A stretch of 64,000 bases of DNA from Flavobacteriales bacterium. Its GTDB lineage: Bacteria > Bacteroidota > Bacteroidia > Flavobacteriales_D > Sanyastnellaceae. The notes below the pieces were generated by a model. That model searched no databases and was not told the origin of the DNA. It was given only the letters and a program-made list of their open reading frames with translations. How positions within the stretch are numbered: the first letter of the stretch is position 1; every line of letters starts with the position of its first letter. Below are positions 1 through 64,000 of the stretch, piece by piece. Both the position numbers and the translations under genes were made by a program. The DNA lies in the NCBI GenBank assembly GCA_022447625.1, contig JAKVAX010000007.1, positions 1 to 64,000 of the forward strand, written 5' to 3'.

Positions 1-645
1 CTGAGCGCACGGATTACAGAATTAACCAAACGTCTTGCCATGACTATTGGGGTTAGTTCCAATTTGACCATCGTTGATTCGATGCCTTGTCCTATTGTCA
101 AGAACAGTCGTGAGCGTAGCTTCAATATATGCAAAGAGAATCCGGATACTGCCCCTAGAAAGGGTTACTCAGCTGTGGATAAGCGATATTTCATTGGTTA
201 CAAACTACATCTACTAACTGACGAACATGGCATCTTTCATGATATGCAAATAACTCCAGGGAATGTACACGACATCAACTTCCTCAAAGAATGGCACCCT
301 GAAGCGCATACTACCGGAACGACCCTATTGGGTGATCGTGGGTATATCTCAGCCAAGGTACAAACTGACTTGTTCACCAACTTCAATATTAAACTGGAAG
401 TTCCGTACAGATCGAATCAGCAATCAAAGCAAGAGGTAGATCTGAAGAAAGGTAAAAAGAGACGAAGAATCGAAGTAACATTCTCTCAGTTATGCGACCA
501 CTTTCGAATCAAACTCAACTATGCAAAGACATTCAGTGGCTTCTTGACAAGAATCGCTTCTAAGTTGGCAGCAATCGCTGTACTGCAAAGAGTTACCTTA
601 GTAAAAGGTAGGTCAATTAATCATCTCAAACATGCATGGAGTTAA
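1..645 (+). CDS. IS982-like transposase, 5' end outside the window
   Basis: DDE-type transposase of an insertion sequence, acting on the ends of its own element. The reading frame is open from base 1; the first in-window ATG (base 40) lies inside the protein, so the true start is upstream. Visible family features are the DSMPCPIVKN segment holding the first catalytic Asp, the FIGYKLH and TPGNVHD segments, and GDRGYIS with the second Asp. A basic stretch with RRRIE holds the likely catalytic Glu, followed by a C-terminal SKLAAIAVLQ helix. This order matches IS982-type transposases, but an IS4/IS5 relative is possible. The 3' end looks intact. No terminal inverted repeat could be fixed because the left end is missing. 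Confidence 0.75.
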   Translation: MSARITELTKRLAMTIGVSSNLTIVDSMPCPIVKNSRERSFNICKENPDTAPRKGYSAVDKRYFIGYKLHLLTDEHGIFHDMQITPGNVHDINFLKEWHPEAHTTGTTLLGDRGYISAKVQTDLFTNFNIKLEVPYRSNQQSKQEVDLKKGKKRRRIEVTFSQLCDHFRIKLNYAKTFSGFLTRIASKLAAIAVLQRVTLVKGRSINHLKHAWS

Positions 646-931
646 TGGCATAACGCGTTCTCTTATCTCCCTGTAAACAACGATTGATAATGAGTTTGGC
701 TACCTCTTGCCTTTTTTATACGTGAAATTTCAGAGCATAACGTGTATCTATTATCTCTATTTATCGGGGATAATCCATTCTTCGTCGAATTTTATACATG
801 TTTTTTATTGAAATAAATGAGAGAGATAAAAAAGAATTATAAATTTCCTCTCATTGATATTGAACAAGGCGCAGAGCTCAGAAACGCGTCAAATGTGACG
901 CACACCACTTAAAAATTTAAACACCATATTT
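646..931. other. Non-coding gap between transposase and giant secreted gene
   Basis: 286 AT-rich bases with no credible ORF. They contain two similar blocks starting GCATAACG (about 648-670 and 735-758), which may be remnants of the insertion-sequence end or a local duplication. A perfect 6-bp inverted repeat GCGTCA/TGACGC with a 4-base loop lies at about 886-901, 31 bases before the next start codon. The promoter of the downstream gene must lie here, but no full TAnnTTTG match was found. Confidence 0.5.
886..901. repeat. Short perfect inverted repeat upstream of the giant gene
   Basis: GCGTCA and TGACGC flank AATG, giving a 6-bp stem. There is no T-run after it, so it is not an intrinsic terminator. 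Its position just ahead of the start at 932 would suit an operator or a 5'-UTR hairpin, but the function is unknown. Confidence 0.35.
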
Positions 932-3900
932 ATGAAAGCTTACTGCCTTAGTTGGTGGCTAGGATTAGCCCTTCTTTGCATAAATTTACCGCTCAATTCA
1001 CAGATCACTATTGATGGCCCGACAGAAGTCTGTCCAAATACGGCAACGACTTATTCCGTAAATGGTAATCTCCCCTCTGATGCTATTTACTTATGGACAA
1101 TCAATGGGGGTTCTTTCACGGGATTAACAAACGTTATTGACGTAACATTCGTAGAAGAACCTTCTAATTTATCGGTCACCGTTATTTCTGAGGGGTATAA
1201 CGAAACTGCCAGCCTCGATATTTCATTAGAAACATTGGTGTACAACCTTGATTACAGTAAATCATCATCTGATGAGAAGAGAGTTATGCTGATATGCGCT
1301 GGACAAGAATCTCCAATCGATGTAACAATGCCACCAGGATCTACGTTGGAATGGGAAACACCAGATGAGATAACAATTACAGGATCTAATGGCGAATACG
1401 CTGCGAGTTCCACTCAGCTAGGGTCATACTTTATTACTCTATCTATTACTTCTACTTCGGGCTGTGTATTCAGTGAGACTATTGAGGTGAAAGTCAAGGA
1501 AAGTCCAAGTCTAGAAATTGCCAGTGAACCGGCAGCTACCAATGGAGTTATCTCGACTTGTTTGAATCAATCGATCTTATTTGAAGCTCAGTCCAACTCT
1601 ACATTGATCCAGTGGGATTTTGGTGATGGTGAAGAGTCTTCCGGAACATTTGCAACGCATAATTATGACACCCCGGGAACTTATATAGTATCGGCAACTC
1701 CATTATTAAACGATTGTTCATCCACTGTTACTATTGAAGTGATTGTAGAGGATGGAGCTGGGATCACCGTAGAATGTTTAGGGCCGACTTGCTCAGGTGA
1801 TCAGAGCTCTTATTGCGCAACAGGTGGTTGTGACTCATATAATTGGGTTGTTACCGGAGGGACATTAATCAGTGGTCAAGGCTCTGACTGTATTGACGTC
1901 CAATGGGATAATCCAGAGTCTGGGTTTGGAACCTTATCGATCTATGGTGATAATTGTAATGTCGATTGTGGTTATGAAGGATTCGTTGTTATTCCTCTTA
2001 TAGGTGCGACAGGATTATCAACGTATAATGAAAACATCTGTGTTGGTTCTACAGTCTATGTTTCTTCTAACAATCCATTTGGATTGGACTACACCTATGA
2101 AGTCAGTCCAGAGGGATTTGATGTCATCTATGAATTTGACTCCGGCATCTATGTTCGATTCAACGAACCAGGTACTTACACGATTGCTGGTATTGGTTCA
2201 AACCCACTTTTTAATTGCACTGTAGAATCGTCAATCGAGATTAATGCACTAGAACCTGCTACAATTATGGTAGCAGATGCTTGCTCAGGACAAGATATCC
2301 AAGTAAGTATCTCTCCAGGTTCAACAAATACTGATCCTGCTTCCTTTAGAATATGGAATGGTTCAGAATTTCTGACGGAGGAATTCACAGGTACAGATTT
2401 TGTAATCCCAGGTTCCTTTTCTCCTGGAAACTACTCTTTGAATATCATCCCTAATGAAGACAATCCAACCTTCTGCCCAGGTTCGGTTCTCTTTGAGGTA
2501 GGATCTGTTGGAGAAGTTGAATCTATTAATGGTGCAGAATTGGTCTGTCCCGGACAACTTTATTCATATCAAGCTACTGTTTCAAACCCAAGTAACCAAC
2601 TAGACTGGACGTTGACAGGCGGACAGTTTAACGGAGGGGGTACGTCATACACGGGCCAAAGTCCACAGGTTATTTGGAGTTCAAATGGAACTATAAGTGT
2701 CACGGCCACTGATTTAGAAAGCGGATGTGTGTCTGAGGCTGTATCGCTGAATCCAATGCTGCTAAATCTTGACAATTTTGAAATTCAAGGGCCAACAGCT
2801 ACATGCAATAGCAGTGTCACAAGCTACTCGTTAAGCGGTGCAAATGGACAACCAGTTACTTGGTCACTAAGCAGCAATGTGGGCAGCATAATATCTGGTC
2901 AGTTTTCTAATGTGATTAGTGTTAATTGGAGCTTCTTGGAGGAGCCTGAAACAGTGACTTTAACGGTCGCTTTATATGATTGCGAGGGAAACCTTGTTAC
3001 AACAAGTTTAGATGTTGAGGTGACACCTACGCCTGCTCCAAATATTGAAGGTCCTGACCTTGTTTGTCCTGATGAAGAGTTTAGTCTTTTATTAACAGGC
3101 ATTGATAATGCGGCTTCAGTCTATGCTACATTCTCAACTGGAGAAACTGTTTTTGGAGTTCAAAATGAAATCAGCATCAACCTCTCTGATCTTGACTTGC
3201 AGGAAGTGAATACTCCTGGGTTAAAGTATTTGGTCATCACCGTTGTTGATCCAAATGGGTGCATCGGTCAAAGTCAGGTTCAAGTTGAATTTGAAGTATC
3301 TGTAGAACCTGAACTGAGTTTAACTAGTCTTGAACCAAATTGTCAACCATGTGATGAAAGTCTGGAACTGACAATGAACCTTTCATCACAACTGCCTCAA
3401 GGTGGATTTGCAGACTATGAATTTAGGTGGTTTTTCATTGAAGGAGGTAATGGGACAGCTGTTGAAATTGCGTCAAACCAAAACTCATTAACAGTGTTTG
3501 GTCCAAATGCCCTCGGTATATACTATGTCCAAGCTGAAAACTTGATTAATGGTTGTGTCACTGAGAGTAATCCACTTGTTTTTCAATGTGGTGAGAATTC
3601 TGTGATACCAATAGGTGAAGCTGACATAGAGATAACTCTCTTGGAACAAGGTGAAAACGAATTACCTGGTGTTGTTCAGATTAATGGATCTGTCATCACT
3701 GGTATTCCATCCGATCAAATTCCATTTGAAAATGGATGTGGATTCGATTTCGTAAGCGAAGGATTGAGTATTGGAGAAGAAGGAAATAATAGTTCCTTAG
3801 AAGAAGTCCTCGAAGAATCAATTGAGAGCATTAATGAAGGGGATTGCAACTACTATTATGTCATATATGATCCGGTTTCTGGAAACCAACTGGTTTCAAC

Positions 3901-6751
3901 AGAACCTGATTTTACCACTGTTTTTGATGTTCCAGGGTACTATCCTATTCAAGTTTGGGTGGGATGTAATGTGGACGGAACGATCGAATGGTCTGAATAT
4001 TTGTCAGAAATCATCATTCCATACATTCCTTCCTTTGAGTATTCAATAGAATGCGACAATCGAAACGGTAAATATACGGTCAACTTCTTCAATACAAGTT
4101 TATATTTAGATGGAATTGCTGATGTTAGTGATATGTGGGTTCTGGACGGGGATATGGCGTATCCGGGAAGCTCAGATCTTTCTGTTAATCTTTATCCAGG
4201 CGAACACTGCATGAGATTCGCTATTTTTTCTGAAGGTTTTCCAACATACTTCTACGAAGAATGTTTCACCTTGGATGATATTCCTGAAAACATTATTGCG
4301 GTGACCCCTCAAGTGGGTTGCGAAAATACTGTTTTCAATTTTTCAGCGAATTACACAGGTGAAATTATTCAGCCTCTTTGGGATTTTGGTGATGGAACTC
4401 AAAGCATACAATTAAATCCCCAAAAAACGTTTGCTTTAACTGGCAATAGCGCAGAAGAGTTCACAATATCATTTAGCTTTCAGTCTATTTATGGATGTAC
4501 ATATACGGATGAAGTTAAACTAACAATACTGCCTTCGGATCTTACAGGTAATATTGAGGTTGTTGAACCCGATTGTGCACTGAATCCATTGGAATTAGCG
4601 TTTGTACCAAACTTGGGGGAGGCCGAGGATTACACCTATCTTTGGAATACTGGTGAGACCAACCCCAGCATCTCAGTGGATGCAAGTGGTGTTTATTTTG
4701 TTTACGTATTTGATGGTGATTGTGCGTACTTTAGCACGATCAATGTGGCTGTTCAAGGAACTCCAAACAATGTTGTCAACCATCCAGCAAGTTCCTGTCA
4801 GAATTCTTCAGTTTTGTTCACATCTGCCAATATTGAGGATGCAGTGTACTCATGGAATATAGGTGGGATGTATTATTCCAATCAAAATCCTCAGGTTTGG
4901 TTTCCTACAAATGGTCCTGTTGGCAATGTCGATGTGAATTTGATCATTGAGTACGGCAACTGTTCTTATGAGTATAGCGGTGTGATTGAAGTGCTTGCTA
5001 GTCCTGATTCTCCCAACATAGAAATCGAAAATAATGGAGATTGTGATAATCTATTGATCACCCTATCCACGGGAAATAATGAAACACAGTGGAGCACGGG
5101 TGAGATTGGTTCTGATATAATTGTTGAACCAGGAACTTATTACGCTTCCATAATTAATGATGTTGGGTGCGTATCAAATTGGGACTATGTCAATGTGCAA
5201 GCTCCTAGCCTACCTAGTTCGTGGCTCTCTGGATGCTATGAAGCTTGCTTAGAAGACATAATTGCCAATCCGGTAAGTATTGGAATCGGTAATAATACCA
5301 CGGTTTATTTCAATGGAGAAGCGATGTCAACTGGAAGTACGCTCGTATTAGATGGTATTGAAGATGCAGGGTCTTATGTTCTAGAAAGCTGCGGGACAAT
5401 TGGAGAAGGTGAAAATGCAATTGAGTGTTGTGTTACTAGCGCACCTCTTGATGTGACAATTGGAAGTTGTGAAGCCGACTGTACTGACATCGAAATACTT
5501 CCAGAGGGCGTTGAGTGTATTGAACAAGATGGTCAACCAGCCTACGAGTTTAGAATTTGTCTTGTCAAAGATGACTTTGAACTTCCTACACTTTCATTTA
5601 CTAATGGAACATTCGAGTACAACCAACTTGGTGGAGGAGGTGGAACAGGTACCTACCCGCATGAAACAGGCACCATGTTCATTTATGATGGTGTTTTCTT
5701 CCCTGCTGACCCAAGTGATACAGAAATGTGTTATCATTGGATTATTCCATTTGATAATGGAAGCCAATGTGAGTTAGATTTTTGTGAGCCAATCCCCGTT
5801 TGCTTTGATATTTGTCCTCCAACTTTAACACTGGACGCTACTTGTGCAGCAGGAGTGCCAATTGTTAGTGGGACACTTAGTCTCGATTCTTTGTGTTTTT
5901 CTCAAGACATAGAATACTCGATTTCAATTATGGGAGATCAAAATAGTCCAAGTTCTTCCGGTATTTTAAATGAAGGTAATAGTTACAATGTTAGCTTTGG
6001 AGACTGGTGGCTCAATAATGATGGAGATGAGTTTTGCATACTAGTGACATTAACAGGTGCAAATGCATCCTACACAGATAGTTTTTGTTATACCAAACCA
6101 ACTTGTAACGACCCCTGTATTCCATATATTTCTGTGGATTGGGAGTGTGATGAAAATGTATCTAATGCCGCTGAATTTTATCTCGAAGCTCTCGTGGGTC
6201 CAGAGTGTGATGCAGCTGAATTACAAATTATGCCATTCGGGGATTCCATGATAGAATTTCAAAACTCTACGCAGAACCCCGTTGTTTTTACTTTCGATGA
6301 AGGTGTAGCCTCAGGTCAGGGTTTCTATTGGTACTATAATTATTTAGGAATAATGATTTGGCATGTTATAGTTCTGGATAGTTCTGGAAGTGTAATATAC
6401 ATTGCAGACATAGAGCAATCATGGCCTTGTGCGGAAGATGAAAGTATTGCTGACGGTAGTGGAGATGGGAAAGACGCTGGAGGGCGAAAGTCAATGGAAA
6501 CTAGCGAATACGCTATAGATTTTAATGTGTACCCAGTTCCCACAAGAGATTTCATTACCGTAGAAATGAGTCCGGGATTAATGGATGAACTTGAAATGAT
6601 TGTCGTAACAGATTTACAAGGCAGAACAGTACTTGAATCTGTAGATTGGAATCATGTCCAGATATCACATCTAGCCCCTGGACAGTATCTAGTCAGGATA
6701 AAAACCTATGACGGGTTTATCCCAATTGCAAGAAGGATTATAATCGATTGA
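932..6751 (+). CDS. Giant secreted PKD-domain protein with T9SS type A sorting domain
   Basis: 1939-residue exported protein, probably a cell-surface or released adhesin. Residues 1-24 form a signal peptide ending LPLNSQ. The bulk consists of immunoglobulin-like/PKD modules; clear PKD cores WDFGDG lie near residues 227 and 1149, and many modules open with a C.N or CPN pattern. A Gly/Asp/Lys linker (DGSGDGKDAGG) precedes the final ~75 residues, which begin FNVYPVPTRDF and end ARRIIID; this is the type A sorting domain that directs export through SprA and is normally cleaved. The gene is monocistronic, lies between an insertion sequence and a terminator, and is visibly more AT-rich than most neighbours. 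The ligand is unknown. The start is the only ATG that gives a signal peptide. Confidence 0.88.
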   Translation: MKAYCLSWWLGLALLCINLPLNSQITIDGPTEVCPNTATTYSVNGNLPSDAIYLWTINGGSFTGLTNVIDVTFVEEPSNLSVTVISEGYNETASLDISLETLVYNLDYSKSSSDEKRVMLICAGQESPIDVTMPPGSTLEWETPDEITITGSNGEYAASSTQLGSYFITLSITSTSGCVFSETIEVKVKESPSLEIASEPAATNGVISTCLNQSILFEAQSNSTLIQWDFGDGEESSGTFATHNYDTPGTYIVSATPLLNDCSSTVTIEVIVEDGAGITVECLGPTCSGDQSSYCATGGCDSYNWVVTGGTLISGQGSDCIDVQWDNPESGFGTLSIYGDNCNVDCGYEGFVVIPLIGATGLSTYNENICVGSTVYVSSNNPFGLDYTYEVSPEGFDVIYEFDSGIYVRFNEPGTYTIAGIGSNPLFNCTVESSIEINALEPATIMVADACSGQDIQVSISPGSTNTDPASFRIWNGSEFLTEEFTGTDFVIPGSFSPGNYSLNIIPNEDNPTFCPGSVLFEVGSVGEVESINGAELVCPGQLYSYQATVSNPSNQLDWTLTGGQFNGGGTSYTGQSPQVIWSSNGTISVTATDLESGCVSEAVSLNPMLLNLDNFEIQGPTATCNSSVTSYSLSGANGQPVTWSLSSNVGSIISGQFSNVISVNWSFLEEPETVTLTVALYDCEGNLVTTSLDVEVTPTPAPNIEGPDLVCPDEEFSLLLTGIDNAASVYATFSTGETVFGVQNEISINLSDLDLQEVNTPGLKYLVITVVDPNGCIGQSQVQVEFEVSVEPELSLTSLEPNCQPCDESLELTMNLSSQLPQGGFADYEFRWFFIEGGNGTAVEIASNQNSLTVFGPNALGIYYVQAENLINGCVTESNPLVFQCGENSVIPIGEADIEITLLEQGENELPGVVQINGSVITGIPSDQIPFENGCGFDFVSEGLSIGEEGNNSSLEEVLEESIESINEGDCNYYYVIYDPVSGNQLVSTEPDFTTVFDVPGYYPIQVWVGCNVDGTIEWSEYLSEIIIPYIPSFEYSIECDNRNGKYTVNFFNTSLYLDGIADVSDMWVLDGDMAYPGSSDLSVNLYPGEHCMRFAIFSEGFPTYFYEECFTLDDIPENIIAVTPQVGCENTVFNFSANYTGEIIQPLWDFGDGTQSIQLNPQKTFALTGNSAEEFTISFSFQSIYGCTYTDEVKLTILPSDLTGNIEVVEPDCALNPLELAFVPNLGEAEDYTYLWNTGETNPSISVDASGVYFVYVFDGDCAYFSTINVAVQGTPNNVVNHPASSCQNSSVLFTSANIEDAVYSWNIGGMYYSNQNPQVWFPTNGPVGNVDVNLIIEYGNCSYEYSGVIEVLASPDSPNIEIENNGDCDNLLITLSTGNNETQWSTGEIGSDIIVEPGTYYASIINDVGCVSNWDYVNVQAPSLPSSWLSGCYEACLEDIIANPVSIGIGNNTTVYFNGEAMSTGSTLVLDGIEDAGSYVLESCGTIGEGENAIECCVTSAPLDVTIGSCEADCTDIEILPEGVECIEQDGQPAYEFRICLVKDDFELPTLSFTNGTFEYNQLGGGGGTGTYPHETGTMFIYDGVFFPADPSDTEMCYHWIIPFDNGSQCELDFCEPIPVCFDICPPTLTLDATCAAGVPIVSGTLSLDSLCFSQDIEYSISIMGDQNSPSSSGILNEGNSYNVSFGDWWLNNDGDEFCILVTLTGANASYTDSFCYTKPTCNDPCIPYISVDWECDENVSNAAEFYLEALVGPECDAAELQIMPFGDSMIEFQNSTQNPVVFTFDEGVASGQGFYWYYNYLGIMIWHVIVLDSSGSVIYIADIEQSWPCAEDESIADGSGDGKDAGGRKSMETSEYAIDFNVYPVPTRDFITVEMSPGLMDELEMIVVTDLQGRTVLESVDWNHVQISHLAPGQYLVRIKTYDGFIPIARRIIID

Positions 6752-6760
6752 TCATAAATT

Positions 6761-6796
6761 AAAGCGTTTCCTTTAGGAGGCGCTTTTTTTGTTTTT
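6761..6796 (+). terminator. Intrinsic terminator after the giant secreted gene
   Basis: An 11-bp stem (AAAGCGTTTCC with GGAGGCGCTTT, two G-U pairs) and a TTTA loop are followed directly by a T-run. It lies 10 bases past the TGA of the giant gene. Confidence 0.85.
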
Positions 6797-7007
6797 GAAA
6801 AGTGATTCACATGAGGAGGCTGGACAAATGCGAGAAGTACTCAATTTTACCGCATACTCGATGAGATGTCAATCGCTCTGCTCGAATCAACCATGCGAAA
6901 GACCTTTACGCGATAGATTGTTCGTCATTTGAATTAGCAGCCTAAACAAACAACAATTGATAAATGAGCATCGGTCCTAAGGAATATGAAGTATCTCAGA
7001 TTGATAC
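6797..7007. other. Non-coding gap between convergent genes
   Basis: About 210 bases between the terminator of the giant gene and the end of the minus-strand glycan operon. I see no gene, clear hairpin with T-run or long repeat here. No obvious terminator for the minus-strand operon was found. Confidence 0.4.
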
Positions 7008-9458
7008 CTACGCGTCTGCCAAAATCACATCAAACAACTCATCCACTTGCGCTCTTCCTCGGTAGGCGATTCCTGTTGTTCTGCAGCGTAATCGAAGACT
7101 TTCTTTGGGTTCTTCGAGGAGCCTGTTAATTTGGGCTTGTGCTTCTTTCGCTGACGTAGAACTGATTTCGTCTATGACTATGCCCACCTCGTATTCCTCA
7201 GCCCATTGATCATCTTCAGAAACGCCACGGCAGGTGATGTAGGGGAGCCCGCACATGAGGTATTCGCCTACTTTTACTGGGGAGCGGAAACGTTGACTTG
7301 GGTACGGTGGAATAGCGGTTAAACCAATGTCTGCAGCAGAGAGCCATGCAGCCATTTCTTCCGGTGTACGTGTTTCTGAAAGATGATAATCTTGCTCGGT
7401 GAGACCGCCCTGAGACAAAATAGACCGTACTTCATCTTTCTTGCTCGGACTCAAGAACACGAAATACCAATTGGGATCGGAGGCCTTCAGTTCAGCACAG
7501 AACTGCGCAATTTCATGGTCGTAGTATATGCCACCGAATTTCCCAGCATAGATCAATACTTTGCTTTCTGTAATGCCGTGTTCCTGTCGTAGTTGGTCTC
7601 TTGCTGCTTGGTCGAAATTGAATTTCTGCTGGTCAACACTTGAGGGCGCGCGATGAACAGATCCTTTGGCCCGTCCTTTGAGTTCTTTGACCATATGCTC
7701 AGTTCCAGTCAGAATATAATCCGCGTCTTTACCAACGCGGTCTTCGAGGCGACTTAAGATCTTGTAGCGCCATCCCGAGCGTTTCCAAATTCCGAACTCA
7801 GCTAAGAATTCACTGTGGGGTTCATAGGAATACACCATCAGCTTTGACCCCAGCACTTTCGACATCAATAAGGATATCGCTGCAGAGTTATTCGCAAAGG
7901 CAATGGTCATTTCCGGTTTCTTTCGCGTTCTGATGCGAACCACTTGAATGAAGGCATTGGTGAAATCGATGGCCTTCTTGATAAACATGAAACTCCCAGA
8001 GTGATAGGTAAGAGGAGACCAATCAATACCATAAGCTGTGAGCTTAGCTTGAATAGCTTTTCGCTCTTCTTTTGTTAATTGGTACTTCCGTTGCTCAAAG
8101 GTGATAAGATCGAATTGATAGTTCCGGTGCCGGCGAGACTGTTCCACCATATACTCGTACACCAAATTCTGGAAGAGCGGATCACGGAAACTGTTGTAAA
8201 TCAAGACCACAAAGTTCTTCGGACGCTGCTCTAACAGACCACCCGGAGCGTAGATCTGGTGATACGAATTTCGAGCGATGTCTAAGCCACGGTATTGGGC
8301 GGCCACTTCTCGTATACGCTGTCTAATCTTCTCTTTGTTCTCCGGTTGAATGAGTTCCTCGATCGTTTTCACAGCACCTTTATAAGCCGTTTGATCCAAT
8401 GTTTCCATCACGGCACCAATGCCTTCTTGTTTGATCAGGTCAGAGTCGTCAGAGATATTGGCGGGAATGACTACAGGTAAGCCGGTTGCCCAATACTCGC
8501 CATCTTTAATGGAAGTGCAGTAACGCTTTGAAGGCACTGGTTTTACTGGGTTAATGGCAAAATCGGCCAAGGCTAAATAGGCGGCGACATGGGCATGCGG
8601 AACAAAACGAAGTATGATAGTGGAAGGGTCCAATTCCGCGCTAGCGCAAAGTGCGTTAAGCTCATCTTCTTTAAGATCGCTCAGCATAATCACACGAAAA
8701 CAATCACCCCATCGCTCGCTACAAACCTTGAAGAAGTCGAAAATTTCTTGACGCAAATAAATGCCTCCGACCTTACCCGCGTAGATACACAGAATGTCTT
8801 CCTTTTCTACGCCTAAGGCGGAACGGCTGACGCCTTCAACTTGCTGGTCAGGTCCAAATTGTTCAAGATCAACCACGGCCGGCTTGTTTAAGAAACGACG
8901 CGGAACATGGTCATAGGTTGCCGCCGCATAATCGCGCATTCCTTCGGAAGTAGCCAGGGTGGCGAAGGCGTTGCGAGTCTGACGCTTCTCAAAGTAAGAG
9001 AGCAAACGATAGGCCAGACTGCCATCTTTCCCCGAACCATTCTCTACCATAGACTCAGCATGGGGCTCATAACTATCCACGATGTAAGGAACGCGCGTCC
9101 ACTTGCTGAGCACATGTGCCGAGGTGGAGGCCGGACTACCGAAGGCATGAATGACCTCAATGTTGTTGGTTTTTACATAACGCCGAAGCATCCACAAGTT
9201 CCCGAGCCAAGCACGCATAGCACGCCAGCCAAAGTGATGGTAATCACGCTTCACCCATATGATGCCCTTGCTTTGCAACTCTTTTATAGCAGCCTTTTCC
9301 TCTTCGATATTCAGCTGCATTTGTTCCTTTTCGAGCGTAAAAAGGTGAATCTCACAGTCATCACCAACGGCATCGCGAATCATATCGAGATAAGGCAACG
9401 TCCACGCGTGAATGAGTGGTTCTTTGAAGCTCCAATATGTGATCACTAAGATCTTCAA
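7008..9458 (-). CDS. Tandem-duplicated two-domain glycosyltransferase
   Basis: 816 residues, about twice the usual size of a GT4-type glycosyltransferase. Residues 1 to ~405 and ~415-816 are homologous. Both begin with a strand-loop leading to a P-L-hydrophobic helix (FKEPLIHAW, FRDPLFQNL). Both carry a YEPH motif (DSYEPHAE, YSYEPHSE), a YAGK..GGIY segment opening the nucleotide-sugar domain, and a late K.GEY....GLP segment. The likely role is transfer of two sugars during surface glycan assembly; donors and acceptors cannot be read. The start is a TTG whose last two bases are in the TGA of the upstream epimerase gene (TTGA overlap), and no nearby ATG would keep the first strand. It is the last gene of a five-gene operon. 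Confidence 0.82.
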   Translation of the reverse strand: MKILVITYWSFKEPLIHAWTLPYLDMIRDAVGDDCEIHLFTLEKEQMQLNIEEEKAAIKELQSKGIIWVKRDYHHFGWRAMRAWLGNLWMLRRYVKTNNIEVIHAFGSPASTSAHVLSKWTRVPYIVDSYEPHAESMVENGSGKDGSLAYRLLSYFEKRQTRNAFATLATSEGMRDYAAATYDHVPRRFLNKPAVVDLEQFGPDQQVEGVSRSALGVEKEDILCIYAGKVGGIYLRQEIFDFFKVCSERWGDCFRVIMLSDLKEDELNALCASAELDPSTIILRFVPHAHVAAYLALADFAINPVKPVPSKRYCTSIKDGEYWATGLPVVIPANISDDSDLIKQEGIGAVMETLDQTAYKGAVKTIEELIQPENKEKIRQRIREVAAQYRGLDIARNSYHQIYAPGGLLEQRPKNFVVLIYNSFRDPLFQNLVYEYMVEQSRRHRNYQFDLITFEQRKYQLTKEERKAIQAKLTAYGIDWSPLTYHSGSFMFIKKAIDFTNAFIQVVRIRTRKKPEMTIAFANNSAAISLLMSKVLGSKLMVYSYEPHSEFLAEFGIWKRSGWRYKILSRLEDRVGKDADYILTGTEHMVKELKGRAKGSVHRAPSSVDQQKFNFDQAARDQLRQEHGITESKVLIYAGKFGGIYYDHEIAQFCAELKASDPNWYFVFLSPSKKDEVRSILSQGGLTEQDYHLSETRTPEEMAAWLSAADIGLTAIPPYPSQRFRSPVKVGEYLMCGLPYITCRGVSEDDQWAEEYEVGIVIDEISSTSAKEAQAQINRLLEEPKESLRLRCRTTGIAYRGRAQVDELFDVILADA

Positions 9459-10552
9459 GCCGGCTTGAATAGATGGGCGATGATGTCTGCAATTCGCATC
9501 GAGGCTAGACCGTCTCCAAAAGGATTGACCATCTCAGAAGCGGAAGTATTCCGCCGGAAGGCTCGATCAACTGCTTGGATGATCTTTTCTTCATCATTCC
9601 CAACCAGCGTTGCAATACCTTGTTCCACGGCCTCCATACGTTCGCTCTTTTCACGAAGAACCACGGTTGGAAGTCCGAAAGCCGGAGCTTCTTCTTGAAG
9701 TCCACCGCTATCAGTGATCAATAGGTGAGCTTGATCAAGCGCTGCCACCATTTCTGGGTAGCTCAATGCCTCGATCAAGTGAATGCGTTCGCGATTCCCG
9801 AGCTCTCGGTGAATGACCTCACGTACTTCAGGGTTCAAATGAACCGGAAGTACCAAATGGAGATCTGAATGAGTTGCATTGATCGTCTGTAAGGCCTTGC
9901 AGATGGATTTTAGTCCTTCTCCATGATTCTCCCGACGATGCACCGTAACGATCGCCATTTTTTGTGCTGAAGGAATGGAAAATGGAAGGTCAACCGGAGT
10001 GTCTGAGATCTTTTCACGCATGAATTGAATCGCGTCAACCACAGTGTTCCCCGTTAAATGTACTTCTTCATGTCCTTCCTGTTTCAATAACTGAAAAGCA
10101 CGTGGCGTTGGGGCAAAATGTACGGTGGCCAATTGCCCAATTCCTCTGCGATTGAACTCTTCAGGGAATGGAGCGTAAATGTCTTCTGTGCGCAAACCAG
10201 CCTCTACGTGTCCAACAGGAATCTTGTGGTAGTACGCGGCTAAACCGCCCACGAAGGCGCTGGTAGTGTCTCCTTGCACGAGCACAAGGTCAGGTTTGTT
10301 GTCTTGATTGTGTTCATCAAGTGCAGTAAGTAATCGACCGGTGAGGGCAGCTAATGATTGTCCTTTCCGCATGACGTCAAGTTGGAAATCAGGCGAAATA
10401 CCAAATGCCGAAGGGATGCCCTTCATCAACTCGTCGTGTTGACCAGTGAAGACGATGCGGGGCTCCATACCCGGATAGGTCTTCAGCCGACGGTAAACGG
10501 GGGCTAATTTGATAGCTTCAGGTCGCGTGCCAATGATGAGGTCGATGTTCAC
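9455..10552 (-). CDS. wecB: UDP-N-acetylglucosamine 2-epimerase (non-hydrolysing)
   Basis: 365-residue cytosolic enzyme that interconverts UDP-GlcNAc and UDP-ManNAc, giving an activated ManNAc-type sugar for polysaccharide synthesis. Family motifs are all present: GTRPEAIKLAP at the N-terminus, VQGDTTSAF near residue 90, GHVEAGLRT, PFPEEFNR, and the late TDSGGLQEEA and REKSERMEA segments around the active site. The length is normal. The start is GTG, three bases after the stop of the preceding glycosyltransferase; the 3' end overlaps the next gene by four bases, so the genes are translationally linked. It supplies the precursor for the surrounding transferases. Confidence 0.93.
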   Translation of the reverse strand: MNIDLIIGTRPEAIKLAPVYRRLKTYPGMEPRIVFTGQHDELMKGIPSAFGISPDFQLDVMRKGQSLAALTGRLLTALDEHNQDNKPDLVLVQGDTTSAFVGGLAAYYHKIPVGHVEAGLRTEDIYAPFPEEFNRRGIGQLATVHFAPTPRAFQLLKQEGHEEVHLTGNTVVDAIQFMREKISDTPVDLPFSIPSAQKMAIVTVHRRENHGEGLKSICKALQTINATHSDLHLVLPVHLNPEVREVIHRELGNRERIHLIEALSYPEMVAALDQAHLLITDSGGLQEEAPAFGLPTVVLREKSERMEAVEQGIATLVGNDEEKIIQAVDRAFRRNTSASEMVNPFGDGLASMRIADIIAHLFKPA

Positions 10553-10555
10553 ACC

Positions 10556-11386
10556 TCAAATATCATCATTCTGAGTTAAGGCCTGCTTACGCAACCACCT
10601 TTTGATACCAGTTTGTAGTTGTCCTCCTTTGATATACGACTTGCTCATGATGCTGGTGGTCTTCTTTTTGAATTGGGCTAGCTCCGAATCGGACACGTGC
10701 TCCCAAGAAGCGAGCTCGTTGGCTACTTCTTGATAACCTCGGTCGAGTTTTCCGAGATCAGACATGGCACTCACATTCCCGGTTCGATAACGATAAACAG
10801 GAGAAGGAATGGAACGATATTCTCCAGAAGATGAAATCGATAAGTAGAACAGCAAATCTTCAGAATGAGTCAGGCCTTCCTTGAAATGATAGGTCTTGCC
10901 TTCTCGTCTTCGAATCATCCAGGTAGGACCAAAGAAGCAAGATTCATCAAGTGAAAGCAGCGCTTTAAAGGGATTGCCAGAAAAACTACGAGAGTTCACG
11001 TCTAGTTCTTCGCCATTGTCATCGCTAAACAACTGTACAGCCCCGTCTACAAATTCAACCTCAGGATCCTCGAAGAAGGGGAGCCGGGCTTCTAAGCTAT
11101 TAGGAAGGAGTTGGTCATCAGCATCCAGAAAGCAAAAGAAGTCACCCGTCATGGCCTGGAGACCACGATTTCTAGCGGCGCTTACACCAGCGTTGGCTTG
11201 GGTGAGCAAATGAATGCGTGGATCTGAATACTGTTCAATGATTTGCTGACTGCCATCATTGCTGCCGTCATTGATGCACCACAGTTCCCAATGGTCATAT
11301 GCTTGGTCTAAAACCGATTGAACGGCTGGTTCCAAGGTCTTTTCCGAGTTGAAAAAAGGAAGTATGATGCTTACGAGTGGTTTCAT
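10556..11386 (-). CDS. Glycosyltransferase family 2 protein
   Basis: 276-residue GT-A fold transferase. The N-terminal VSIILPFFNSE strand, the INDGS.DGS nucleotide-binding loop near residue 40 and the FLDADDQ metal-binding DxD near residue 90 are typical of family 2. It probably adds a sugar to a lipid-linked glycan at the inner face of the membrane. It lacks membrane helices, so it is not a processive synthase. It overlaps the preceding gene by four bases (ATGA). The sugar specificity cannot be read. Confidence 0.88.
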   Translation of the reverse strand: MKPLVSIILPFFNSEKTLEPAVQSVLDQAYDHWELWCINDGSNDGSQQIIEQYSDPRIHLLTQANAGVSAARNRGLQAMTGDFFCFLDADDQLLPNSLEARLPFFEDPEVEFVDGAVQLFSDDNGEELDVNSRSFSGNPFKALLSLDESCFFGPTWMIRRREGKTYHFKEGLTHSEDLLFYLSISSSGEYRSIPSPVYRYRTGNVSAMSDLGKLDRGYQEVANELASWEHVSDSELAQFKKKTTSIMSKSYIKGGQLQTGIKRWLRKQALTQNDDI

Positions 11387-12462
11387 TGAAGGAGTTCTTC
11401 AATGTAATCAACTTGTTGTTTATAGCTGCGGTCATCACAGAATGCGCGACGCTTAGCCTGTAATTCAGGTGAGTTGAATGAAGCTGTGTCGTTCAGTGCT
11501 TGTTCCATCAATGTCATCCAAACGGCTTCTTCATCTGCCATTTCGAATAGCTCCAACTGCCAATAACTATCAAGGATGTTGGAGACAATCACGCGTCCAG
11601 TACTCAAGAACTCACAGATCTTATGCGGGTTCGCAACCTGCTCGTATTCATCTGTTTGATAAGCCACCATAAATACATCCGCAGATGCCAAACACTCGTG
11701 GTAGGCGCGTCCTTGTAATGGACCTAAAAGGGTAACATTTGGAAGCGTCTTCAGTTCTTCCACGAAGTCAAGTGCTGCTTGACTCGGTTTCTTCATAAAG
11801 TTTCCCGTTTCATGCACCCCCGCAAAATGAAAATCGGCGTAATGGAAGCGTTTGACGGCATTCAATACACGTTCACGATCTAATAGTTCAATCAACAGAT
11901 TTCCGCTATAAACCACTCGTTTTCGAGGGTGTGGGCTTGTCCATTCGGGAGCGAGAATTACGTTGCACCCATGACCAATATTGAAACTGCGCTCATTCTT
12001 TTCCTTCAAGCGTTCTTGAATAAATCGAGTGGTACAAAGACAAAGGTCGGCCGTAGCTGCAGCACGTTTCCACTCAAAATCTTGGTTGAGATCCACTACA
12101 TGATGTATCGAAGTAGCTCCTTTGATTGCATTTAAATCAAAGAAACGCGAGTTGTCAAAAGACCAAATGATATCGGGTTTGCCTTTGGTGATCGAGGCAA
12201 TCTTAATGAGCTCTCTGCGCTGCAATTGTTTAGCGATGATCGCAGGAAGTTTGCGCAGGCCTTTAAACGGGTGCCAAGACATGATTCGAAGATTCTCTAT
12301 ACCCTCAATCGTTCTGGGCTCTGCAGATCCTCCTGGTGGTTCAATGAAGACAACATCATTGCCACGACGAGCTAACTCTAAAGCATAGTGATGCTTAGAA
12401 AGCAGCTGTTCTGCCCAAGGCTCAGGCGAGATAATCCAGATTATTTTTTCCTCGAAATTCAA
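11383..12462 (-). CDS. Glycosyltransferase, TuaH-like GT-B type
   Basis: 359 residues. The N-terminus IIWIISPEPWAEQ...HHYALELARRGNDVVFIEPP resembles the acceptor half of TuaH-type glycosyltransferases. The C-terminal NPHKICEFLSTGRVIVS segment matches the donor-binding K.YEYLA.G.P.V pattern of GT-B enzymes. It probably acts in surface glycan synthesis. Both ends overlap neighbours by four bases, so it sits in the middle of a coupled operon. Donor and acceptor are not known. Confidence 0.75.
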   Translation of the reverse strand: MNFEEKIIWIISPEPWAEQLLSKHHYALELARRGNDVVFIEPPGGSAEPRTIEGIENLRIMSWHPFKGLRKLPAIIAKQLQRRELIKIASITKGKPDIIWSFDNSRFFDLNAIKGATSIHHVVDLNQDFEWKRAAATADLCLCTTRFIQERLKEKNERSFNIGHGCNVILAPEWTSPHPRKRVVYSGNLLIELLDRERVLNAVKRFHYADFHFAGVHETGNFMKKPSQAALDFVEELKTLPNVTLLGPLQGRAYHECLASADVFMVAYQTDEYEQVANPHKICEFLSTGRVIVSNILDSYWQLELFEMADEEAVWMTLMEQALNDTASFNSPELQAKRRAFCDDRSYKQQVDYIEELLQ

Positions 12463-13691
12463 GACCTCCCGAAGATAGCCCGTTTGATCTGACGGGCCCC
12501 GAGTTTTATGAGGAATCGGTGCATTTTATGCTTGAAGGTCAAATTTGGTTGCTGACGGTGCTCAAAAGCCAATGATTCCTGGAAGAGTTGCTTGTCAATC
12601 GGACGCTTTTCAACCTGTTCCAATGCGGCTCCAAGATGTCGGGCATTTTTCTTCCAATCCAGCTGCTTATCGGCATGCTGTAACGTTCTTTGTTGCCAGC
12701 TTTCCAGTTGCTCACGATCATCAACCGCACATCGCATAGCGTCACTCAACGCCCCTATGTTCACCTCATTCATCAGCCAGTAGTAGTGGTCTTCACGTTT
12801 CCAGTGTTTTTCAACGCTAACGCGGAATCCGTTTTCTCCCTCTTTGATGAACTCGTTCATAGGGGCTTCGTCAGGCACGATAGCCGGAAGTCCGCTAGCG
12901 AGGGCCTCAGGTAGCGAAAGACCTATGCCGTCAAGTCGAGAAGGATATACGTACCAGTCTCCTTCGTGATAGAGTCCTGGAGGAGGCACTTCTTCATTGA
13001 TCCACACGATGCGCTCGTCTGATTCCACGTCTTTCTGTAATTCTGGGAAATGAGAAAGTGGGCGCTGAGCATGGAGGATCAGCTGAATATCATGGTCGGG
13101 AAGTCTCTTGAAGGCCTTCACGCAGAGATCAGTTCCTTTGCGTTTTGGGTTATATCCGAGGGAGTGAAAGAAGCGGAAACCGCGTTCCGCCCGTTCAGTG
13201 CGAGAGTACAAAGATAAATCTACGCCCCAAGGAACATACATGGCACCAGGCAAGTGTTTGAAAACGCTGTAATGGCGTTTGGTATTGCAGAGTAGGAAGT
13301 CATAATGAGCGAAAAAGGGAGCGGTGGAATCAGTATAGTAATCGATGTATGCACCTATCAATGGACGTTCTTTTAACCCGAGCAAACGGTGAATGACATC
13401 CCAACTGTGTTGTTCGTTGAAGAGAAGGTAAGCAGGTTTTTCACGCTCCATCCAAGCGCTGAAGTCGTTCCAATCAATGGTGGTTCTAAGCGCTCCAGGT
13501 AAGAATTCGCCCCAATACACGAAGTCTTGAGCCCACTTGGGGTCATTGTGCGGGAATTCATCACCGGCACGCGCATACACGCGTATGGTGAATCGCTCCT
13601 GTAGCGCAGCTATGTACGCAAGAGAGACGTGAGTTGCGCCGCGTTCGAACCAGGTGCTTATGATTCCGAGAACCGGCTTTGTGGCCTTCAT
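12459..13691 (-). CDS. Glycosyltransferase family 4 protein
   Basis: 410-residue GT-B transferase and first gene of the glycan operon. The N-terminal GIISTWFERGATHV loop and the C-terminal SRLDGIGLSLPEALASGLPAIVPDEAPMNEFI segment, with the family 4 E-x7-E arrangement, support the call. The ATG at 13691 is preferred over the GTG one codon upstream because it gives the conserved MKATKPVLGIIS beginning. A TACCTTTA element lies seven bases before that ATG, so the transcript may have almost no leader. Confidence 0.85.
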   Translation of the reverse strand: MKATKPVLGIISTWFERGATHVSLAYIAALQERFTIRVYARAGDEFPHNDPKWAQDFVYWGEFLPGALRTTIDWNDFSAWMEREKPAYLLFNEQHSWDVIHRLLGLKERPLIGAYIDYYTDSTAPFFAHYDFLLCNTKRHYSVFKHLPGAMYVPWGVDLSLYSRTERAERGFRFFHSLGYNPKRKGTDLCVKAFKRLPDHDIQLILHAQRPLSHFPELQKDVESDERIVWINEEVPPPGLYHEGDWYVYPSRLDGIGLSLPEALASGLPAIVPDEAPMNEFIKEGENGFRVSVEKHWKREDHYYWLMNEVNIGALSDAMRCAVDDREQLESWQQRTLQHADKQLDWKKNARHLGAALEQVEKRPIDKQLFQESLAFEHRQQPNLTFKHKMHRFLIKLGARQIKRAIFGRS

Positions 13692-13698
13692 CACGGCC

Positions 13699-13706
13699 TA
13701 AAGGTA
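13699..13706 (-). promoter_or_regulatory. Candidate -7 element for the glycan operon
   Basis: TACCTTTA on the minus strand matches seven of eight positions of the Bacteroidota TAnnTTTG box. No TTG is visible 19-21 bases further upstream, so support is weak. Confidence 0.3.
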
Positions 13707-13715
13707 AGGAACGGC

Positions 13716-14765
13716 CTAATTGCAGGGAAGCCCAATCGTCGAAAGAAAGGCGAGAAGGTCAGCCACGGTCACTTGATCATCGTCAGTTAGATCAGCTTGA
13801 CAGTTCACCGTACAACCGAAATCGCCAAGAAGGGTCAGCAGATCGGTGGTGTTCACTTCGCCATCACCGTTGAAGTCTCCCAGACAGCCACCTAGGCTAG
13901 CGCCAAATCTCAATACGTATCCGTCGTATTCCCCCAGAGAAGAGCGGGATGTAACATCGCCATTATCATCGGTGATTATCATCGTCTGCTCAAACTCTCC
14001 TCCAATCACTATGGAGTTGTCATTTTGAGCCAGAGCTAACGACTTATTTCGTCCAATATCACCGCTAAAGATGAGGTGTGCGTTGAGCACACCTGTTGTG
14101 TCGTATTGAGCAATGAAAGTGCGTTCGTTTAGAACGTCGTAAGACACCGTATTCCCATCTGAAGAAGCGAGCGACCCGGTAAGATTCACCATTCCACTCA
14201 CGCTGATTACGTCGTTTTGAAGGGTCATTTGTCCAGCCTCAGCTTTGAAGCTACTGGTGGTAACGTTGGTAGCGGAGCTTAAGTCACCACCCACGGTGTA
14301 TTTCAAGAGGAAAACATCACTGGAGTTTCCGGAACTCAAGTCGATTGACCCTGTAGACCCGTCGAAAGTTTGAGTGCCGGAGAACTGGCCAAGGACAAAA
14401 AGGGATCCATTCGAGCTGATCTTCATCTCAGTGATATCTGTACCATTTCCACCGGCCAGGTGAGCCCAGCGGTAGCTTCCATCGGCTTCATAGGCTACAA
14501 TCACCATGTCATTGGAACCTCCACCTGGAATTGCCGGTGCAGCTCCAGCCGGATCAAATACCACATTGAACCGCTTAATCGCCGCCATGTAAATGCGTTG
14601 ATCGTCTCCAATTTGAATGTCAACCGCGTAATCGTTTGAGGTAGAACCAAACGAGTTTGCCCAAAGTAATGCCCCATTGAGGTCGAGTTTAGCCAAGAAG
14701 ATATCACTGTTGCCATTGTCGCTAAGGGTGGTTCCGGCATCCAACTCTAGGTTCCCTTGGAAACC
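13716..14765 (-). pseudogene. 3' part of interrupted beta-propeller/dockerin-type protein
   Basis: This is the same reading frame as the ORF that stops at 14766, and it continues for 349 codons beyond that TGA. It carries further propeller-like repeats (LFVLGQFSGTQTFD, SIVIGGEFEQT) and ends in two dockerin-like EF-hand loops: DFNGDGEVNTTDLLTLL and DLTDDDQVTVADLLAFL. Dockerin-like ends bind calcium. The first ATG-like start in this part is a TTG at 14744, which has no signal peptide, so an independent functional product is unlikely. Best read as the tail of a gene broken by one nonsense change, unless the stop is a sequencing error. Confidence 0.75.
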
Positions 14766-16730
14766 TCAAGCCATGAGTAGATAATCGTCTTTTACCTCAA
14801 TGTCATAGGCGTTTTGAATGGCATTTTGATTTAGGTATGTTTCTTTCCAGATGAGGTTGAGATCGCTATCAAGCTTCATCAAAATGAGCGCAGCGAGATT
14901 GTTGATATTAGCGGGCTCTGTGGCCAGCCCACCAGGGCATTCATAAGTAAAGTCTCCAAAGTAACTACCGAAGACGTAGATATTGTCGTCGCCATCGACA
15001 TCAAGCCCCCTTAATTGGAAATTATTCGAGCCGCTTAGCGCAGCTAATCCTTGTTCACCACCTGAGGCATCCTTCAGAGAGATGAACGCGCTTTGCGAAC
15101 CATTTGATTGAATGGTGTTGCCTTCATCTGTGAAGAGTTGTCCCTCAAAATATCCGGCACTTACTACCGAACCTTCACTTAACATGGCTAGCTCAGTTGT
15201 TGCGTTGGAACCTCCACTGAGAGGATTCACTCCCAGGCCATAGTTAAAGCTCCCCATGCCATCATGCTTGGTGACATAAAGATTGGCGCCACTCACTGCG
15301 TTGAAATCTAGTGCCAGTCCACCTCCTTGGGGGTTGAGGTCGAGCAAATCTTGTCCATTCCCGACGGAACACACTTCATTAGCAGTGTTAAAAGCCGCGC
15401 TAATTCCTTCAGCAAAACTAGAGCTGGAAACTTGATCGTACCAAAGCAATTCATCGTTCGTGTCATACACAGCAGTGAAAGCGTCAGTGGTTTGCGTAGA
15501 AGCTTGTATAGAACCGCCGTTCGGATTCATTTCAACATTTCCAGTGAAGTACCCTGAAATGACGGCATCATTTTCATTGTTCAGGTCTAGACTAAATACA
15601 CGATCGTTGCTGTTGTTGCCGATATTCATGGCACTCACGTAGCTCCCATCGTCGAGATAGCGCGCAAGGAAGATATCGTCTGAACCATTAGAGGAAAGGC
15701 TCGCCGTTCCAGCGCTAGCATCAAAGTCAACAGTCGAACGGAAAGTTCCCGTGACCGCAATTTCTCCATCATTCCAGTCAAGATCATTACCCGCATCGGC
15801 ACTTGTCCAGCCCATGGCATTTACCCATCGGAATGACCCATCATTCTGGTAAGAGGCTACGAAAATATCATCGTTTCCTACCGCGACCGTTGCTGTATTT
15901 CCAGCACCGGGATCAAAGTCTTTCGTTCCCCTGAATTTCCCAGTCACATAGAAATTACCTGCATTGTCCAGGGCAAGTTGGTTGGGATAGTCGAAGTTCA
16001 GGGTTCCTTCAACACTCGTTCCCCAATTGTAAGATCCGGTGCCGGTCGTGTAAGATGAAAACCAAATCTGCTGACCGCCGGCCAAAGCTCCTGGAGTGGA
16101 AACCAAGTCTTCTCCCACTCCCGGGTCGAGGTCGAGTGTCTGACTGAAAGCTCCCGTAGTAATCACCTGCATACCGTCAATCAAAAGGCTTGAGCCACTC
16201 TCGGCACCAGGCCCAGTAAGAAGCTGTGCCCATCGGTAGTCGCCATTGCTATTGTATGAAGCGATCATCGCATCTGACTCATTCGGTTCAAATGCGGTCA
16301 TTGTATTTGAAGGGTCGCTCGGGTCAGGGAAGAAAGTATTACCGAAGGTTCCAATGACGTAGATATTGTCATTCGCATCTACAGCGACATCGTTGTAACG
16401 AGAATTACTGCCTGCGTTGAAAGCTTGTGCCCAAATCAGCGCACCACCGGCGTCATATACAACAATGAATGGGCGTTCAGAACTTGGACTTGAGGTGGTA
16501 ATGGGGAAGAAAGAAGGGGAAGGATCTACGTCAACGGTTCCACGGAATTGACCAACGATCACTAAATCGCCTTGGTTATTGATAACAGAGCTGATTGGCT
16601 CCATCCGATTTCCTTCTCCACTTGCAAAGGAACGCAGCCAATCTGTTTCAAATTGGGCGTTGGCACTCAATGGGTTCATGCTCAGGATCATTGCCAAGCA
16701 TCCCATGAGGATTCTCACTGTATTCATCAC
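14766..16730 (-). CDS. 5' part of secreted beta-propeller-like repeat protein, ends at in-frame TGA
   Basis: 654 residues with a signal peptide ending PLSANAQ. The body consists of repeated units of about 50-60 residues with the pattern [VI].G.F.GT.D.DPG followed by SYN.NG.YRWA; this is the SBBP-type propeller repeat seen in exported Bacteroidota proteins. The TGA at 14766-14768 stands where every other repeat has the glycine before xF (compare YVTGKFRGTKDFD with LLMA-stop-GFQGNLELD). A GGA to TGA change would explain it. Translation would therefore lose the C-terminal dockerin-like domain. The ligand is unknown. Confidence 0.82.
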   Translation of the reverse strand: MMNTVRILMGCLAMILSMNPLSANAQFETDWLRSFASGEGNRMEPISSVINNQGDLVIVGQFRGTVDVDPSPSFFPITTSSPSSERPFIVVYDAGGALIWAQAFNAGSNSRYNDVAVDANDNIYVIGTFGNTFFPDPSDPSNTMTAFEPNESDAMIASYNSNGDYRWAQLLTGPGAESGSSLLIDGMQVITTGAFSQTLDLDPGVGEDLVSTPGALAGGQQIWFSSYTTGTGSYNWGTSVEGTLNFDYPNQLALDNAGNFYVTGKFRGTKDFDPGAGNTATVAVGNDDIFVASYQNDGSFRWVNAMGWTSADAGNDLDWNDGEIAVTGTFRSTVDFDASAGTASLSSNGSDDIFLARYLDDGSYVSAMNIGNNSNDRVFSLDLNNENDAVISGYFTGNVEMNPNGGSIQASTQTTDAFTAVYDTNDELLWYDQVSSSSFAEGISAAFNTANEVCSVGNGQDLLDLNPQGGGLALDFNAVSGANLYVTKHDGMGSFNYGLGVNPLSGGSNATTELAMLSEGSVVSAGYFEGQLFTDEGNTIQSNGSQSAFISLKDASGGEQGLAALSGSNNFQLRGLDVDGDDNIYVFGSYFGDFTYECPGGLATEPANINNLAALILMKLDSDLNLIWKETYLNQNAIQNAYDIEVKDDYLLMA

Positions 16731-16757
16731 TGGTTAGGTTAGCTTTTTCAGACACAT

Positions 16758-16765
16758 TAAAGATA
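16758..16765 (-). promoter_or_regulatory. Candidate -7 element for the propeller gene
   Basis: TATCTTTA on the minus strand, 27 bases before the ATG at 16730, matches seven of eight positions of TAnnTTTG. No good -33 TTG is seen. Confidence 0.3.
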
Positions 16766-16878
16766 CGGAAATTTGAGTTCATCGGGTGTTTCGGATGACT
16801 TAGAGACCGCTCATCAACAATCTGGGTTAGATGGTGACTTGCTTTGTATCTTGCTCATCAACCGAAAGAAATCCGATC

Positions 16879-19800
16879 ATGAATAGCTTACCAAAATTCG
16901 TGCCGACGCTCGTCGGACTGCTCCTACTATCCCTTGCCGGATTCGCTCAAGTAGACATGGATCAATTTAAGCACATGGACATGCGTCATGTAGGTCCAGG
17001 TACAATGAGCGGGCGTGTCACATCCATTGACGTTGTGCGAGATCATCCCAATGTGATTTATGTTGGAACAGCCTCTGGTGGACTCTGGAAATCTGTATCC
17101 GGAGGGATCACATGGGAGCCCATCTTTGATGATCAGGCCGTTCAGTCTATTGGTGCCTTGAAAATTGATCCAAGCAACCCAGATGTGATCTGGGCTGGCA
17201 CTGGAGAGGGGAATCCTCGAAACTCCCACACCTCAGGTGCAGGGATTTATAAAAGTATTGATGGTGGAAAGCACTGGACCTTGATGGGATTGGAAGGAAC
17301 GAAAACAATTCATAGAATCATCGTTCACAGAAACGATCCAAATACCGTGTGGGTTGCAGCTCCGGGTTCAGCTTGGGGTCCTTCCGAAGACCGAGGTATC
17401 TACAAGACCACAGATGGCGGTGAGACATGGAACAAGGTACTCTACGTCAATGACGAAACGGGTTGTGCTGATTTAATCGTTGACCCAGTGAATCCTAATA
17501 AGCTCTTCGCAGCAATGTGGGAACACGGCCGCAAGCCTTGGACTTTTAATTCAGGTGGTGAAGGCTCGGGCCTTTATGTCAGCTTTGATGGCGGTGAAAC
17601 CTGGACCGAACGTACAGAAGACGATGGATTGCCGAAAGGAGATCTAGGACGTATTGGACTCGCAGTTTCTGCAGCGAATCCAAACGTAGTATACGCCCTA
17701 GTTGAAGCTAAGAAGAACGGCCTTTACAAAAGCACCGATGGTGGTTTCGAATGGGAACTCGTTTCAACGAAGAACATTGGAAATCGTCCGTTCTACTACG
17801 CAGACATTTATGCGCACCCTGGTGATGAAAATACGCTTTTCAATCTCTACTCCATGGTAAGCAAGAGTATTGATGGTGGAAAGAATTTCAATGTTATCCT
17901 TCCGTACAGCGGGGTACACCCTGATCACCACGCTTTCTATATCCACCCCGATGATCACAATTACATGATCAATGGAAATGACGGAGGATTGAATATTAGT
18001 CGTGACGGAGGAAAAGATTGGGAGTTCATCACCAACCTGCCTGTTGGTCAGTTCTACCATATCAATTACGATATGGCAACTCCGTACCACGTGTATGGGG
18101 GGATGCAAGACAATGGTTCTTGGCAAGGGCCGGGGTATGTTTGGCACAGCGGAGGTATTCGTAATGAAGACTGGCAAGAGATCAGCTTTGGTGACGGATT
18201 CGATGTGGTTCCTGACCCTTCAGATTTGAACTATGCGTATTCGATGTCTCAGGGAGGATATGTTTCTCGTGTAAATATTGAAACGGGTGATATGCGTTTC
18301 ATTCAGCCAAGACATCCAGAGGGTGAAACACTTCGATTCAATTGGAATGCAGCAATCGCTGCAGATCCACACAACGAGAATGGAGTTTACTTCGGTAGTC
18401 AATACCTCCATCGATCAGCTAATCATGGTGAAAACTGGGAGATCATCTCACCAGACTTGACCACCAATGACACTACGAAGCAACAGCAAGCGATTTCGGG
18501 TGGCTTGAGCATTGATGCCACTGGAGCTGAGAACTTCACATGTATTCTCTGCATAGAGCCGAGTATTCATGATAAAGAAGTGATTTGGGTGGGTACTGAC
18601 GACGGACATGTTCAAGTAACGCGTGACGGTGGAAAGGTATGGCAAGAACAAAGTGAGCGTTTGAAAGGACTTCCAGAGGGAAGCTGGATTGCACAGATCA
18701 TCGCTTCTCCTCACAACCCAGCTGAAGCGTTCGTAGTCGCAAATAACTACCGAAGAAACGATTGGAACCCATACGTATACCACACCACTGACTACGGAGG
18801 TAAGTGGACGCGTATCGTTGATGAAGAGATGGTTTCAGGTCATTCATTGAGCCTCGTTCAAGATCCGGTGGAAGAGAATCTACTCTTCCTTGGAACGGAA
18901 AATGGACTGTACGTCTCATTCAATAAAGGGTCAAACTGGAACAAATGGGAGCATGATTACCCAGCAGTGAGCACCATGGACCTCAAGATCCACCCACGTG
19001 AGCATGATTTGATCATCGGTACTTTTGGTCGTGGTGTGTATATCCTTGATGATATTCGTCCGTTACGCGCTACCGCGGAATCGGAACTGCCTGCCTTGAA
19101 AATCTTTGAGCCAAACACAGCATTAATCCACTCATGGAAACGTCCTAGAGGAGCTCGTTTTGGTGCAGACCACCTCTGGGCTGGCTCCAACAAACGCAGC
19201 GGAGCGGCTCTTAGCTGGTACGTGCTTCCTGACAGCATGGACGCTGAAGAAATGGATACAAAAGCAAACCTACACGTGTTGGCTGTGAATGGAGATACAC
19301 TCCGTTCGCTTGAGCTTTCTCCAGACAGCGGGGTGACACGCAGCAGCTGGTGGATGGACACTAAAGGGGTGAACTTCCCAAGCCGCAGAAAACGCAACGA
19401 TGATTCAGAACCAGGAGGCGGGCCAACCGCTCTTCCAGGAGATTACAAGCTTGTTCTGGAATACAAGGGGATGAAAGACAGCACCACGTTGAGAATCGAT
19501 GTGGATGAACGCATGGACTACGATGCTGCGGTGGCTCAAGCCGCGCTTGAACATGAGTTGAATGTGCAGTCAGTAATCGAACGTGCTGAAGAGACCTTCA
19601 CCCGAATCCGAGAGGCACAAGACATCATCGGTTTTGTGAACAAGCAAATCACAATGGCTGAAGACACCTTGCTGAATGATCTCAAGTCACAAGCTGACTC
19701 GCTCAATGGTGTATTGAAAGACCTTGAGCATCGCTTTATGCGTCCTGAAGGGGAAGAAGGATACGACAGTGTCACAGAGCGAGTCATGTCGCATATCTGG

Positions 19801-19992
19801 ACGGCCTACTCCTATGCAGACTTCGGAAGGGCGCCTGGGCAAAACGCGATCAACGCACTTGACAAAGCAAAACACGAAGTAGACCTCGTGATTGAAGACG
19901 TCAATGCTTTCTTCAATGGTGAATGGAAAGCGTGGCAGGAAGAAGTAGAAAAGACCGTGATGTCACCGTTCAAAGACTGGGGAGATCTTTAA
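16879..19992 (+). CDS. Secreted BNR/sortilin-like repeat protein
   Basis: 1037-residue exported protein, annotated in this phylum as VPS10/sortilin-N or glycosyl-hydrolase-like BNR protein. The ATG at 16879 is chosen over one 16 codons upstream because it gives a signal peptide (MNSLPKFVPTLVGLLLLSLAGFAQ). Repeated Asp-box motifs follow: SVSGGITWEPI, SIDGGKHWTLM, TTDGGETWNKV, SFDGGETWTER, STDGGFEWELV, RDGGKDWEFI, TRDGGKVWQEQ and TDYGGKWTRI. These form a beta-propeller in the first ~700 residues; the last ~300 residues hold a beta-rich part and a helical, Glu-rich end. Unlike the other large exported proteins here it has no T9SS sorting domain, so periplasm or outer membrane is likely. The substrate is unknown. 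Confidence 0.85.
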   Translation: MNSLPKFVPTLVGLLLLSLAGFAQVDMDQFKHMDMRHVGPGTMSGRVTSIDVVRDHPNVIYVGTASGGLWKSVSGGITWEPIFDDQAVQSIGALKIDPSNPDVIWAGTGEGNPRNSHTSGAGIYKSIDGGKHWTLMGLEGTKTIHRIIVHRNDPNTVWVAAPGSAWGPSEDRGIYKTTDGGETWNKVLYVNDETGCADLIVDPVNPNKLFAAMWEHGRKPWTFNSGGEGSGLYVSFDGGETWTERTEDDGLPKGDLGRIGLAVSAANPNVVYALVEAKKNGLYKSTDGGFEWELVSTKNIGNRPFYYADIYAHPGDENTLFNLYSMVSKSIDGGKNFNVILPYSGVHPDHHAFYIHPDDHNYMINGNDGGLNISRDGGKDWEFITNLPVGQFYHINYDMATPYHVYGGMQDNGSWQGPGYVWHSGGIRNEDWQEISFGDGFDVVPDPSDLNYAYSMSQGGYVSRVNIETGDMRFIQPRHPEGETLRFNWNAAIAADPHNENGVYFGSQYLHRSANHGENWEIISPDLTTNDTTKQQQAISGGLSIDATGAENFTCILCIEPSIHDKEVIWVGTDDGHVQVTRDGGKVWQEQSERLKGLPEGSWIAQIIASPHNPAEAFVVANNYRRNDWNPYVYHTTDYGGKWTRIVDEEMVSGHSLSLVQDPVEENLLFLGTENGLYVSFNKGSNWNKWEHDYPAVSTMDLKIHPREHDLIIGTFGRGVYILDDIRPLRATAESELPALKIFEPNTALIHSWKRPRGARFGADHLWAGSNKRSGAALSWYVLPDSMDAEEMDTKANLHVLAVNGDTLRSLELSPDSGVTRSSWWMDTKGVNFPSRRKRNDDSEPGGGPTALPGDYKLVLEYKGMKDSTTLRIDVDERMDYDAAVAQAALEHELNVQSVIERAEETFTRIREAQDIIGFVNKQITMAEDTLLNDLKSQADSLNGVLKDLEHRFMRPEGEEGYDSVTERVMSHIWTAYSYADFGRAPGQNAINALDKAKHEVDLVIEDVNAFFNGEWKAWQEEVEKTVMSPFKDWGDL

Positions 19993-20609
19993 TCTCCATT
20001 GATCACATATCCGAGGGTAAAATGAATGGCTATATTGGCCATTCTACCGTCCCAATAGGTGGTGAGGTTTCCTGGGTCAGGAAAGTTTCGAATCGGAATG
20101 ACACTCATACTGTAGCGCGACATAAAGAATAGTCCGCTACTGAACTCGTAACCGATCCCTCCTGCAATACCCGCATCGATGTTTTCCATGGGTGGATCGA
20201 CGATGTCGTATTCAGCGCCATCGAATAACCCTTGGCTACTAATGAGGTAACCAACGTAAGGCCCCACATCAATCATCAAACTGCTCGACATTGTAAACTC
20301 AATAAGGATAGGAACATCAACGTAATGGAAGGTGTATCCCCAGCTAGAGTAATCTCCATTATCAGGGTCTGATGGACGACGGCTTCCCTTTCCAGCGTAG
20401 CCGATCTCCATGCGTACGCCAAGGCCCTCAAAGAGGTTTGCTCGAACGAATCCTCCTCCGGTAAAACCAATCTTATTGAATCCTTTGGCATTGTCTCCGT
20501 TTACTTGAGAGGTAATTATACCTCCATAAACACCGGCATCAAAAACCTGTTGCGCTTGGAGTGCACCTCCAAGGCATAGACAGCATATGAGTGCTAAAAG
20601 ACGCATCAC
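19989..20609 (-). CDS. Small outer-membrane beta-barrel (porin family)
   Basis: 206 residues with a signal peptide ending ALQAQQ and alternating hydrophobic strands rich in Gly and aromatics (GFTGGGFVRANLFEGLGVRMEIGYAGKG). It ends NIAIHFTLGYVINGD. This fits the OMP_b-brl_2 type of eight-stranded barrels. It is the last gene of the tlpA operon and overlaps the Omp28-type gene by four bases. Its stop codon overlaps the convergent BNR gene within a shared TTAA. The function is not known beyond membrane location. Confidence 0.75.
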   Translation of the reverse strand: MMRLLALICCLCLGGALQAQQVFDAGVYGGIITSQVNGDNAKGFNKIGFTGGGFVRANLFEGLGVRMEIGYAGKGSRRPSDPDNGDYSSWGYTFHYVDVPILIEFTMSSSLMIDVGPYVGYLISSQGLFDGAEYDIVDPPMENIDAGIAGGIGYEFSSGLFFMSRYSMSVIPIRNFPDPGNLTTYWDGRMANIAIHFTLGYVINGD

Positions 20610-21460
20610 AGGTGTAGTGAAGTTACATTCACAACTTCACCAGTCACATTATCTACGACAAGGGCAATGGCCTCACAGTTTTCCATAATCCAGTCCATAT
20701 TCCACTCGAATGTGTAGTCATTCTGATCTTCATCTCCACTGTTCGATCCAGATGAGAACGAGAGACCTGTTGGGCCAGTCACTGATCCACGAAGGGTATG
20801 CTTGAAGTGGTAATCTGGAACCGATTCAGGTTCATTTCCATACCATAACTGCCAATCATACAATTCGCTTTCAGAGAAGAGGATGATGAGGTTAGTAGGG
20901 TTCTCGTAATCTGAGGCCCACTGACCATTCACGTGAAGGTTCAAGTGATTGTTTTCAGCTACGTAGTTCGCTGACATCTGCAGATTCACTGCAGCATCAT
21001 TGCTCAAGTAAGAACCAACTTGGTCTTCCCATTGTGGGGGAGAGAAGAAGTTCCCTGGTCCGCCAGAACGATTGATACGTCCAAGTGGGTTCGCTTGGAA
21101 ATCGAGCTGGTCCCAGAAGAATTGTCCTTCATCTGTTACCCAATCAGTGCTGTATGGATCTTCAGCATTCGTCACGGCGAGGTTTCCGGCGTGAATAGCC
21201 AAGAGGACAACACGGTCGGGGTGATCTTCATAGATCTCATCTGCAATGACTGCCGCATTCGGACAATTACCACATTGGTGTGCTGTGAAGTCTTCAATAA
21301 ATACATTAACGCCTGTTGTTGGGGCTGCACCAAAAGTTGGGGCATCTCCGTAGAGGTCAGCACGGTAATTAGTGGTTACTGGTACCACAGGGTCATCAAT
21401 CTGATCACATGAAGCCACCAGAAGCGATGCAATGGCGAGGGTTCCTAAAAGTTTTTTCAT
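20606..21460 (-). CDS. Omp28-related thioredoxin-fold lipoprotein
   Basis: 284 residues. A lipoprotein signal ends LLVASC with Cys18 as the lipidation site. A thioredoxin-like domain follows with EDFTAHQCGNCPNAA, giving a CxxC pair at Cys63 and Cys66. This matches the Omp28-related family of outer-membrane lipoproteins. The CxxC suggests thiol exchange, although in this family the redox role is inferred. It lies 11 bases after the DUF6029 gene and two genes after a TlpA-like protein, so a shared extracytoplasmic thiol function is plausible. Confidence 0.85.
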   Translation of the reverse strand: MKKLLGTLAIASLLVASCDQIDDPVVPVTTNYRADLYGDAPTFGAAPTTGVNVFIEDFTAHQCGNCPNAAVIADEIYEDHPDRVVLLAIHAGNLAVTNAEDPYSTDWVTDEGQFFWDQLDFQANPLGRINRSGGPGNFFSPPQWEDQVGSYLSNDAAVNLQMSANYVAENNHLNLHVNGQWASDYENPTNLIILFSESELYDWQLWYGNEPESVPDYHFKHTLRGSVTGPTGLSFSSGSNSGDEDQNDYTFEWNMDWIMENCEAIALVVDNVTGEVVNVTSLHL

Positions 21461-21471
21461 AATTGATCGAC

Positions 21472-23202
21472 TTAGAAACTACTTGTAAATGTTATTTCAA
21501 ATCCGTTCGATGCTGGTACTGCGCGACACACTCCTCCCACACAGAAGATACCTTCCCGACGCTTGCCATATCCTAGGGCTAAGCGGTGGGGTCCGTTGAT
21601 GTATCCGACAGTACCGAACAAATAATGAACGCGCGAATCCGGATTTTCGTTCCCAAAGTTATACTGATCCATCACACTTACGAACCAGTGTGGAGAATAG
21701 GAATACTCGAATAGTACTGTTCCCCAGTCTCCTTTGTCTTGCTCGGTGAAGAGCGTTTGTAGCTCTGTCCTGAGTGAATGGTGCTTCGCAAGGCGGTTGT
21801 TTAACTCGACTACGTGCATATTTGCGTAGACGATCCCTTTGAAGTCTACGGTTACAGGAGTTGTAGTTGTATTGAACTCTAGGTAGTAGAAGGTGTACTT
21901 AGCCTTAAAATTCTTCGAGAATTTTCTGCTGATCTCCACGTTCAAGTCACGCACGAATTTTTCGTCACCGAAGCCTAACGAGTTTCGGCGATATCCTTGC
22001 ACTGCACCCTCTACTCCTGAGAACCCAGTAGTATCAATATTGTTTGCCGCCGCAAAGTTCACGGTCACGTTTGTACCGTATTTACCTACCATGGCATTAT
22101 AGAACCTCTTCATCGATGCTCCGAAACCGGTAGCACCTTCAGGTAGATCTTTGCGCTTGAATTTCTTGAATACCTCAACATTAAAACCAGTCTCACCGTC
22201 AATTACTGTAGCGTACGGGTAGAGTGTTGCTGCGAGGTTGTATGTATGCACCTTCGTAATCGCTGGGATGAAGTTGATTGGTGCATCGAAGAGGAGAAGG
22301 TCGCGATCAGAGCGGAAGCTCATGTTGTCTACCATCTTTCCATTGAGGTTGAAACCAAATCCAGGCTTGCTGTATGAAAGGTTAGCAAAGATTCCTTCTC
22401 CTTCGTGGTAGATGTAATCGTTATCGGCGTTCGGATCATTGATCTTGCGAACGTATTCCGCGTAGAGGTTCCAGTTACCGTAGTAGATATTGGCACGACC
22501 GGCATATGCGGCCACGTTTTCTGGAACTTCAAGCACCAAGGTGTCTTTTTCGATCTGGCTTCCAGATTGGAAACGGCTAACGAATGAACCACCCAAAGTC
22601 ACTTGTAGCTTTTTGCTAGCCCAGTCTTCTTTGAACTGGTTGAAGTTGACTTCGGCATCGGCTGCTCGAACTACACCTTCACCATTGATAAGGCGTGAAT
22701 CAAAGTCGAGACGCTGACGGCCGTAGATTCCTTTCAGCTGAATACCATTAACTGGACGGAAAACTACACGAAGTCCGTCCATGGCATTGTCAACCCCTAG
22801 ATAGCGCTCTTCGTAAGAGCGGAAGATTAATCCAGAACCAAGTTGATCATAGAAGTTACCGATGGTTACATCGTACTGGTCAGTGCGGTAACGAGCGAAT
22901 CGGTAGGCGATTCCTTGTCCTTTGAAACGACCAGGGTAACCCAACAAAGCATTTTGGTATGCTTCGTAGCGCACTCCAGTAGAGAAATTTCCTTTCGTGT
23001 AGATGAGGTTTGCCCAAGCGTTAAGGGCAGATTTCTCAGGTGGTACTTGCGCACCGATGAGTGAATCTTCCGCGTAGCTCTGCCAGATAAGAGAAACGTT
23101 TCCGGTTACTGAACCAGGGTCGCTGTTCTGGCCACCAAACTGTCCGAGAACAGCTAAAGGAGCCAGCATCAACATTGTGATGAGGAATCGTAAGGTTTTC
23201 AC
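21472..23202 (-). CDS. DUF6029 outer-membrane beta-barrel protein
   Basis: 576 residues with a signal peptide (MKTLRFLITMLMLAPLAVLGQ) and a long series of amphipathic strands ending in GFEITFTSSF, where the final Phe is typical of an outer-membrane barrel. Segments such as SLIWQSYAEDSLIGA, RFARYRTDQYDVTIGNFYDQLG and GLRVVFRPVNGIQLKGIYG look like the DUF6029 family. The function is unknown. It lies between tlpA-like and Omp28-type genes in one operon, which suggests it works with these redox proteins. Confidence 0.75.
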   Translation of the reverse strand: MKTLRFLITMLMLAPLAVLGQFGGQNSDPGSVTGNVSLIWQSYAEDSLIGAQVPPEKSALNAWANLIYTKGNFSTGVRYEAYQNALLGYPGRFKGQGIAYRFARYRTDQYDVTIGNFYDQLGSGLIFRSYEERYLGVDNAMDGLRVVFRPVNGIQLKGIYGRQRLDFDSRLINGEGVVRAADAEVNFNQFKEDWASKKLQVTLGGSFVSRFQSGSQIEKDTLVLEVPENVAAYAGRANIYYGNWNLYAEYVRKINDPNADNDYIYHEGEGIFANLSYSKPGFGFNLNGKMVDNMSFRSDRDLLLFDAPINFIPAITKVHTYNLAATLYPYATVIDGETGFNVEVFKKFKRKDLPEGATGFGASMKRFYNAMVGKYGTNVTVNFAAANNIDTTGFSGVEGAVQGYRRNSLGFGDEKFVRDLNVEISRKFSKNFKAKYTFYYLEFNTTTTPVTVDFKGIVYANMHVVELNNRLAKHHSLRTELQTLFTEQDKGDWGTVLFEYSYSPHWFVSVMDQYNFGNENPDSRVHYLFGTVGYINGPHRLALGYGKRREGIFCVGGVCRAVPASNGFEITFTSSF

Positions 23203-23253
23203 AACAAGGTTTGGTATCTAATAGGTCTTTAAGGTCGGGGAGGGGTGAGCAGC

Positions 23254-23733
23254 TTAGAGTTTACTGAGCTGCTCGTACATTTCTTCTTCGTCGCCGTCAG
23301 AGTAATTGTTGTTTTGCCAAACAATATTTCCCTCTGCGTCTACAAGGAATGTATGTGGTACGTTGTTCACCTGCATAGAACGACCGAAATCACGGTTAGG
23401 ATCAAGCAGGATGGTATAAGGCCATTCAACGCTATTGATGTACGGTGCAACGCGGTTCGCTGTGCGCTGATCGTCTACTGAAACGGCAATCAGTTCAACA
23501 CCGAACTCATCCTGCCAGTCTTCGTAGTACTCTGCGTAGTTGTTTAGCTCACGCTTGCATGGGCTACACCAAGTCGCCCAGAAAGAGATGATTACAGGCT
23601 TTCCTTTACCCACGAGGTCAGCAGTATTTACTGTCTTACCTGAAGCATCCTTCAGCTGTACGTTTGGAATCGTTTGCGCTGTCAACATTCCAGCGGAGAA
23701 TACGATGGCTAAAGCGAGGATTAGTTTTTTCAT
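23254..23733 (-). CDS. TlpA-like thiol-disulfide oxidoreductase
   Basis: 159 residues, exported by a signal peptide ending GMLTAQ. The thioredoxin fold has the active site FWATWCSPCKREL (Cys56, Cys59) and a late VPHTFLVDAEG segment holding the cis-proline. TlpA/ResA-type proteins keep thiols reduced outside the cytoplasm. It is the first gene of the operon with the DUF6029, Omp28-type and barrel genes. A long terminator hairpin separates it from the upstream redoxin gene, so expression of the two may differ. Confidence 0.9.
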   Translation of the reverse strand: MKKLILALAIVFSAGMLTAQTIPNVQLKDASGKTVNTADLVGKGKPVIISFWATWCSPCKRELNNYAEYYEDWQDEFGVELIAVSVDDQRTANRVAPYINSVEWPYTILLDPNRDFGRSMQVNNVPHTFLVDAEGNIVWQNNNYSDGDEEEMYEQLSKL

Positions 23734-23751
23734 TGTTGCGTTTTATTGGTT

Positions 23752-23805
23752 AAAAAAAGAGACCAACAGTTGGATAACAAAGGTTATACCAAACTGCTGA
23801 TCTCT
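23752..23805 (-). terminator. Long intrinsic terminator between redoxin and tlpA-like genes
   Basis: On the minus strand two arms of about 21 bases pair almost fully (AGAGA.C.GCAGTT.GG..ATAAC against its complement, with small bulges) around a CTTT loop. A run of Ts follows at 23757-23752. It lies just past the stop of the T9SS redoxin gene and 19 bases before the tlpA-like ATG, so it could end or attenuate transcription. Confidence 0.85.
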
Positions 23806-23828
23806 TAATTCTTTGTTCCGTCTATATC

Positions 23829-25304
23829 TTACTTCGTAAGGTTAAGACGCACTGTAGATACATTGTTATCAGCAGCGATGTTGATCAGGTACATTCCAGC
23901 TTCTAGAGCTGAAAGGTCACGCTGAATACGCTGCTCACCTGCTTGTAGAGTACCTAGATCGAAAGTCATCACTTTCGCTCCTACAAGGTTAACTACGTCA
24001 ACAGTTACGTTAGCTGCAGTTGCAGTTCCGAAGTTAATGTTTACCAATCCGTTTGATGGGTTAGGATAAACGTTCAATGAAGTCAAAACGTCACTTTCTT
24101 CAACACCTACTACAGTGTTAACGCTAGCTACAGCCTCCTCAACTTCGAAGTTGTAGTTACCTCCGTATGAATAGATAGTTGATACGAGCGTACCTCCGTC
24201 AAACGATTCAACGTAGCAGCTTCCATCTTGGAAATCACCCCATTGAGAAGCTTGAAGTCCATCACCGAAAGAATCCTCAATACGGAAAGAGTAACATCCC
24301 GTAGCCGGAACATATACGTCGTATATGATTTCCGTATCGTTAGAGCCTGCAAGGTCTCCGATAGCGACAGATTCAACAACGTTTCCGTCACCGTCAGTCA
24401 GCGACCATCCTGTTTCTTGTGGCCAGTTGTCTGTAGTCAAAGAGATGCGGATATGAGTAGTAGCTTCAGTTGCACCAGCAATAGATACCGCTACAGAATT
24501 GTTGTCTCCGTTGTCATCAGCGGAAGTAATCTCGATAGTAAGGTCAGCAGCACCTCCAGTGTCTATAGTTCCTACCGTTACTTCTTCCATTGCGTAAGTG
24601 TCTAGGTTACCAGTCCAATCGTAAGATGCAACTGAATTTCCGCCGTTGAATACCTCGATAGTACAAGCAGTCAATGGCTCAGTACCTAAGTTCATGATAG
24701 AAACAACCACGTCAAGCTCACCACAAGTAGCAGTCTCCCCATTGTAAGAAGCGATTGCAGGATCATTTGGTAGTGTTGCTGGCTGACAAGCTGCCTGCTG
24801 GAAGAAATCGGCGTGCGCTTCTGCAGAGATCTGACCAGTTTCAGTAATCACACGGTTAGGACAGATTGTGTAGATAGTAGGGAAGTATCCTACTGCGTAT
24901 TCATCAGATACACCAGCGTCGTCAGCGATTGGGTATCCTGTACCTTCTACCCAGTTACCCTGTGTGTTTCCACCTGTTCCTTCTAGGTCAGCGATTGTAG
25001 TCGCGTCGTCACCTTCGATGTAAAATACCATTACCTCGTCAGTTCCGTCAGGTCCGTAAGTTTCCCAGATTTCTTCAAGTGCTCCACCTGTATGGTAGCT
25101 CCAACATGGTCCACACCAAGTTGCAGAGAAATCAACGATTACTGCTTTACCTTCGTCTAGGATTGAGTACAGGTTGTGCTCGTTTCCGTCAAGGTCAGTA
25201 ATTGTAAAATCAGGGGCGATAGATCCATTCGGAAGCTGTGCTTGTGCTCCGAATGCTACTGCTACACCCAAGATCATCATAAGTGAACGTAAAGTCTTCT
25301 TCAT
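23829..25304 (-). CDS. T9SS-exported redoxin-domain protein
   Basis: 491 residues. The signal peptide ends FGAQAQ. A redoxin/AhpC-TSA-type domain (~25-175) has the active site FSATWCGPCWSYH with Cys64 and Cys67. A CARDB-like beta domain (CTIEVFNGG, VDV..) and a beta-rich middle part follow. The last ~83 residues (SLNVYPNPSNG to RLNLTK) are a T9SS type A sorting domain. It is therefore an oxidoreductase sent to the cell surface or medium through SprA. Its targets are unknown; the linked TlpA and Omp28-type genes suggest a thiol relay. The gene ends at a strong terminator. Confidence 0.88.
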   Translation of the reverse strand: MKKTLRSLMMILGVAVAFGAQAQLPNGSIAPDFTITDLDGNEHNLYSILDEGKAVIVDFSATWCGPCWSYHTGGALEEIWETYGPDGTDEVMVFYIEGDDATTIADLEGTGGNTQGNWVEGTGYPIADDAGVSDEYAVGYFPTIYTICPNRVITETGQISAEAHADFFQQAACQPATLPNDPAIASYNGETATCGELDVVVSIMNLGTEPLTACTIEVFNGGNSVASYDWTGNLDTYAMEEVTVGTIDTGGAADLTIEITSADDNGDNNSVAVSIAGATEATTHIRISLTTDNWPQETGWSLTDGDGNVVESVAIGDLAGSNDTEIIYDVYVPATGCYSFRIEDSFGDGLQASQWGDFQDGSCYVESFDGGTLVSTIYSYGGNYNFEVEEAVASVNTVVGVEESDVLTSLNVYPNPSNGLVNINFGTATAANVTVDVVNLVGAKVMTFDLGTLQAGEQRIQRDLSALEAGMYLINIAADNNVSTVRLNLTK

Positions 25305-25350
25305 AGTGAATGAGTTAATTTCAAATTTATTTGAATCAATTTCGCAGCAG

Positions 25351-25358
25351 TAAATGTA
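25351..25358 (-). promoter_or_regulatory. Candidate -7 element for the exported redoxin gene
   Basis: TACATTTA on the minus strand, 46 bases before the ATG at 25304, matches seven of eight positions of TAnnTTTG. The -33 region is unclear. Confidence 0.3.
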
Positions 25359-25559
25359 GCGTTATTTTATTGTGAACTTACCCGCATTTGCCCTGAAAAT
25401 CGTATTCCAGAACCTCGGGTTTTAACAACTTAAGCGTTCTTTTTATCCCCCGATTCTTGAATTCGGAACCTGAGACACTTGTCTCGATCTTTCGGTCATT
25501 GCTCTTTTTTGCCTTGCTACGTAAATCTTGCCGTTTCCTGTAAATCCTTGTAAAACAAC

Positions 25560-25827
25560 GATTGCCGGTGCATTAGGCTCTGGGTTCTATCCCTGAACCA
25601 CTCCGGCCAATAGGCCTGCAGAATAATACGGACACGGAAACTTTCAAGTTGGAATCCTATAAAAATCACTTATCCGTGTCATTGGGAATCTAAATGACAT
25701 CGGTTTTGAACTTTTTAGTTCTGATGGCTGTTCGAATTTATTCATCAATTGCTATTTTGGCAATGTTTCGAAATAGATCCACACTTGAGATCTGAACATG
25801 GGGCGATTTGTATCGCCCCTTTTTTTC
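25560..25827 (+). ncRNA. Candidate small structured RNA ending in a terminator
   Basis: A plus-strand terminator ends at 25827 although no plus-strand gene precedes it. Several short stems are found in the ~250 bases before it, the best being an exact 8-bp pair GACACGGA/TCCGTGTC around 34 bases. This could be a free small RNA (a 6S-type RNA is one idea, but a continuous long hairpin was not found) or an attenuator leader of the downstream lipoprotein gene. The 5' end is a guess. Confidence 0.25.
25800..25826 (+). terminator. Intrinsic terminator just ahead of the FG-GAP lipoprotein gene
   Basis: A perfect 8-bp stem GGGGCGAT/ATCGCCCC with a TTGT loop is followed by seven Ts. It is directional: the opposite strand has no T-run. 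It ends 25 bases before the start codon at 25852. Confidence 0.88.
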
Positions 25828-25851
25828 AACTTGCATCCGAAACAAATAGCG

Positions 25852-28800
25852 ATGAGAAAAGCACTTCTCCCAATTTTCCTACTCTTCCTGGTCGCTTGTG
25901 GTGATGAGCAACCAGCACATGATGAGCAGTCGGCTGCGCAAACAGCTCTTGCAGCCTCATCACAATTCACTTTGATTAAACCTGCTGAGAGCGGTGTCCA
26001 GTTCGTGAATGAAGTTCACTACTCTGAAAAAGTGAATCACCTGACCTGGGATGCACTGTATTACGGAGGAGGTGTGGCCATCGGTGATGTCAATAACGAC
26101 GGTAAACCTGATCTTTTCTTCACCGGAAACCAAGAGCAAGATCACCTCTACCTGAACAAGGGAGAGATGACTTTCGAAGATGTTTCCGCCAACGCGGGAA
26201 TTCAAGAAGAAGGTACGTGGTCAAATGGGGTAGCAATGGCCGACGTCAACGGAGATGGATGGTTAGATATATATGTATGTCGCAGCTCATGGAAATTAGA
26301 TGCGGAAGATCCTGACATGCGCAAGAACCGTCTCTGGATCAACAACCAAGATGGAAGCTTTACCGATCAAGCAGAATCATACGGATTGGCCAATATCGGA
26401 TATTCCACACAAGTGGCTTTCCTTGATTATGATCACGACAATGACCTTGACATGTTCCTTCTCAATGCTCCTTCGAACAATCTAGAACAGAAAGTAGCAT
26501 ACAACGACTCTGGTTTCCCAGATTGGTGCGCTGACCGACTCTACAGAAACGACGGCGAAACATTCACCGATGTGTCAAAAGAGACCGGTGTCCACGCATT
26601 TTCATTTGGACTTGGCGTTGTCGCTTCTGATTTGAATCACGATGGATGGGTAGATATATATGTAGCAAATGACTACGAACGTCCTGATTACTTCTACATC
26701 AACCAACGTGATGGTACCTTCAAGAATGAACTGAACTCGAAGATCAAACACACGTCGTTTACTGCTATGGGCTGCGATGCAGGAGATATCAATAATGACG
26801 GGCTATCAGATCTGATCGTGCTTGATATGCAGTCGCCTGACCACGTTCGTTCGAAAACGAATATGCCAACCATGAACACAGATGTGTTCTGGAGTTATGT
26901 TGACAAAGGCTATAACTATCAGTACATGAGCAATGTGCTGCAAGTCAATCACGGCGCGGGTTATTTCACAGATGCTGCTCAAATTGCCGGAGTGTCTTCT
27001 ACCGATTGGAGCTGGTCTGCGCTCTTGGCCGATTTCGACTTGGATACAGATAGAGATCTGTACATCACTAACGGAATCAACTACGATATCCGTAATAATG
27101 ACTTCGCCCTAGAGTTTGAAAACCGCATGGATCAAGGACAACAGATTGATCTCTTCGAGCTTTCTGGTTTGACGCCTTCCACCAAGATCTCGAACCAAGT
27201 TTTCGAGAATCTCGGTGATCTGGAGTTTAACAAGGTGCAGAAAGAATGGGGTCTGGATCAACCATCATTCAGCTACGGAGCTGCTTACGGAGACCTCGAT
27301 GGAGATGGTGATCTTGACTTGGTTGTGGCGAACAATAACGACACACCGTTTATATACAAAAACAATGCTTCGGGCAATTGGCTTCAAGTAGTTTTCTCTG
27401 GTCCACAAGGGAACGCTTTCGCTTATGGTGCCAAGGTGTTTGGATACCAAGGGGAGAAGATTCTATACGATGAGCTAACGGTCGTGAAAGGCTACCAGAG
27501 TTCGTGTGAACCAATTATTCAACTAGGACTCGGAGACGAAGCTAGTCTCGACTCGCTCGTTGTTATTTACCCTGACGGACAAGCACAAGTACGTCGAAAT
27601 GTGAAAGGGAACAAGCGTTTGATGATGGAATACGCCAACGCACGCGTTCGTTCTCCAAAAGTATATGACTTCGAACCACAGATTTTTGCTGATATGACTG
27701 CCCAATCTGGGATAGATTTTACGCATAAAGAGGATGATTTCGATGACTACCGTCGTGAGGTGATTCTACCACACCGTCAGTCTCGACTTGGACCTGCACT
27801 AGCGCCAGGGAAATTCTTTGCAGGTCCCGATCAGCTTTGGGCACGTGAAGATGGAAGAAAAGGAGGTGACATATATATAGGAGGAGCCAAAGATCAAGCA
27901 GGCGTCATTTTTAGGATTCAATCGGATGGTACTTACAAGAAGGTCGAAGACAGAACGATTTCAGCCGACAAAGGATTTGAAGATGTTGCGGCCGTGGCCC
28001 TCGACGTGAACGGCGATGGATTTGATGATCTTTATGTCGCCAGCGGAGGGTACCATCTTGAAGAAGGAGCATCTGGATATCAGGATCGACTCTATGTCAA
28101 TGACGGAACAGGGAAATTCTCGAAAGCGCAGCTTCCTGAGACAGCACGGACCAATGCCGGTGACGTATGTACAGGTGATTTTGATGGCGACGGAGATCCT
28201 GACGTATTTGTAGGAGGTTCTTCTTTGTCAGGGAAATATCCTCAATGTGATCGCTTCTTGGTCTTGGAGAATCAAGAGGGTGCGTTGGTAGACCGTTCAG
28301 AGAATTTCCCAATGCTCCAAGATTTAGGTGTGATCAAAGATGTTGACTTTATCGACACGAAGAATGGACCTCAGCTCGTGATCGTTGGTGAGTGGATGCA
28401 GCCGATGATCTACGACTTTAAAGAACTCACTCCAATTTCAGGATCAACAGAGCCAACTTTCAATGGTTGGTGGCAAGAAGCCGTTTGTGCTGATATTGAT
28501 GGTAATGGATACACAGATATCGTCGTTGGAAATACTGGAGTCAACAATAAATTCCACGTTGATCAAGACCATCCGCTGAAAATCTACGGGGGTGACCATG
28601 ATGGTAATGGAACCAATGACCCCGTGTTGTCAAAGGCATATAAAGACCGTTTTGTGCCTGTTCGAGGGCGAGAGTGTTCTTCTGAACAGATGCCGTACGT
28701 CGCTGATCAGTTCCAGAACTTCGAGAGTTTTGCTGATGCCTCTATCGAGGAAATGCTAGGCGATGCCATCGATGAGGCATACTACCGAGAAGTTCAAGAG

Positions 28801-29178
28801 TTCAGAAGTGGGGTGTTCATGAATGACGGAACCAAATACACCTTTATTCCATTCCCTAATGAGTTGCAACTGAGTGTAGTCAACTCTTTCTGTATCGATG
28901 ATTTTGATAGTGACGGGGATATGGATTTGGCTATCGCCGGAAATAATTTCGACGCCGAAGTGGAGACCACGCGTTATGATTCATCCAATGGACTTGTGCT
29001 CATCAACAAGGGTGACGGAACCTTTGAGGTTCGTGATTACTTGGAGAGTGGCTTCTACCTTCCGCTCAATACAAGAGATATGGTGACGATCAGCATTCGT
29101 AACAATGGCAAGACGTCAGAGTCTCGAACCATAGCGGTTTCAAATGATGATCGAGCCATAGTTTTCAAGCGTCGTTAA
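25852..29178 (+). CDS. FG-GAP/VCBS repeat lipoprotein with UnbV (ASPIC) domain
   Basis: 1108-residue exported lipoprotein. The ATG at 25852 is preferred to 25798: the earlier one lies before a terminator hairpin, and the later one gives a lipobox (FLFLVAC, Cys16). Repeated calcium-binding FG-GAP motifs are clear (GDVNNDGKPDLFFTGN, DVNGDGWLDIYVCRS, DLNHDGWVDIYVAND, DLDGDGDLDLVVANN, DFDGDGDPDVFVGGS, DIDGNGYTDIVVGNT). They build two beta-propellers around an UnbV/ASPIC domain (~508-585). The family is common on Bacteroidota surfaces and resembles CRTAC1-type proteins. The ligand is unknown. Several DIYV sites use the same GATATATATGT codon run. Confidence 0.88.
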   Translation: MRKALLPIFLLFLVACGDEQPAHDEQSAAQTALAASSQFTLIKPAESGVQFVNEVHYSEKVNHLTWDALYYGGGVAIGDVNNDGKPDLFFTGNQEQDHLYLNKGEMTFEDVSANAGIQEEGTWSNGVAMADVNGDGWLDIYVCRSSWKLDAEDPDMRKNRLWINNQDGSFTDQAESYGLANIGYSTQVAFLDYDHDNDLDMFLLNAPSNNLEQKVAYNDSGFPDWCADRLYRNDGETFTDVSKETGVHAFSFGLGVVASDLNHDGWVDIYVANDYERPDYFYINQRDGTFKNELNSKIKHTSFTAMGCDAGDINNDGLSDLIVLDMQSPDHVRSKTNMPTMNTDVFWSYVDKGYNYQYMSNVLQVNHGAGYFTDAAQIAGVSSTDWSWSALLADFDLDTDRDLYITNGINYDIRNNDFALEFENRMDQGQQIDLFELSGLTPSTKISNQVFENLGDLEFNKVQKEWGLDQPSFSYGAAYGDLDGDGDLDLVVANNNDTPFIYKNNASGNWLQVVFSGPQGNAFAYGAKVFGYQGEKILYDELTVVKGYQSSCEPIIQLGLGDEASLDSLVVIYPDGQAQVRRNVKGNKRLMMEYANARVRSPKVYDFEPQIFADMTAQSGIDFTHKEDDFDDYRREVILPHRQSRLGPALAPGKFFAGPDQLWAREDGRKGGDIYIGGAKDQAGVIFRIQSDGTYKKVEDRTISADKGFEDVAAVALDVNGDGFDDLYVASGGYHLEEGASGYQDRLYVNDGTGKFSKAQLPETARTNAGDVCTGDFDGDGDPDVFVGGSSLSGKYPQCDRFLVLENQEGALVDRSENFPMLQDLGVIKDVDFIDTKNGPQLVIVGEWMQPMIYDFKELTPISGSTEPTFNGWWQEAVCADIDGNGYTDIVVGNTGVNNKFHVDQDHPLKIYGGDHDGNGTNDPVLSKAYKDRFVPVRGRECSSEQMPYVADQFQNFESFADASIEEMLGDAIDEAYYREVQEFRSGVFMNDGTKYTFIPFPNELQLSVVNSFCIDDFDSDGDMDLAIAGNNFDAEVETTRYDSSNGLVLINKGDGTFEVRDYLESGFYLPLNTRDMVTISIRNNGKTSESRTIAVSNDDRAIVFKRR

Positions 29179-29243
29179 GCGTAGCATTTTAACTCCAAAC
29201 CTAATTTCCGCCGCAGGCGAAAGGATACTATCCGAAAGCCTGC

Positions 29244-29251
29244 TAAATTTG
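29244..29251 (+). promoter_or_regulatory. Candidate -7 element for maeB-ruvA-sprA
   Basis: TAAATTTG is an exact match to TAnnTTTG and ends eight bases before the maeB ATG. No TTG is seen at the usual -33 spacing. The resulting leader would be only a few bases. Confidence 0.4.
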
Positions 29252-29259
29252 CCGCTTCT

Positions 29260-31524
29260 ATGAATAAGATCAGAAAGCAGGACGCCCTTGATTATCACTC
29301 ATCTGGGCGCAAAGGAAAATTGGAGGTGATTCCTTCAAAACCCTACAGTTCACAGCGTGATCTTTCCTTGGCTTACTCACCAGGTGTGGCTGAGCCTTGT
29401 CTCGCTATCGCGGAAAATCGTGAAGATGTATATAAGTATACTACCAAGGGGAATTTGGTAGCAGTAATCAGTAACGGAACAGCCGTGCTTGGTTTAGGGG
29501 ATATTGGCCCTGAAGCTAGCAAGCCTGTGATGGAAGGAAAGGGATTGCTGTTCAAAATCTTCGCTGATATCGATGTGTTCGATATTGAAGTAGATGCCAG
29601 TGACGTTGACCGCTTTGTGGAAACTGTAAAGGCCATCGCTCCAACTTTCGGAGGCATTAACCTCGAAGACATCAAAGCCCCTGAGGCATTCGAAATTGAG
29701 CAACGTCTGGTTGAAGAACTCGATATTCCGATCATGCACGATGACCAACACGGTACAGCCATTATTTCAGCGGCAGCCCTGTTGAACGCACTCGAGTTGG
29801 CAGAAAAGAATATTGAAAACGTGCGCATCGTAGTGAGCGGTGCAGGTGCGGCGGCCATCTCCTGTCTTGACCTTTACGTTCGTTTAGGTGCGAAGCTTGA
29901 GAACATTGCGATGTTCGACTCCAAAGGTCATATCAATACTTCTCGCGATAATCTCGATGAGCGAAAGTCGCGCTTTGCCACAGAGCAAGCCTTCACTGAT
30001 TTAGGTGATGCCTTGAAAGACGCAGATGTCTTCCTCGGGTTGAGTAAAGGAGGAATCGTCAATGGCGACATGATCAAATCGATGACGTCGAATCCGATCG
30101 TGTTTGCATTGGCTAACCCTGACCCTGAAATTGGATATGAAGAAGCCATGACTACACGTAATGACGTTATCATGGCTACCGGACGTTCAGATCACCCTAA
30201 CCAGGTGAACAACGTTCTCGGTTTCCCATACATCTTCCGTGGAGCATTAGATGTGCGTGCTACGTGTATCAACATGGAGATGAAACTCGCGGCGGTGCAA
30301 GCCATCGCGCGCTTGGCCAAAGAACCCGTACCAGATGAAGTGAACGAGGCCTACGACATGCGAAACATCGCGTTTGGACGTGACTTGATCATTCCAAAAC
30401 CATTGGACCCTCGATTGATTACCGAGGTCGCTTCCGCGGTAGCGAAAGCAGCCATAGATTCTGGAGTAGCGAAATACGAAATCGATGACTGGGGAGCATA
30501 CAAGCAAGAACTCATCCGTCGATTAGGACGCGACAATAAGTTGATCCGTAGCATTTCTGAACGCGCGCGAAAACGTCCGAAGCGTGTTGTGTTTGCTGAA
30601 GGAGAGAGCTACAAGATTTTGAAAGCTGCAGAGCAAGCCTCTGACGAACGCATTGCATTCCCCGTACTGCTTGGAAGTCGTGATCGCATTGAGAGCATGA
30701 TCAAAGAAAACTCTATCGAGTTGACTGATTACGAGATCATAGATCCAAGACATCCGGAAGAAACAGAGCGCTTGACAGTCTTTGCAGAGAAGCTTTTCGC
30801 GAAGCGCCAACGCAAGGGAATGACCTTGACTGAAGCACGTAAAGCCATGCGTGACCGCAACTACTTTGGTGCCATGATGGTAGAGACAGGAGATGCAGAT
30901 GCTTTGGTTTCTGGTTTGACCCGTAACTACCGAAACGTGATTCGTCCGGCACTTCAGATCATTGGTATGGAAGAAGACGTTGAGAAAGTCGCCGGGATGT
31001 ATATCATTGAAAGTGGTTCAGGACCAATCTTCTTTGCTGATACAACAGTGAGTGCAGATCCTACTTGGGAAGAGCTCGTAGACATCACCTTGCTTGTGGC
31101 GAAGACAGTGCGTCGTATGCGTATGACACCAAAGATTGCCATGTTGAGTTACTCGAACTTTGGTTCAGCCTACGGTAAAGACTCAAACAAGATGCGCAAA
31201 GCAGCAGCATACTTACAGAAACATCATCCTGATCTGATTGTGGATGGTGAGATTCAGGCCAACTTTGCATTGAATAATGAAATGATTGCGGAGAACTTCC
31301 CATTCTCAACGCTGCGAGGTAGAAAGGTCAACACGTTGATTTTCCCTAACCTTGCGGCAGGAAACATCGCTTACAAGCTGATGCAAGAAATGGGAGATAA
31401 GGAAGTGATCGGTCCGTTGTTGCTTGGAATGAAGAAATCATTCCATGTATTGCAGATGGGATCGAGTGTGCGGGAGATCATCAATATGGTGCGCATCGCT
31501 GTGGTTGATGCCCAAAACAAATAG
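29260..31524 (+). CDS. maeB: NADP-type malic enzyme with phosphotransacetylase-like domain
   Basis: 754-residue cytosolic enzyme that oxidatively decarboxylates malate to pyruvate and makes NADPH. The malic-enzyme part (~1-425) has AYSPGVAEPCL, the metal-site MHDDQHGTA segment and the nucleotide-binding VVSGAGAAAISCLDL segment. Residues ~430-754 are a phosphate-acetyltransferase-like domain (VVFAEGE, METGDADALVSGLTRNY, SYSNFGSAYG, FPNLAAGNIAYKL), which in MaeB proteins is regulatory. The length equals the usual ~750-760. It is the first gene in front of ruvA (two-base gap) and sprA. Confidence 0.95.
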   Translation: MNKIRKQDALDYHSSGRKGKLEVIPSKPYSSQRDLSLAYSPGVAEPCLAIAENREDVYKYTTKGNLVAVISNGTAVLGLGDIGPEASKPVMEGKGLLFKIFADIDVFDIEVDASDVDRFVETVKAIAPTFGGINLEDIKAPEAFEIEQRLVEELDIPIMHDDQHGTAIISAAALLNALELAEKNIENVRIVVSGAGAAAISCLDLYVRLGAKLENIAMFDSKGHINTSRDNLDERKSRFATEQAFTDLGDALKDADVFLGLSKGGIVNGDMIKSMTSNPIVFALANPDPEIGYEEAMTTRNDVIMATGRSDHPNQVNNVLGFPYIFRGALDVRATCINMEMKLAAVQAIARLAKEPVPDEVNEAYDMRNIAFGRDLIIPKPLDPRLITEVASAVAKAAIDSGVAKYEIDDWGAYKQELIRRLGRDNKLIRSISERARKRPKRVVFAEGESYKILKAAEQASDERIAFPVLLGSRDRIESMIKENSIELTDYEIIDPRHPEETERLTVFAEKLFAKRQRKGMTLTEARKAMRDRNYFGAMMVETGDADALVSGLTRNYRNVIRPALQIIGMEEDVEKVAGMYIIESGSGPIFFADTTVSADPTWEELVDITLLVAKTVRRMRMTPKIAMLSYSNFGSAYGKDSNKMRKAAAYLQKHHPDLIVDGEIQANFALNNEMIAENFPFSTLRGRKVNTLIFPNLAAGNIAYKLMQEMGDKEVIGPLLLGMKKSFHVLQMGSSVREIINMVRIAVVDAQNK

Positions 31525-31526
31525 GA

Positions 31527-32111
31527 ATGATCCATCACCTTCGAGGAAGACTAACTGAGAAAACTCCTACGCACGCGATCATAGAATGCGGTGGCGTAGG
31601 TTACCTACTCCATATAACACTCAATACGGCACAGCGCTTGCCCAACGATGAGTCATGCATGCTACTCGTTCACGAAGTGATCAGAGAAGATGCGCATGAA
31701 CTTTACGGTTTCCTTGAAGAAGGGGAGCGTGAAGCCTTCAGACGTTTGGTGTCTGTGTCTGGTGTTGGAGCCAATACGGCTCGGATGATCTTGAGTTCAT
31801 TAACTCCTGCTGACCTTGTTAATGTAATCCTTTCCAAGGATGTCGATAGTTTGAAAGGCATTAAAGGAATTGGGGCTAAAACTGCCCAACGAATAATTGT
31901 AGATTTGCACGACAAATTTCCAGCGGGTGATCTTGGTATTGAAAAAATTGCTCCTGGAGACAATACAGTTAAAATTGAAGCGTTAACTGCATTGTCGTCG
32001 TTAGGCTTCGACAGAACCAAAGCAGAAAAAACTCTCGATAAGATCTTGAAGACAGAAGGGTCATCTATTTCGGTAGAAGAACTGATCAAGCTGGCTCTCA
32101 AGCAACTATGA
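31527..32111 (+). CDS. ruvA: Holliday junction branch migration protein RuvA
   Basis: 194-residue DNA-binding subunit that holds the four-way junction for the RuvB motor in recombinational repair. It shows the N-terminal OB domain (MIHHLRGRLTEKTPTHAIIECGG in part), two helix-hairpin-helix segments (FRRLVSVSGVGANTARMIL and LKGIKGIGAKTAQRI) and the C-terminal helical RuvB-binding domain ending VEELIKLALKQL. It lies between maeB and sprA with gaps of two and one bases, so it is probably co-transcribed with both. Confidence 0.96.
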   Translation: MIHHLRGRLTEKTPTHAIIECGGVGYLLHITLNTAQRLPNDESCMLLVHEVIREDAHELYGFLEEGEREAFRRLVSVSGVGANTARMILSSLTPADLVNVILSKDVDSLKGIKGIGAKTAQRIIVDLHDKFPAGDLGIEKIAPGDNTVKIEALTALSSLGFDRTKAEKTLDKILKTEGSSISVEELIKLALKQL

Positions 32112-32112
32112 T

Positions 32113-35100
32113 ATGCGTTTGAGGGCTAAATATTTGATTGGAAGTGTGATGTTGATTGTCCTCCTCGGAATGTTCTGGGGCAGTACCGCTGTCAACATGT
32201 TGGAGTCTTGGCGTCCGGATCCAAGAGCGCACAAGCCTATAGTCATTGAACCGGATACATTGGAGCTTCCTTTTCCACACGGAGAAGATCCATTCAACCC
32301 AACCGAGAGTACTGGTGGAATCTCTCTCGATTGGCCTGATAATTTCCAGTACAACGTAGAATACGATCCAATCACCGGCACATATGTAGTCGTGCAAACC
32401 ATTGGTGACTCTATTGTTTTCCGTTCTCCAACGAGCTATACCCTCGATGAATATCTCGAATACGATATCCAGCAGAACGTTTCTGATTATTGGGCTGAAC
32501 GCCAAGAAGAAGAAGATGAAGCGAACCGTGCATGGGCACCAGTGCTGAAAGTAGGAGGGGAAGGGTTCAAAAACATCTTCGGTAGCAACGAGATCGAAAT
32601 TCGTCCGCAAGGTTCTGCGGAATTGACCTTTGGTTTCAACACTTCGAAAACAGATAACCCACGTATCCCAGAACGTCAGCGCCGTATCACGACGTTCGAC
32701 TTCAATCAGCGAATCCAGCTGAACGTTGTCGGAAACATCGGTACAAAGATGCAGCTGACTACCCAGTACAATACGGAGGCAACCTTCGATTTCGAGAATC
32801 AAATGAAACTCGAGTATACGGGCGATGAAGATGAAATCATCAAGAAGATTGAAGCGGGTAACGTCAGTATGCCGCTCTCCGGAACACTGATTTCAGGTAG
32901 CCAGAGTCTTTTCGGTGTGAAGCTTGAAACGCAGTGGGGACGTCTCCGCAATACGACCGTATTCTCACAGCAGCAGGGTGAGCGTAAGGAGATCACTGTT
33001 GAAGGTGGTGCTCAAACACAGCTCTTCGATATCCGCGCTGATAACTACGAAGCAAACAAACACTACTTCCTTTCTCAATGGTTCCGCGACCAGTATGACG
33101 ATGCATGTGCCAGTCTACCGGTAGTGAATTCTGGAGTGAATATTACACGTATTGAGGTATGGGTAGTGAACATGCAAGCAAATACGCAAAACGTGCGTAA
33201 CGTAATCGCATTCTCTGATCTTGGAGAGCACCCGAACTACGTTTCTACTAACCTTCCGGTAGGTGACCTCTCTGATCGCCCTGAATTGGCGACTACCCTA
33301 GATCAGAATCCAAATAACTTGAATAACGACATCTTCCTCGATATGACAGAGAACGAGGAAGTAATGGGTTATACTGGTGCGAATGCCGCGATTTCGGAAA
33401 TGAACATGGGCTACCAGCAAGGGGTACACTACGAGCGTGTGGGTAACGCACGTATGTTGAGTACTTCTGAGTACACCTACAATAGCCGTCTTGGTTTCAT
33501 CTCGCTTCGTCAAGCATTGAATAATGCCGAGGTACTTGCTATATCATACGAGTACACCTTGAACGGTGAGACCTACCAAGTAGGTACCCTTTCACAGGAT
33601 GGATACACTGCTCCTAGCGCGTTGATCTTGAAGATGCTGAAGTCTTCAGTGACACAAGTGAAACTGGATAATGGTGATCCAGCACCGATGTGGGACTTGA
33701 TGATGAAGAACGTATACAGCATGGGAGCGTTCGGAATCAACCGCGACAACTTCCGTTTGGATGTTTGGTACAATGACCCTTCAACGGGAGTTGACCTAAA
33801 CTACATCCCTCGTGATCCGCTTGAAGGACAATTACTCTTGCAGCTACTCAACCTCGATAGGTTGGATATCAATAACATACCGAATAAAGACGGCTTCTTC
33901 GATTTTGTAGACAATGCCGCCACCCAAGGGGGTACCATAGAATCGCAAACCGGTCGAATATTCTTCCCAGTCGTCGAGCCATTCGGTGAACACCTCGAAG
34001 GCGTCATACGCGACCAGGTAGATGATCCTGATCTCGAAGAGTCATTGGTGAATACCATCGTGTATCAGCCACTCTATGATTCTACGAAAACAGCCGCACA
34101 GCAGATTCCTTCATTGAACCGTTTCCGAGTTCGCGGACAGTTCCAGTCGCAGTCTAGTTCTGAAATTAGCTTGAATGCCTTGAACGTTCCACAAGGATCG
34201 GTATCGGTAACTGCCGGTGGGGTAGTGCTCGTTGAGAACCAAGATTACACGGTTGATTACAACCTCGGTCGTGTGCGTATCTTAAATGAAGGTCTTTTAG
34301 AGTCAGGTACTCCAATCAATATCTCGCTTGAAAGTAACTCGCTCTTCAATATTCAAATGCGAACCTTGATAGGTAGCCGCTTTGACTATGAAGTTGACGA
34401 CAACCTGAACATTGGAGCCACCGTGATGAACCTTCGGGAGCGTCCGCTGACTCAGAAGGTAAACGTGGGTGATGAGCCGGTGAACAACACCATCCTCGGT
34501 GCCGATGTACAGTACCAGACGGAGAGTGAATTCCTCACGCGTTTGGTTGACAGAATTCCATTGATCGATACGAAGGCGAAATCTTCGATTGATGTTTCCG
34601 GGGAGGCAGCCTACTTGATTCCAGGATATTCGAGAGCCATCGGTGACGACGGAAACGCATATATCGACGACTTCGAGGGATCACAGTCGGTGATTGACAT
34701 TCGTTCAATCAACCAGTGGTTCATGGCTTCTACGCCAAAACTTCAGTCGGATCTATTCCCTGAAGGAAACGTGGAAGACTCGTTGATCTATAACTACAAT
34801 CGCGCAAAACTTTCTTGGTACACCATTGATCCGCAGTTCTTCCGTGGTAACGGATTGCAAGACGGACAGGTGTCGAACGATATTAAGAGTGACCACCGCA
34901 TGCGCGAGGTCTTGGAAGGTGAGGTATTCCCTAACCGAGAACTTCCGGCAGGAACACCACCACTAATACCAACGCTTGACCTTACCTTCTACCCAGAAGA
35001 GCGCGGGCCGTATAACTACGAATTACCTAACGGAGCTCCAGGAGTTTCAGCAGGTTTGAATACAGACGGAACACTCGTTTCTCCTGAAACACGATGGGGT

Positions 35101-38100
35101 GGTATTCAACGCGCACTAGTGACAACAGACTTTGAGACCTCTAACGTTCAGTTCATTCAGTTCTGGTTGATGGATCCATTCCACGATGATTCTGAGAATG
35201 CGAACGGAGGGGAACTCTACTTCAACCTTGGTAACGTTTCTGAGGACGTTCTGAATGATTCACAGCTTTCTTACGAGAATGGATTGCCTTCAGCCAACCA
35301 AGACCTTCCGGTGCTTGAGTCTATTTGGGGTATTTACCCAGATCCGGCTACCTTCAACGTAGTAAATGCCTTTGATAACTCAACGGGTAACTACGATCAG
35401 CAGGATATCGGTCTGGATGGATTGAATAGTGCAAGTGAGCAGACCTTCTTCGATTCATGGTTGGCTGAGGTACAAGGTTTCCTTGATCCTGACGCTTTCG
35501 CGGAATACCAGGCTGACCCTTCAGGTGATGACTTCGAGTATTTCCGTTCTCCTGAAGCACAGAGCAACGAATGGACTATCATTCGTCGTTACAAGAACTT
35601 CAACGGTTATGATGGAAACTCTGATACGGGAACACCTAACGGTTACCCGATTGCAGCGACGACGATTCCGAACACCGAGGATATCAACCAGGATATCACC
35701 CTAAGTACGATTGAGAGCTATTACCAGTATCGCGTATCACTTCGTCCGCAAGACCTAGGTGAGGAGAATATTGGAAGTAACTACATCACGGACTCTTTCG
35801 AGACGACAGTTGAAACAGCGAATGGTGAGTCACGAAACATCCGCTGGTACCAGTTCAAGATTCCGATCTTCAACTACGACAACCGCGTGGGTGGTATCAC
35901 AGACTTCCGTTCGATCCGTTTCATCCGTATGTTCATGAAAGGATGGTCTGAGGAAGCAACACTTCGATTTGCTCGTCTTGAGCTTGTACGTGGTGAGTGG
36001 CGTGAATACCTCGGAAGTCTTGAAGGGCCACAAGAAATTGAACCGAACGATCCGGAACCGACAACGTTCACGATTGGTGCGGTAAACATTGAAGAAAACG
36101 GTAACCGTGAACCAGTTCCTTACGTGATTCCTCCTGGAATTCTACGTGAGATTGACGTCGGTACCGCGAACCAGCGTCGTTTGAACGAGCAGTCGCTATC
36201 ACTTGAAGTCTGTAACCTGATCGATGGGGATGCACGAGCCGCCTATCGCAATGTGAGTTACGACATGCGATTGTATAAGAAGCTGAAGATGTTCCTGCAC
36301 GCAGAGGCAGGTCCAGATGGAGCTCCTTTGAACGATAATGAGGTAACGGCATTCATTCGATTGGGTAGTGACTTTAATGAGAACTACTATGAATATGAAA
36401 TCCCGCTGAAGGTCACGCCGGCGTTTACAGGCGATGACGATGAAATCTGGCCGAGCGAAAACGACGTTGAAATCGAGTTTGCGAAGTTCCAGAACTTGAA
36501 ATTGTCACGTCCAGCAGGTTATCCAACCTTCCAAGAATACATTGAACGCGATGGTGAGGCGATGCTCCGAGTGAAGGGTAACCCTAACCTTGCCAATGTG
36601 ATCGTGGTGATGATCGGTATTCGTAACCCGCAGCAGGATGGTAACCCATTTGTGAGCACTGATCTTGGTGATCCGAAATGCGTAACTGTGTGGGCAAACG
36701 AACTCCGTTTGACTGACTTTGACGAGCCAGGTGGTTGGGCAGCAGTAGCACGCATGAATGCAACGCTTGCTGACTTCGGTAACGTGTCGGTTGCAGCAAA
36801 CATGTCTACTCCTGGTTGGGGTGGAATCGAGCAGGCCGTACTTGAACGTCAACGTGAGACCATCCGTGGAATTGATGCCAATACCACGCTACAACTTGGT
36901 AAATTCTTCCCTGAGAACCTCGGAGTTCAGCTTCCTGTATATCTCGGATATTCAGAAACGGTGACTACACCTCAATTCGATCCATTGGCTCCAGATATAG
37001 AGCTGGATCAAGTAGACCTCACCCCTGAACGTAAGAAGAGTTCTCAGCAAATAGTCCGAAGGCGAAGTATCAACTTTACCAATGTCCGAATCGATCCTCA
37101 ACCGAGCAATAAGCCTAAGAAGGATAAGAAAAAAGACAAGGAGAAGGATGACGCCGATGATAAGAAAGATAAGGGCGGCAAAGGTGGAAAAGGCGGAGCT
37201 GGAAAAGATGCCAAGTTCTATGATATCTCAAATATAAGTTTGTCGTACGGGTACAACGAGACCTACCGACGAGACATTAACATGGAGTTCCAGATGCAGA
37301 AGAGCTACACTGGAGGTCTGAACTACGCATTCCAGAACAAGCCTACAGAAGTGCGTCCGTTCAAGAACATTGGTTCGAGCCCGTTCTTCAAGTGGCTGAA
37401 AGACTTCAACTTCTACACAGGAATCAAGTCGTTCACGTTCAACACGACGATGGATCGTATGTACGAGACGTCACGTGTACGAAACAACACGGCCGCGCTC
37501 TTCGGAGTTGAGACGAACGTACTCATCCAAACTCAGGTATTGAAGACTTGGAACTGGAACCGTACGTACAACTTGAATTACGACATCACGAAGGCGTTGA
37601 AATTCACATACTCGGCGAACAATCAGGCCTTGGTAGGAGAACCAGCAGGGGTGATTGATCGTGAAGATGTGGATTGGTACGAAGCGTATAAAGACACCGT
37701 TTGGAACAACATCCAGAACTTCGGTGAGACAACGAACTTCAACCACAACGTATCGTTGAGCTACAAGCTTCCGTTCGACAAGATCCCGATGATGGATTGG
37801 ATTTCTTCGGATGCTCGTTACCAAGGAACTTACCGTTGGGACCGTGCTCCGTTCTCACAGGATTCATTGGGGCACACGATTCAGAACTCACGAAACCTGA
37901 CCTTGAACGCACAAGGAAACTTGGTGAACCTCTACAACAAGTCTGACTTCTTAAAAGAGATCAACCGAAAGTCTCCAAAGCGTAATCAAGGTCGTCAAGG
38001 ACGAAATGAAGACAAAGACGGTTTCGGTAATGAAAAGGATGACGATGATGATCGCGAGAAAGTAAACCCACTGCACGTGGCACTTCGTTTCTTGATGATG

Positions 38101-39492
38101 GTTCGTAACGTGTCTGGATCGTACACCCGAAATGAAGGTATCCTCTTGCCAGGTTATGGTCAGACGACACAACTCGTAGGTATGGACCCGAACTTTGAAG
38201 CTCCGGGTATCCCATTCGTGCTTGGTTGGCAGAATACCGACCTTCTCGGAAATGAAACCGGAAACTTCGCCCTGGATGCTGCCGCCAATGGCTGGATGGT
38301 GACCAGTCCGTTCTTGAATCAGCAGTATTCGGAGACCTTCTCGGAGAGCATTAACCTCCGTGCGAACTTGGAGCCGATTAAGCACTTCAAGATTGAGTTG
38401 ACGGCAACTCGCCAGGAGTCACGTAGTCAGAACAGCTTCTTCCGTTTCGATGAAGAACTAGGAGACTTCGAATTCCAGTCGCCATTGGAGACAGGAAACT
38501 TTACAGCATCGATCATTACGTGGGCAACCGCGTTTGAACAGGACGATGAAGACTTCAATAACCCTGTCTTTGATCAGTTCTTGTTGAATCGTCTGTCTGT
38601 GTCAGAGCGTCTGAATGATGAGACTTACCAGTTAACAGATCCTGAAGACAATGGGTACTACGCTGGTTGGGGGCCAACTTCACAAGACGTAACGATTGCG
38701 GCATTCATTGCAGCATACACAGGTCAGGATGTGAACGAGGTGGAACTTGATCCATTCAAGACGAAGATGGCGCCGAACTGGCGTGTGACTTACGACGGAT
38801 TGAGCAAGTTGCCTGCCTTCAAAAAGCGCTTTAAGCAGTTCAACCTGACGCATACGTACCGCTCGACGATTTCGACAAGCTACGTGACAAACTTGAACTA
38901 CGAAGAAGATCCGAACACTGGTCTGCCTGTTGCGATTGACCAAAGTGATTTTGGAAACTTCATTGCACAACGTCAGATCAGCAGTGTAACGATCAGCGAA
39001 CAGTTGTCTCCTCTTATCGGATTCGACATGACGCTGAAGACTTCTGGTAAAAACGATCCTCAGATCCGCCTGGAAATGGGACGTGATCGTAACATGAACT
39101 TCGCATTGACGAACCTTCAGATCACGGAGACTCGCAGTAACTCGATTGTTATGGGAGTTGGATACCGCTTCACTGAGGTGCCAAATCCATTCTACCGTCG
39201 TCGTGGTAAACTGCCGGTTCAAGTGTTGGAAGACACGCAGCTTTCATTGCGTGCTGACCTTACTATCCGTGACAACGTAACAGTGATTCGTAAGGTGGAA
39301 GAGCGTCAGAATCAGCCAACGGCCGGACAGCGAATTCTATCTTTGAAGACCACAGCTGACCTTGAGGTTTCTCGTAAGTTGACGCTGCGTTTCTTCTACG
39401 ATCACCAGATCACACGTCCGAAGATTTCTACGGCATTCCCGACGTCGAATATCAATTCGGGTGTTACGTTGCGATTCCAGCTTACACAATAA
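32113..39492 (+). CDS. sprA: T9SS outer-membrane translocon protein SprA (Sov)
   Basis: 2459 residues, within the usual range of ~2300-2500. SprA forms the very large outer-membrane barrel through which T9SS substrates leave the cell; it is also needed for gliding in relatives. N-terminal residues 7-27 form a signal/anchor. Typical segments follow: VLKVGGEGFKNIFGSNEIEIRPQGSAEL reads as the family signature in shorter parts (GSAELTFGFN, GNIGTKMQLTTQYN, SGSQSLFGVK), then IDDFEGSQS and the C-terminal barrel strands ending GVTLRFQLTQ. Two charged insertions are unusual: a Lys/Asp/Gly-rich stretch near residues 1665-1700 and one near 1950-1985. The ATG lies one base after the ruvA stop; gcvH follows, as in other Flavobacteriia. 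Confidence 0.96.
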   Translation: MRLRAKYLIGSVMLIVLLGMFWGSTAVNMLESWRPDPRAHKPIVIEPDTLELPFPHGEDPFNPTESTGGISLDWPDNFQYNVEYDPITGTYVVVQTIGDSIVFRSPTSYTLDEYLEYDIQQNVSDYWAERQEEEDEANRAWAPVLKVGGEGFKNIFGSNEIEIRPQGSAELTFGFNTSKTDNPRIPERQRRITTFDFNQRIQLNVVGNIGTKMQLTTQYNTEATFDFENQMKLEYTGDEDEIIKKIEAGNVSMPLSGTLISGSQSLFGVKLETQWGRLRNTTVFSQQQGERKEITVEGGAQTQLFDIRADNYEANKHYFLSQWFRDQYDDACASLPVVNSGVNITRIEVWVVNMQANTQNVRNVIAFSDLGEHPNYVSTNLPVGDLSDRPELATTLDQNPNNLNNDIFLDMTENEEVMGYTGANAAISEMNMGYQQGVHYERVGNARMLSTSEYTYNSRLGFISLRQALNNAEVLAISYEYTLNGETYQVGTLSQDGYTAPSALILKMLKSSVTQVKLDNGDPAPMWDLMMKNVYSMGAFGINRDNFRLDVWYNDPSTGVDLNYIPRDPLEGQLLLQLLNLDRLDINNIPNKDGFFDFVDNAATQGGTIESQTGRIFFPVVEPFGEHLEGVIRDQVDDPDLEESLVNTIVYQPLYDSTKTAAQQIPSLNRFRVRGQFQSQSSSEISLNALNVPQGSVSVTAGGVVLVENQDYTVDYNLGRVRILNEGLLESGTPINISLESNSLFNIQMRTLIGSRFDYEVDDNLNIGATVMNLRERPLTQKVNVGDEPVNNTILGADVQYQTESEFLTRLVDRIPLIDTKAKSSIDVSGEAAYLIPGYSRAIGDDGNAYIDDFEGSQSVIDIRSINQWFMASTPKLQSDLFPEGNVEDSLIYNYNRAKLSWYTIDPQFFRGNGLQDGQVSNDIKSDHRMREVLEGEVFPNRELPAGTPPLIPTLDLTFYPEERGPYNYELPNGAPGVSAGLNTDGTLVSPETRWGGIQRALVTTDFETSNVQFIQFWLMDPFHDDSENANGGELYFNLGNVSEDVLNDSQLSYENGLPSANQDLPVLESIWGIYPDPATFNVVNAFDNSTGNYDQQDIGLDGLNSASEQTFFDSWLAEVQGFLDPDAFAEYQADPSGDDFEYFRSPEAQSNEWTIIRRYKNFNGYDGNSDTGTPNGYPIAATTIPNTEDINQDITLSTIESYYQYRVSLRPQDLGEENIGSNYITDSFETTVETANGESRNIRWYQFKIPIFNYDNRVGGITDFRSIRFIRMFMKGWSEEATLRFARLELVRGEWREYLGSLEGPQEIEPNDPEPTTFTIGAVNIEENGNREPVPYVIPPGILREIDVGTANQRRLNEQSLSLEVCNLIDGDARAAYRNVSYDMRLYKKLKMFLHAEAGPDGAPLNDNEVTAFIRLGSDFNENYYEYEIPLKVTPAFTGDDDEIWPSENDVEIEFAKFQNLKLSRPAGYPTFQEYIERDGEAMLRVKGNPNLANVIVVMIGIRNPQQDGNPFVSTDLGDPKCVTVWANELRLTDFDEPGGWAAVARMNATLADFGNVSVAANMSTPGWGGIEQAVLERQRETIRGIDANTTLQLGKFFPENLGVQLPVYLGYSETVTTPQFDPLAPDIELDQVDLTPERKKSSQQIVRRRSINFTNVRIDPQPSNKPKKDKKKDKEKDDADDKKDKGGKGGKGGAGKDAKFYDISNISLSYGYNETYRRDINMEFQMQKSYTGGLNYAFQNKPTEVRPFKNIGSSPFFKWLKDFNFYTGIKSFTFNTTMDRMYETSRVRNNTAALFGVETNVLIQTQVLKTWNWNRTYNLNYDITKALKFTYSANNQALVGEPAGVIDREDVDWYEAYKDTVWNNIQNFGETTNFNHNVSLSYKLPFDKIPMMDWISSDARYQGTYRWDRAPFSQDSLGHTIQNSRNLTLNAQGNLVNLYNKSDFLKEINRKSPKRNQGRQGRNEDKDGFGNEKDDDDDREKVNPLHVALRFLMMVRNVSGSYTRNEGILLPGYGQTTQLVGMDPNFEAPGIPFVLGWQNTDLLGNETGNFALDAAANGWMVTSPFLNQQYSETFSESINLRANLEPIKHFKIELTATRQESRSQNSFFRFDEELGDFEFQSPLETGNFTASIITWATAFEQDDEDFNNPVFDQFLLNRLSVSERLNDETYQLTDPEDNGYYAGWGPTSQDVTIAAFIAAYTGQDVNEVELDPFKTKMAPNWRVTYDGLSKLPAFKKRFKQFNLTHTYRSTISTSYVTNLNYEEDPNTGLPVAIDQSDFGNFIAQRQISSVTISEQLSPLIGFDMTLKTSGKNDPQIRLEMGRDRNMNFALTNLQITETRSNSIVMGVGYRFTEVPNPFYRRRGKLPVQVLEDTQLSLRADLTIRDNVTVIRKVEERQNQPTAGQRILSLKTTADLEVSRKLTLRFFYDHQITRPKISTAFPTSNINSGVTLRFQLTQ

Positions 39493-39494
39493 GC

Positions 39495-39524
39495 TTTTAC
39501 AGAAGGTCAAAAAGTATATTTTTG
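39495..39524 (+). promoter_or_regulatory. Candidate promoter of gcvH
   Basis: The -7 box TATTTTTG (39517-39524) matches TAnnTTTG exactly, with a partial -33 box TTTT 18 bases before it. It begins right after the sprA stop codon and ends 17 bases before the gcvH ATG. Confidence 0.5.
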
Positions 39525-39541
39525 TTGCAAAAGGAATTGAA

Positions 39542-39919
39542 ATGAACACTCCAAAAGACCTGCGCTACACAAAAGATCACGAATGGGTTCGCCTAGAAGG
39601 CGACGTAGCGGTGATCGGAATTACTGACTACGCTCAAGGAGAGCTTGGTGACATCGTTTTCGTTGAAGTGGAAACTGAAGGAGAAGAGCTCGATGCAGAA
39701 GAGGTTTTCGGTACAGTAGAAGCGGTGAAGACAGTTTCTGATCTTTTTATGCCAGTAGCAGGAGAAGTAATCGAAGTGAATGAAGCGATTGCAGATGATC
39801 CAGCATTGGTAAACTCTGATCCATACGGAGAAGGTTGGATGATCAAGATCAAATTGACTGACGCAGGTTCTGTAGCAGAATTGCTTGACGCTGAAGCGTA
39901 CGAAGCTCTGATCGCTTAA
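39542..39919 (+). CDS. gcvH: Glycine cleavage system H protein
   Basis: 125-residue lipoyl carrier that shuttles the aminomethyl group between the P, T and L proteins of glycine cleavage. The lipoyl domain has the modified lysine in FGTVEAVKTVSDL (Lys63), DYAQGELGDIVFVE before it, and the usual LVNSDPYGEGWMIKI end. The ATG at 39542 gives the standard MNTPKDLRYTKDHEWV beginning; an upstream GTG in the same frame would begin inside sprA. A good promoter box lies in between, so it can be expressed independently of sprA. Confidence 0.96.
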   Translation: MNTPKDLRYTKDHEWVRLEGDVAVIGITDYAQGELGDIVFVEVETEGEELDAEEVFGTVEAVKTVSDLFMPVAGEVIEVNEAIADDPALVNSDPYGEGWMIKIKLTDAGSVAELLDAEAYEALIA

Positions 39920-39921
39920 GG

Positions 39922-40299
39922 ATGTTCATAAGGCATATGATATGGTCGATCCTATGGGCCATGGTCATTGCTTCCGTGTACTTTCTTCCTGGTAAAGATT
40001 TGCCTATTGTTAGTTTTTGGGACCTGCTCCAGTTCGATAAAGTGGGGCACTTCTTGGTTTTTTTTGTGTTCACATTGATCCTGAAGACCGGACTCAAACG
40101 ACAAGTTAGATTCGCTACCATTCAACAACGTTCAACCCTGAGTGCACTCGCTTTTGCGATCCCTTACGGGGGAATTTTGGAGTATTTGCAAGGTGCAGTT
40201 TCTCCTGATCGCAATAGTGACCTCATGGATTTCGTTGCTAATGTAGCCGGCTGTTTAGTCGGGATTGTGATTTTTCAACTTATTTATGGAAGAGAATAA
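39922..40299 (+). CDS. VanZ-like membrane protein
   Basis: 125 residues with about four membrane helices. The family signature is FDKVGHFLVFFVFTLIL, then PYGGILEYLQGAVSPDRNSDLMDFVANVAGCLVG with the E.Q....R..D..D...N..G pattern of VanZ-like proteins. VanZ homologues are linked to teicoplanin resistance in Gram-positives, but in this phylum the role is unknown. It begins two bases after the gcvH stop and is probably co-transcribed. Confidence 0.82.
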   Translation: MFIRHMIWSILWAMVIASVYFLPGKDLPIVSFWDLLQFDKVGHFLVFFVFTLILKTGLKRQVRFATIQQRSTLSALAFAIPYGGILEYLQGAVSPDRNSDLMDFVANVAGCLVGIVIFQLIYGRE

Positions 40300-40348
40300 A
40301 TGGCCCGTGGGTTGTTTTTGTATCTTTCGACACTGATCAAACTATAGC

Positions 40349-41056
40349 ATGGAATCACGTAAAACAGACGAAGCGAATATCGAGAAGAGCCGCATGACGT
40401 GGCGAGTTCTTGGTTTTGCCGGTGCCCTGGCCCTGATCCTCGCGGCGTTGGCTTGGACTTCTTATGATATCAATGTCATTCGTGAGTTCGATTTCGACAC
40501 TGATCTTCTTGAAGATGAGGAGATCCCAGTGAATATCGTTCAGCCACCGCCACCACCTCCACCGCCACAGCAGACTACGGTGATTGAGATCGTTGATGAC
40601 GAAGAAGAAATCGAAGAAGAGCTAGAGGTAGAAGACCTTGAGCTTGACGAAGATACTGAAATCGAAATCATCGAAGAAGTGTACGAGGAAGAGGAAGAAG
40701 ACGATACTCCATTCATGATCGTAGAGCACATGCCTGCGATGGGAGATTGTAAGAAGCTTCGTGGTGATGAACGTCACCAGTGTACGCAGCTCGAGATCAT
40801 CAAATTCGTAACGCAGAACACGAAATACCCACAGATCGCCAAAGATGCGGGTATCCAAGGAACTGTATTCGTTTACTTTGTCGTTGGTAAAGACGGTGGT
40901 GTAAAAGATGCGAAAGTACTTCGTGAAGTAGATCCACGTCTTGACAAAGAAGCATTACGTGTGATCAACATGCTACCGAAGTTTGAACCAGGTGAGCAGC
41001 GCGGTAAGCCTGTTCCGGTTCAGTACACTATTCCAGTGAAATTCATTATCCGATAA
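40349..41056 (+). CDS. tonB: Energy transducer TonB
   Basis: 235-residue inner-membrane-anchored periplasmic protein that couples the proton motive force (with ExbB/ExbD) to TonB-dependent outer-membrane receptors. One membrane helix lies near 20-42. A short run of eight prolines (~70-77) and a long Glu/Asp-rich spacer (~80-125) follow. The C-terminal TonB domain (~150-235) has YPQIAKDAGIQGTVFVYFVV and the closing PVQYTIPVKFIIR. The acidic, rather than Pro/Lys-rich, spacer is common in Bacteroidota. A TATCTTTC box 20 bases upstream is a possible -7 element. Confidence 0.92.
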   Translation: MESRKTDEANIEKSRMTWRVLGFAGALALILAALAWTSYDINVIREFDFDTDLLEDEEIPVNIVQPPPPPPPPQQTTVIEIVDDEEEIEEELEVEDLELDEDTEIEIIEEVYEEEEEDDTPFMIVEHMPAMGDCKKLRGDERHQCTQLEIIKFVTQNTKYPQIAKDAGIQGTVFVYFVVGKDGGVKDAKVLREVDPRLDKEALRVINMLPKFEPGEQRGKPVPVQYTIPVKFIIR

Positions 41057-41079
41057 GGGTAATCGATATAAAATTGAAG

Positions 41080-41105
41080 AAGGGGAGCGTTAGCTTCCCT
41101 TTTTT
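41080..41105. terminator. Intrinsic terminator after tonB
   Basis: A 9-bp stem AAGGGGAGC/GCTTCCCTT (one G-U pair), loop GTTA and T-run. It overlaps the last codons of the convergent NadR-like gene and may serve both directions, although the T-run is better on the plus strand. Confidence 0.8.
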
Positions 41106-41596
41106 GTTGCCTTTAAAACTGCCTGAACGGCCTTTGTGAAGCGTTCAGGTCCATCGCCGTCGATGATGGTATAGGAGGCCTTCCATGACTTCAATACGGC
41201 CTCGTATTGGTCGAAGAGCCGTTCACGAGAGAATTCATCTTCTCTTAAAGGGTCATAGGTCCATGGTAGGTCTGGTTTGCATAGGAGATAGTGCGTGATC
41301 TCTTGATGCGCATTTTCCGCTACCGCACGAAGATGAGATGAACCGAGCTTCACTTCTTCCCAAATCTGAAGGGTCAAGAAGTCACTGTCTAGAAACCGGA
41401 GTGGGGATGGTGTTGCTAGTAAGTTCTTCATCTCTTCAGCGTAGCTCTCTAATTCTGCCAACCCGTAGTTGCCGTCTTTCTCTTGCAGATCAAATCGTGC
41501 CAGCTCAGGAATGTAGACGGTCTCGAAATGCTTCGAAAGTTCGATGGCTAGGGTGGTCTTGCCACTGCTCTCCGGGCCAGTAATCGCGATGATCAT
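41090..41596 (-). CDS. NadR-like P-loop ATPase/kinase
   Basis: 168 residues with an N-terminal P-loop IAITGPESSGKTTLA and an early YIPELAR segment, as in the ribosylnicotinamide kinase domain of NadR and related AAA_28 proteins. Next to pnuC, the likely task is phosphorylation of imported nicotinamide riboside to NMN. The start at 41596 is chosen because its ATG overlaps the pnuC stop by one base (TGATG), a translational-coupling signal; an in-frame upstream start would add eight residues. It is the last gene of the ribF operon. Confidence 0.82.
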   Translation of the reverse strand: MIIAITGPESSGKTTLAIELSKHFETVYIPELARFDLQEKDGNYGLAELESYAEEMKNLLATPSPLRFLDSDFLTLQIWEEVKLGSSHLRAVAENAHQEITHYLLCKPDLPWTYDPLREDEFSRERLFDQYEAVLKSWKASYTIIDGDGPERFTKAVQAVLKATKKGS

Positions 41597-42153
41597 CAGA
41601 AGATGGTGATTTGCTCCCAATAGCCGTCGATAGCCATGACCAGGTAAATGACAAACAGAGCGGCCCCGAAATAGAGCTGGCGCTGGTAATACAAGAAGAT
41701 GGCAACCGCGTCAATAATGATCCAATACAACCAATTTTCGTGGATGAAATTGACCATGAGCCAAGTAGCAATCAAACTGAAAACTGTAGTGAAAGCATCT
41801 AGGTAAGGACGTTCAGCATCCGTAAATCGTTGAAGGGCGAAGCCCGTTCCGGCTACGCCGAAAATACCTAACGCGAGGTAAGGAAGATTCTCCATGAACC
41901 CCCAGTGCTCTACGCGCCATTCGCTGTCCGTTTGAAAGTATCCATAAATGGCCATTCCGACATAAAATAGCTGCAAGAAACTCTCAGCATAAATCTTACG
42001 CGTCCAGCACAGTACCACGAAAATGCCGCTCCCTAGAAATGCTGGGATAAAGGCGCTCGGCACCATGCCTTTGAGGTACATGTAAGTGTACGCAAGTGAA
42101 AGGATGACCGCGATGAATTCCGCCGCTCGATCAATGAATAGTCGGGTCGTCAA
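41596..42153 (-). CDS. pnuC: PnuC-family vitamin-precursor transporter
   Basis: 185-residue inner-membrane protein with about seven helices. The end LYWIIIDAVAIFLYYQRQLYFGAALFVIYLVMAIDGYWEW-like is typical of PnuC, a facilitator trapping nicotinamide riboside when coupled to a kinase. The downstream NadR-like kinase supports nicotinamide riboside; the upstream YkoF-like thiamine-binding gene leaves thiamine (PnuT type) possible. The start is a TTG inside the end of the preceding gene (23-base overlap); no nearby ATG precedes the first helix. Confidence 0.88.
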   Translation of the reverse strand: MTTRLFIDRAAEFIAVILSLAYTYMYLKGMVPSAFIPAFLGSGIFVVLCWTRKIYAESFLQLFYVGMAIYGYFQTDSEWRVEHWGFMENLPYLALGIFGVAGTGFALQRFTDAERPYLDAFTTVFSLIATWLMVNFIHENWLYWIIIDAVAIFLYYQRQLYFGAALFVIYLVMAIDGYWEQITIF

Positions 42154-42403
42154 ATGCGTTTCTGTTTAGGAATTTGACAACCAAAATCTGAGTTTCAGCA
42201 TCTGCGAAGTATTTCCGCGTTAGCGAAGAAAGTGCATTGAAAACATCATCATGTGAACCGCTTATCATGGAACTCATTCCACCGATTTTGCATTGTAGGT
42301 TGGGGATCGCCCGAAGTTCCTTGACAAAGTCAATGACACGTTGTTCATAGGCCTCAGTAAGGGGGTAGAAACTCAGTTCTGCAGTAAGGGTCATGTTACT
42401 CAT
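42131..42403 (-). CDS. YkoF-like/MTH1187-type thiamine-binding protein
   Basis: 90-residue small alpha/beta protein. It shows the ferredoxin-like pattern of the thiamine-binding YkoF/MTH1187 superfamily: LTAELSFYPL at the start, then a helix, CKIGGMSSMISGSHDDVFNAL and a final strand ILVVKFL. In this superfamily the fold binds hydroxymethylpyrimidine or thiamine; here that is inferred from the fold pattern. The ATG at 42403 is preferred over in-frame ATGs further up that read the end of the LRR gene as repeated Met-Thr; 42394 is also possible. It overlaps both neighbours. Confidence 0.65.
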   Translation of the reverse strand: MSNMTLTAELSFYPLTEAYEQRVIDFVKELRAIPNLQCKIGGMSSMISGSHDDVFNALSSLTRKYFADAETQILVVKFLNRNAFDDPTIH

Positions 42404-43007
42404 CGTCATAGTCATCGTCAAAGGTACAATCGCACGGCGGAGAAAGTTTGAGGTCGATCTCAGGAAGCAAGTTTTTGAGTCGTTCTTGCTCAGTGTCGCT
42501 CATCTCATTGTGCAGCAAATCAAGCACTTTGAGGTTGTCGAGACGCATCAAGGTGGTCGGATAATATCCGATGACATTGCTCCAAAGAATCAACTCCTCC
42601 AATTTGTAAAGTCGATGAATTTCGTCTGGGATTTCATCGATGAGATTATCTGATAAGTCGAGACGAGTGAGGTTCCTCAAATTGCAAATGGCTGGAGGGA
42701 AACTCTTCAATTCGTTCTTAGAAATCGAAAGGCGCTGAAGCTGTTGGAGCTTGTTAATGTCGACAGGAATCTCTTTCAGCTTGTTGCGATCTAAGATCAG
42801 TTCATGCAGGTCTTTCAATTCGTACAGCTCTGCTGGAAGCTCTTTGATCTTTTGCTTGGTGAGATCTAGTCGGTACACGGGAGTGCCAGCAGCAAGGGCC
42901 TTTTCAAGGCTCGAATACACCTTGCACGTATCGAGCTGCTCAGGAGTGAGCTGCGCCGACGAATGCAGTGTCGCCATGAAGAATATGATTAAAGCCAATG
43001 CTCTCAT
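42396..43007 (-). CDS. Secreted leucine-rich-repeat protein
   Basis: 203 residues with a signal peptide ending LHSSAQ, then five or six leucine-rich repeats of ~23 residues (LHELILDRNKLKEIP, LQRLSISKNELKSFP, LTRLDLSDNLIDEIP, LEELILWSNVIGYYP, LKVLDLLHNEMSD). It ends with CDCTFDDDYDDE. LRR proteins bind other proteins; the partner is unknown. It overlaps ribF by four bases, so it belongs to the cofactor operon although its role there is not evident. Confidence 0.85.
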   Translation of the reverse strand: MRALALIIFFMATLHSSAQLTPEQLDTCKVYSSLEKALAAGTPVYRLDLTKQKIKELPAELYELKDLHELILDRNKLKEIPVDINKLQQLQRLSISKNELKSFPPAICNLRNLTRLDLSDNLIDEIPDEIHRLYKLEELILWSNVIGYYPTTLMRLDNLKVLDLLHNEMSDTEQERLKNLLPEIDLKLSPPCDCTFDDDYDDE

Positions 43008-43933
43008 GAGAGTCTTGCTAGTACTTTTTCTTTGTCGTTTTGTAATTGGGCCACCAACGCGGCTAGTCCATCAAAGCGCTGTTCATCACGGATACGGTCA
43101 ATCAGCTCGAGTGCAATGGATTGTCCGTAAAGGTTGTGATCAGCATCAAGAAGGTGCACTTCAATGCGCAATTCTTCGCTGCTGGTTACCGTGGGTCTGA
43201 CGCCAATATTGAGCATTCCTTTGAACGCGCCTTGATCGGTATGAACCAGAACAGCATATACTCCTTTGGCAGGAATCAGTTTGTTCTTGTCGTGGATCTG
43301 CACGTTCGCTGTAGGAAAACCAAGGTCTTTCCCTATACCATCCCCTTCAATAACGATGCCACGGAGCGGATAGTTGTATCGGAGGTATTCATTTGCCTTA
43401 TGAACATCACCTTCTGAGAGGGCTCGACGGATCTTCGTGCTGCTAACATTCACTTCCTCCAGCATTTGTGCAGGAATCTCCTCCACGCTGAATTGAAACA
43501 TCTCTCCGAATTGCTGTAAGCTAGAGAAATCACCTTCACGATGCCTTCCAAAACGGTGGTCATAACCGACGACCATGGTGTTGACACCTACAGCATCAAC
43601 TAAGATTTGCTTGACATACTCCAACGGAGTGAGTCGGGCAAATGCTTTTGAAAAAGGATGAATAATCAGGTGGTCAAGTCCGCAAGCTTCGAGTCTTTCG
43701 ATCTTTTCTTCCCTCGAATTCAGCAGTTGCAATCCATGATCATCCGGGAAGAGTACCATGCGAGGATGGGGGTCGAAGGTGAAGAGTACACTGTCGCCAT
43801 CCACTTCGGTAGCCACGTCAGTCAAGCGCTCCAGTATTTTTTGATGTCCGAAATGGACACCGTCAAAGGTGCCGGTGGTCATGACCGGACGCTTGGCATG
43901 TTGGAAGGATTGGAGGCTTTCGTAGACTTTCAA
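43004..43933 (-). CDS. ribF: Bifunctional riboflavin kinase/FAD synthetase
   Basis: Makes FMN from riboflavin and then FAD. The N-terminal nucleotidyl-transferase domain has TTGTFDGVHFGHQ; the C-terminal kinase domain has GKDLGFPTANV and NIGVRPTV. I choose a TTG start at 43933 (310 residues, the usual size, beginning KVYESLQSF). An ATG at 44020 would add 29 unmatched residues. An exact TATCTTTG box lies at 43955-43962, inside that extension, which also favours the later start. It is the first gene of a five-gene operon with LRR, thiamine-binding, pnuC and NadR-like genes. Confidence 0.9.
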   Translation of the reverse strand: MKVYESLQSFQHAKRPVMTTGTFDGVHFGHQKILERLTDVATEVDGDSVLFTFDPHPRMVLFPDDHGLQLLNSREEKIERLEACGLDHLIIHPFSKAFARLTPLEYVKQILVDAVGVNTMVVGYDHRFGRHREGDFSSLQQFGEMFQFSVEEIPAQMLEEVNVSSTKIRRALSEGDVHKANEYLRYNYPLRGIVIEGDGIGKDLGFPTANVQIHDKNKLIPAKGVYAVLVHTDQGAFKGMLNIGVRPTVTSSEELRIEVHLLDADHNLYGQSIALELIDRIRDEQRFDGLAALVAQLQNDKEKVLARLS

Positions 43934-43954
43934 ATTTCGTTGCGCTGGCTCGAA

Positions 43955-43962
43955 CAAAGATA
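43955..43962 (-). promoter_or_regulatory. Candidate -7 element for the ribF operon
   Basis: TATCTTTG on the minus strand matches TAnnTTTG exactly and ends 21 bases before the TTG start at 43933. The -33 region has no clear TTG. Confidence 0.45.
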
Positions 43963-43999
43963 GCTGAATTGAGAGGGTCGGAGATTGAATTGGGTCTGG

Positions 44000-44020
44000 A
44001 TGTTCACTTTTTTTGAACAT
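44000..44020. repeat. Inverted repeat upstream of the atpD promoter
   Basis: ATGTTCA and TGAACAT are separated by seven bases. It lies just upstream of the -33 box of atpD and could be an operator, or chance. Confidence 0.25.
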
Positions 44021-44023
44021 TCA

Positions 44024-44054
44024 TTGTTTAACCGTTTGAATCACCTTACTTTTG
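44024..44054 (+). promoter_or_regulatory. Promoter of atpD-atpC
   Basis: TTG at 44024-44026, a 20-base spacer and TACTTTTG at 44047-44054 match both parts of the Bacteroidota vegetative promoter (TTG, TAnnTTTG). The ATG follows 36 bases later. It is the best promoter seen in the window. Confidence 0.65.
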
Positions 44055-44075
44055 CACGCGATTTTAGACCCATAA

Positions 44076-45602
<1,527 letters not shown>

Positions 45603-45604
45603 TT

Positions 45605-45838
45605 ATGAAAGTGGAGATCCTTTCACCCGAAAAGAACATCTTCGAAGGAGAAGCGAGCTACGTTGGCCTCCCAGGAACGGATGGTAGTTTTGGTATCTTG
45701 AATAACCACGCACCACTCATCACAACCTTGGCTAAAGGACAAGTTCGCATCAAGACCGATAGCGGAGAACAGACCTTCGAAGTGAATGGGGGAACCGTTG
45801 AAGTATTGAACAACAAGGTGACGATCCTCGCAGGATAA
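45605..45838 (+). CDS. atpC: F1F0 ATP synthase subunit epsilon (short form)
   Basis: 77 residues that cover only the N-terminal beta-sandwich of epsilon (VEILSPEKNIFEGEASYVGLPG, GILNNHAPLITTLAKG) and end VEVLNNKVTILAG. The C-terminal helical hairpin, which inhibits ATP hydrolysis in other bacteria, is missing. The stop is followed directly by a terminator, so this is not a fresh truncation but the short form seen in Bacteroidota. It joins the central stalk to the c-ring. Confidence 0.95.
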   Translation: MKVEILSPEKNIFEGEASYVGLPGTDGSFGILNNHAPLITTLAKGQVRIKTDSGEQTFEVNGGTVEVLNNKVTILAG

Positions 45839-45858
45839 TCACTCGACTATAACATTAG

Positions 45859-45885
45859 AAAGGCGCTCATCGAGCGCCTTTTTTG
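45859..45885. terminator. Bidirectional intrinsic terminator after atpDC
   Basis: A perfect 10-bp stem AAAGGCGCTC/GAGCGCCTTT with a 3-base loop and T-run. It lies between the convergent atpC and polytopic membrane protein genes. A-run and T-run on opposite sides would allow use in both directions. Confidence 0.88.
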
Positions 45886-47274
45886 TTACCTCATAATTTT
45901 AAATCGCCGACGTTCATTCCGAATTTTCACGCCCTTGAGATGTCCGTGCATGATCATTATTGAGGCCATGTACAGCGGAATCAACGGTATCTTAAATCGC
46001 ACCAAGGCACCGAAGTTGGATGTCGTCACTCCGATCATAAAGGCGAAGAGAATCGCAAACACGAAGCTGTACAAGATCACCGGGTATTGCTTGATTAACT
46101 CCCGGAGCTGTTTAAACTTCATTCGGAACAGTACCGCCAGCGTGAAGAAGAGGATGAAGAGATTCTCCAATCCTGATAACAACATGACGGCATTGCGGCT
46201 TTCCCATAGAAAGGGGCGATATAAACCAGCCGATACAGCAAACGGGAATTTCGACGCGATGCTCAACGGCGTAGCCTCTAAGGTCCCTATGTCGAAACTC
46301 GCTCCGTCGTAATAATCTTGTTTGAGGTCGTTCTGAATCACCACTGCAGTTTGAAGCGCTCTTTCTGGTGCGAATTTCCCCAGGCTATCTCCGAGCACCA
46401 CCAACATGGCATAGCTCCCACCTAAGATGATCACATAGATGAATGGAACCATGATATAGCGGAAGTAGGCATTCTTGATCAGCTTAATGCGGTCATAGAA
46501 GAACCAAACGAAAGTTCCCGGCAGCAAAATGATCAAGATGTAGGGCTTGATGGAGATAATCACCGCACCCGCAACTAGCACAGTGAACCAATGGAGCCAT
46601 TTGCGTTGATGTCGGTTGATCAGTGCATTGGTAGCCACAATGAAATAACACGTTGCTGCCAAGGTGAAACTGTCTTTCAAAATTCCTGATCCCCAGAAGA
46701 TCACTGAAGGCATAAATAAGACCGCATAAGCCAAGTTCTTGTACATATGAGGGAAGTAGCTCACAAACATGCGGTAGAGCCTCCATAGGCCTCCATAAGT
46801 CGCTAATGCAAGTAATACGGTAGAAACGAAGTAGCTCTTAGCGCCAAGGAATACGAAGGGGATGCAGAGTTTGAATACCGTTCGTGTCTTTTCATCAAAG
46901 AACATATAACCTAGCGGCGAACCGGTTTCCTGGGTGAAGAGGCTTTTGATTTCACTGGTTCCACCGCCAAAAAGGGCTTCGAAGAAATTCAGCGGACTGT
47001 GATAAAAGAGGTTGACAAAGGCCAAGGCACACTCATAGTAACTGGTGGTGTCTCCTCCGTTATAGTAGAGGGTGTAGATCAATCCGAAAAAGATGCCTCC
47101 ACCCACTTTGAACCACATACCCGGCAGAAAGTACCGCCAACTCGGATCAAATTTGACATTCTTACGCACTCGATATGAGCCCGCCACGGAGATGATAATC
47201 ATGATGAAGATGATCATCAAAAACTCCCAAAATTGAACGGGAATCTTACCGAAGGTAAATGTAGGAATGCTCAT
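45886..47274 (-). CDS. Polytopic membrane protein of unknown function
   Basis: 462 residues with about ten to twelve predicted membrane helices (WEFLMIIFIMIIISVAG, IFFGLIYTLYY, AYAVLFMPSVIFWGSGILKDSF, WFTVLVAGAVIISIKPYILIILLPGTFVWFF and more). The loop SGILKDSF and the following helices recall membrane glycosyltransferases or O-antigen polymerase-type proteins, but no catalytic signature is clear. It overlaps rlmH by four bases (ATGA), so the two are co-translated. I do not recognise the family. Confidence 0.7.
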   Translation of the reverse strand: MSIPTFTFGKIPVQFWEFLMIIFIMIIISVAGSYRVRKNVKFDPSWRYFLPGMWFKVGGGIFFGLIYTLYYNGGDTTSYYECALAFVNLFYHSPLNFFEALFGGGTSEIKSLFTQETGSPLGYMFFDEKTRTVFKLCIPFVFLGAKSYFVSTVLLALATYGGLWRLYRMFVSYFPHMYKNLAYAVLFMPSVIFWGSGILKDSFTLAATCYFIVATNALINRHQRKWLHWFTVLVAGAVIISIKPYILIILLPGTFVWFFYDRIKLIKNAYFRYIMVPFIYVIILGGSYAMLVVLGDSLGKFAPERALQTAVVIQNDLKQDYYDGASFDIGTLEATPLSIASKFPFAVSAGLYRPFLWESRNAVMLLSGLENLFILFFTLAVLFRMKFKQLRELIKQYPVILYSFVFAILFAFMIGVTTSNFGALVRFKIPLIPLYMASIMIMHGHLKGVKIRNERRRFKIMR

Positions 47275-47747
47275 TCGTGGTGGTAAGGTTCGCCCTTCAG
47301 AATGGTGTGGGCACGATAAATCTGCTCAATCGCAAATACGCGTACCATCTGGTGACTAAAAGTGAGTTTAGAAAGGGAGAGCTTTCCGCTGGCACGTTGC
47401 TTCAATTCGTCATTGAATCCATACGGACCTCCAATGAGAAGTACCACGCGTTTCAATCCACTAACCTGCTTTTTTTGCACCCAATCAGCCAATTGCAAAG
47501 AGGTAAGATCTTTACCACGCTCATCAAACAACACAAGGTGGTCCCCAGGTTGTAGCAGTTTGGTCACCTTTTCCGCTTCGGCGTTAGCCACAGCTTGAGG
47601 CGTCATCTTCGCACCGCGAATACGGACATCGTCTGTTTCGATGTATTCAAAGCTTCCGTAACGACGTAAGCGATGCTCATAAATGGAAATGGCTTCTGTC
47701 AGCCAGCTTTCCGTAGATTTACCGATGGCGATGAGTACGATCTTCAT
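47271..47747 (-). CDS. rlmH: 23S rRNA (pseudouridine-1915-N3)-methyltransferase RlmH
   Basis: 158-residue SPOUT methyltransferase that methylates pseudouridine 1915 in helix 69 of 23S rRNA. It shows the family strands KIVLIAIGK, LVLFDERGKDLTS, the SAM-binding LLIGGPYGFNDEL, and the closing QIYRAHTILKGEPYHHE. The size is standard (~155-160). Its ATG is only 12 bases from the start of the divergent acyltransferase-like gene. Confidence 0.96.
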   Translation of the reverse strand: MKIVLIAIGKSTESWLTEAISIYEHRLRRYGSFEYIETDDVRIRGAKMTPQAVANAEAEKVTKLLQPGDHLVLFDERGKDLTSLQLADWVQKKQVSGLKRVVLLIGGPYGFNDELKQRASGKLSLSKLTFSHQMVRVFAIEQIYRAHTILKGEPYHHE

Positions 47748-47759
47748 TGTTAGAAACGA

Positions 47760-48842
47760 ATGGCAACAAGCATTTCTGGAAAACGAAAACTAACGAAAAA
47801 ACTGTGGTTTCCCGCTGTAGATCGACTTCGTTTGCTCTTTTTCATTCAGCTTGCCTTTGCCGCTTGGTACGGCTTGTTTGTTGTAGATATCACCGCACCC
47901 CAAATTACGGTATGGAATGACTATGCCTTCCACGCCTACCTTCCTTTCTTCGTACTCACCGGATTTTTGTCGACCTACAGCCTATCGGCGGAAAAACGTC
48001 AATTCGGTTCATTCCATATCATTTATTACTTCTGGAGACGAGCGATTGGTTTGTTGCCGTACTACCTAGTATTGGTGGCTGTAGCTGTTGGCTATGCTTT
48101 GATGAGCGATGAAGTTGCCTCCCTGAGTATTTGGGCATGGCTTCCGGTGACCTCGGCTTGGCATGCCTGTGTTGAGTGGCTACCGACAAGCCCCGTGATG
48201 TGGGCATTTGTTCCTTTGGGCATCTTGTTTCTCTTTCACCTGATTTGGCCAATCTGCATGTGGCTCATCCCTTCACGTGGGCATTTGTGGTTAGAAATCT
48301 TCCTGATCACGTTGAGTTTGTTGTTCCGTGCTGGCTTCTTTACCGAAGATCTTCCAGAACCGTGGCATCCCTTGAGTGCGGCCTTTCCCTTGATGCTAGG
48401 AGCCCTGTTAGGACAGCAATTGCTCTTGCATCCAACGTCTTTTATGCGCTTTAGGAACTACAGAAAGCCGATTCGCTTGATTGTAATACCTGGGAGCTTG
48501 ATTTGTTTGTTTTACCTGCTAATTATCCCTGATTTCACCCACATTCATGTGATGTTGGAGCTGGTATTTTGTTCCGCAGCCTTATTACTGATTGCTAAAG
48601 AGGCAAGTTCCTTCGAAGAAACGGAAGGTGAACGAAGCTTTTGGAAAAGCGGTCGTTGGATTTTGCCAGCCACTGTGGGCTTCGCTATTGCCGTGGAATT
48701 GACTTATGGTTCCATGCTGTATTACTACGTGCTTCTCATCGGTTTAGCGGGTGCCATTCTTTGTGTATTCACTGTGAAAAGCCTGTCGTACAGTCATTTC
48801 AATGCGTGGAAGGAAAAGTATACCTTTAGGATAAGGAAATGA
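47760..48842 (+). CDS. Acyltransferase-3-like membrane protein
   Basis: 360 residues with about ten membrane helices. YYFWRRAIGLLPYYLVLV and AYLPFFVLTGFLSTYSL resemble the FLSGFLL and RR..R..P.Y segments of acyltransferase family 3 (O-acetyl transfer to glycans or lipids). The N-terminal family motif is poor: VDRLRLLFFIQLAF replaces the usual DGLRA...V..FH with its histidine, so catalytic activity is doubtful. Transcribed divergently from rlmH with 12 bases between starts. Confidence 0.65.
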   Translation: MATSISGKRKLTKKLWFPAVDRLRLLFFIQLAFAAWYGLFVVDITAPQITVWNDYAFHAYLPFFVLTGFLSTYSLSAEKRQFGSFHIIYYFWRRAIGLLPYYLVLVAVAVGYALMSDEVASLSIWAWLPVTSAWHACVEWLPTSPVMWAFVPLGILFLFHLIWPICMWLIPSRGHLWLEIFLITLSLLFRAGFFTEDLPEPWHPLSAAFPLMLGALLGQQLLLHPTSFMRFRNYRKPIRLIVIPGSLICLFYLLIIPDFTHIHVMLELVFCSAALLLIAKEASSFEETEGERSFWKSGRWILPATVGFAIAVELTYGSMLYYYVLLIGLAGAILCVFTVKSLSYSHFNAWKEKYTFRIRK

Positions 48843-48885
48843 GCTTTTGGCTCGAATGTTGCATAACCTAAGCAAAACCTGATTC

Positions 48886-49272
48886 ATGAAATCATTAATG
48901 ACATGCCTCTTATTGTTCGCTACCGTGGTCGTTAGTGCTCAAAGTGACGCCTCTGACAAGATCGCGAAAGCCCTGGGTGCCGGAGATGCCGAAACGATCG
49001 GTCAACACCTGGTCGCCAACGTGGATTTGGCCATTCTCGATGATGAAGACATGTATCCACATGACGTCGTAGTGAAGAAACTGGGTGTCTTTTTCTCTGA
49101 GAATAAGCCAACTAAGTTTGAGATCAAACATAAAGGACAATCCAAATTGGACGACCATTACCGCATTGGTGATTTGGTGACGGCCAATGGGAAATTCCGG
49201 GTCACTTTCTTTATGAAGAAAGGAGATAACAAGATGTCGATCAAACAACTACGAATAGAACGATACGAATGA
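48886..49272 (+). CDS. DUF4783 exported protein
   Basis: 128 residues with a signal peptide ending VVSAQ. The fold looks like a small alpha/beta NTF2-type domain (ALGAGDAETIGQHLVANVDLAI, KKLGVFFSENKPTKFEIKHKG, KFRVTFFMKKGDNKMSIKQLRIE). DUF4783 genes are often just upstream of nadC in Bacteroidota, as here. The function is unknown. An intrinsic terminator directly follows the stop. Confidence 0.82.
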   Translation: MKSLMTCLLLFATVVVSAQSDASDKIAKALGAGDAETIGQHLVANVDLAILDDEDMYPHDVVVKKLGVFFSENKPTKFEIKHKGQSKLDDHYRIGDLVTANGKFRVTFFMKKGDNKMSIKQLRIERYE

Positions 49273-49275
49273 GAT

Positions 49276-49301
49276 AAGCCCCGCTAGCTGCGGGGCTTTT
49301 T
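49276..49301 (+). terminator. Intrinsic terminator between DUF4783 gene and nadC
   Basis: A perfect 9-bp stem AAGCCCCGC/GCGGGGCTT with loop TAGCT and five Ts, three bases after the stop codon. Confidence 0.88.
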
Positions 49302-49306
49302 CGTAA

Positions 49307-49314
49307 TACCTTTG
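49307..49314 (+). promoter_or_regulatory. Candidate -7 element of nadC
   Basis: TACCTTTG is an exact match to TAnnTTTG and lies only five bases before the nadC ATG, right behind the terminator. If used, the mRNA would be leaderless or nearly so. No TTG is found at -33. Confidence 0.4.
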
Positions 49315-49319
49315 ACCCC

Positions 49320-50162
49320 ATGGAAGATTACGACATCATAGCCTTTATTCGCGCGGCCCTCGAAGAGGATGTGCGCGATGGAGACCACTCTTCACTTTCT
49401 TGTATTCCGGCCAATGCAGAGCGTCAAGCCAGACTCATTGTTAAAGATGATGGGGTCTTGGCTGGTGTCGCTATCGCGGAATTGGTGTTCCGTGAAGTGG
49501 ACGCGTCGTTGACAATGGAAACCTTCATTCAAGATGGTGAATACGTGAAGTTCGGAGACATCGCATTCCACGTGAAAGGAAGCGCACGCTCTATTCTTAC
49601 AGCTGAACGTTTGGTCTTGAATCTGATGCAACGCATGAGCGGAATCGCCACACGTACGCGCTCCGTTGTTGATTTGATTGATGGAACCGGAGCCAAGGTG
49701 CTTGATACCCGCAAAACCACGCCATTGCTGCGCTACTTCGAAAAGCTTGCTGTCAAGATTGGGGGAGGAGAGAACCACCGATTCGGACTCTACGATATGA
49801 TCATGCTTAAAGACAACCACGTTGATTACGCTGGAGGAATTGAAGCCGCGGTGCGTCGTACCATGGATTACCTCAAAGAGAAAGGTCTGAGCATTCCTGT
49901 AGAAGTTGAAACACGTAACACGAACGTAGTACGCGAGGCACTCAATGCCCCAGGTGTAGATCTAATCATGCTCGATAACTTTACCCCAGATCAGGTAAGA
50001 GAGGCAGTAAAGTTCATCAATGGTCGTGTCGAAACAGAAGCTTCTGGTGGAATCACCTTAGATACCATTCGTCGGTATGCAGAAACAGGAGTTGATTATA
50101 TTTCGATGGGCGCACTCACACACAGCGTGAAAAGCCTTGATATGAGCCTCAAAGCTTTCTAG
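49320..50162 (+). CDS. nadC: Nicotinate-nucleotide diphosphorylase (carboxylating)
   Basis: 280-residue quinolinate phosphoribosyltransferase that makes nicotinate mononucleotide in de novo NAD synthesis. Typical segments are EEDVRDGDHSSL, AERLVLNLMQRMSGIAT, the active-site DTRKTTPLLRYFEKLAV and GGGENHRFGLYDMIMLKDNH, and the C-terminal EASGGITLDTIRRYAETGVDYISMG. The length is standard. A short gap separates it from the yihY gene. Confidence 0.97.
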   Translation: MEDYDIIAFIRAALEEDVRDGDHSSLSCIPANAERQARLIVKDDGVLAGVAIAELVFREVDASLTMETFIQDGEYVKFGDIAFHVKGSARSILTAERLVLNLMQRMSGIATRTRSVVDLIDGTGAKVLDTRKTTPLLRYFEKLAVKIGGGENHRFGLYDMIMLKDNHVDYAGGIEAAVRRTMDYLKEKGLSIPVEVETRNTNVVREALNAPGVDLIMLDNFTPDQVREAVKFINGRVETEASGGITLDTIRRYAETGVDYISMGALTHSVKSLDMSLKAF

Positions 50163-50168
50163 AAATAC

Positions 50169-51095
50169 ATGATCAAACGTTGGTTAGATAGGTTTCTCGC
50201 TTCTCCATTGGTAGAGAGCACCCTCAACCTAGCGCGGAGAATTTATCCGCCTGGATTTGAGGGGCTGAGCTTTTATGCCGTAGCCCGCTTCTTCTTTGAA
50301 GGGGTGCGGAAGGGAGCCGTAACTACTCGTGCAGCGGCCATTTCATTCCGTTTTTTCCTTGCGGTATTCCCGGTGATCATCATGTTGCTTTCGTTGATCC
50401 CAATCATTCCGATTGATAACTTTCAAGAAAGCCTCTTTGCTGCCATTCAAGGCTTCTTCCCAGGAGATACCTTTACCTTGGTGGAAGACACCATTGAAGA
50501 TTTAGTCAACAAGAGCCACAACACCGTATTCTCTATCGGTTTTATCCTATCCGTGATCTATGCGAGTAATAGTGTCAATGCCATACTATTGGGTTTCAAT
50601 GGCTCCTATAACCTCCAATCACGGGGTAACCCCATGGTGATACGTTTGGTGAGTCTGGTGCTCATGCTAATCCTCGGACTCTTCGTGATTATCGCTACCT
50701 CCGTCATTATTTTCTCAGGCGTTGTCTTCGAAGAATTGATTGAGTTAGGAATCTTGGTGGAAGACAATATATGGATGCTGAACATCGCCAAGTACATCTT
50801 GAGTTTCTTGCTCATTTACGGTACGATCACCATCTTGTATAATATCGGCGACTTCAAGATTAGACAATGGAAGACCCTTAGTGCTGGGGCTACCTTGACC
50901 ACAGTCTTGATCGTGTTGAACTCCCTGGGATTCGCTTGGTTCGTGAACAATTTCAGTTCATACAACAGCCTGTACGGATCTTTGGGTACATTTTTGATAC
51001 TGTTGATCTGGATCAACGTGAACAGTACGATCTTGTTGATCGGATTTGAATTGAACACGAGCATCGCCAAAGCGAAAAGCGATCTCGAAAAATGA
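50169..51095 (+). CDS. YihY/BrkB-family inner-membrane protein
   Basis: 308 residues with about six membrane helices. AVARFFFEGVRKGAVTTRAAAISFRFFLAVFPVIIMLLSLIP matches the start of the YihY/UPF0761 family, and WINVNSTILLIGFELNTSIAK its end. The function is not established. It follows nadC by six bases and overlaps the next gene by four. Confidence 0.9.
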   Translation: MIKRWLDRFLASPLVESTLNLARRIYPPGFEGLSFYAVARFFFEGVRKGAVTTRAAAISFRFFLAVFPVIIMLLSLIPIIPIDNFQESLFAAIQGFFPGDTFTLVEDTIEDLVNKSHNTVFSIGFILSVIYASNSVNAILLGFNGSYNLQSRGNPMVIRLVSLVLMLILGLFVIIATSVIIFSGVVFEELIELGILVEDNIWMLNIAKYILSFLLIYGTITILYNIGDFKIRQWKTLSAGATLTTVLIVLNSLGFAWFVNNFSSYNSLYGSLGTFLILLIWINVNSTILLIGFELNTSIAKAKSDLEK

Positions 51096-51529
51096 TAACT
51101 ATGAAGTATTTGATGATACTATGTATGCTTTGTGCTGCAGCAGTAGTAAACGGACAATCAGTTCTCGGAAAGTGGAAGACCATTGATGATGAAACCGGGA
51201 AACCAAAGTCTATCGTTGAGATTACGGAACGCGACGGCAAACTCTACGGAACCATTGTGGAGCTTTTCCGTGAGCCGAACGAGGTACAAGATCCTTACTG
51301 CGACAAGTGTGAAGATGACCGCAAAGACAAGCGCATCCTTGGCATGGAGATCATTCGCGACATGGAGAAAGACGATGATGAGTACGATGACGGAACCATC
51401 TGTGATCCAAAAACAGGGAAGATCTACGATTGTAAATTCTGGATTGATGAAGACAATCCGAACGTATTGAATGTACGTGGCTACGTAGCCTTTTTCTTCC
51501 GTACCCAGACTTGGGAGCGCGTGAAGTAA
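51092..51529 (+). CDS. DUF2147 exported protein
   Basis: 145 residues with a signal peptide (MKYLMILCMLCAAAVVNGQ). The mature part VLGKWKTIDDETGKPKSIVEI, a central pair CDKCEDD and the end VRGYVAFFFRTQTWERV fit DUF2147, a small lipocalin-like beta-barrel family of unknown role. The start at 51092 overlaps the yihY stop (ATGA); the ATG three codons later is equally possible. Its stop adjoins the stop of the convergent flippase gene with no gap. Confidence 0.88.
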   Translation: MITMKYLMILCMLCAAAVVNGQSVLGKWKTIDDETGKPKSIVEITERDGKLYGTIVELFREPNEVQDPYCDKCEDDRKDKRILGMEIIRDMEKDDDEYDDGTICDPKTGKIYDCKFWIDEDNPNVLNVRGYVAFFFRTQTWERVK

Positions 51530-52993
51530 TTACTTCTGCTTCAGTAGATTCATCATTTCCGGTGCCAGGTTCAAGCCAAAGACAGCACCGAGGAATACTG
51601 AACAGATCACTACACATTTTAAAATAATCGCTGCAAAAGGCATGTCAGGCATTGGTTCCCAAAAGACCAATGTCGACATGGCCGCAGTCATCAGGATGAC
51701 CATTGTGTACGCACGGGTAACTGGGGTCAATCCAAAATAGCGCTTCACGTAGTGGAGCTTCATGGCGTTGTACACGAAGAAGGTAATGGCAGTGGCTAAG
51801 GCCGCGCCTTCAATGCCCAAGTTTCCATAGCTCTTATGGATGAGGAAGTAGTTGGTGAGCCCCGTCAAGACGATCAGCACAATGTTCAGACGGAAATTCA
51901 TCTTGAAATACTTCGAGTACACCAAGATGCCCCCTGAAACGCCCGTCGCCATATTGAAGAGCTTGCTCAAGCCAATCCAGAAGACCACCCATTTACCGCC
52001 CTGGAATTTCTCCGGCAGCAAGACCATGATTTCATCAATCGAGACCCATACACAGAGGAAGATCAACCCACCAAATACCATTTGCAGCAAAGAGCTCAAG
52101 CGGTAGATATGCATAAGGTCAGCTCGGTCTTCATTATTGATCGCTTTTGAGGTCAGCGGATTCGCGATGGCCATGATCGATTTCTGTGGGATCATGGTCA
52201 CGGCCCCAATGTAAAAGGCCAAGGTGTAGAAGGCCACTTCATCAAGTCCGATCAACAGCCCCACCATAATGATATCGAGGTTGCTCACGATAATACCCGC
52301 ACCACGGTCAAGAATAGAGTAGGCGCTGTATTCGGTGAGTTCTTTTTTGTCAACGGGGTTTGGACCGCGCTCGAAACGGAACCCATGGCGGATGCTGAAA
52401 AGCAAAAGCACGATGGTCGCGGTGAAGTACCCTCCAAGGTAGAGCAAGAGCAACTGGTCAAATTCAATCTTGTCCCCCAGATAGAAGAGCACAATCATCA
52501 AATACCAGCCCTTCAAGAAAGTCTCATTCAGAAACTGAAAGAAGGTGGTTTTTAAGATCGCTGAGACAAAGCCGTTAAGGGCGTAGAAGAAGATCAATGC
52601 CGTGGAAAGGGCAAAGAGCTTCCCAAAGTTGCCTTCGAGTAGTACGGCATCGTTGGCGTTCACCAATTGCATGACTTCCGGACCTGCAGCGGCCATGATC
52701 AAGCCGAGTAAGACGCTTCCAATCAGTGGTATGGTAAAGACAATGCGTAAGAAGCGGCCTTGTTCTGCTTCCGCTAAACGCGGGAAAAAGCGAATGATGG
52801 CATTGGGAATACCGCCGTGAAAGAGCTGAGCAAAAATCAGGGCATAGGCCGTCAATACTTTGATGAGCCCCCAACCTTCTTCGAAGCCTTCAAAAGCCCT
52901 CGGCAAGACAAGAATGGTGTTCACCGCACCAAAGAGGGTCCCGAGGATGATCGAGACCATATTTCTAGAAGCTTGTTTCGCTACAATACCCAA
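51530..52993 (-). CDS. Polysaccharide flippase (Wzx/MATE-like)
   Basis: 487 residues with about 14 membrane helices, in the style of lipopolysaccharide or oligosaccharide flippases. It opens SRNMVSIILGTLFGAVNTILVLPRAF and has GIPNAIIRFFPRLAEAEQG and SAYSILDRGAGIIVSNLDIIMVGLLIG. The role is moving lipid-linked glycans to the periplasmic face. It is not next to the glycan operon at 7-13.7 kb, but could serve it. Divergent from the methyltransferase gene. Confidence 0.85.
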   Translation of the reverse strand: MGIVAKQASRNMVSIILGTLFGAVNTILVLPRAFEGFEEGWGLIKVLTAYALIFAQLFHGGIPNAIIRFFPRLAEAEQGRFLRIVFTIPLIGSVLLGLIMAAAGPEVMQLVNANDAVLLEGNFGKLFALSTALIFFYALNGFVSAILKTTFFQFLNETFLKGWYLMIVLFYLGDKIEFDQLLLLYLGGYFTATIVLLLFSIRHGFRFERGPNPVDKKELTEYSAYSILDRGAGIIVSNLDIIMVGLLIGLDEVAFYTLAFYIGAVTMIPQKSIMAIANPLTSKAINNEDRADLMHIYRLSSLLQMVFGGLIFLCVWVSIDEIMVLLPEKFQGGKWVVFWIGLSKLFNMATGVSGGILVYSKYFKMNFRLNIVLIVLTGLTNYFLIHKSYGNLGIEGAALATAITFFVYNAMKLHYVKRYFGLTPVTRAYTMVILMTAAMSTLVFWEPMPDMPFAAIILKCVVICSVFLGAVFGLNLAPEMMNLLKQK

Positions 52994-53053
52994 GCGGCAA
53001 ATTTTCTCCTAATTTGCGTCGAATTTTGGAAACGCACACAGGCCCCCGCACCG

Positions 53054-53581
53054 ATGTATAAAAAGACCCCTGTTCGCAGATACGAACTCACCCTCGCTTT
53101 TCTTCAGCAAAACCTTCCGGCACCCGCGAAGATCTTAGACTTGGGCGTACGCAATCCCTTCAGTGAATGGATGGAAGAAGCGGGCTACGAAGTGGTGAAT
53201 ACCGAAGGCGAAGACCTCGATTTTGTGCGTGATGCGGTCAAACAAGGAGGTTTTGACGCCGTGACCGCGTTCGAAATTCTAGAACACGTGCTCAATCCAT
53301 TGCCACTCCTAAGCGAAATTGAAGCACCCAAACTCATTGCCACCATCCCGATGCGCCTCTGGTTTGCCCCGGCCTACCAAAGCAAAACCGACCCTTGGGA
53401 CCGCCATTACCATGAATTTGAAGACTGGCAATTTGATTGGCTTCTAGAAAAAGCCGGCTGGGAAGTCAAAGACCGCCAGAAATGGACCAGCCCCTCACCA
53501 CATCCTTTTGGTATACGCCCGTTGTTACGTCAGTTTACGCCGAGGTATTATGGGGTGGCTTGTGAGAGGTCACCGAAGTAG
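53054..53581 (+). CDS. Small class I SAM-dependent methyltransferase
   Basis: 175 residues. The SAM-binding motif I is AKILDLGVRNPF (normally D.GCG.G, so degenerate); an acidic motif II VNTEGEDLDF and FDAVTAFEILEHVLNPLPLL then follow. HYHEFEDWQFDWLLEKAGWEV is the usual C-terminal helix. The ATG at 53054 is chosen; a longer reading frame to 52817 would run antisense through the flippase gene. The substrate is unknown. The last 12 bases overlap the convergent T9SS client gene. Confidence 0.75.
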   Translation: MYKKTPVRRYELTLAFLQQNLPAPAKILDLGVRNPFSEWMEEAGYEVVNTEGEDLDFVRDAVKQGGFDAVTAFEILEHVLNPLPLLSEIEAPKLIATIPMRLWFAPAYQSKTDPWDRHYHEFEDWQFDWLLEKAGWEVKDRQKWTSPSPHPFGIRPLLRQFTPRYYGVACERSPK

Positions 53582-55822
53582 GTTCACATGACCTAGAATT
53601 GTTTCTTCTTCCAGCTTCATCACCCACGTATATATGCCATTGGGTGCGAAATAATCACCGGAGTTCACTGATCCATTCCAATAGTCATTTACGGAGCTAG
53701 TTTTGAATATTTGCTCTCCCCATCGATTGTAAATAGCCAGTTCATAATTCTCTAAATCGCAACTTATGGAGGGGGCGAAGCTGTCGTTCAGTCCATCGTT
53801 GTTCGGACTGAAAGCATTGGGCACGTAGTACTCAAGTTGACATGTGTTGCACAAGTTTGGATTGTAATAGGGAGCATCAATTAGGAATTCACCTGAACAA
53901 CCTGTGAGGGTGTCTTCAATGATAATTGTGATGTCATGCAAGAGAATGTACGTAGAGTCTAATATAGAAAAGTCATGCTCTAAATAGGCATTGTGTTGTT
54001 CAGACGCATCTATCGAAAGCACGGCTGGATGACACTCGGAATCTTGTGTCACAGAATAATCAAACCACAAGCCATTGGAAGGGAAATACACATCAACTAC
54101 AGAGGTCTCACATTCATTCTCCAACATAACAGATACCGAATCACTCGTAGAAATTGAGAAGGGGAGAGAAGGGTACGAAGCATCAAATTCCTGATGAAAG
54201 AACGTTTCATTGATTGTTACTTCAGGATCACAAGAAAGAATGATGAACGAACTATCGGTTAATGCAGCGGGGAAGTCAGACAAGAACACTAGTGTGGTGT
54301 CATAAAGGCACATGCCTTCAATTACATCCAGAGATAAAGCAGTTGAGTCATTGCTTCCAAATTCGATTGATGTGGCGTCGATAGAACTTTCGTCAGGAAA
54401 GGTCCAAATTGTGTTTTCGAATTCTCCGTTTATCGAAACGTAACTGAGTTCACCTGGACATTCACCTAGGTTCAAGTCAAAATCGAGCTCGTCATCACAT
54501 TCGATTTGACAGGTGATACTTGAGGTCATTTCAAATGGATTTGACTCCATTTCATAAGGTATGAGCGGTGTCCATGCTTCGTCTGCAAAGTCGGTGGTCT
54601 GAATTTCACCAGATAGATATTCAATCGGGGGCATAAAAGGAACGAAGCTACATTCATCTGTGAGTTGATGGATAGGTCTCTTGGTGATGAAGTTGCTTTC
54701 AAATAACCCAATAGACTGTATAGAACATAGGTAGATGTGGTCATTCGCAATGCATGCGGCTCCAGTAACTTCTTCGATTGTATTCTCTTCTTCAAGTGAA
54801 TAAAGGAATGAATCTAAGATCTCACCTGAGTCTTTGTCGAGTTGGGTGATAAGCACTGATTCGTCGCCACCTTGAAAACTCTTCGCGTTACAAATGAGGT
54901 TAACCTTGTCATTGGTAATGATGAGGTCTGTACAAGAATCATCAAAGCCGCCGGTAAAGGCGAAATTCCATTCAAGCGCACCTTCTGTGTCTAGTTTGCA
55001 TATCCAAATATCCCTTGCGTTGGGCAGTGTTGATCGAGTGTATCCTGCTAGGAAGAGGTTTCCGACTTCGTCCATGTCGCAAGTGAAGAAGAGCTCCAAA
55101 TGGGTGTTTACAACGGCGATTTGATTTGTCATCTCTCCTTCTTGATTCAAGGTAACGATGAATCCATGGTGAATACCGTTGAGTGATTCGGAGTTGCCTG
55201 CGAGATAGATTAGATCATTATGGACCTCGATGGCGTAAAAGTGATCGTCATTATTGCCACCAATATGCATAGACCAAAGCTGTTCTCCTTCGGCCGATAG
55301 TTTTACGACAAACCCATCAGTCTCCCCGAAGGAGTTACTTATCGTTGACCCACACCAAATGATGCTCCCATCTTCCTGCTCAAAAATGTCTCTAGGTGAA
55401 TCATGTTGCTCCGATTCTTCTGGGGTCATTGACCAAATCAGTTCACCATCCTCTGTAAATCTTGCAACGAATGCGCGACGATTGGGCGACGGATAATCGA
55501 TCCAGTATCCTGAAATGAGGATATCGGAATTCATGAGTCGACGAACAATGATATTTCGACCTGACTCTTCATCATCTGTTCCAATTACGAATGATGAGAT
55601 AATCTCTCCTGAGTCATTAAAGCGGGTAATACTGATGTCTTTCTCTCCAAAAGGACCTAGGTATACATCACATGCTGCGATGATCTCATCATGGCCAAAA
55701 TCAATACTATGTGCTTTGGTGAAATATGAAGAGTTGAAGTGGGATGTCCAGTTGTCAGTTTCTTGCGCCCAAATGGAAGTAATACATAATACCCAGAAAA
55801 GGGATAGGGGGAGGCGTAGCAT
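53570..55822 (-). CDS. Secreted protein with T9SS type B (gliding motility-associated) C-terminal domain
   Basis: 750 residues. The signal peptide is MLRLPLSLFWVLCITSIWAQ. The first ~400 residues are propeller-like repeats (GEIISSFVIGTDDEESG, GELIWSMTPEES, GEQLWSMHIGGNNDDHFYAIE, GALEWNFAFTGGFDDS). A Cys-rich Ig-like part follows. The last ~95 residues (YYVPNAFSPNNDGLNDSF, YNRWGEQIFKTS, GIYTWVMKLEE, HVNLLR) are the type B sorting domain (CHU_C). It is exported through SprA and probably kept on the surface. The ligand is unknown. Overlaps the methyltransferase gene by 12 bases. Confidence 0.9.
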   Translation of the reverse strand: MLRLPLSLFWVLCITSIWAQETDNWTSHFNSSYFTKAHSIDFGHDEIIAACDVYLGPFGEKDISITRFNDSGEIISSFVIGTDDEESGRNIIVRRLMNSDILISGYWIDYPSPNRRAFVARFTEDGELIWSMTPEESEQHDSPRDIFEQEDGSIIWCGSTISNSFGETDGFVVKLSAEGEQLWSMHIGGNNDDHFYAIEVHNDLIYLAGNSESLNGIHHGFIVTLNQEGEMTNQIAVVNTHLELFFTCDMDEVGNLFLAGYTRSTLPNARDIWICKLDTEGALEWNFAFTGGFDDSCTDLIITNDKVNLICNAKSFQGGDESVLITQLDKDSGEILDSFLYSLEEENTIEEVTGAACIANDHIYLCSIQSIGLFESNFITKRPIHQLTDECSFVPFMPPIEYLSGEIQTTDFADEAWTPLIPYEMESNPFEMTSSITCQIECDDELDFDLNLGECPGELSYVSINGEFENTIWTFPDESSIDATSIEFGSNDSTALSLDVIEGMCLYDTTLVFLSDFPAALTDSSFIILSCDPEVTINETFFHQEFDASYPSLPFSISTSDSVSVMLENECETSVVDVYFPSNGLWFDYSVTQDSECHPAVLSIDASEQHNAYLEHDFSILDSTYILLHDITIIIEDTLTGCSGEFLIDAPYYNPNLCNTCQLEYYVPNAFSPNNDGLNDSFAPSISCDLENYELAIYNRWGEQIFKTSSVNDYWNGSVNSGDYFAPNGIYTWVMKLEEETILGHVNLLR

Positions 55823-55846
55823 AGTAGTTCGTTGTTAATGTTAAAC

Positions 55847-55854
55847 GAAAGATA
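55847..55854 (-). promoter_or_regulatory. Candidate -7 element for the type B client gene
   Basis: TATCTTTC on the minus strand, 24 bases before the ATG at 55822, matches seven of eight positions of TAnnTTTG. A TTG is present upstream, but the spacing is long (24). Confidence 0.3.
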
Positions 55855-55931
55855 TGCATTTAAATGAAATTCCATTTCCAATGGGTTGGAAGCAAGTGAT
55901 TTGAGGGTGTATTACAAAGCGTGTACTAAAA

Positions 55932-55959
55932 AAAAAGGCCGTCAATCGACGGCCTTTTT
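55932..55959. terminator. Bidirectional terminator after the PpiD-like gene
   Basis: A perfect 12-bp stem AAAAAGGCCGTC/GACGGCCTTTTT with an AATC loop. On the minus strand it lies 21 bases past the stop of the foldase gene and is followed by a longer T-run than on the plus strand. Confidence 0.88.
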
Positions 55960-55980
55960 CAGTTCAAATAGTTTGATTTC

Positions 55981-58065
55981 TTACTGACGATCATCGCTGA
56001 GGTCAGCACCTTCTTTCATGGCGTTGAACAAACGGTTCGCAGCACCTGAGCGCATACGAGTGGTTGTTTGATCTTGCTCATCAAGGTAGTTGTCTTTTTC
56101 TTCTGCGGCGATGATGTCGCTTGTAGGAGCGATCACCCATACACCCGCTTCACCTTTGATCGGGAGTGACATGCTTCCTGAAGGAATCGCAAAGGCCAAT
56201 CCCGCAACCTGCGGCTCTTGAGAAGCTCCTGAACCAGGTACCGTTGCATTCTTCAATGAGATGTTACGTCCTGTCTTTACTTCTACATTAGCGATCTGTG
56301 CTGCCTCCTCTAGGTTCGCTGCTTCTGCCAGCTTCTCTAGGTAGTATTCAGCTTTCGCTTCTTTGGTAGCTTCTTCACGCATTTCCTCTTCTACGTTTTC
56401 GAACGGAGGTGTTCCTGGTTCCATCACTTTGCTCAAGGCAGCGATCACGTATTCGTTCCCAATCAAGATTGGGTTCGATACTTCACCAAGTTCTGATTGG
56501 AATGCCCAACCTACCACTTCTGATGCGTTACGTAGTGTAGAGATGTTTGATGCTCCCTGGCGAAGGTTGTTCGCTTCAGTTACAGCGTAGCCCATCGTAT
56601 CAGCTGCCGCCTGGAATGCTTCCAGTGTGTTGAAGTTAATCGCGAAGTCACTTGCAGAGTTGTATGCTCCTTTCTTCGTTGCTGTACTCGCGTCAACGGG
56701 TACGCTTACTTCAGCGATCTGCGCTGTAGAGCTTGTCAACTGCTGACCAGTTACCTCGATCAAGTGGATACCGTAGTTTGTTTCTACTGCACCGATGCTT
56801 CCTACTGGGTTATCGAAACAGTAGTTTTCGAATGGCTTCACCATTTGTCCGCGTGGGAAGTTTTCGTAAACCCCTCCGTTACTCGCAGATCCTGGATCTT
56901 CGCTAAAACGCTGACATAGGTCATCCCAGTCTTCACCTGCTTTGTAACGACGCTTGATGCTGTCAGCACGTGCCGTCAACATTTCGATCTCAGCAGCATC
57001 GTTCTTGTTCACAGACTTCAAAAGGATGTGACGACAGCTTACTGATGAATCAGGAAGCTCTTCGATGCGAACGATCTTAGCTACTTTAGATACACCAGCA
57101 TCTTCGTATGGTCCAACAACGTTCCCTACGCCTGCAGCGAACAGTGCCTTGTCACCTTCAGTGAGTGCATCTTTCTCTTTCATTGAACGAGCGATGTAAC
57201 GACCAGCTTGACCAGAAACCCATGCTGAATCATCTTCTAGTGTTCTCCACTCATCAGCAACTGCTTGCTGAGTAGCATTGATGGCATCGATGTCAGCCTG
57301 TGAAGCTTCCACAGGAATCTTGATGAACTCGATGTTACGTCCTTTCTGCTGGCGGTACTCCGGATCATCTTTGTGCTGGTTGTAGTACGCACGTACGTCG
57401 CTATCACTCACCGTCACTACTGAATCAGGAATATCATCGTACTTCACGAATACGTAGTCGATGTTCACCTTCTCTTGTCCTGAAGTGTGCTCGTACTTCG
57501 CTTCGAGTGTATTCGCGTAGATACCACGCTCTACCAAAGTGTTGTACTTCTCACGTAGACGCTTTGAAACGATCACGTTCGCGTATCCTTCGTAGTTCTT
57601 ACGTCCAGGACCCACTTCATCGTTGTACATCTGTGAGAATGTATTACGCCAGTTGTCTTTCGCTTCTGGTGTGACACCTCCTTGGTAGAAAGTACGTTGC
57701 ATGTATGGAGAGATGTGTTCTCCAAAACGAATTTCGTCAAACTCCTCCTGGTTTACGTCTAGGCCAAGAGCCATGTAGTCGTCTGTCAGGATGTTTTTCT
57801 CAATGAGGTCATTCCATACCTCTGTTTCGAGCGACTGGTTGTTCGTGTAGTTGAATAGATCTCTACGCGTTTGAAGTGCAGTTTGGTAGTCAACTACGCT
57901 GATTGACGTTCCGTCAACCTCACCTACACTTTGGCTGTTACCTTGTCCTAAAAGCGCTTGTACCGCGTCAAAAGGAACCAAGAAACCAATCATACCAATA
58001 CCGAGAAGAACAAGGGCTAAGAATAATAACCACTGAACGGAACGGATTTTTTCGAGCACTGCCAT
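55981..58065 (-). CDS. ppiD: PpiD/SurA-like periplasmic peptidyl-prolyl isomerase
   Basis: 694 residues. A single N-terminal membrane helix (WLLFLALVLLGIGMIGFLVP) anchors it, followed by a SurA-N-type chaperone part (VGEVDGTSISVVDYQTALQTRR). A parvulin PPIC domain lies at ~345-445 (VSCRHILLKS, FSEDPGSASNGGVYENFPRGQMVKPFENYCFD in part, TNYGIHLIEV). A second parvulin-like part is towards the C-terminus. It helps fold exported and outer-membrane proteins. The architecture is that of PpiD. Expressed with the envelope series on the minus strand. Confidence 0.9.
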   Translation of the reverse strand: MAVLEKIRSVQWLLFLALVLLGIGMIGFLVPFDAVQALLGQGNSQSVGEVDGTSISVVDYQTALQTRRDLFNYTNNQSLETEVWNDLIEKNILTDDYMALGLDVNQEEFDEIRFGEHISPYMQRTFYQGGVTPEAKDNWRNTFSQMYNDEVGPGRKNYEGYANVIVSKRLREKYNTLVERGIYANTLEAKYEHTSGQEKVNIDYVFVKYDDIPDSVVTVSDSDVRAYYNQHKDDPEYRQQKGRNIEFIKIPVEASQADIDAINATQQAVADEWRTLEDDSAWVSGQAGRYIARSMKEKDALTEGDKALFAAGVGNVVGPYEDAGVSKVAKIVRIEELPDSSVSCRHILLKSVNKNDAAEIEMLTARADSIKRRYKAGEDWDDLCQRFSEDPGSASNGGVYENFPRGQMVKPFENYCFDNPVGSIGAVETNYGIHLIEVTGQQLTSSTAQIAEVSVPVDASTATKKGAYNSASDFAINFNTLEAFQAAADTMGYAVTEANNLRQGASNISTLRNASEVVGWAFQSELGEVSNPILIGNEYVIAALSKVMEPGTPPFENVEEEMREEATKEAKAEYYLEKLAEAANLEEAAQIANVEVKTGRNISLKNATVPGSGASQEPQVAGLAFAIPSGSMSLPIKGEAGVWVIAPTSDIIAAEEKDNYLDEQDQTTTRMRSGAANRLFNAMKEGADLSDDRQ

Positions 58066-58092
58066 GTTTACAGCTTTAAATTTTTAGAGCCG

Positions 58093-58123
58093 CGAATATA
58101 CGGAAACACCGTGACTTATGAAA
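58093..58123 (-). promoter_or_regulatory. Candidate promoter of the PpiD-like gene
   Basis: On the minus strand TTTC, a 19-base spacer and TATATTCG resemble the TTTG/TAnnTTTG promoter with one mismatch in each box. It lies in the 59-base gap before the ATG at 58065. Confidence 0.35.
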
Positions 58124-58124
58124 G

Positions 58125-59411
58125 TCAGTCGTCTACTTCAAAACGAAGCTCGATGAGCTCGATGCGTGCTTGATTGACACGAACTACGCGAATCGAATAA
58201 TCATCGACAGTGATCATGTCGTTCACGTTCGGGATATCCTCGGTGTGATGGATGATCAAACCACCAAGGGTGTCGTAGTCGTCATGCTCAGGAAGCTTGA
58301 AGTCGTATTCTTCATTCAAGTAGTCAATCTCAAGACGTGCACTGAGCTGATAATGACCCGGTCCGAGGTTTTTCTCGACCAGTTCTTCTTTGTCGTGCTC
58401 GTCTTCGATTTCTCCGAAGATCTCCTCTACAATATCCTCAATAGTGATGATCCCAGAGGTGCCTCCAAACTCATCAACTACAACAGCTAGGTTGTGCTTT
58501 TTCTTGATGAAGTTTTCGAGAATATCATTCGCCGGCATGGGTTCTGGAATGATGAATACGGGCATCAAGATCTTGGTGATGTGCTCTGGTTTCTTGAACA
58601 AGTCGCGCACGTGCACATAGCCAATGATGTTATCGATGCTATCGCGGAATACTACCACCTTAGAAAGTCCGGTCTCGATGAACTTCGCTCGCAGGTCAAG
58701 CAGGTTTTCTTCCACATCCACCGCAATGATCTCATTGCGGGGAATCAGACAGTCACGCGCTTTCAACTGACCGAAGTCGAGGGCATTTTGAAGAATCTGG
58801 ATCTCATTCTCTAGATCTTCATCAGGATCCATGTTCTGCGTAATCTCTTTGAGGTAGTGGTCGAGGTCAACGGCGCCATAAACCGCTTCTTCGTTTTCGG
58901 TATTCGCTTTGAATACGCTACGCAAGAAGATCTTACTCAACCCCGTCACAAACCACGCAGGAATGAAAAGGATATAGAACAAGAGCAAGAGCGGTACACA
59001 GAACACATTCAACCAACCATTCGGATTGATTCGGAAGATGGATTTCGGTAGGAACTCGGCGGTGATAAGGATGATGATCGTGGTAATGATGGTCTGCACC
59101 GCCAATACGAGGTACGGACTCACCGTGGTGGCCATGCTCCAATCTTCAACGCCAAAGATGAGTTGTGCAGTGGTGGCTCCAGCCTCGATACCATAGAATA
59201 CCAGGGCGAGGTTGTTCCCCACGAGCATTGCTCCAATAAACAGTTTCGGACGTTTAAAGAAGATACTTAGGATCCGTGCGGTCCATTTGCCTTGCTTGTT
59301 GTCAAGCTCAACCTTCAGCTTATTCGCTGACACGAAGGCGATCTCCATACCGGAGAAAAAGGCAGAAAAGAGAAGTGAAAGGGCAATGATTACCCAACTG
59401 TCATAGTCCAT
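58125..59411 (-). CDS. CNNM/CorC-type membrane protein with CBS domains
   Basis: 428 residues. The N-terminal DUF21/CNNM domain has four helices (IIALSLLFSAFFSGMEIAFVSANK). A pair of CBS domains (~205-325: LIPRNEIIAVDVEENL, GLSKVVVFRDSIDNIIGYVHVRDLF, NLAVVVDEFGGTSGIITIEDIVEEIFGEI) follows. The last ~85 residues are a CorC/HlyC transporter-associated domain (YDTLGGLIIHH). Such proteins are linked to Mg2+/Co2+ export; the older name is hemolysin. GldE belongs to the same family but has a longer N-terminus, so this is probably a paralogue. Confidence 0.9.
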   Translation of the reverse strand: MDYDSWVIIALSLLFSAFFSGMEIAFVSANKLKVELDNKQGKWTARILSIFFKRPKLFIGAMLVGNNLALVFYGIEAGATTAQLIFGVEDWSMATTVSPYLVLAVQTIITTIIILITAEFLPKSIFRINPNGWLNVFCVPLLLLFYILFIPAWFVTGLSKIFLRSVFKANTENEEAVYGAVDLDHYLKEITQNMDPDEDLENEIQILQNALDFGQLKARDCLIPRNEIIAVDVEENLLDLRAKFIETGLSKVVVFRDSIDNIIGYVHVRDLFKKPEHITKILMPVFIIPEPMPANDILENFIKKKHNLAVVVDEFGGTSGIITIEDIVEEIFGEIEDEHDKEELVEKNLGPGHYQLSARLEIDYLNEEYDFKLPEHDDYDTLGGLIIHHTEDIPNVNDMITVDDYSIRVVRVNQARIELIELRFEVDD

Positions 59412-59454
59412 TCAGCACGGGGAATGATTCAACAACAAATTAACTAAAAACATC

Positions 59455-59700
59455 TTATTCGTCGGCACCCAATGTGCGCTCTAAGCGACGGCGCACGTTT
59501 CTACGCAGGAAGTACCACAACAAAGCAATGGCTGGCATTATCAATCCAACCTTGCGCTCAGCAAGTTCACCGGTGTACCACCAGTATGCAGTAATCGCAA
59601 AGGTCACAATCACTACAATCAACCAAAAGACTTCCGCAATCTTGTGGATGCGCATCACGGCATTGTTCTTTTCACGTTCGAGATTCGGATCTTGGCTCAT
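59455..59700 (-). CDS. Small two-helix membrane protein
   Basis: 81 residues: a charged N-terminus (MSQDPNLEREKNNAVMRIHK), helix VFWLIVVIVTFAITAYWW, a short loop, helix VGLIMPAIALLWYFL and a basic tail RRNVRRRLERTL. I do not recognise a family. It lies between lptC and the CNNM/CorC-like gene and is probably a genuine small protein of this series. Confidence 0.65.
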   Translation of the reverse strand: MSQDPNLEREKNNAVMRIHKIAEVFWLIVVIVTFAITAYWWYTGELAERKVGLIMPAIALLWYFLRRNVRRRLERTLGADE

Positions 59701-59709
59701 GGGGGATGG

Positions 59710-59824
59710 GTTCGTGTTTGTGGTTTATGGTTCGTAGTACGTGGTGCGTGGTTCGTAGTACTCTGGTTCTAAATCTAACTCTTATTCTAATTCTCCTTCT
59801 TCCTCTCCTTCTTCCTCTCCTTCT
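59710..59824. repeat. Short low-complexity tandem repeats at the lptC 3' end
   Basis: Two kinds adjoin. From ~59710 to 59765 the plus strand repeats GGTTCGTAGTAC and close variants (ACGAACC-type units on the other strand). From ~59766 to 59792 it has TTAGAAT-like units (minus strand). From 59793 to 59824 a 12-base unit CTCCTTCTTCCT is present 2.7 times. The last part codes for the EGEEEGEEEG tail of LptC. Confidence 0.7.
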
Positions 59825-60381
59825 AAATCTTCCTCATCGATATACATCGTTCCGCTCACTTCCTTCATCTCGCGTTTCTTGAACTTGCTATCGGTGACGA
59901 GTCCTTTTCCACGGATGACGCTTTCTTCGGTGGTGATGACAACGTGCTTGTCAGTGTAGACGAGGTCACTGTCTTGCACCCAGATGAGTTCTTCAGTGGC
60001 GAGTTTGTCTCCGTCTACATTGGTAAGAAGAACGTTTTCACGGGCGATTAATCGACCTTCCGTATCCCAGAAGGTTCCGGTTTGAGCTACCATGGTAGCT
60101 TCTACTTGTTCGAGGCTATCGTAAATGGTGAGGGTGAAGCCTCCGCTGACCTCAATGCGCGGGTCAGAGGCTTCAAAACGTTCGAGAACTGCGGCTTCCA
60201 GTTTGTTTGAAAGCACCCCTTCACTAGTGTAGAAGTAGGTGCCGTTCTCAACTGTTTGCACCGCGAGGTCTCGGTCTTCAGTAAGCGCCTTGATCTCGTC
60301 GATGTCATTACTACAAGAAACAAAGATTCCGGCCGCCAAGGCAACCGGAATCAAGTATTTCAGTGTAAATGAGCTATTCAT
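59782..60381 (-). CDS. lptC: LPS export ABC transporter periplasmic protein LptC
   Basis: 199 residues, predicted lipoprotein (MNSSFTLKYLIPVALAAGIFVSC in part; lipobox FVSC). A beta-jellyroll of the LptC/OstA type follows (GVLSNKLEAAVLERFE, TMVAQTGTFWDTEGRLIARENVLLTN, ELIWVQDSDLVYTDKHVVITT, IRGKGLVTD). It hands lipopolysaccharide from the inner membrane to LptA. The ATG at 60381 overlaps the preceding stop by one base (TAATG), which decides the start; an earlier ATG adds 12 residues. The Glu/Gly tail is produced by a 12-base tandem repeat and is unusual. Confidence 0.88.
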   Translation of the reverse strand: MNSSFTLKYLIPVALAAGIFVSCSNDIDEIKALTEDRDLAVQTVENGTYFYTSEGVLSNKLEAAVLERFEASDPRIEVSGGFTLTIYDSLEQVEATMVAQTGTFWDTEGRLIARENVLLTNVDGDKLATEELIWVQDSDLVYTDKHVVITTEESVIRGKGLVTDSKFKKREMKEVSGTMYIDEEDLEGEEEGEEEGELE

Positions 60382-61736
60382 TAACGAATTCGGATCGTCG
60401 TAGATTCTCCGAGGCAAGTCGTGAATGACTCTCCTTCTTTCTTACCTACGGTGAAGATGTCTTCCTTCGAAGGGAATTGTCTCTTCATCTGAGCCATTTT
60501 CTTGTTCGCTGTGTCAGCGACTGAAGAGTCTTTGCTCTTTGCACGAGCGTAATAGTCATACGCCAAGCTGTATACCATTCGTGATCCGATCGCGCCGTCA
60601 TCACATTGGCTGGCCATTCCCGCGATAGCGTCTCCGTGAAGGAGGTAAGCTGCACCGCTGTTTGGGTTGATCTGAAGTACTTTGTTCGCGTAAGAACGAG
60701 CCTTCGACCCTTGCTTCAATGAGCTGGCAACTTGTCCTGCTTTCAACAGGTAGTTCTCCTGATCCGAACAATCTCCGCACTGCTCAACTGCTTCTTCTAA
60801 GTATTTCAGTCCTTCTCGCATATCTCCACCTTTCACAGATCCGATACCGATAGCGTATGCAGCTGGAGCTGATGGCTCTTGTGCGTATACTTCTTTCGCA
60901 ATAGGAAGGAAGATGTCGTTGTCTGTACAGTCCTTCTTATTCATCAGACGAAGCACTTTCTTCTTCAGCTCGAAATTGTCAGGCTCTGCTTCAATTTTCG
61001 CTTTCAATACAGGTACCATCTGATCACACTGTGCTACAAGAACGAAGATTTCGTCAACGTTTCCTTTCACTTTTCTGTACTGCTCCAGGATCTTCTCGTT
61101 CTCTTCACGCTTCAAGCTAGCGTCGATGTAATCTTGTAGCATCAAGTAGTCAGTCAAGATATCTGATAAGTACTGATCTTGCTCTTCTTCAGAAGCCAAC
61201 TTCGATACTTCAAACAATGAACGGTAGTAACCGTCAATGGCAGAAGCTGGTGTTTGCTCACCCATACAATCAAGAACTTCCTTGAACATCGCGTATGCTT
61301 CGTTGTGCTTCTTCTTGTACAGCTTGTAGAAATCACCTGCTTTACGGGAAAGAACTTCACAACCATTCAATGGCTTCTTCTTTGTTTCTGGGTATAGCTC
61401 TCTCCACTTGTCGTAGTTCGCGAAAAGTGAATCAACCAATACTTTCTTACGCTCTTTGTCTTCCTTTTCGTTCTTCAACTCGTTCTTAATGAAGGTAGAA
61501 CCGTGACCGTAAAGGTTCTGGCTTACTGTAGGAGGACATACCTCACATGCTTCTTGCCATGCTGGGTAAGCGTCTTCGTAATTCTTTTGCTTTTTGAAGC
61601 TCTTGTACACACTCAAAGCTTCCTTACAACGGATTTGCTGCTCTTCCGTTTCTCCGTATTTCGAATCGTCTTGCGCTTGAACTGCAGTGAATGCAGTCAT
61701 CATCATCAAGGTTAAAAGTCCGGCAATGCGTTTCAT
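60381..61736 (-). CDS. Secreted TPR-like repeat protein
   Basis: 451 residues with a signal peptide (MKRIAGLLTLMMMTAFTAVQAQ). The rest is almost all helical, with TPR-like pairs (CKEALSVYKSFKKQKNYEDAYPAWQEA, GLKYLEEAVEQCGDCSD, ARSYANKVLQINPNSGAAYLLHGDAIA). Several Cys pairs are visible. The ATG at 61736 is used; a TTG three codons upstream is less likely. A protein of this kind is commonly found beside lptC and coaX in Bacteroidota; its task is probably in envelope assembly but is not established. Confidence 0.85.
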   Translation of the reverse strand: MKRIAGLLTLMMMTAFTAVQAQDDSKYGETEEQQIRCKEALSVYKSFKKQKNYEDAYPAWQEACEVCPPTVSQNLYGHGSTFIKNELKNEKEDKERKKVLVDSLFANYDKWRELYPETKKKPLNGCEVLSRKAGDFYKLYKKKHNEAYAMFKEVLDCMGEQTPASAIDGYYRSLFEVSKLASEEEQDQYLSDILTDYLMLQDYIDASLKREENEKILEQYRKVKGNVDEIFVLVAQCDQMVPVLKAKIEAEPDNFELKKKVLRLMNKKDCTDNDIFLPIAKEVYAQEPSAPAAYAIGIGSVKGGDMREGLKYLEEAVEQCGDCSDQENYLLKAGQVASSLKQGSKARSYANKVLQINPNSGAAYLLHGDAIAGMASQCDDGAIGSRMVYSLAYDYYARAKSKDSSVADTANKKMAQMKRQFPSKEDIFTVGKKEGESFTTCLGESTTIRIR

Positions 61737-61751
61737 TGATCTCAATTTTTC

Positions 61752-63149
61752 TTAGTCGTATTTTCTCTGTACGAACCAGGCGTTTCTGAAGTAAGGAGTA
61801 AGTGTTACTCCGATCATTATGTTCAAATAGTCTTCTTTCAATAGTACACCGTCGCTCACCCCTCTAGTCCCAAACTCCATGCCAAAATGGAATTTACTGG
61901 CCGAACGCGAACTGATCATCGGCATCGAGAATCCGAGCGACACCGCTTGATCGGTAATTTGCTCGTTGTTTACCACGTAATAGGTGTCTGCAGTGCGCAT
62001 CCCTACGCGGTATTGTGTCTTCTCCAACACATTGGCCTCGTCATCTATTTGGCGAGGGGTAAATGAGAAGCCGAAGGTCAACTCTGAACTGTTGGCCAAC
62101 TCAGGAGTGATTTCTTCGTTGTCAATTACCGTACGGTAGCTGCTCCAATCGCGCTGCTCGAAGTCCGCATAAGCAGCGAAGGTGCGTCCTTCCGGACTTA
62201 AGTATTCATACCCCAAACCGTAACGCAAACGGTCAGGAATCTCAGAAATACCGCGTCCTTCAATAGCTAAACTCGTATCCAATGGGAAGATCACGCCTGA
62301 GTTTGTGATGGTTTGCTCGATCGTTTCCTCCAAGCGCGTGTTCATCTCAATACTCGGCGAGTACGTCACTCCCGCTTTAATCTTGCTTCTTGAGATCAAG
62401 CGCTTGTCTTTATCATAGGTCGCCTTTAGCGTTCCTTCGTAGTATGCTCCAATCTCTACTCCTGCATCTGCAAGTCGTGTGTTGCGAATGGCGCGCGTGT
62501 CTATGAAAGTCACGTCATCGTAATCCACAAAACGTGTCTGGCTGATGTTTCCGAAGAAGTAGTTCACGTTAGCTCCGAAACCAAAAGAATGCTTTACCAC
62601 TTTAAGACTATCGTAAGCCACACCGGTGTTATCTGTCCAGTAACGGTATTCGTGAATGTCAAATTTGCGTCCAGCGCCTAAGAATGCCTTATTGATACCA
62701 CCATTGCCTTCGTATCTATAGGTGATGTCACCAATATCGTCTGTGATTTCAGAAGAGATGCTGTACCCACTCGTTGAGTAAGGTGTTACTCCCAATACAA
62801 ATCCGGTTTTGGCGTTTCCGCGTTTGAAGCCGATCAGGAACTGGTCTAGGTTACCACCGCTCAATTCTTGGGTAGCGTTGCCTTGTGTCAATCGCAATTG
62901 TTGAATACGCGCTGATGCTTGGAAGGTGGTGTTAAAGAGGTAACCGTAGGTTGCCGGGTTGTCTCCATTGATCATGTAGCGATCATTGAAGGCTGTGCGG
63001 CTGCCACCTAAGCTAAAGGAACCCACGTTTCCTCCTTGGTAGAGGTCACCCAATCCAAAGCGTGAATATGGCGACAGGTTAGAAAGCTGAGCCTCCGCGA
63101 ATAGCGAGCTGAGCATCAGTACAAGTAGGAGTGCAAGTTTACTTCGCAT
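61752..63149 (-). CDS. Outer-membrane beta-barrel protein
   Basis: 465 residues with a signal peptide ending SLFAEAQ. The mature start LSNLSPYSRFGLGDLYQGG and later strands (KTGFVLGVTPYSTSGYSIS, HSFGFGANVNYFFGNIS, LRYGLGYEYLSPEGRTFAAYADFEQRDW in parts) are typical of FadL-like or OmpP1-type barrels of this phylum. It ends LTPYFRNAWFVQRKYD. The start at 63149 is chosen since it lies 11 bases inside the coaX end and gives a signal peptide; upstream in-frame codons read coaX in another frame. The cargo is unknown. Confidence 0.82.
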   Translation of the reverse strand: MRSKLALLLVLMLSSLFAEAQLSNLSPYSRFGLGDLYQGGNVGSFSLGGSRTAFNDRYMINGDNPATYGYLFNTTFQASARIQQLRLTQGNATQELSGGNLDQFLIGFKRGNAKTGFVLGVTPYSTSGYSISSEITDDIGDITYRYEGNGGINKAFLGAGRKFDIHEYRYWTDNTGVAYDSLKVVKHSFGFGANVNYFFGNISQTRFVDYDDVTFIDTRAIRNTRLADAGVEIGAYYEGTLKATYDKDKRLISRSKIKAGVTYSPSIEMNTRLEETIEQTITNSGVIFPLDTSLAIEGRGISEIPDRLRYGLGYEYLSPEGRTFAAYADFEQRDWSSYRTVIDNEEITPELANSSELTFGFSFTPRQIDDEANVLEKTQYRVGMRTADTYYVVNNEQITDQAVSLGFSMPMISSRSASKFHFGMEFGTRGVSDGVLLKEDYLNIMIGVTLTPYFRNAWFVQRKYD

Positions 63150-63867
63150 TGAAGCGTAAAATTTCGTGGTATCCCTTAAGTGTCCAATAAGGGTCTGCAA
63201 AAATGGGACTTTTTGCACCTTGGTCAAAATGAACAACATCACCACCTGTAAATACCTTGAATAAAGGGCCCAATTCATCTTCATAAGCTTGAGTCATTGC
63301 GTTGATCTCTTGAATCCAACCGTTCAGCGTGCCACTTTGCAATGCTTTTTGGGTGGAGTCACCGATCAAAGCAACCTCCTCTGGAATGTCAACCTCTGGT
63401 AAACGAGCAGTCATTTGGTTCATTGCCTTGGTTCTCATCAACAATCCCGGAGAAATTGCACCTCCAATGAAGGTGTTCTCATGTAAGATGTCGTAAGTCA
63501 CGCATGTACCCATGTCTACCACCAAAGCATTTCCTGCGCTGGCCACCGCTGCCATCACCACGTTCGCGAGGCGATCGCTTCCAACAGTAGCGCGTGAGTC
63601 ATAATGCACTTCGATCGGCAATGGTGTGACGGCGTCAAAGACCAAGACGTTACACTTAGCCTTCAATTCATTGATAAAAGCTTCGTTAAAATTTCCGGAA
63701 GCGGCATAGAAAACGTTCTCGATGTCATCTAGTGAGTAGCTTTCTTCGACTGTCTTAATAGACAGATTCGCCTCATCATTGATTTCCATAAGGTCCACAA
63801 GGGAATTGGATTCGTCGAAGAAGGCGAGTTTGACGCGTGTATTGCCGTGGTCGATCACCAGATTCAT
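63139..63867 (-). CDS. coaX: Type III pantothenate kinase
   Basis: 242-residue cytosolic kinase for the first step of CoA synthesis. ASKHA-fold motifs are visible: VIDHGNTRVK (phosphate-binding, Asp-His-Gly-Asn-Thr), SDRLANVVMA, VVDMGTCVTYDI and GGAISPGLLMRTKAM. It ends RFNAK, overlapping the outer-membrane protein gene by 11 bases. The start follows the stop of the upstream gldD-like gene by one base. Confidence 0.95.
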   Translation of the reverse strand: MNLVIDHGNTRVKLAFFDESNSLVDLMEINDEANLSIKTVEESYSLDDIENVFYAASGNFNEAFINELKAKCNVLVFDAVTPLPIEVHYDSRATVGSDRLANVVMAAVASAGNALVVDMGTCVTYDILHENTFIGGAISPGLLMRTKAMNQMTARLPEVDIPEEVALIGDSTQKALQSGTLNGWIQEINAMTQAYEDELGPLFKVFTGGDVVHFDQGAKSPIFADPYWTLKGYHEILRFNAK

Positions 63868-63868
63868 A

Positions 63869-64000
63869 TCACTGCCATTTGACGGTTTCCATCATGTGCG
63901 TGATGTCGCGGCGTATGAAGTCAACCACAGGTGCCAATGAATCGGCATTGGGAGCATGGTCAAAATAGAGTGAGCCACGCAGGAAGTGGTTGGTGCTATC
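63869..64000 (-). CDS. C-terminal end of a GldD-like gliding lipoprotein (partial)
   Basis: The last 43 codons of a minus-strand gene run in from the right window edge and end at TGA 63869-63871, one base before the coaX start. The segments FLRGSLYFDHAPNADSLAPV and RRDITHMMETVKWQ resemble the C-terminus of gliding motility lipoprotein GldD. The match is from memory of the family and only the tail is visible, so the name is tentative. GldD is needed for T9SS and gliding in relatives. Confidence 0.5.
   Translation of the reverse strand, partial: DSTNHFLRGSLYFDHAPNADSLAPVVDFIRRDITHMMETVKWQ

Follow-up and report, generated by a model that had tools for sequence, protein, structure and literature searches.

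An in-frame TGA, either a recent nonsense substitution or a consensus error, in a genus-restricted beta-propeller gene of a Flavobacteriales bacterium

The interrupted frame and its product

The window, i.e., the whole stretch of 64,000 nucleotides that was analysed, contains on its minus strand a reading frame of 1005 codons (1004 codons and the terminal stop), the translation of which has one internal stop at codon 655 (Table 1). The stop is a TGA in the context CTC ATG GCT TGA GGT TTC, and the parts on both sides of it lie in one frame without a frameshift; identical bases were found in the whole-genome copy (contig C67 of the source assembly, G000, which comprises 3.9 Mb in 76 contigs and is 99.8% complete). 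Retranslation and an ungapped orthologue of the congener G001 both agree with the sequence-only reading, according to which one frame is cut by a single in-frame TGA. The downstream ORF beginning from TTG at position 14744 merely reflects the mechanical choice of the first start codon. A start of its own with a signal peptide, named earlier as an observation that would speak against an interrupted gene, was not seen for the downstream part, where the nearby starts are TTG only and inspection by eye revealed no signal peptide.

Table 1. Features of the interrupted locus and of related genes in the window
Feature	Position	Strand	Basis
Gene read across the stop, from signal peptide (by eye) through beta-propeller repeats to dockerin-like C-terminus	13716..16730	-	Ungapped orthologue in G001, full-length homologue in G002
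Open translated part (654 aa) starting with GTG/ATG; signal peptide of the Sec type (by eye), blades to mid-strand	14766..16730	-	PF06739 match; model of the G001 orthologue
In-frame TGA, codon 655	14766..14768	-	Gly in both congeners
Remainder beyond the stop, untranslated, with the final propeller blades and the C-terminal tag	13716..14765	-	Conserved like the upstream part (dN/dS in the text)
Dockerin-like C-terminal tag, about 55 aa	13719..13886	-	NF041540, below the cut-off; like tags end many exported proteins of the genus
Glycosyltransferase-like gene, first of the same-strand run 7008-13694, about 20 bp downstream	12459..13694	-	
sprA, T9SS outer-membrane translocon	32113..39492	+	TIGR04189, 2452 bits

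The encoded protein belongs to the SBBP family (PF06739, 28.8 bits against a gathering cut-off of 20.5), whereas its C-terminal tag, with 23.1 bits for the GC-type dockerin NF041540, stays under the curated cut-off of 29 and is therefore only dockerin-like. With the SBBP / DUF5122 propellers (PF06739, PF17164; NF047494, LipL53-like), the protein shares the repeat signature and the propeller strands; unlike them, it combines tandem propellers with a dockerin-like tail, and its nearest homologue past the sister species reaches an identity of just 41%. The likeness to GC-type dockerin domain-anchored proteins (NF041540) lies in the extreme C-terminus, where loops of the Ca-binding type are duplicated, although the score is lower than the one required for that group. 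The model of the intact G001 orthologue (mean pLDDT 67) contained strand-rich propellers, and a structure search returned generic propeller matches only, the best being the double propeller CylK (TM 0.3-0.5, at this model pLDDT of 67). According to the same model, the stop falls within a blade strand (about residues 650-664) and not at a domain border. It had also been claimed that Gly occupies the stop position in all other repeats; this applies to nearly all of them, the exception being IYMAAIKRF near codon 717. The tag lies 3′ of the TGA, and hence the earlier statement that the stop removes the dockerin-like C-terminus is correct.

Orthologues, selection and the age of the stop

In G001, a member of the same genus, the collinear orthologue of 1004 aa has neither a stop nor an indel (93% amino acid identity), and in the more distant congener G002 the full-length homologue is likewise intact (41% identity). 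The split frame is not a chance arrangement, since both parts align gaplessly to the one intact orthologue of G001 and also align to the full-length homologue of G002. The residue at the stop site is Gly in both relatives, which bears out the proposal of a substitution-type nonsense change at a Gly codon, and among the three congeners the stop is private to G000. Beyond the genus, no match at E ≤ 1e-60 was found in other members of the family (114 family genomes); an alignment search beyond the congeners revealed distant propellers only, and a contig search with the upstream part, near relatives left out, gave no match. Since the gene is genus-restricted, its dispensability is plausible.

Selenocysteine insertion or a reassigned TGA would fit a codon that is in frame and flanked by open frame on either side; however, the relatives have Gly and not Cys or Trp, the other internal stops of the assembly include TAA and TAG, and genes ending normally in TGA occur. 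Recoding can thus be practically discounted, and the earlier reading had likewise found a reassigned code unsupported.

The dN/dS ratio between G000 and G001 (NG86) was 0.088 before the stop and 0.061 after it. Private residues of G000 and G001 stood at 12:7 before the stop and 4:3 after it, with no excess in G000 downstream, whereas if 10% of the branch had been neutral, about 17 extra nonsynonymous changes would be expected downstream; none was seen. Of two marks of a pseudogene, an in-frame stop missing from close orthologues was found, and relaxed selection 3′ of the lesion was not. Given the lack of relaxation, a pseudogene would have to stem from a very young lesion, and because the ratio is equally low on both sides, the stop is either very young or absent from the organism. 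Judging from these substitution data, a real stop would have arisen within roughly the last 5-10% of the period since G001 diverged.

Internal stops across the source assembly

About 1.2 Mb of G001 was compared with the collinear parts of G000 (approximately 92.5% nucleotide identity, 760 gene pairs), and apparent stops were discarded if they preceded the true start codon, as judged by eye, or belonged to ORFs that showed no coding constraint. Internal nonsense codons (TAA, TAG and TGA) were present in 16 of the 760 G000 genes, four of which had two stops each, whereas only two frameshifts were found. In the reverse direction, G001 yielded at most three cases, all doubtful, so that nonsense codons are at least five times commoner in G000 than in its sister. 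The lesion, which appears special in a single window, is therefore one of many in the assembly, and core genes are also affected. The 16 nonsense-bearing genes showed lower conservation than random genes weighted by length (93.3 vs. 96.3% amino acid identity, P = 0.003), and the conservation of the gene studied here corresponded to the 11th percentile. The nonsense spectrum contained 4 transitions out of 18, with 35% expected naturally and 18% if changes were uniform, and hence does not discriminate between an assembly error and a natural origin. A mutator was considered and rejected, as mutY and mutS are intact and the mutation spectrum is broad.

Two of the stops lie in single-copy core genes. 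The hemL gene has an internal TAA in G000 (C56:119634, in L072) and is otherwise 99.3% identical at the amino acid level, being intact in G001 and G002; ftsQ, located in the dcw cluster (order ftsW-murG-murC-ftsQ-ftsA-ftsZ), also has an internal TAA (C23:147385, in L110) and is intact in both congeners. Both genes are normally essential. Since a cell would hardly be viable without the two of them, some of the stops are probably consensus errors, unless this genome is peculiar in some way, while the bias toward less conserved genes and the double stops point to real decay of dispensable genes. The 16 genes thus probably include real losses as well as consensus errors, and the gene studied here, by its conservation percentile, stands nearer to the real losses.

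An error of base calling or consensus building, which would affect only the draft assembly and leave the gene of the organism intact, accordingly deserves serious consideration, although it is the less probable account of the focal stop. It would explain the excess of nonsense of all three kinds over the sister almost without frameshifts, the stops in hemL and ftsQ and the equal constraint in both parts of the focal gene. Against it stand the significantly lower conservation of the nonsense-bearing genes, the four genes with two stops, and the long contigs and near-complete genome, which are unlike an assembly of very low coverage.

Leaky termination was the next alternative: the TGA would be tolerated because readthrough gives a little full-length protein, and selection would have kept the downstream part. 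Such tolerance of short-lived in-frame stops in bacteria has been proposed in general (PMC7918605), and TGA is the leakiest stop (PMC7918605); the persisting constraint downstream agrees with it, as do the stops in hemL and ftsQ, two genes that the cell would be expected to require. However, the youth of the stop accounts for the constraint equally well, the TGA is followed by G rather than by C, the leaky context, the tRNAs detected in roughly one quarter of the genome included no suppressor, and the RF2 matches are alike in the sisters G000 and G001. The programmed form, for which the stop should be conserved in relatives, is contradicted by its absence from both congeners (Gly in G001 and G002), so the earlier suggestion of readthrough is not sustained in that form. 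Readthrough at the focal stop is therefore very improbable, and a still bolder version, in which the lineage tolerates many real in-frame stops, those of hemL and ftsQ included, by leaky termination with low-level full-length proteins, is even harder to credit. As a separate observation, a single TAA interrupts the aligned part of the prfB matches in both sisters (G000 C12:323556-324578; G001 C1:3863307-3864329), which is perhaps a programmed frameshift site with TAA replacing the usual TGA.

The core of the sequence-only reading, a point nonsense change that is either a pseudogene or an error, was retained. The explanation somewhat favored here is a lineage-private, very recent substitution that created the nonsense codon 655 in a genus-restricted gene for a surface or secreted beta-propeller protein, and the stop itself is, roughly speaking, rather more probably real than artefactual. 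The case for a real loss is weakened by the predominance of nonsense over frameshifts (16 genes vs. 2), which is unusual for real pseudogenes. If the substitution is real, translation would end mid-strand in the second propeller; the exported product, a fragment of 654 aa, would lack the last blades and the C-terminal tag and would probably be misfolded and not retained at the surface. The result would be a loss-of-function allele heading to a pseudogene, one among a moderate number of such losses in the genome, and the lineage would have lost a tagged surface protein only very recently. The stop could also exert polarity on the downstream glycosyltransferase run. Most likely, the focal stop represents ordinary nonsense of a known kind, comparable to the in-frame stops of short persistence treated in PMC7918605, and no novel coding mechanism. 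The recent pseudogenes and in-frame stop polymorphisms known from bacteria (Belinky et al. 2021, PMC7918605) likewise combine a single in-frame stop in an otherwise conserved gene with a low dN/dS and a short persistence; those authors demanded the stop in two or more genomes, whereas the focal stop occurs in one genome only and may be an artefact. Single-base stops in this assembly thus need a read check before any biological reading.

The C-terminal tag and the sorting system

No T9SS type A or B sorting domain (TIGR04183, TIGR04131) was matched up to E 0.1 in the focal protein, whereas other proteins of the window do carry such domains, and the genome contains at least 150 type A domains. 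The presence of sprA indicates that the genome has a T9SS export route. In the sampled part of G001, the dockerin-like tag was located 0-9 residues from the C-terminus in all 16 ORFs carrying it; about 12-38 places with the tag were found per congener genome, varying with the search, and several other proteins of the genome exceed the NF041540 cut-off.

Three of the 16 sampled dockerin-tagged genes are interrupted in G000 (length-based P = 0.015, post hoc), the two further ones being located at C34:193265-197671 and C12:206976-208337. This frequency speaks for a real loss; together with the removal of the tag by the stop, it could also be understood as adaptive or regulated truncation, either as phase-like loss or as production of a shorter secreted form that functions without the C-terminal tag. 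Such truncation is nevertheless very unlikely: the cut lies inside a blade strand, and the other interrupted tagged genes are cut at unrelated places. Inspection of the site revealed no repeat, homopolymer or switch sequence, as slipped-strand phase variation would require, and the phase-like loss considered in the earlier reading has to be dropped; nothing apt was found in the literature on nonsense phase variation in Bacteroidetes.

Independently of the stop, the recurrence of a dockerin-like tag at the C-termini of many exported proteins, in a genus that has a T9SS, represents a separate lead. The tag is possibly a third sorting or anchoring tag beside T9SS types A and B; a search of the literature on a dockerin-like tag together with T9SS found nothing apt. 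It was also observed that sprA of G002 consists of two adjacent ORFs (1519 and 952 codons; C2:2716693-2723858), whereas in G000 and G001 it is a single ORF.
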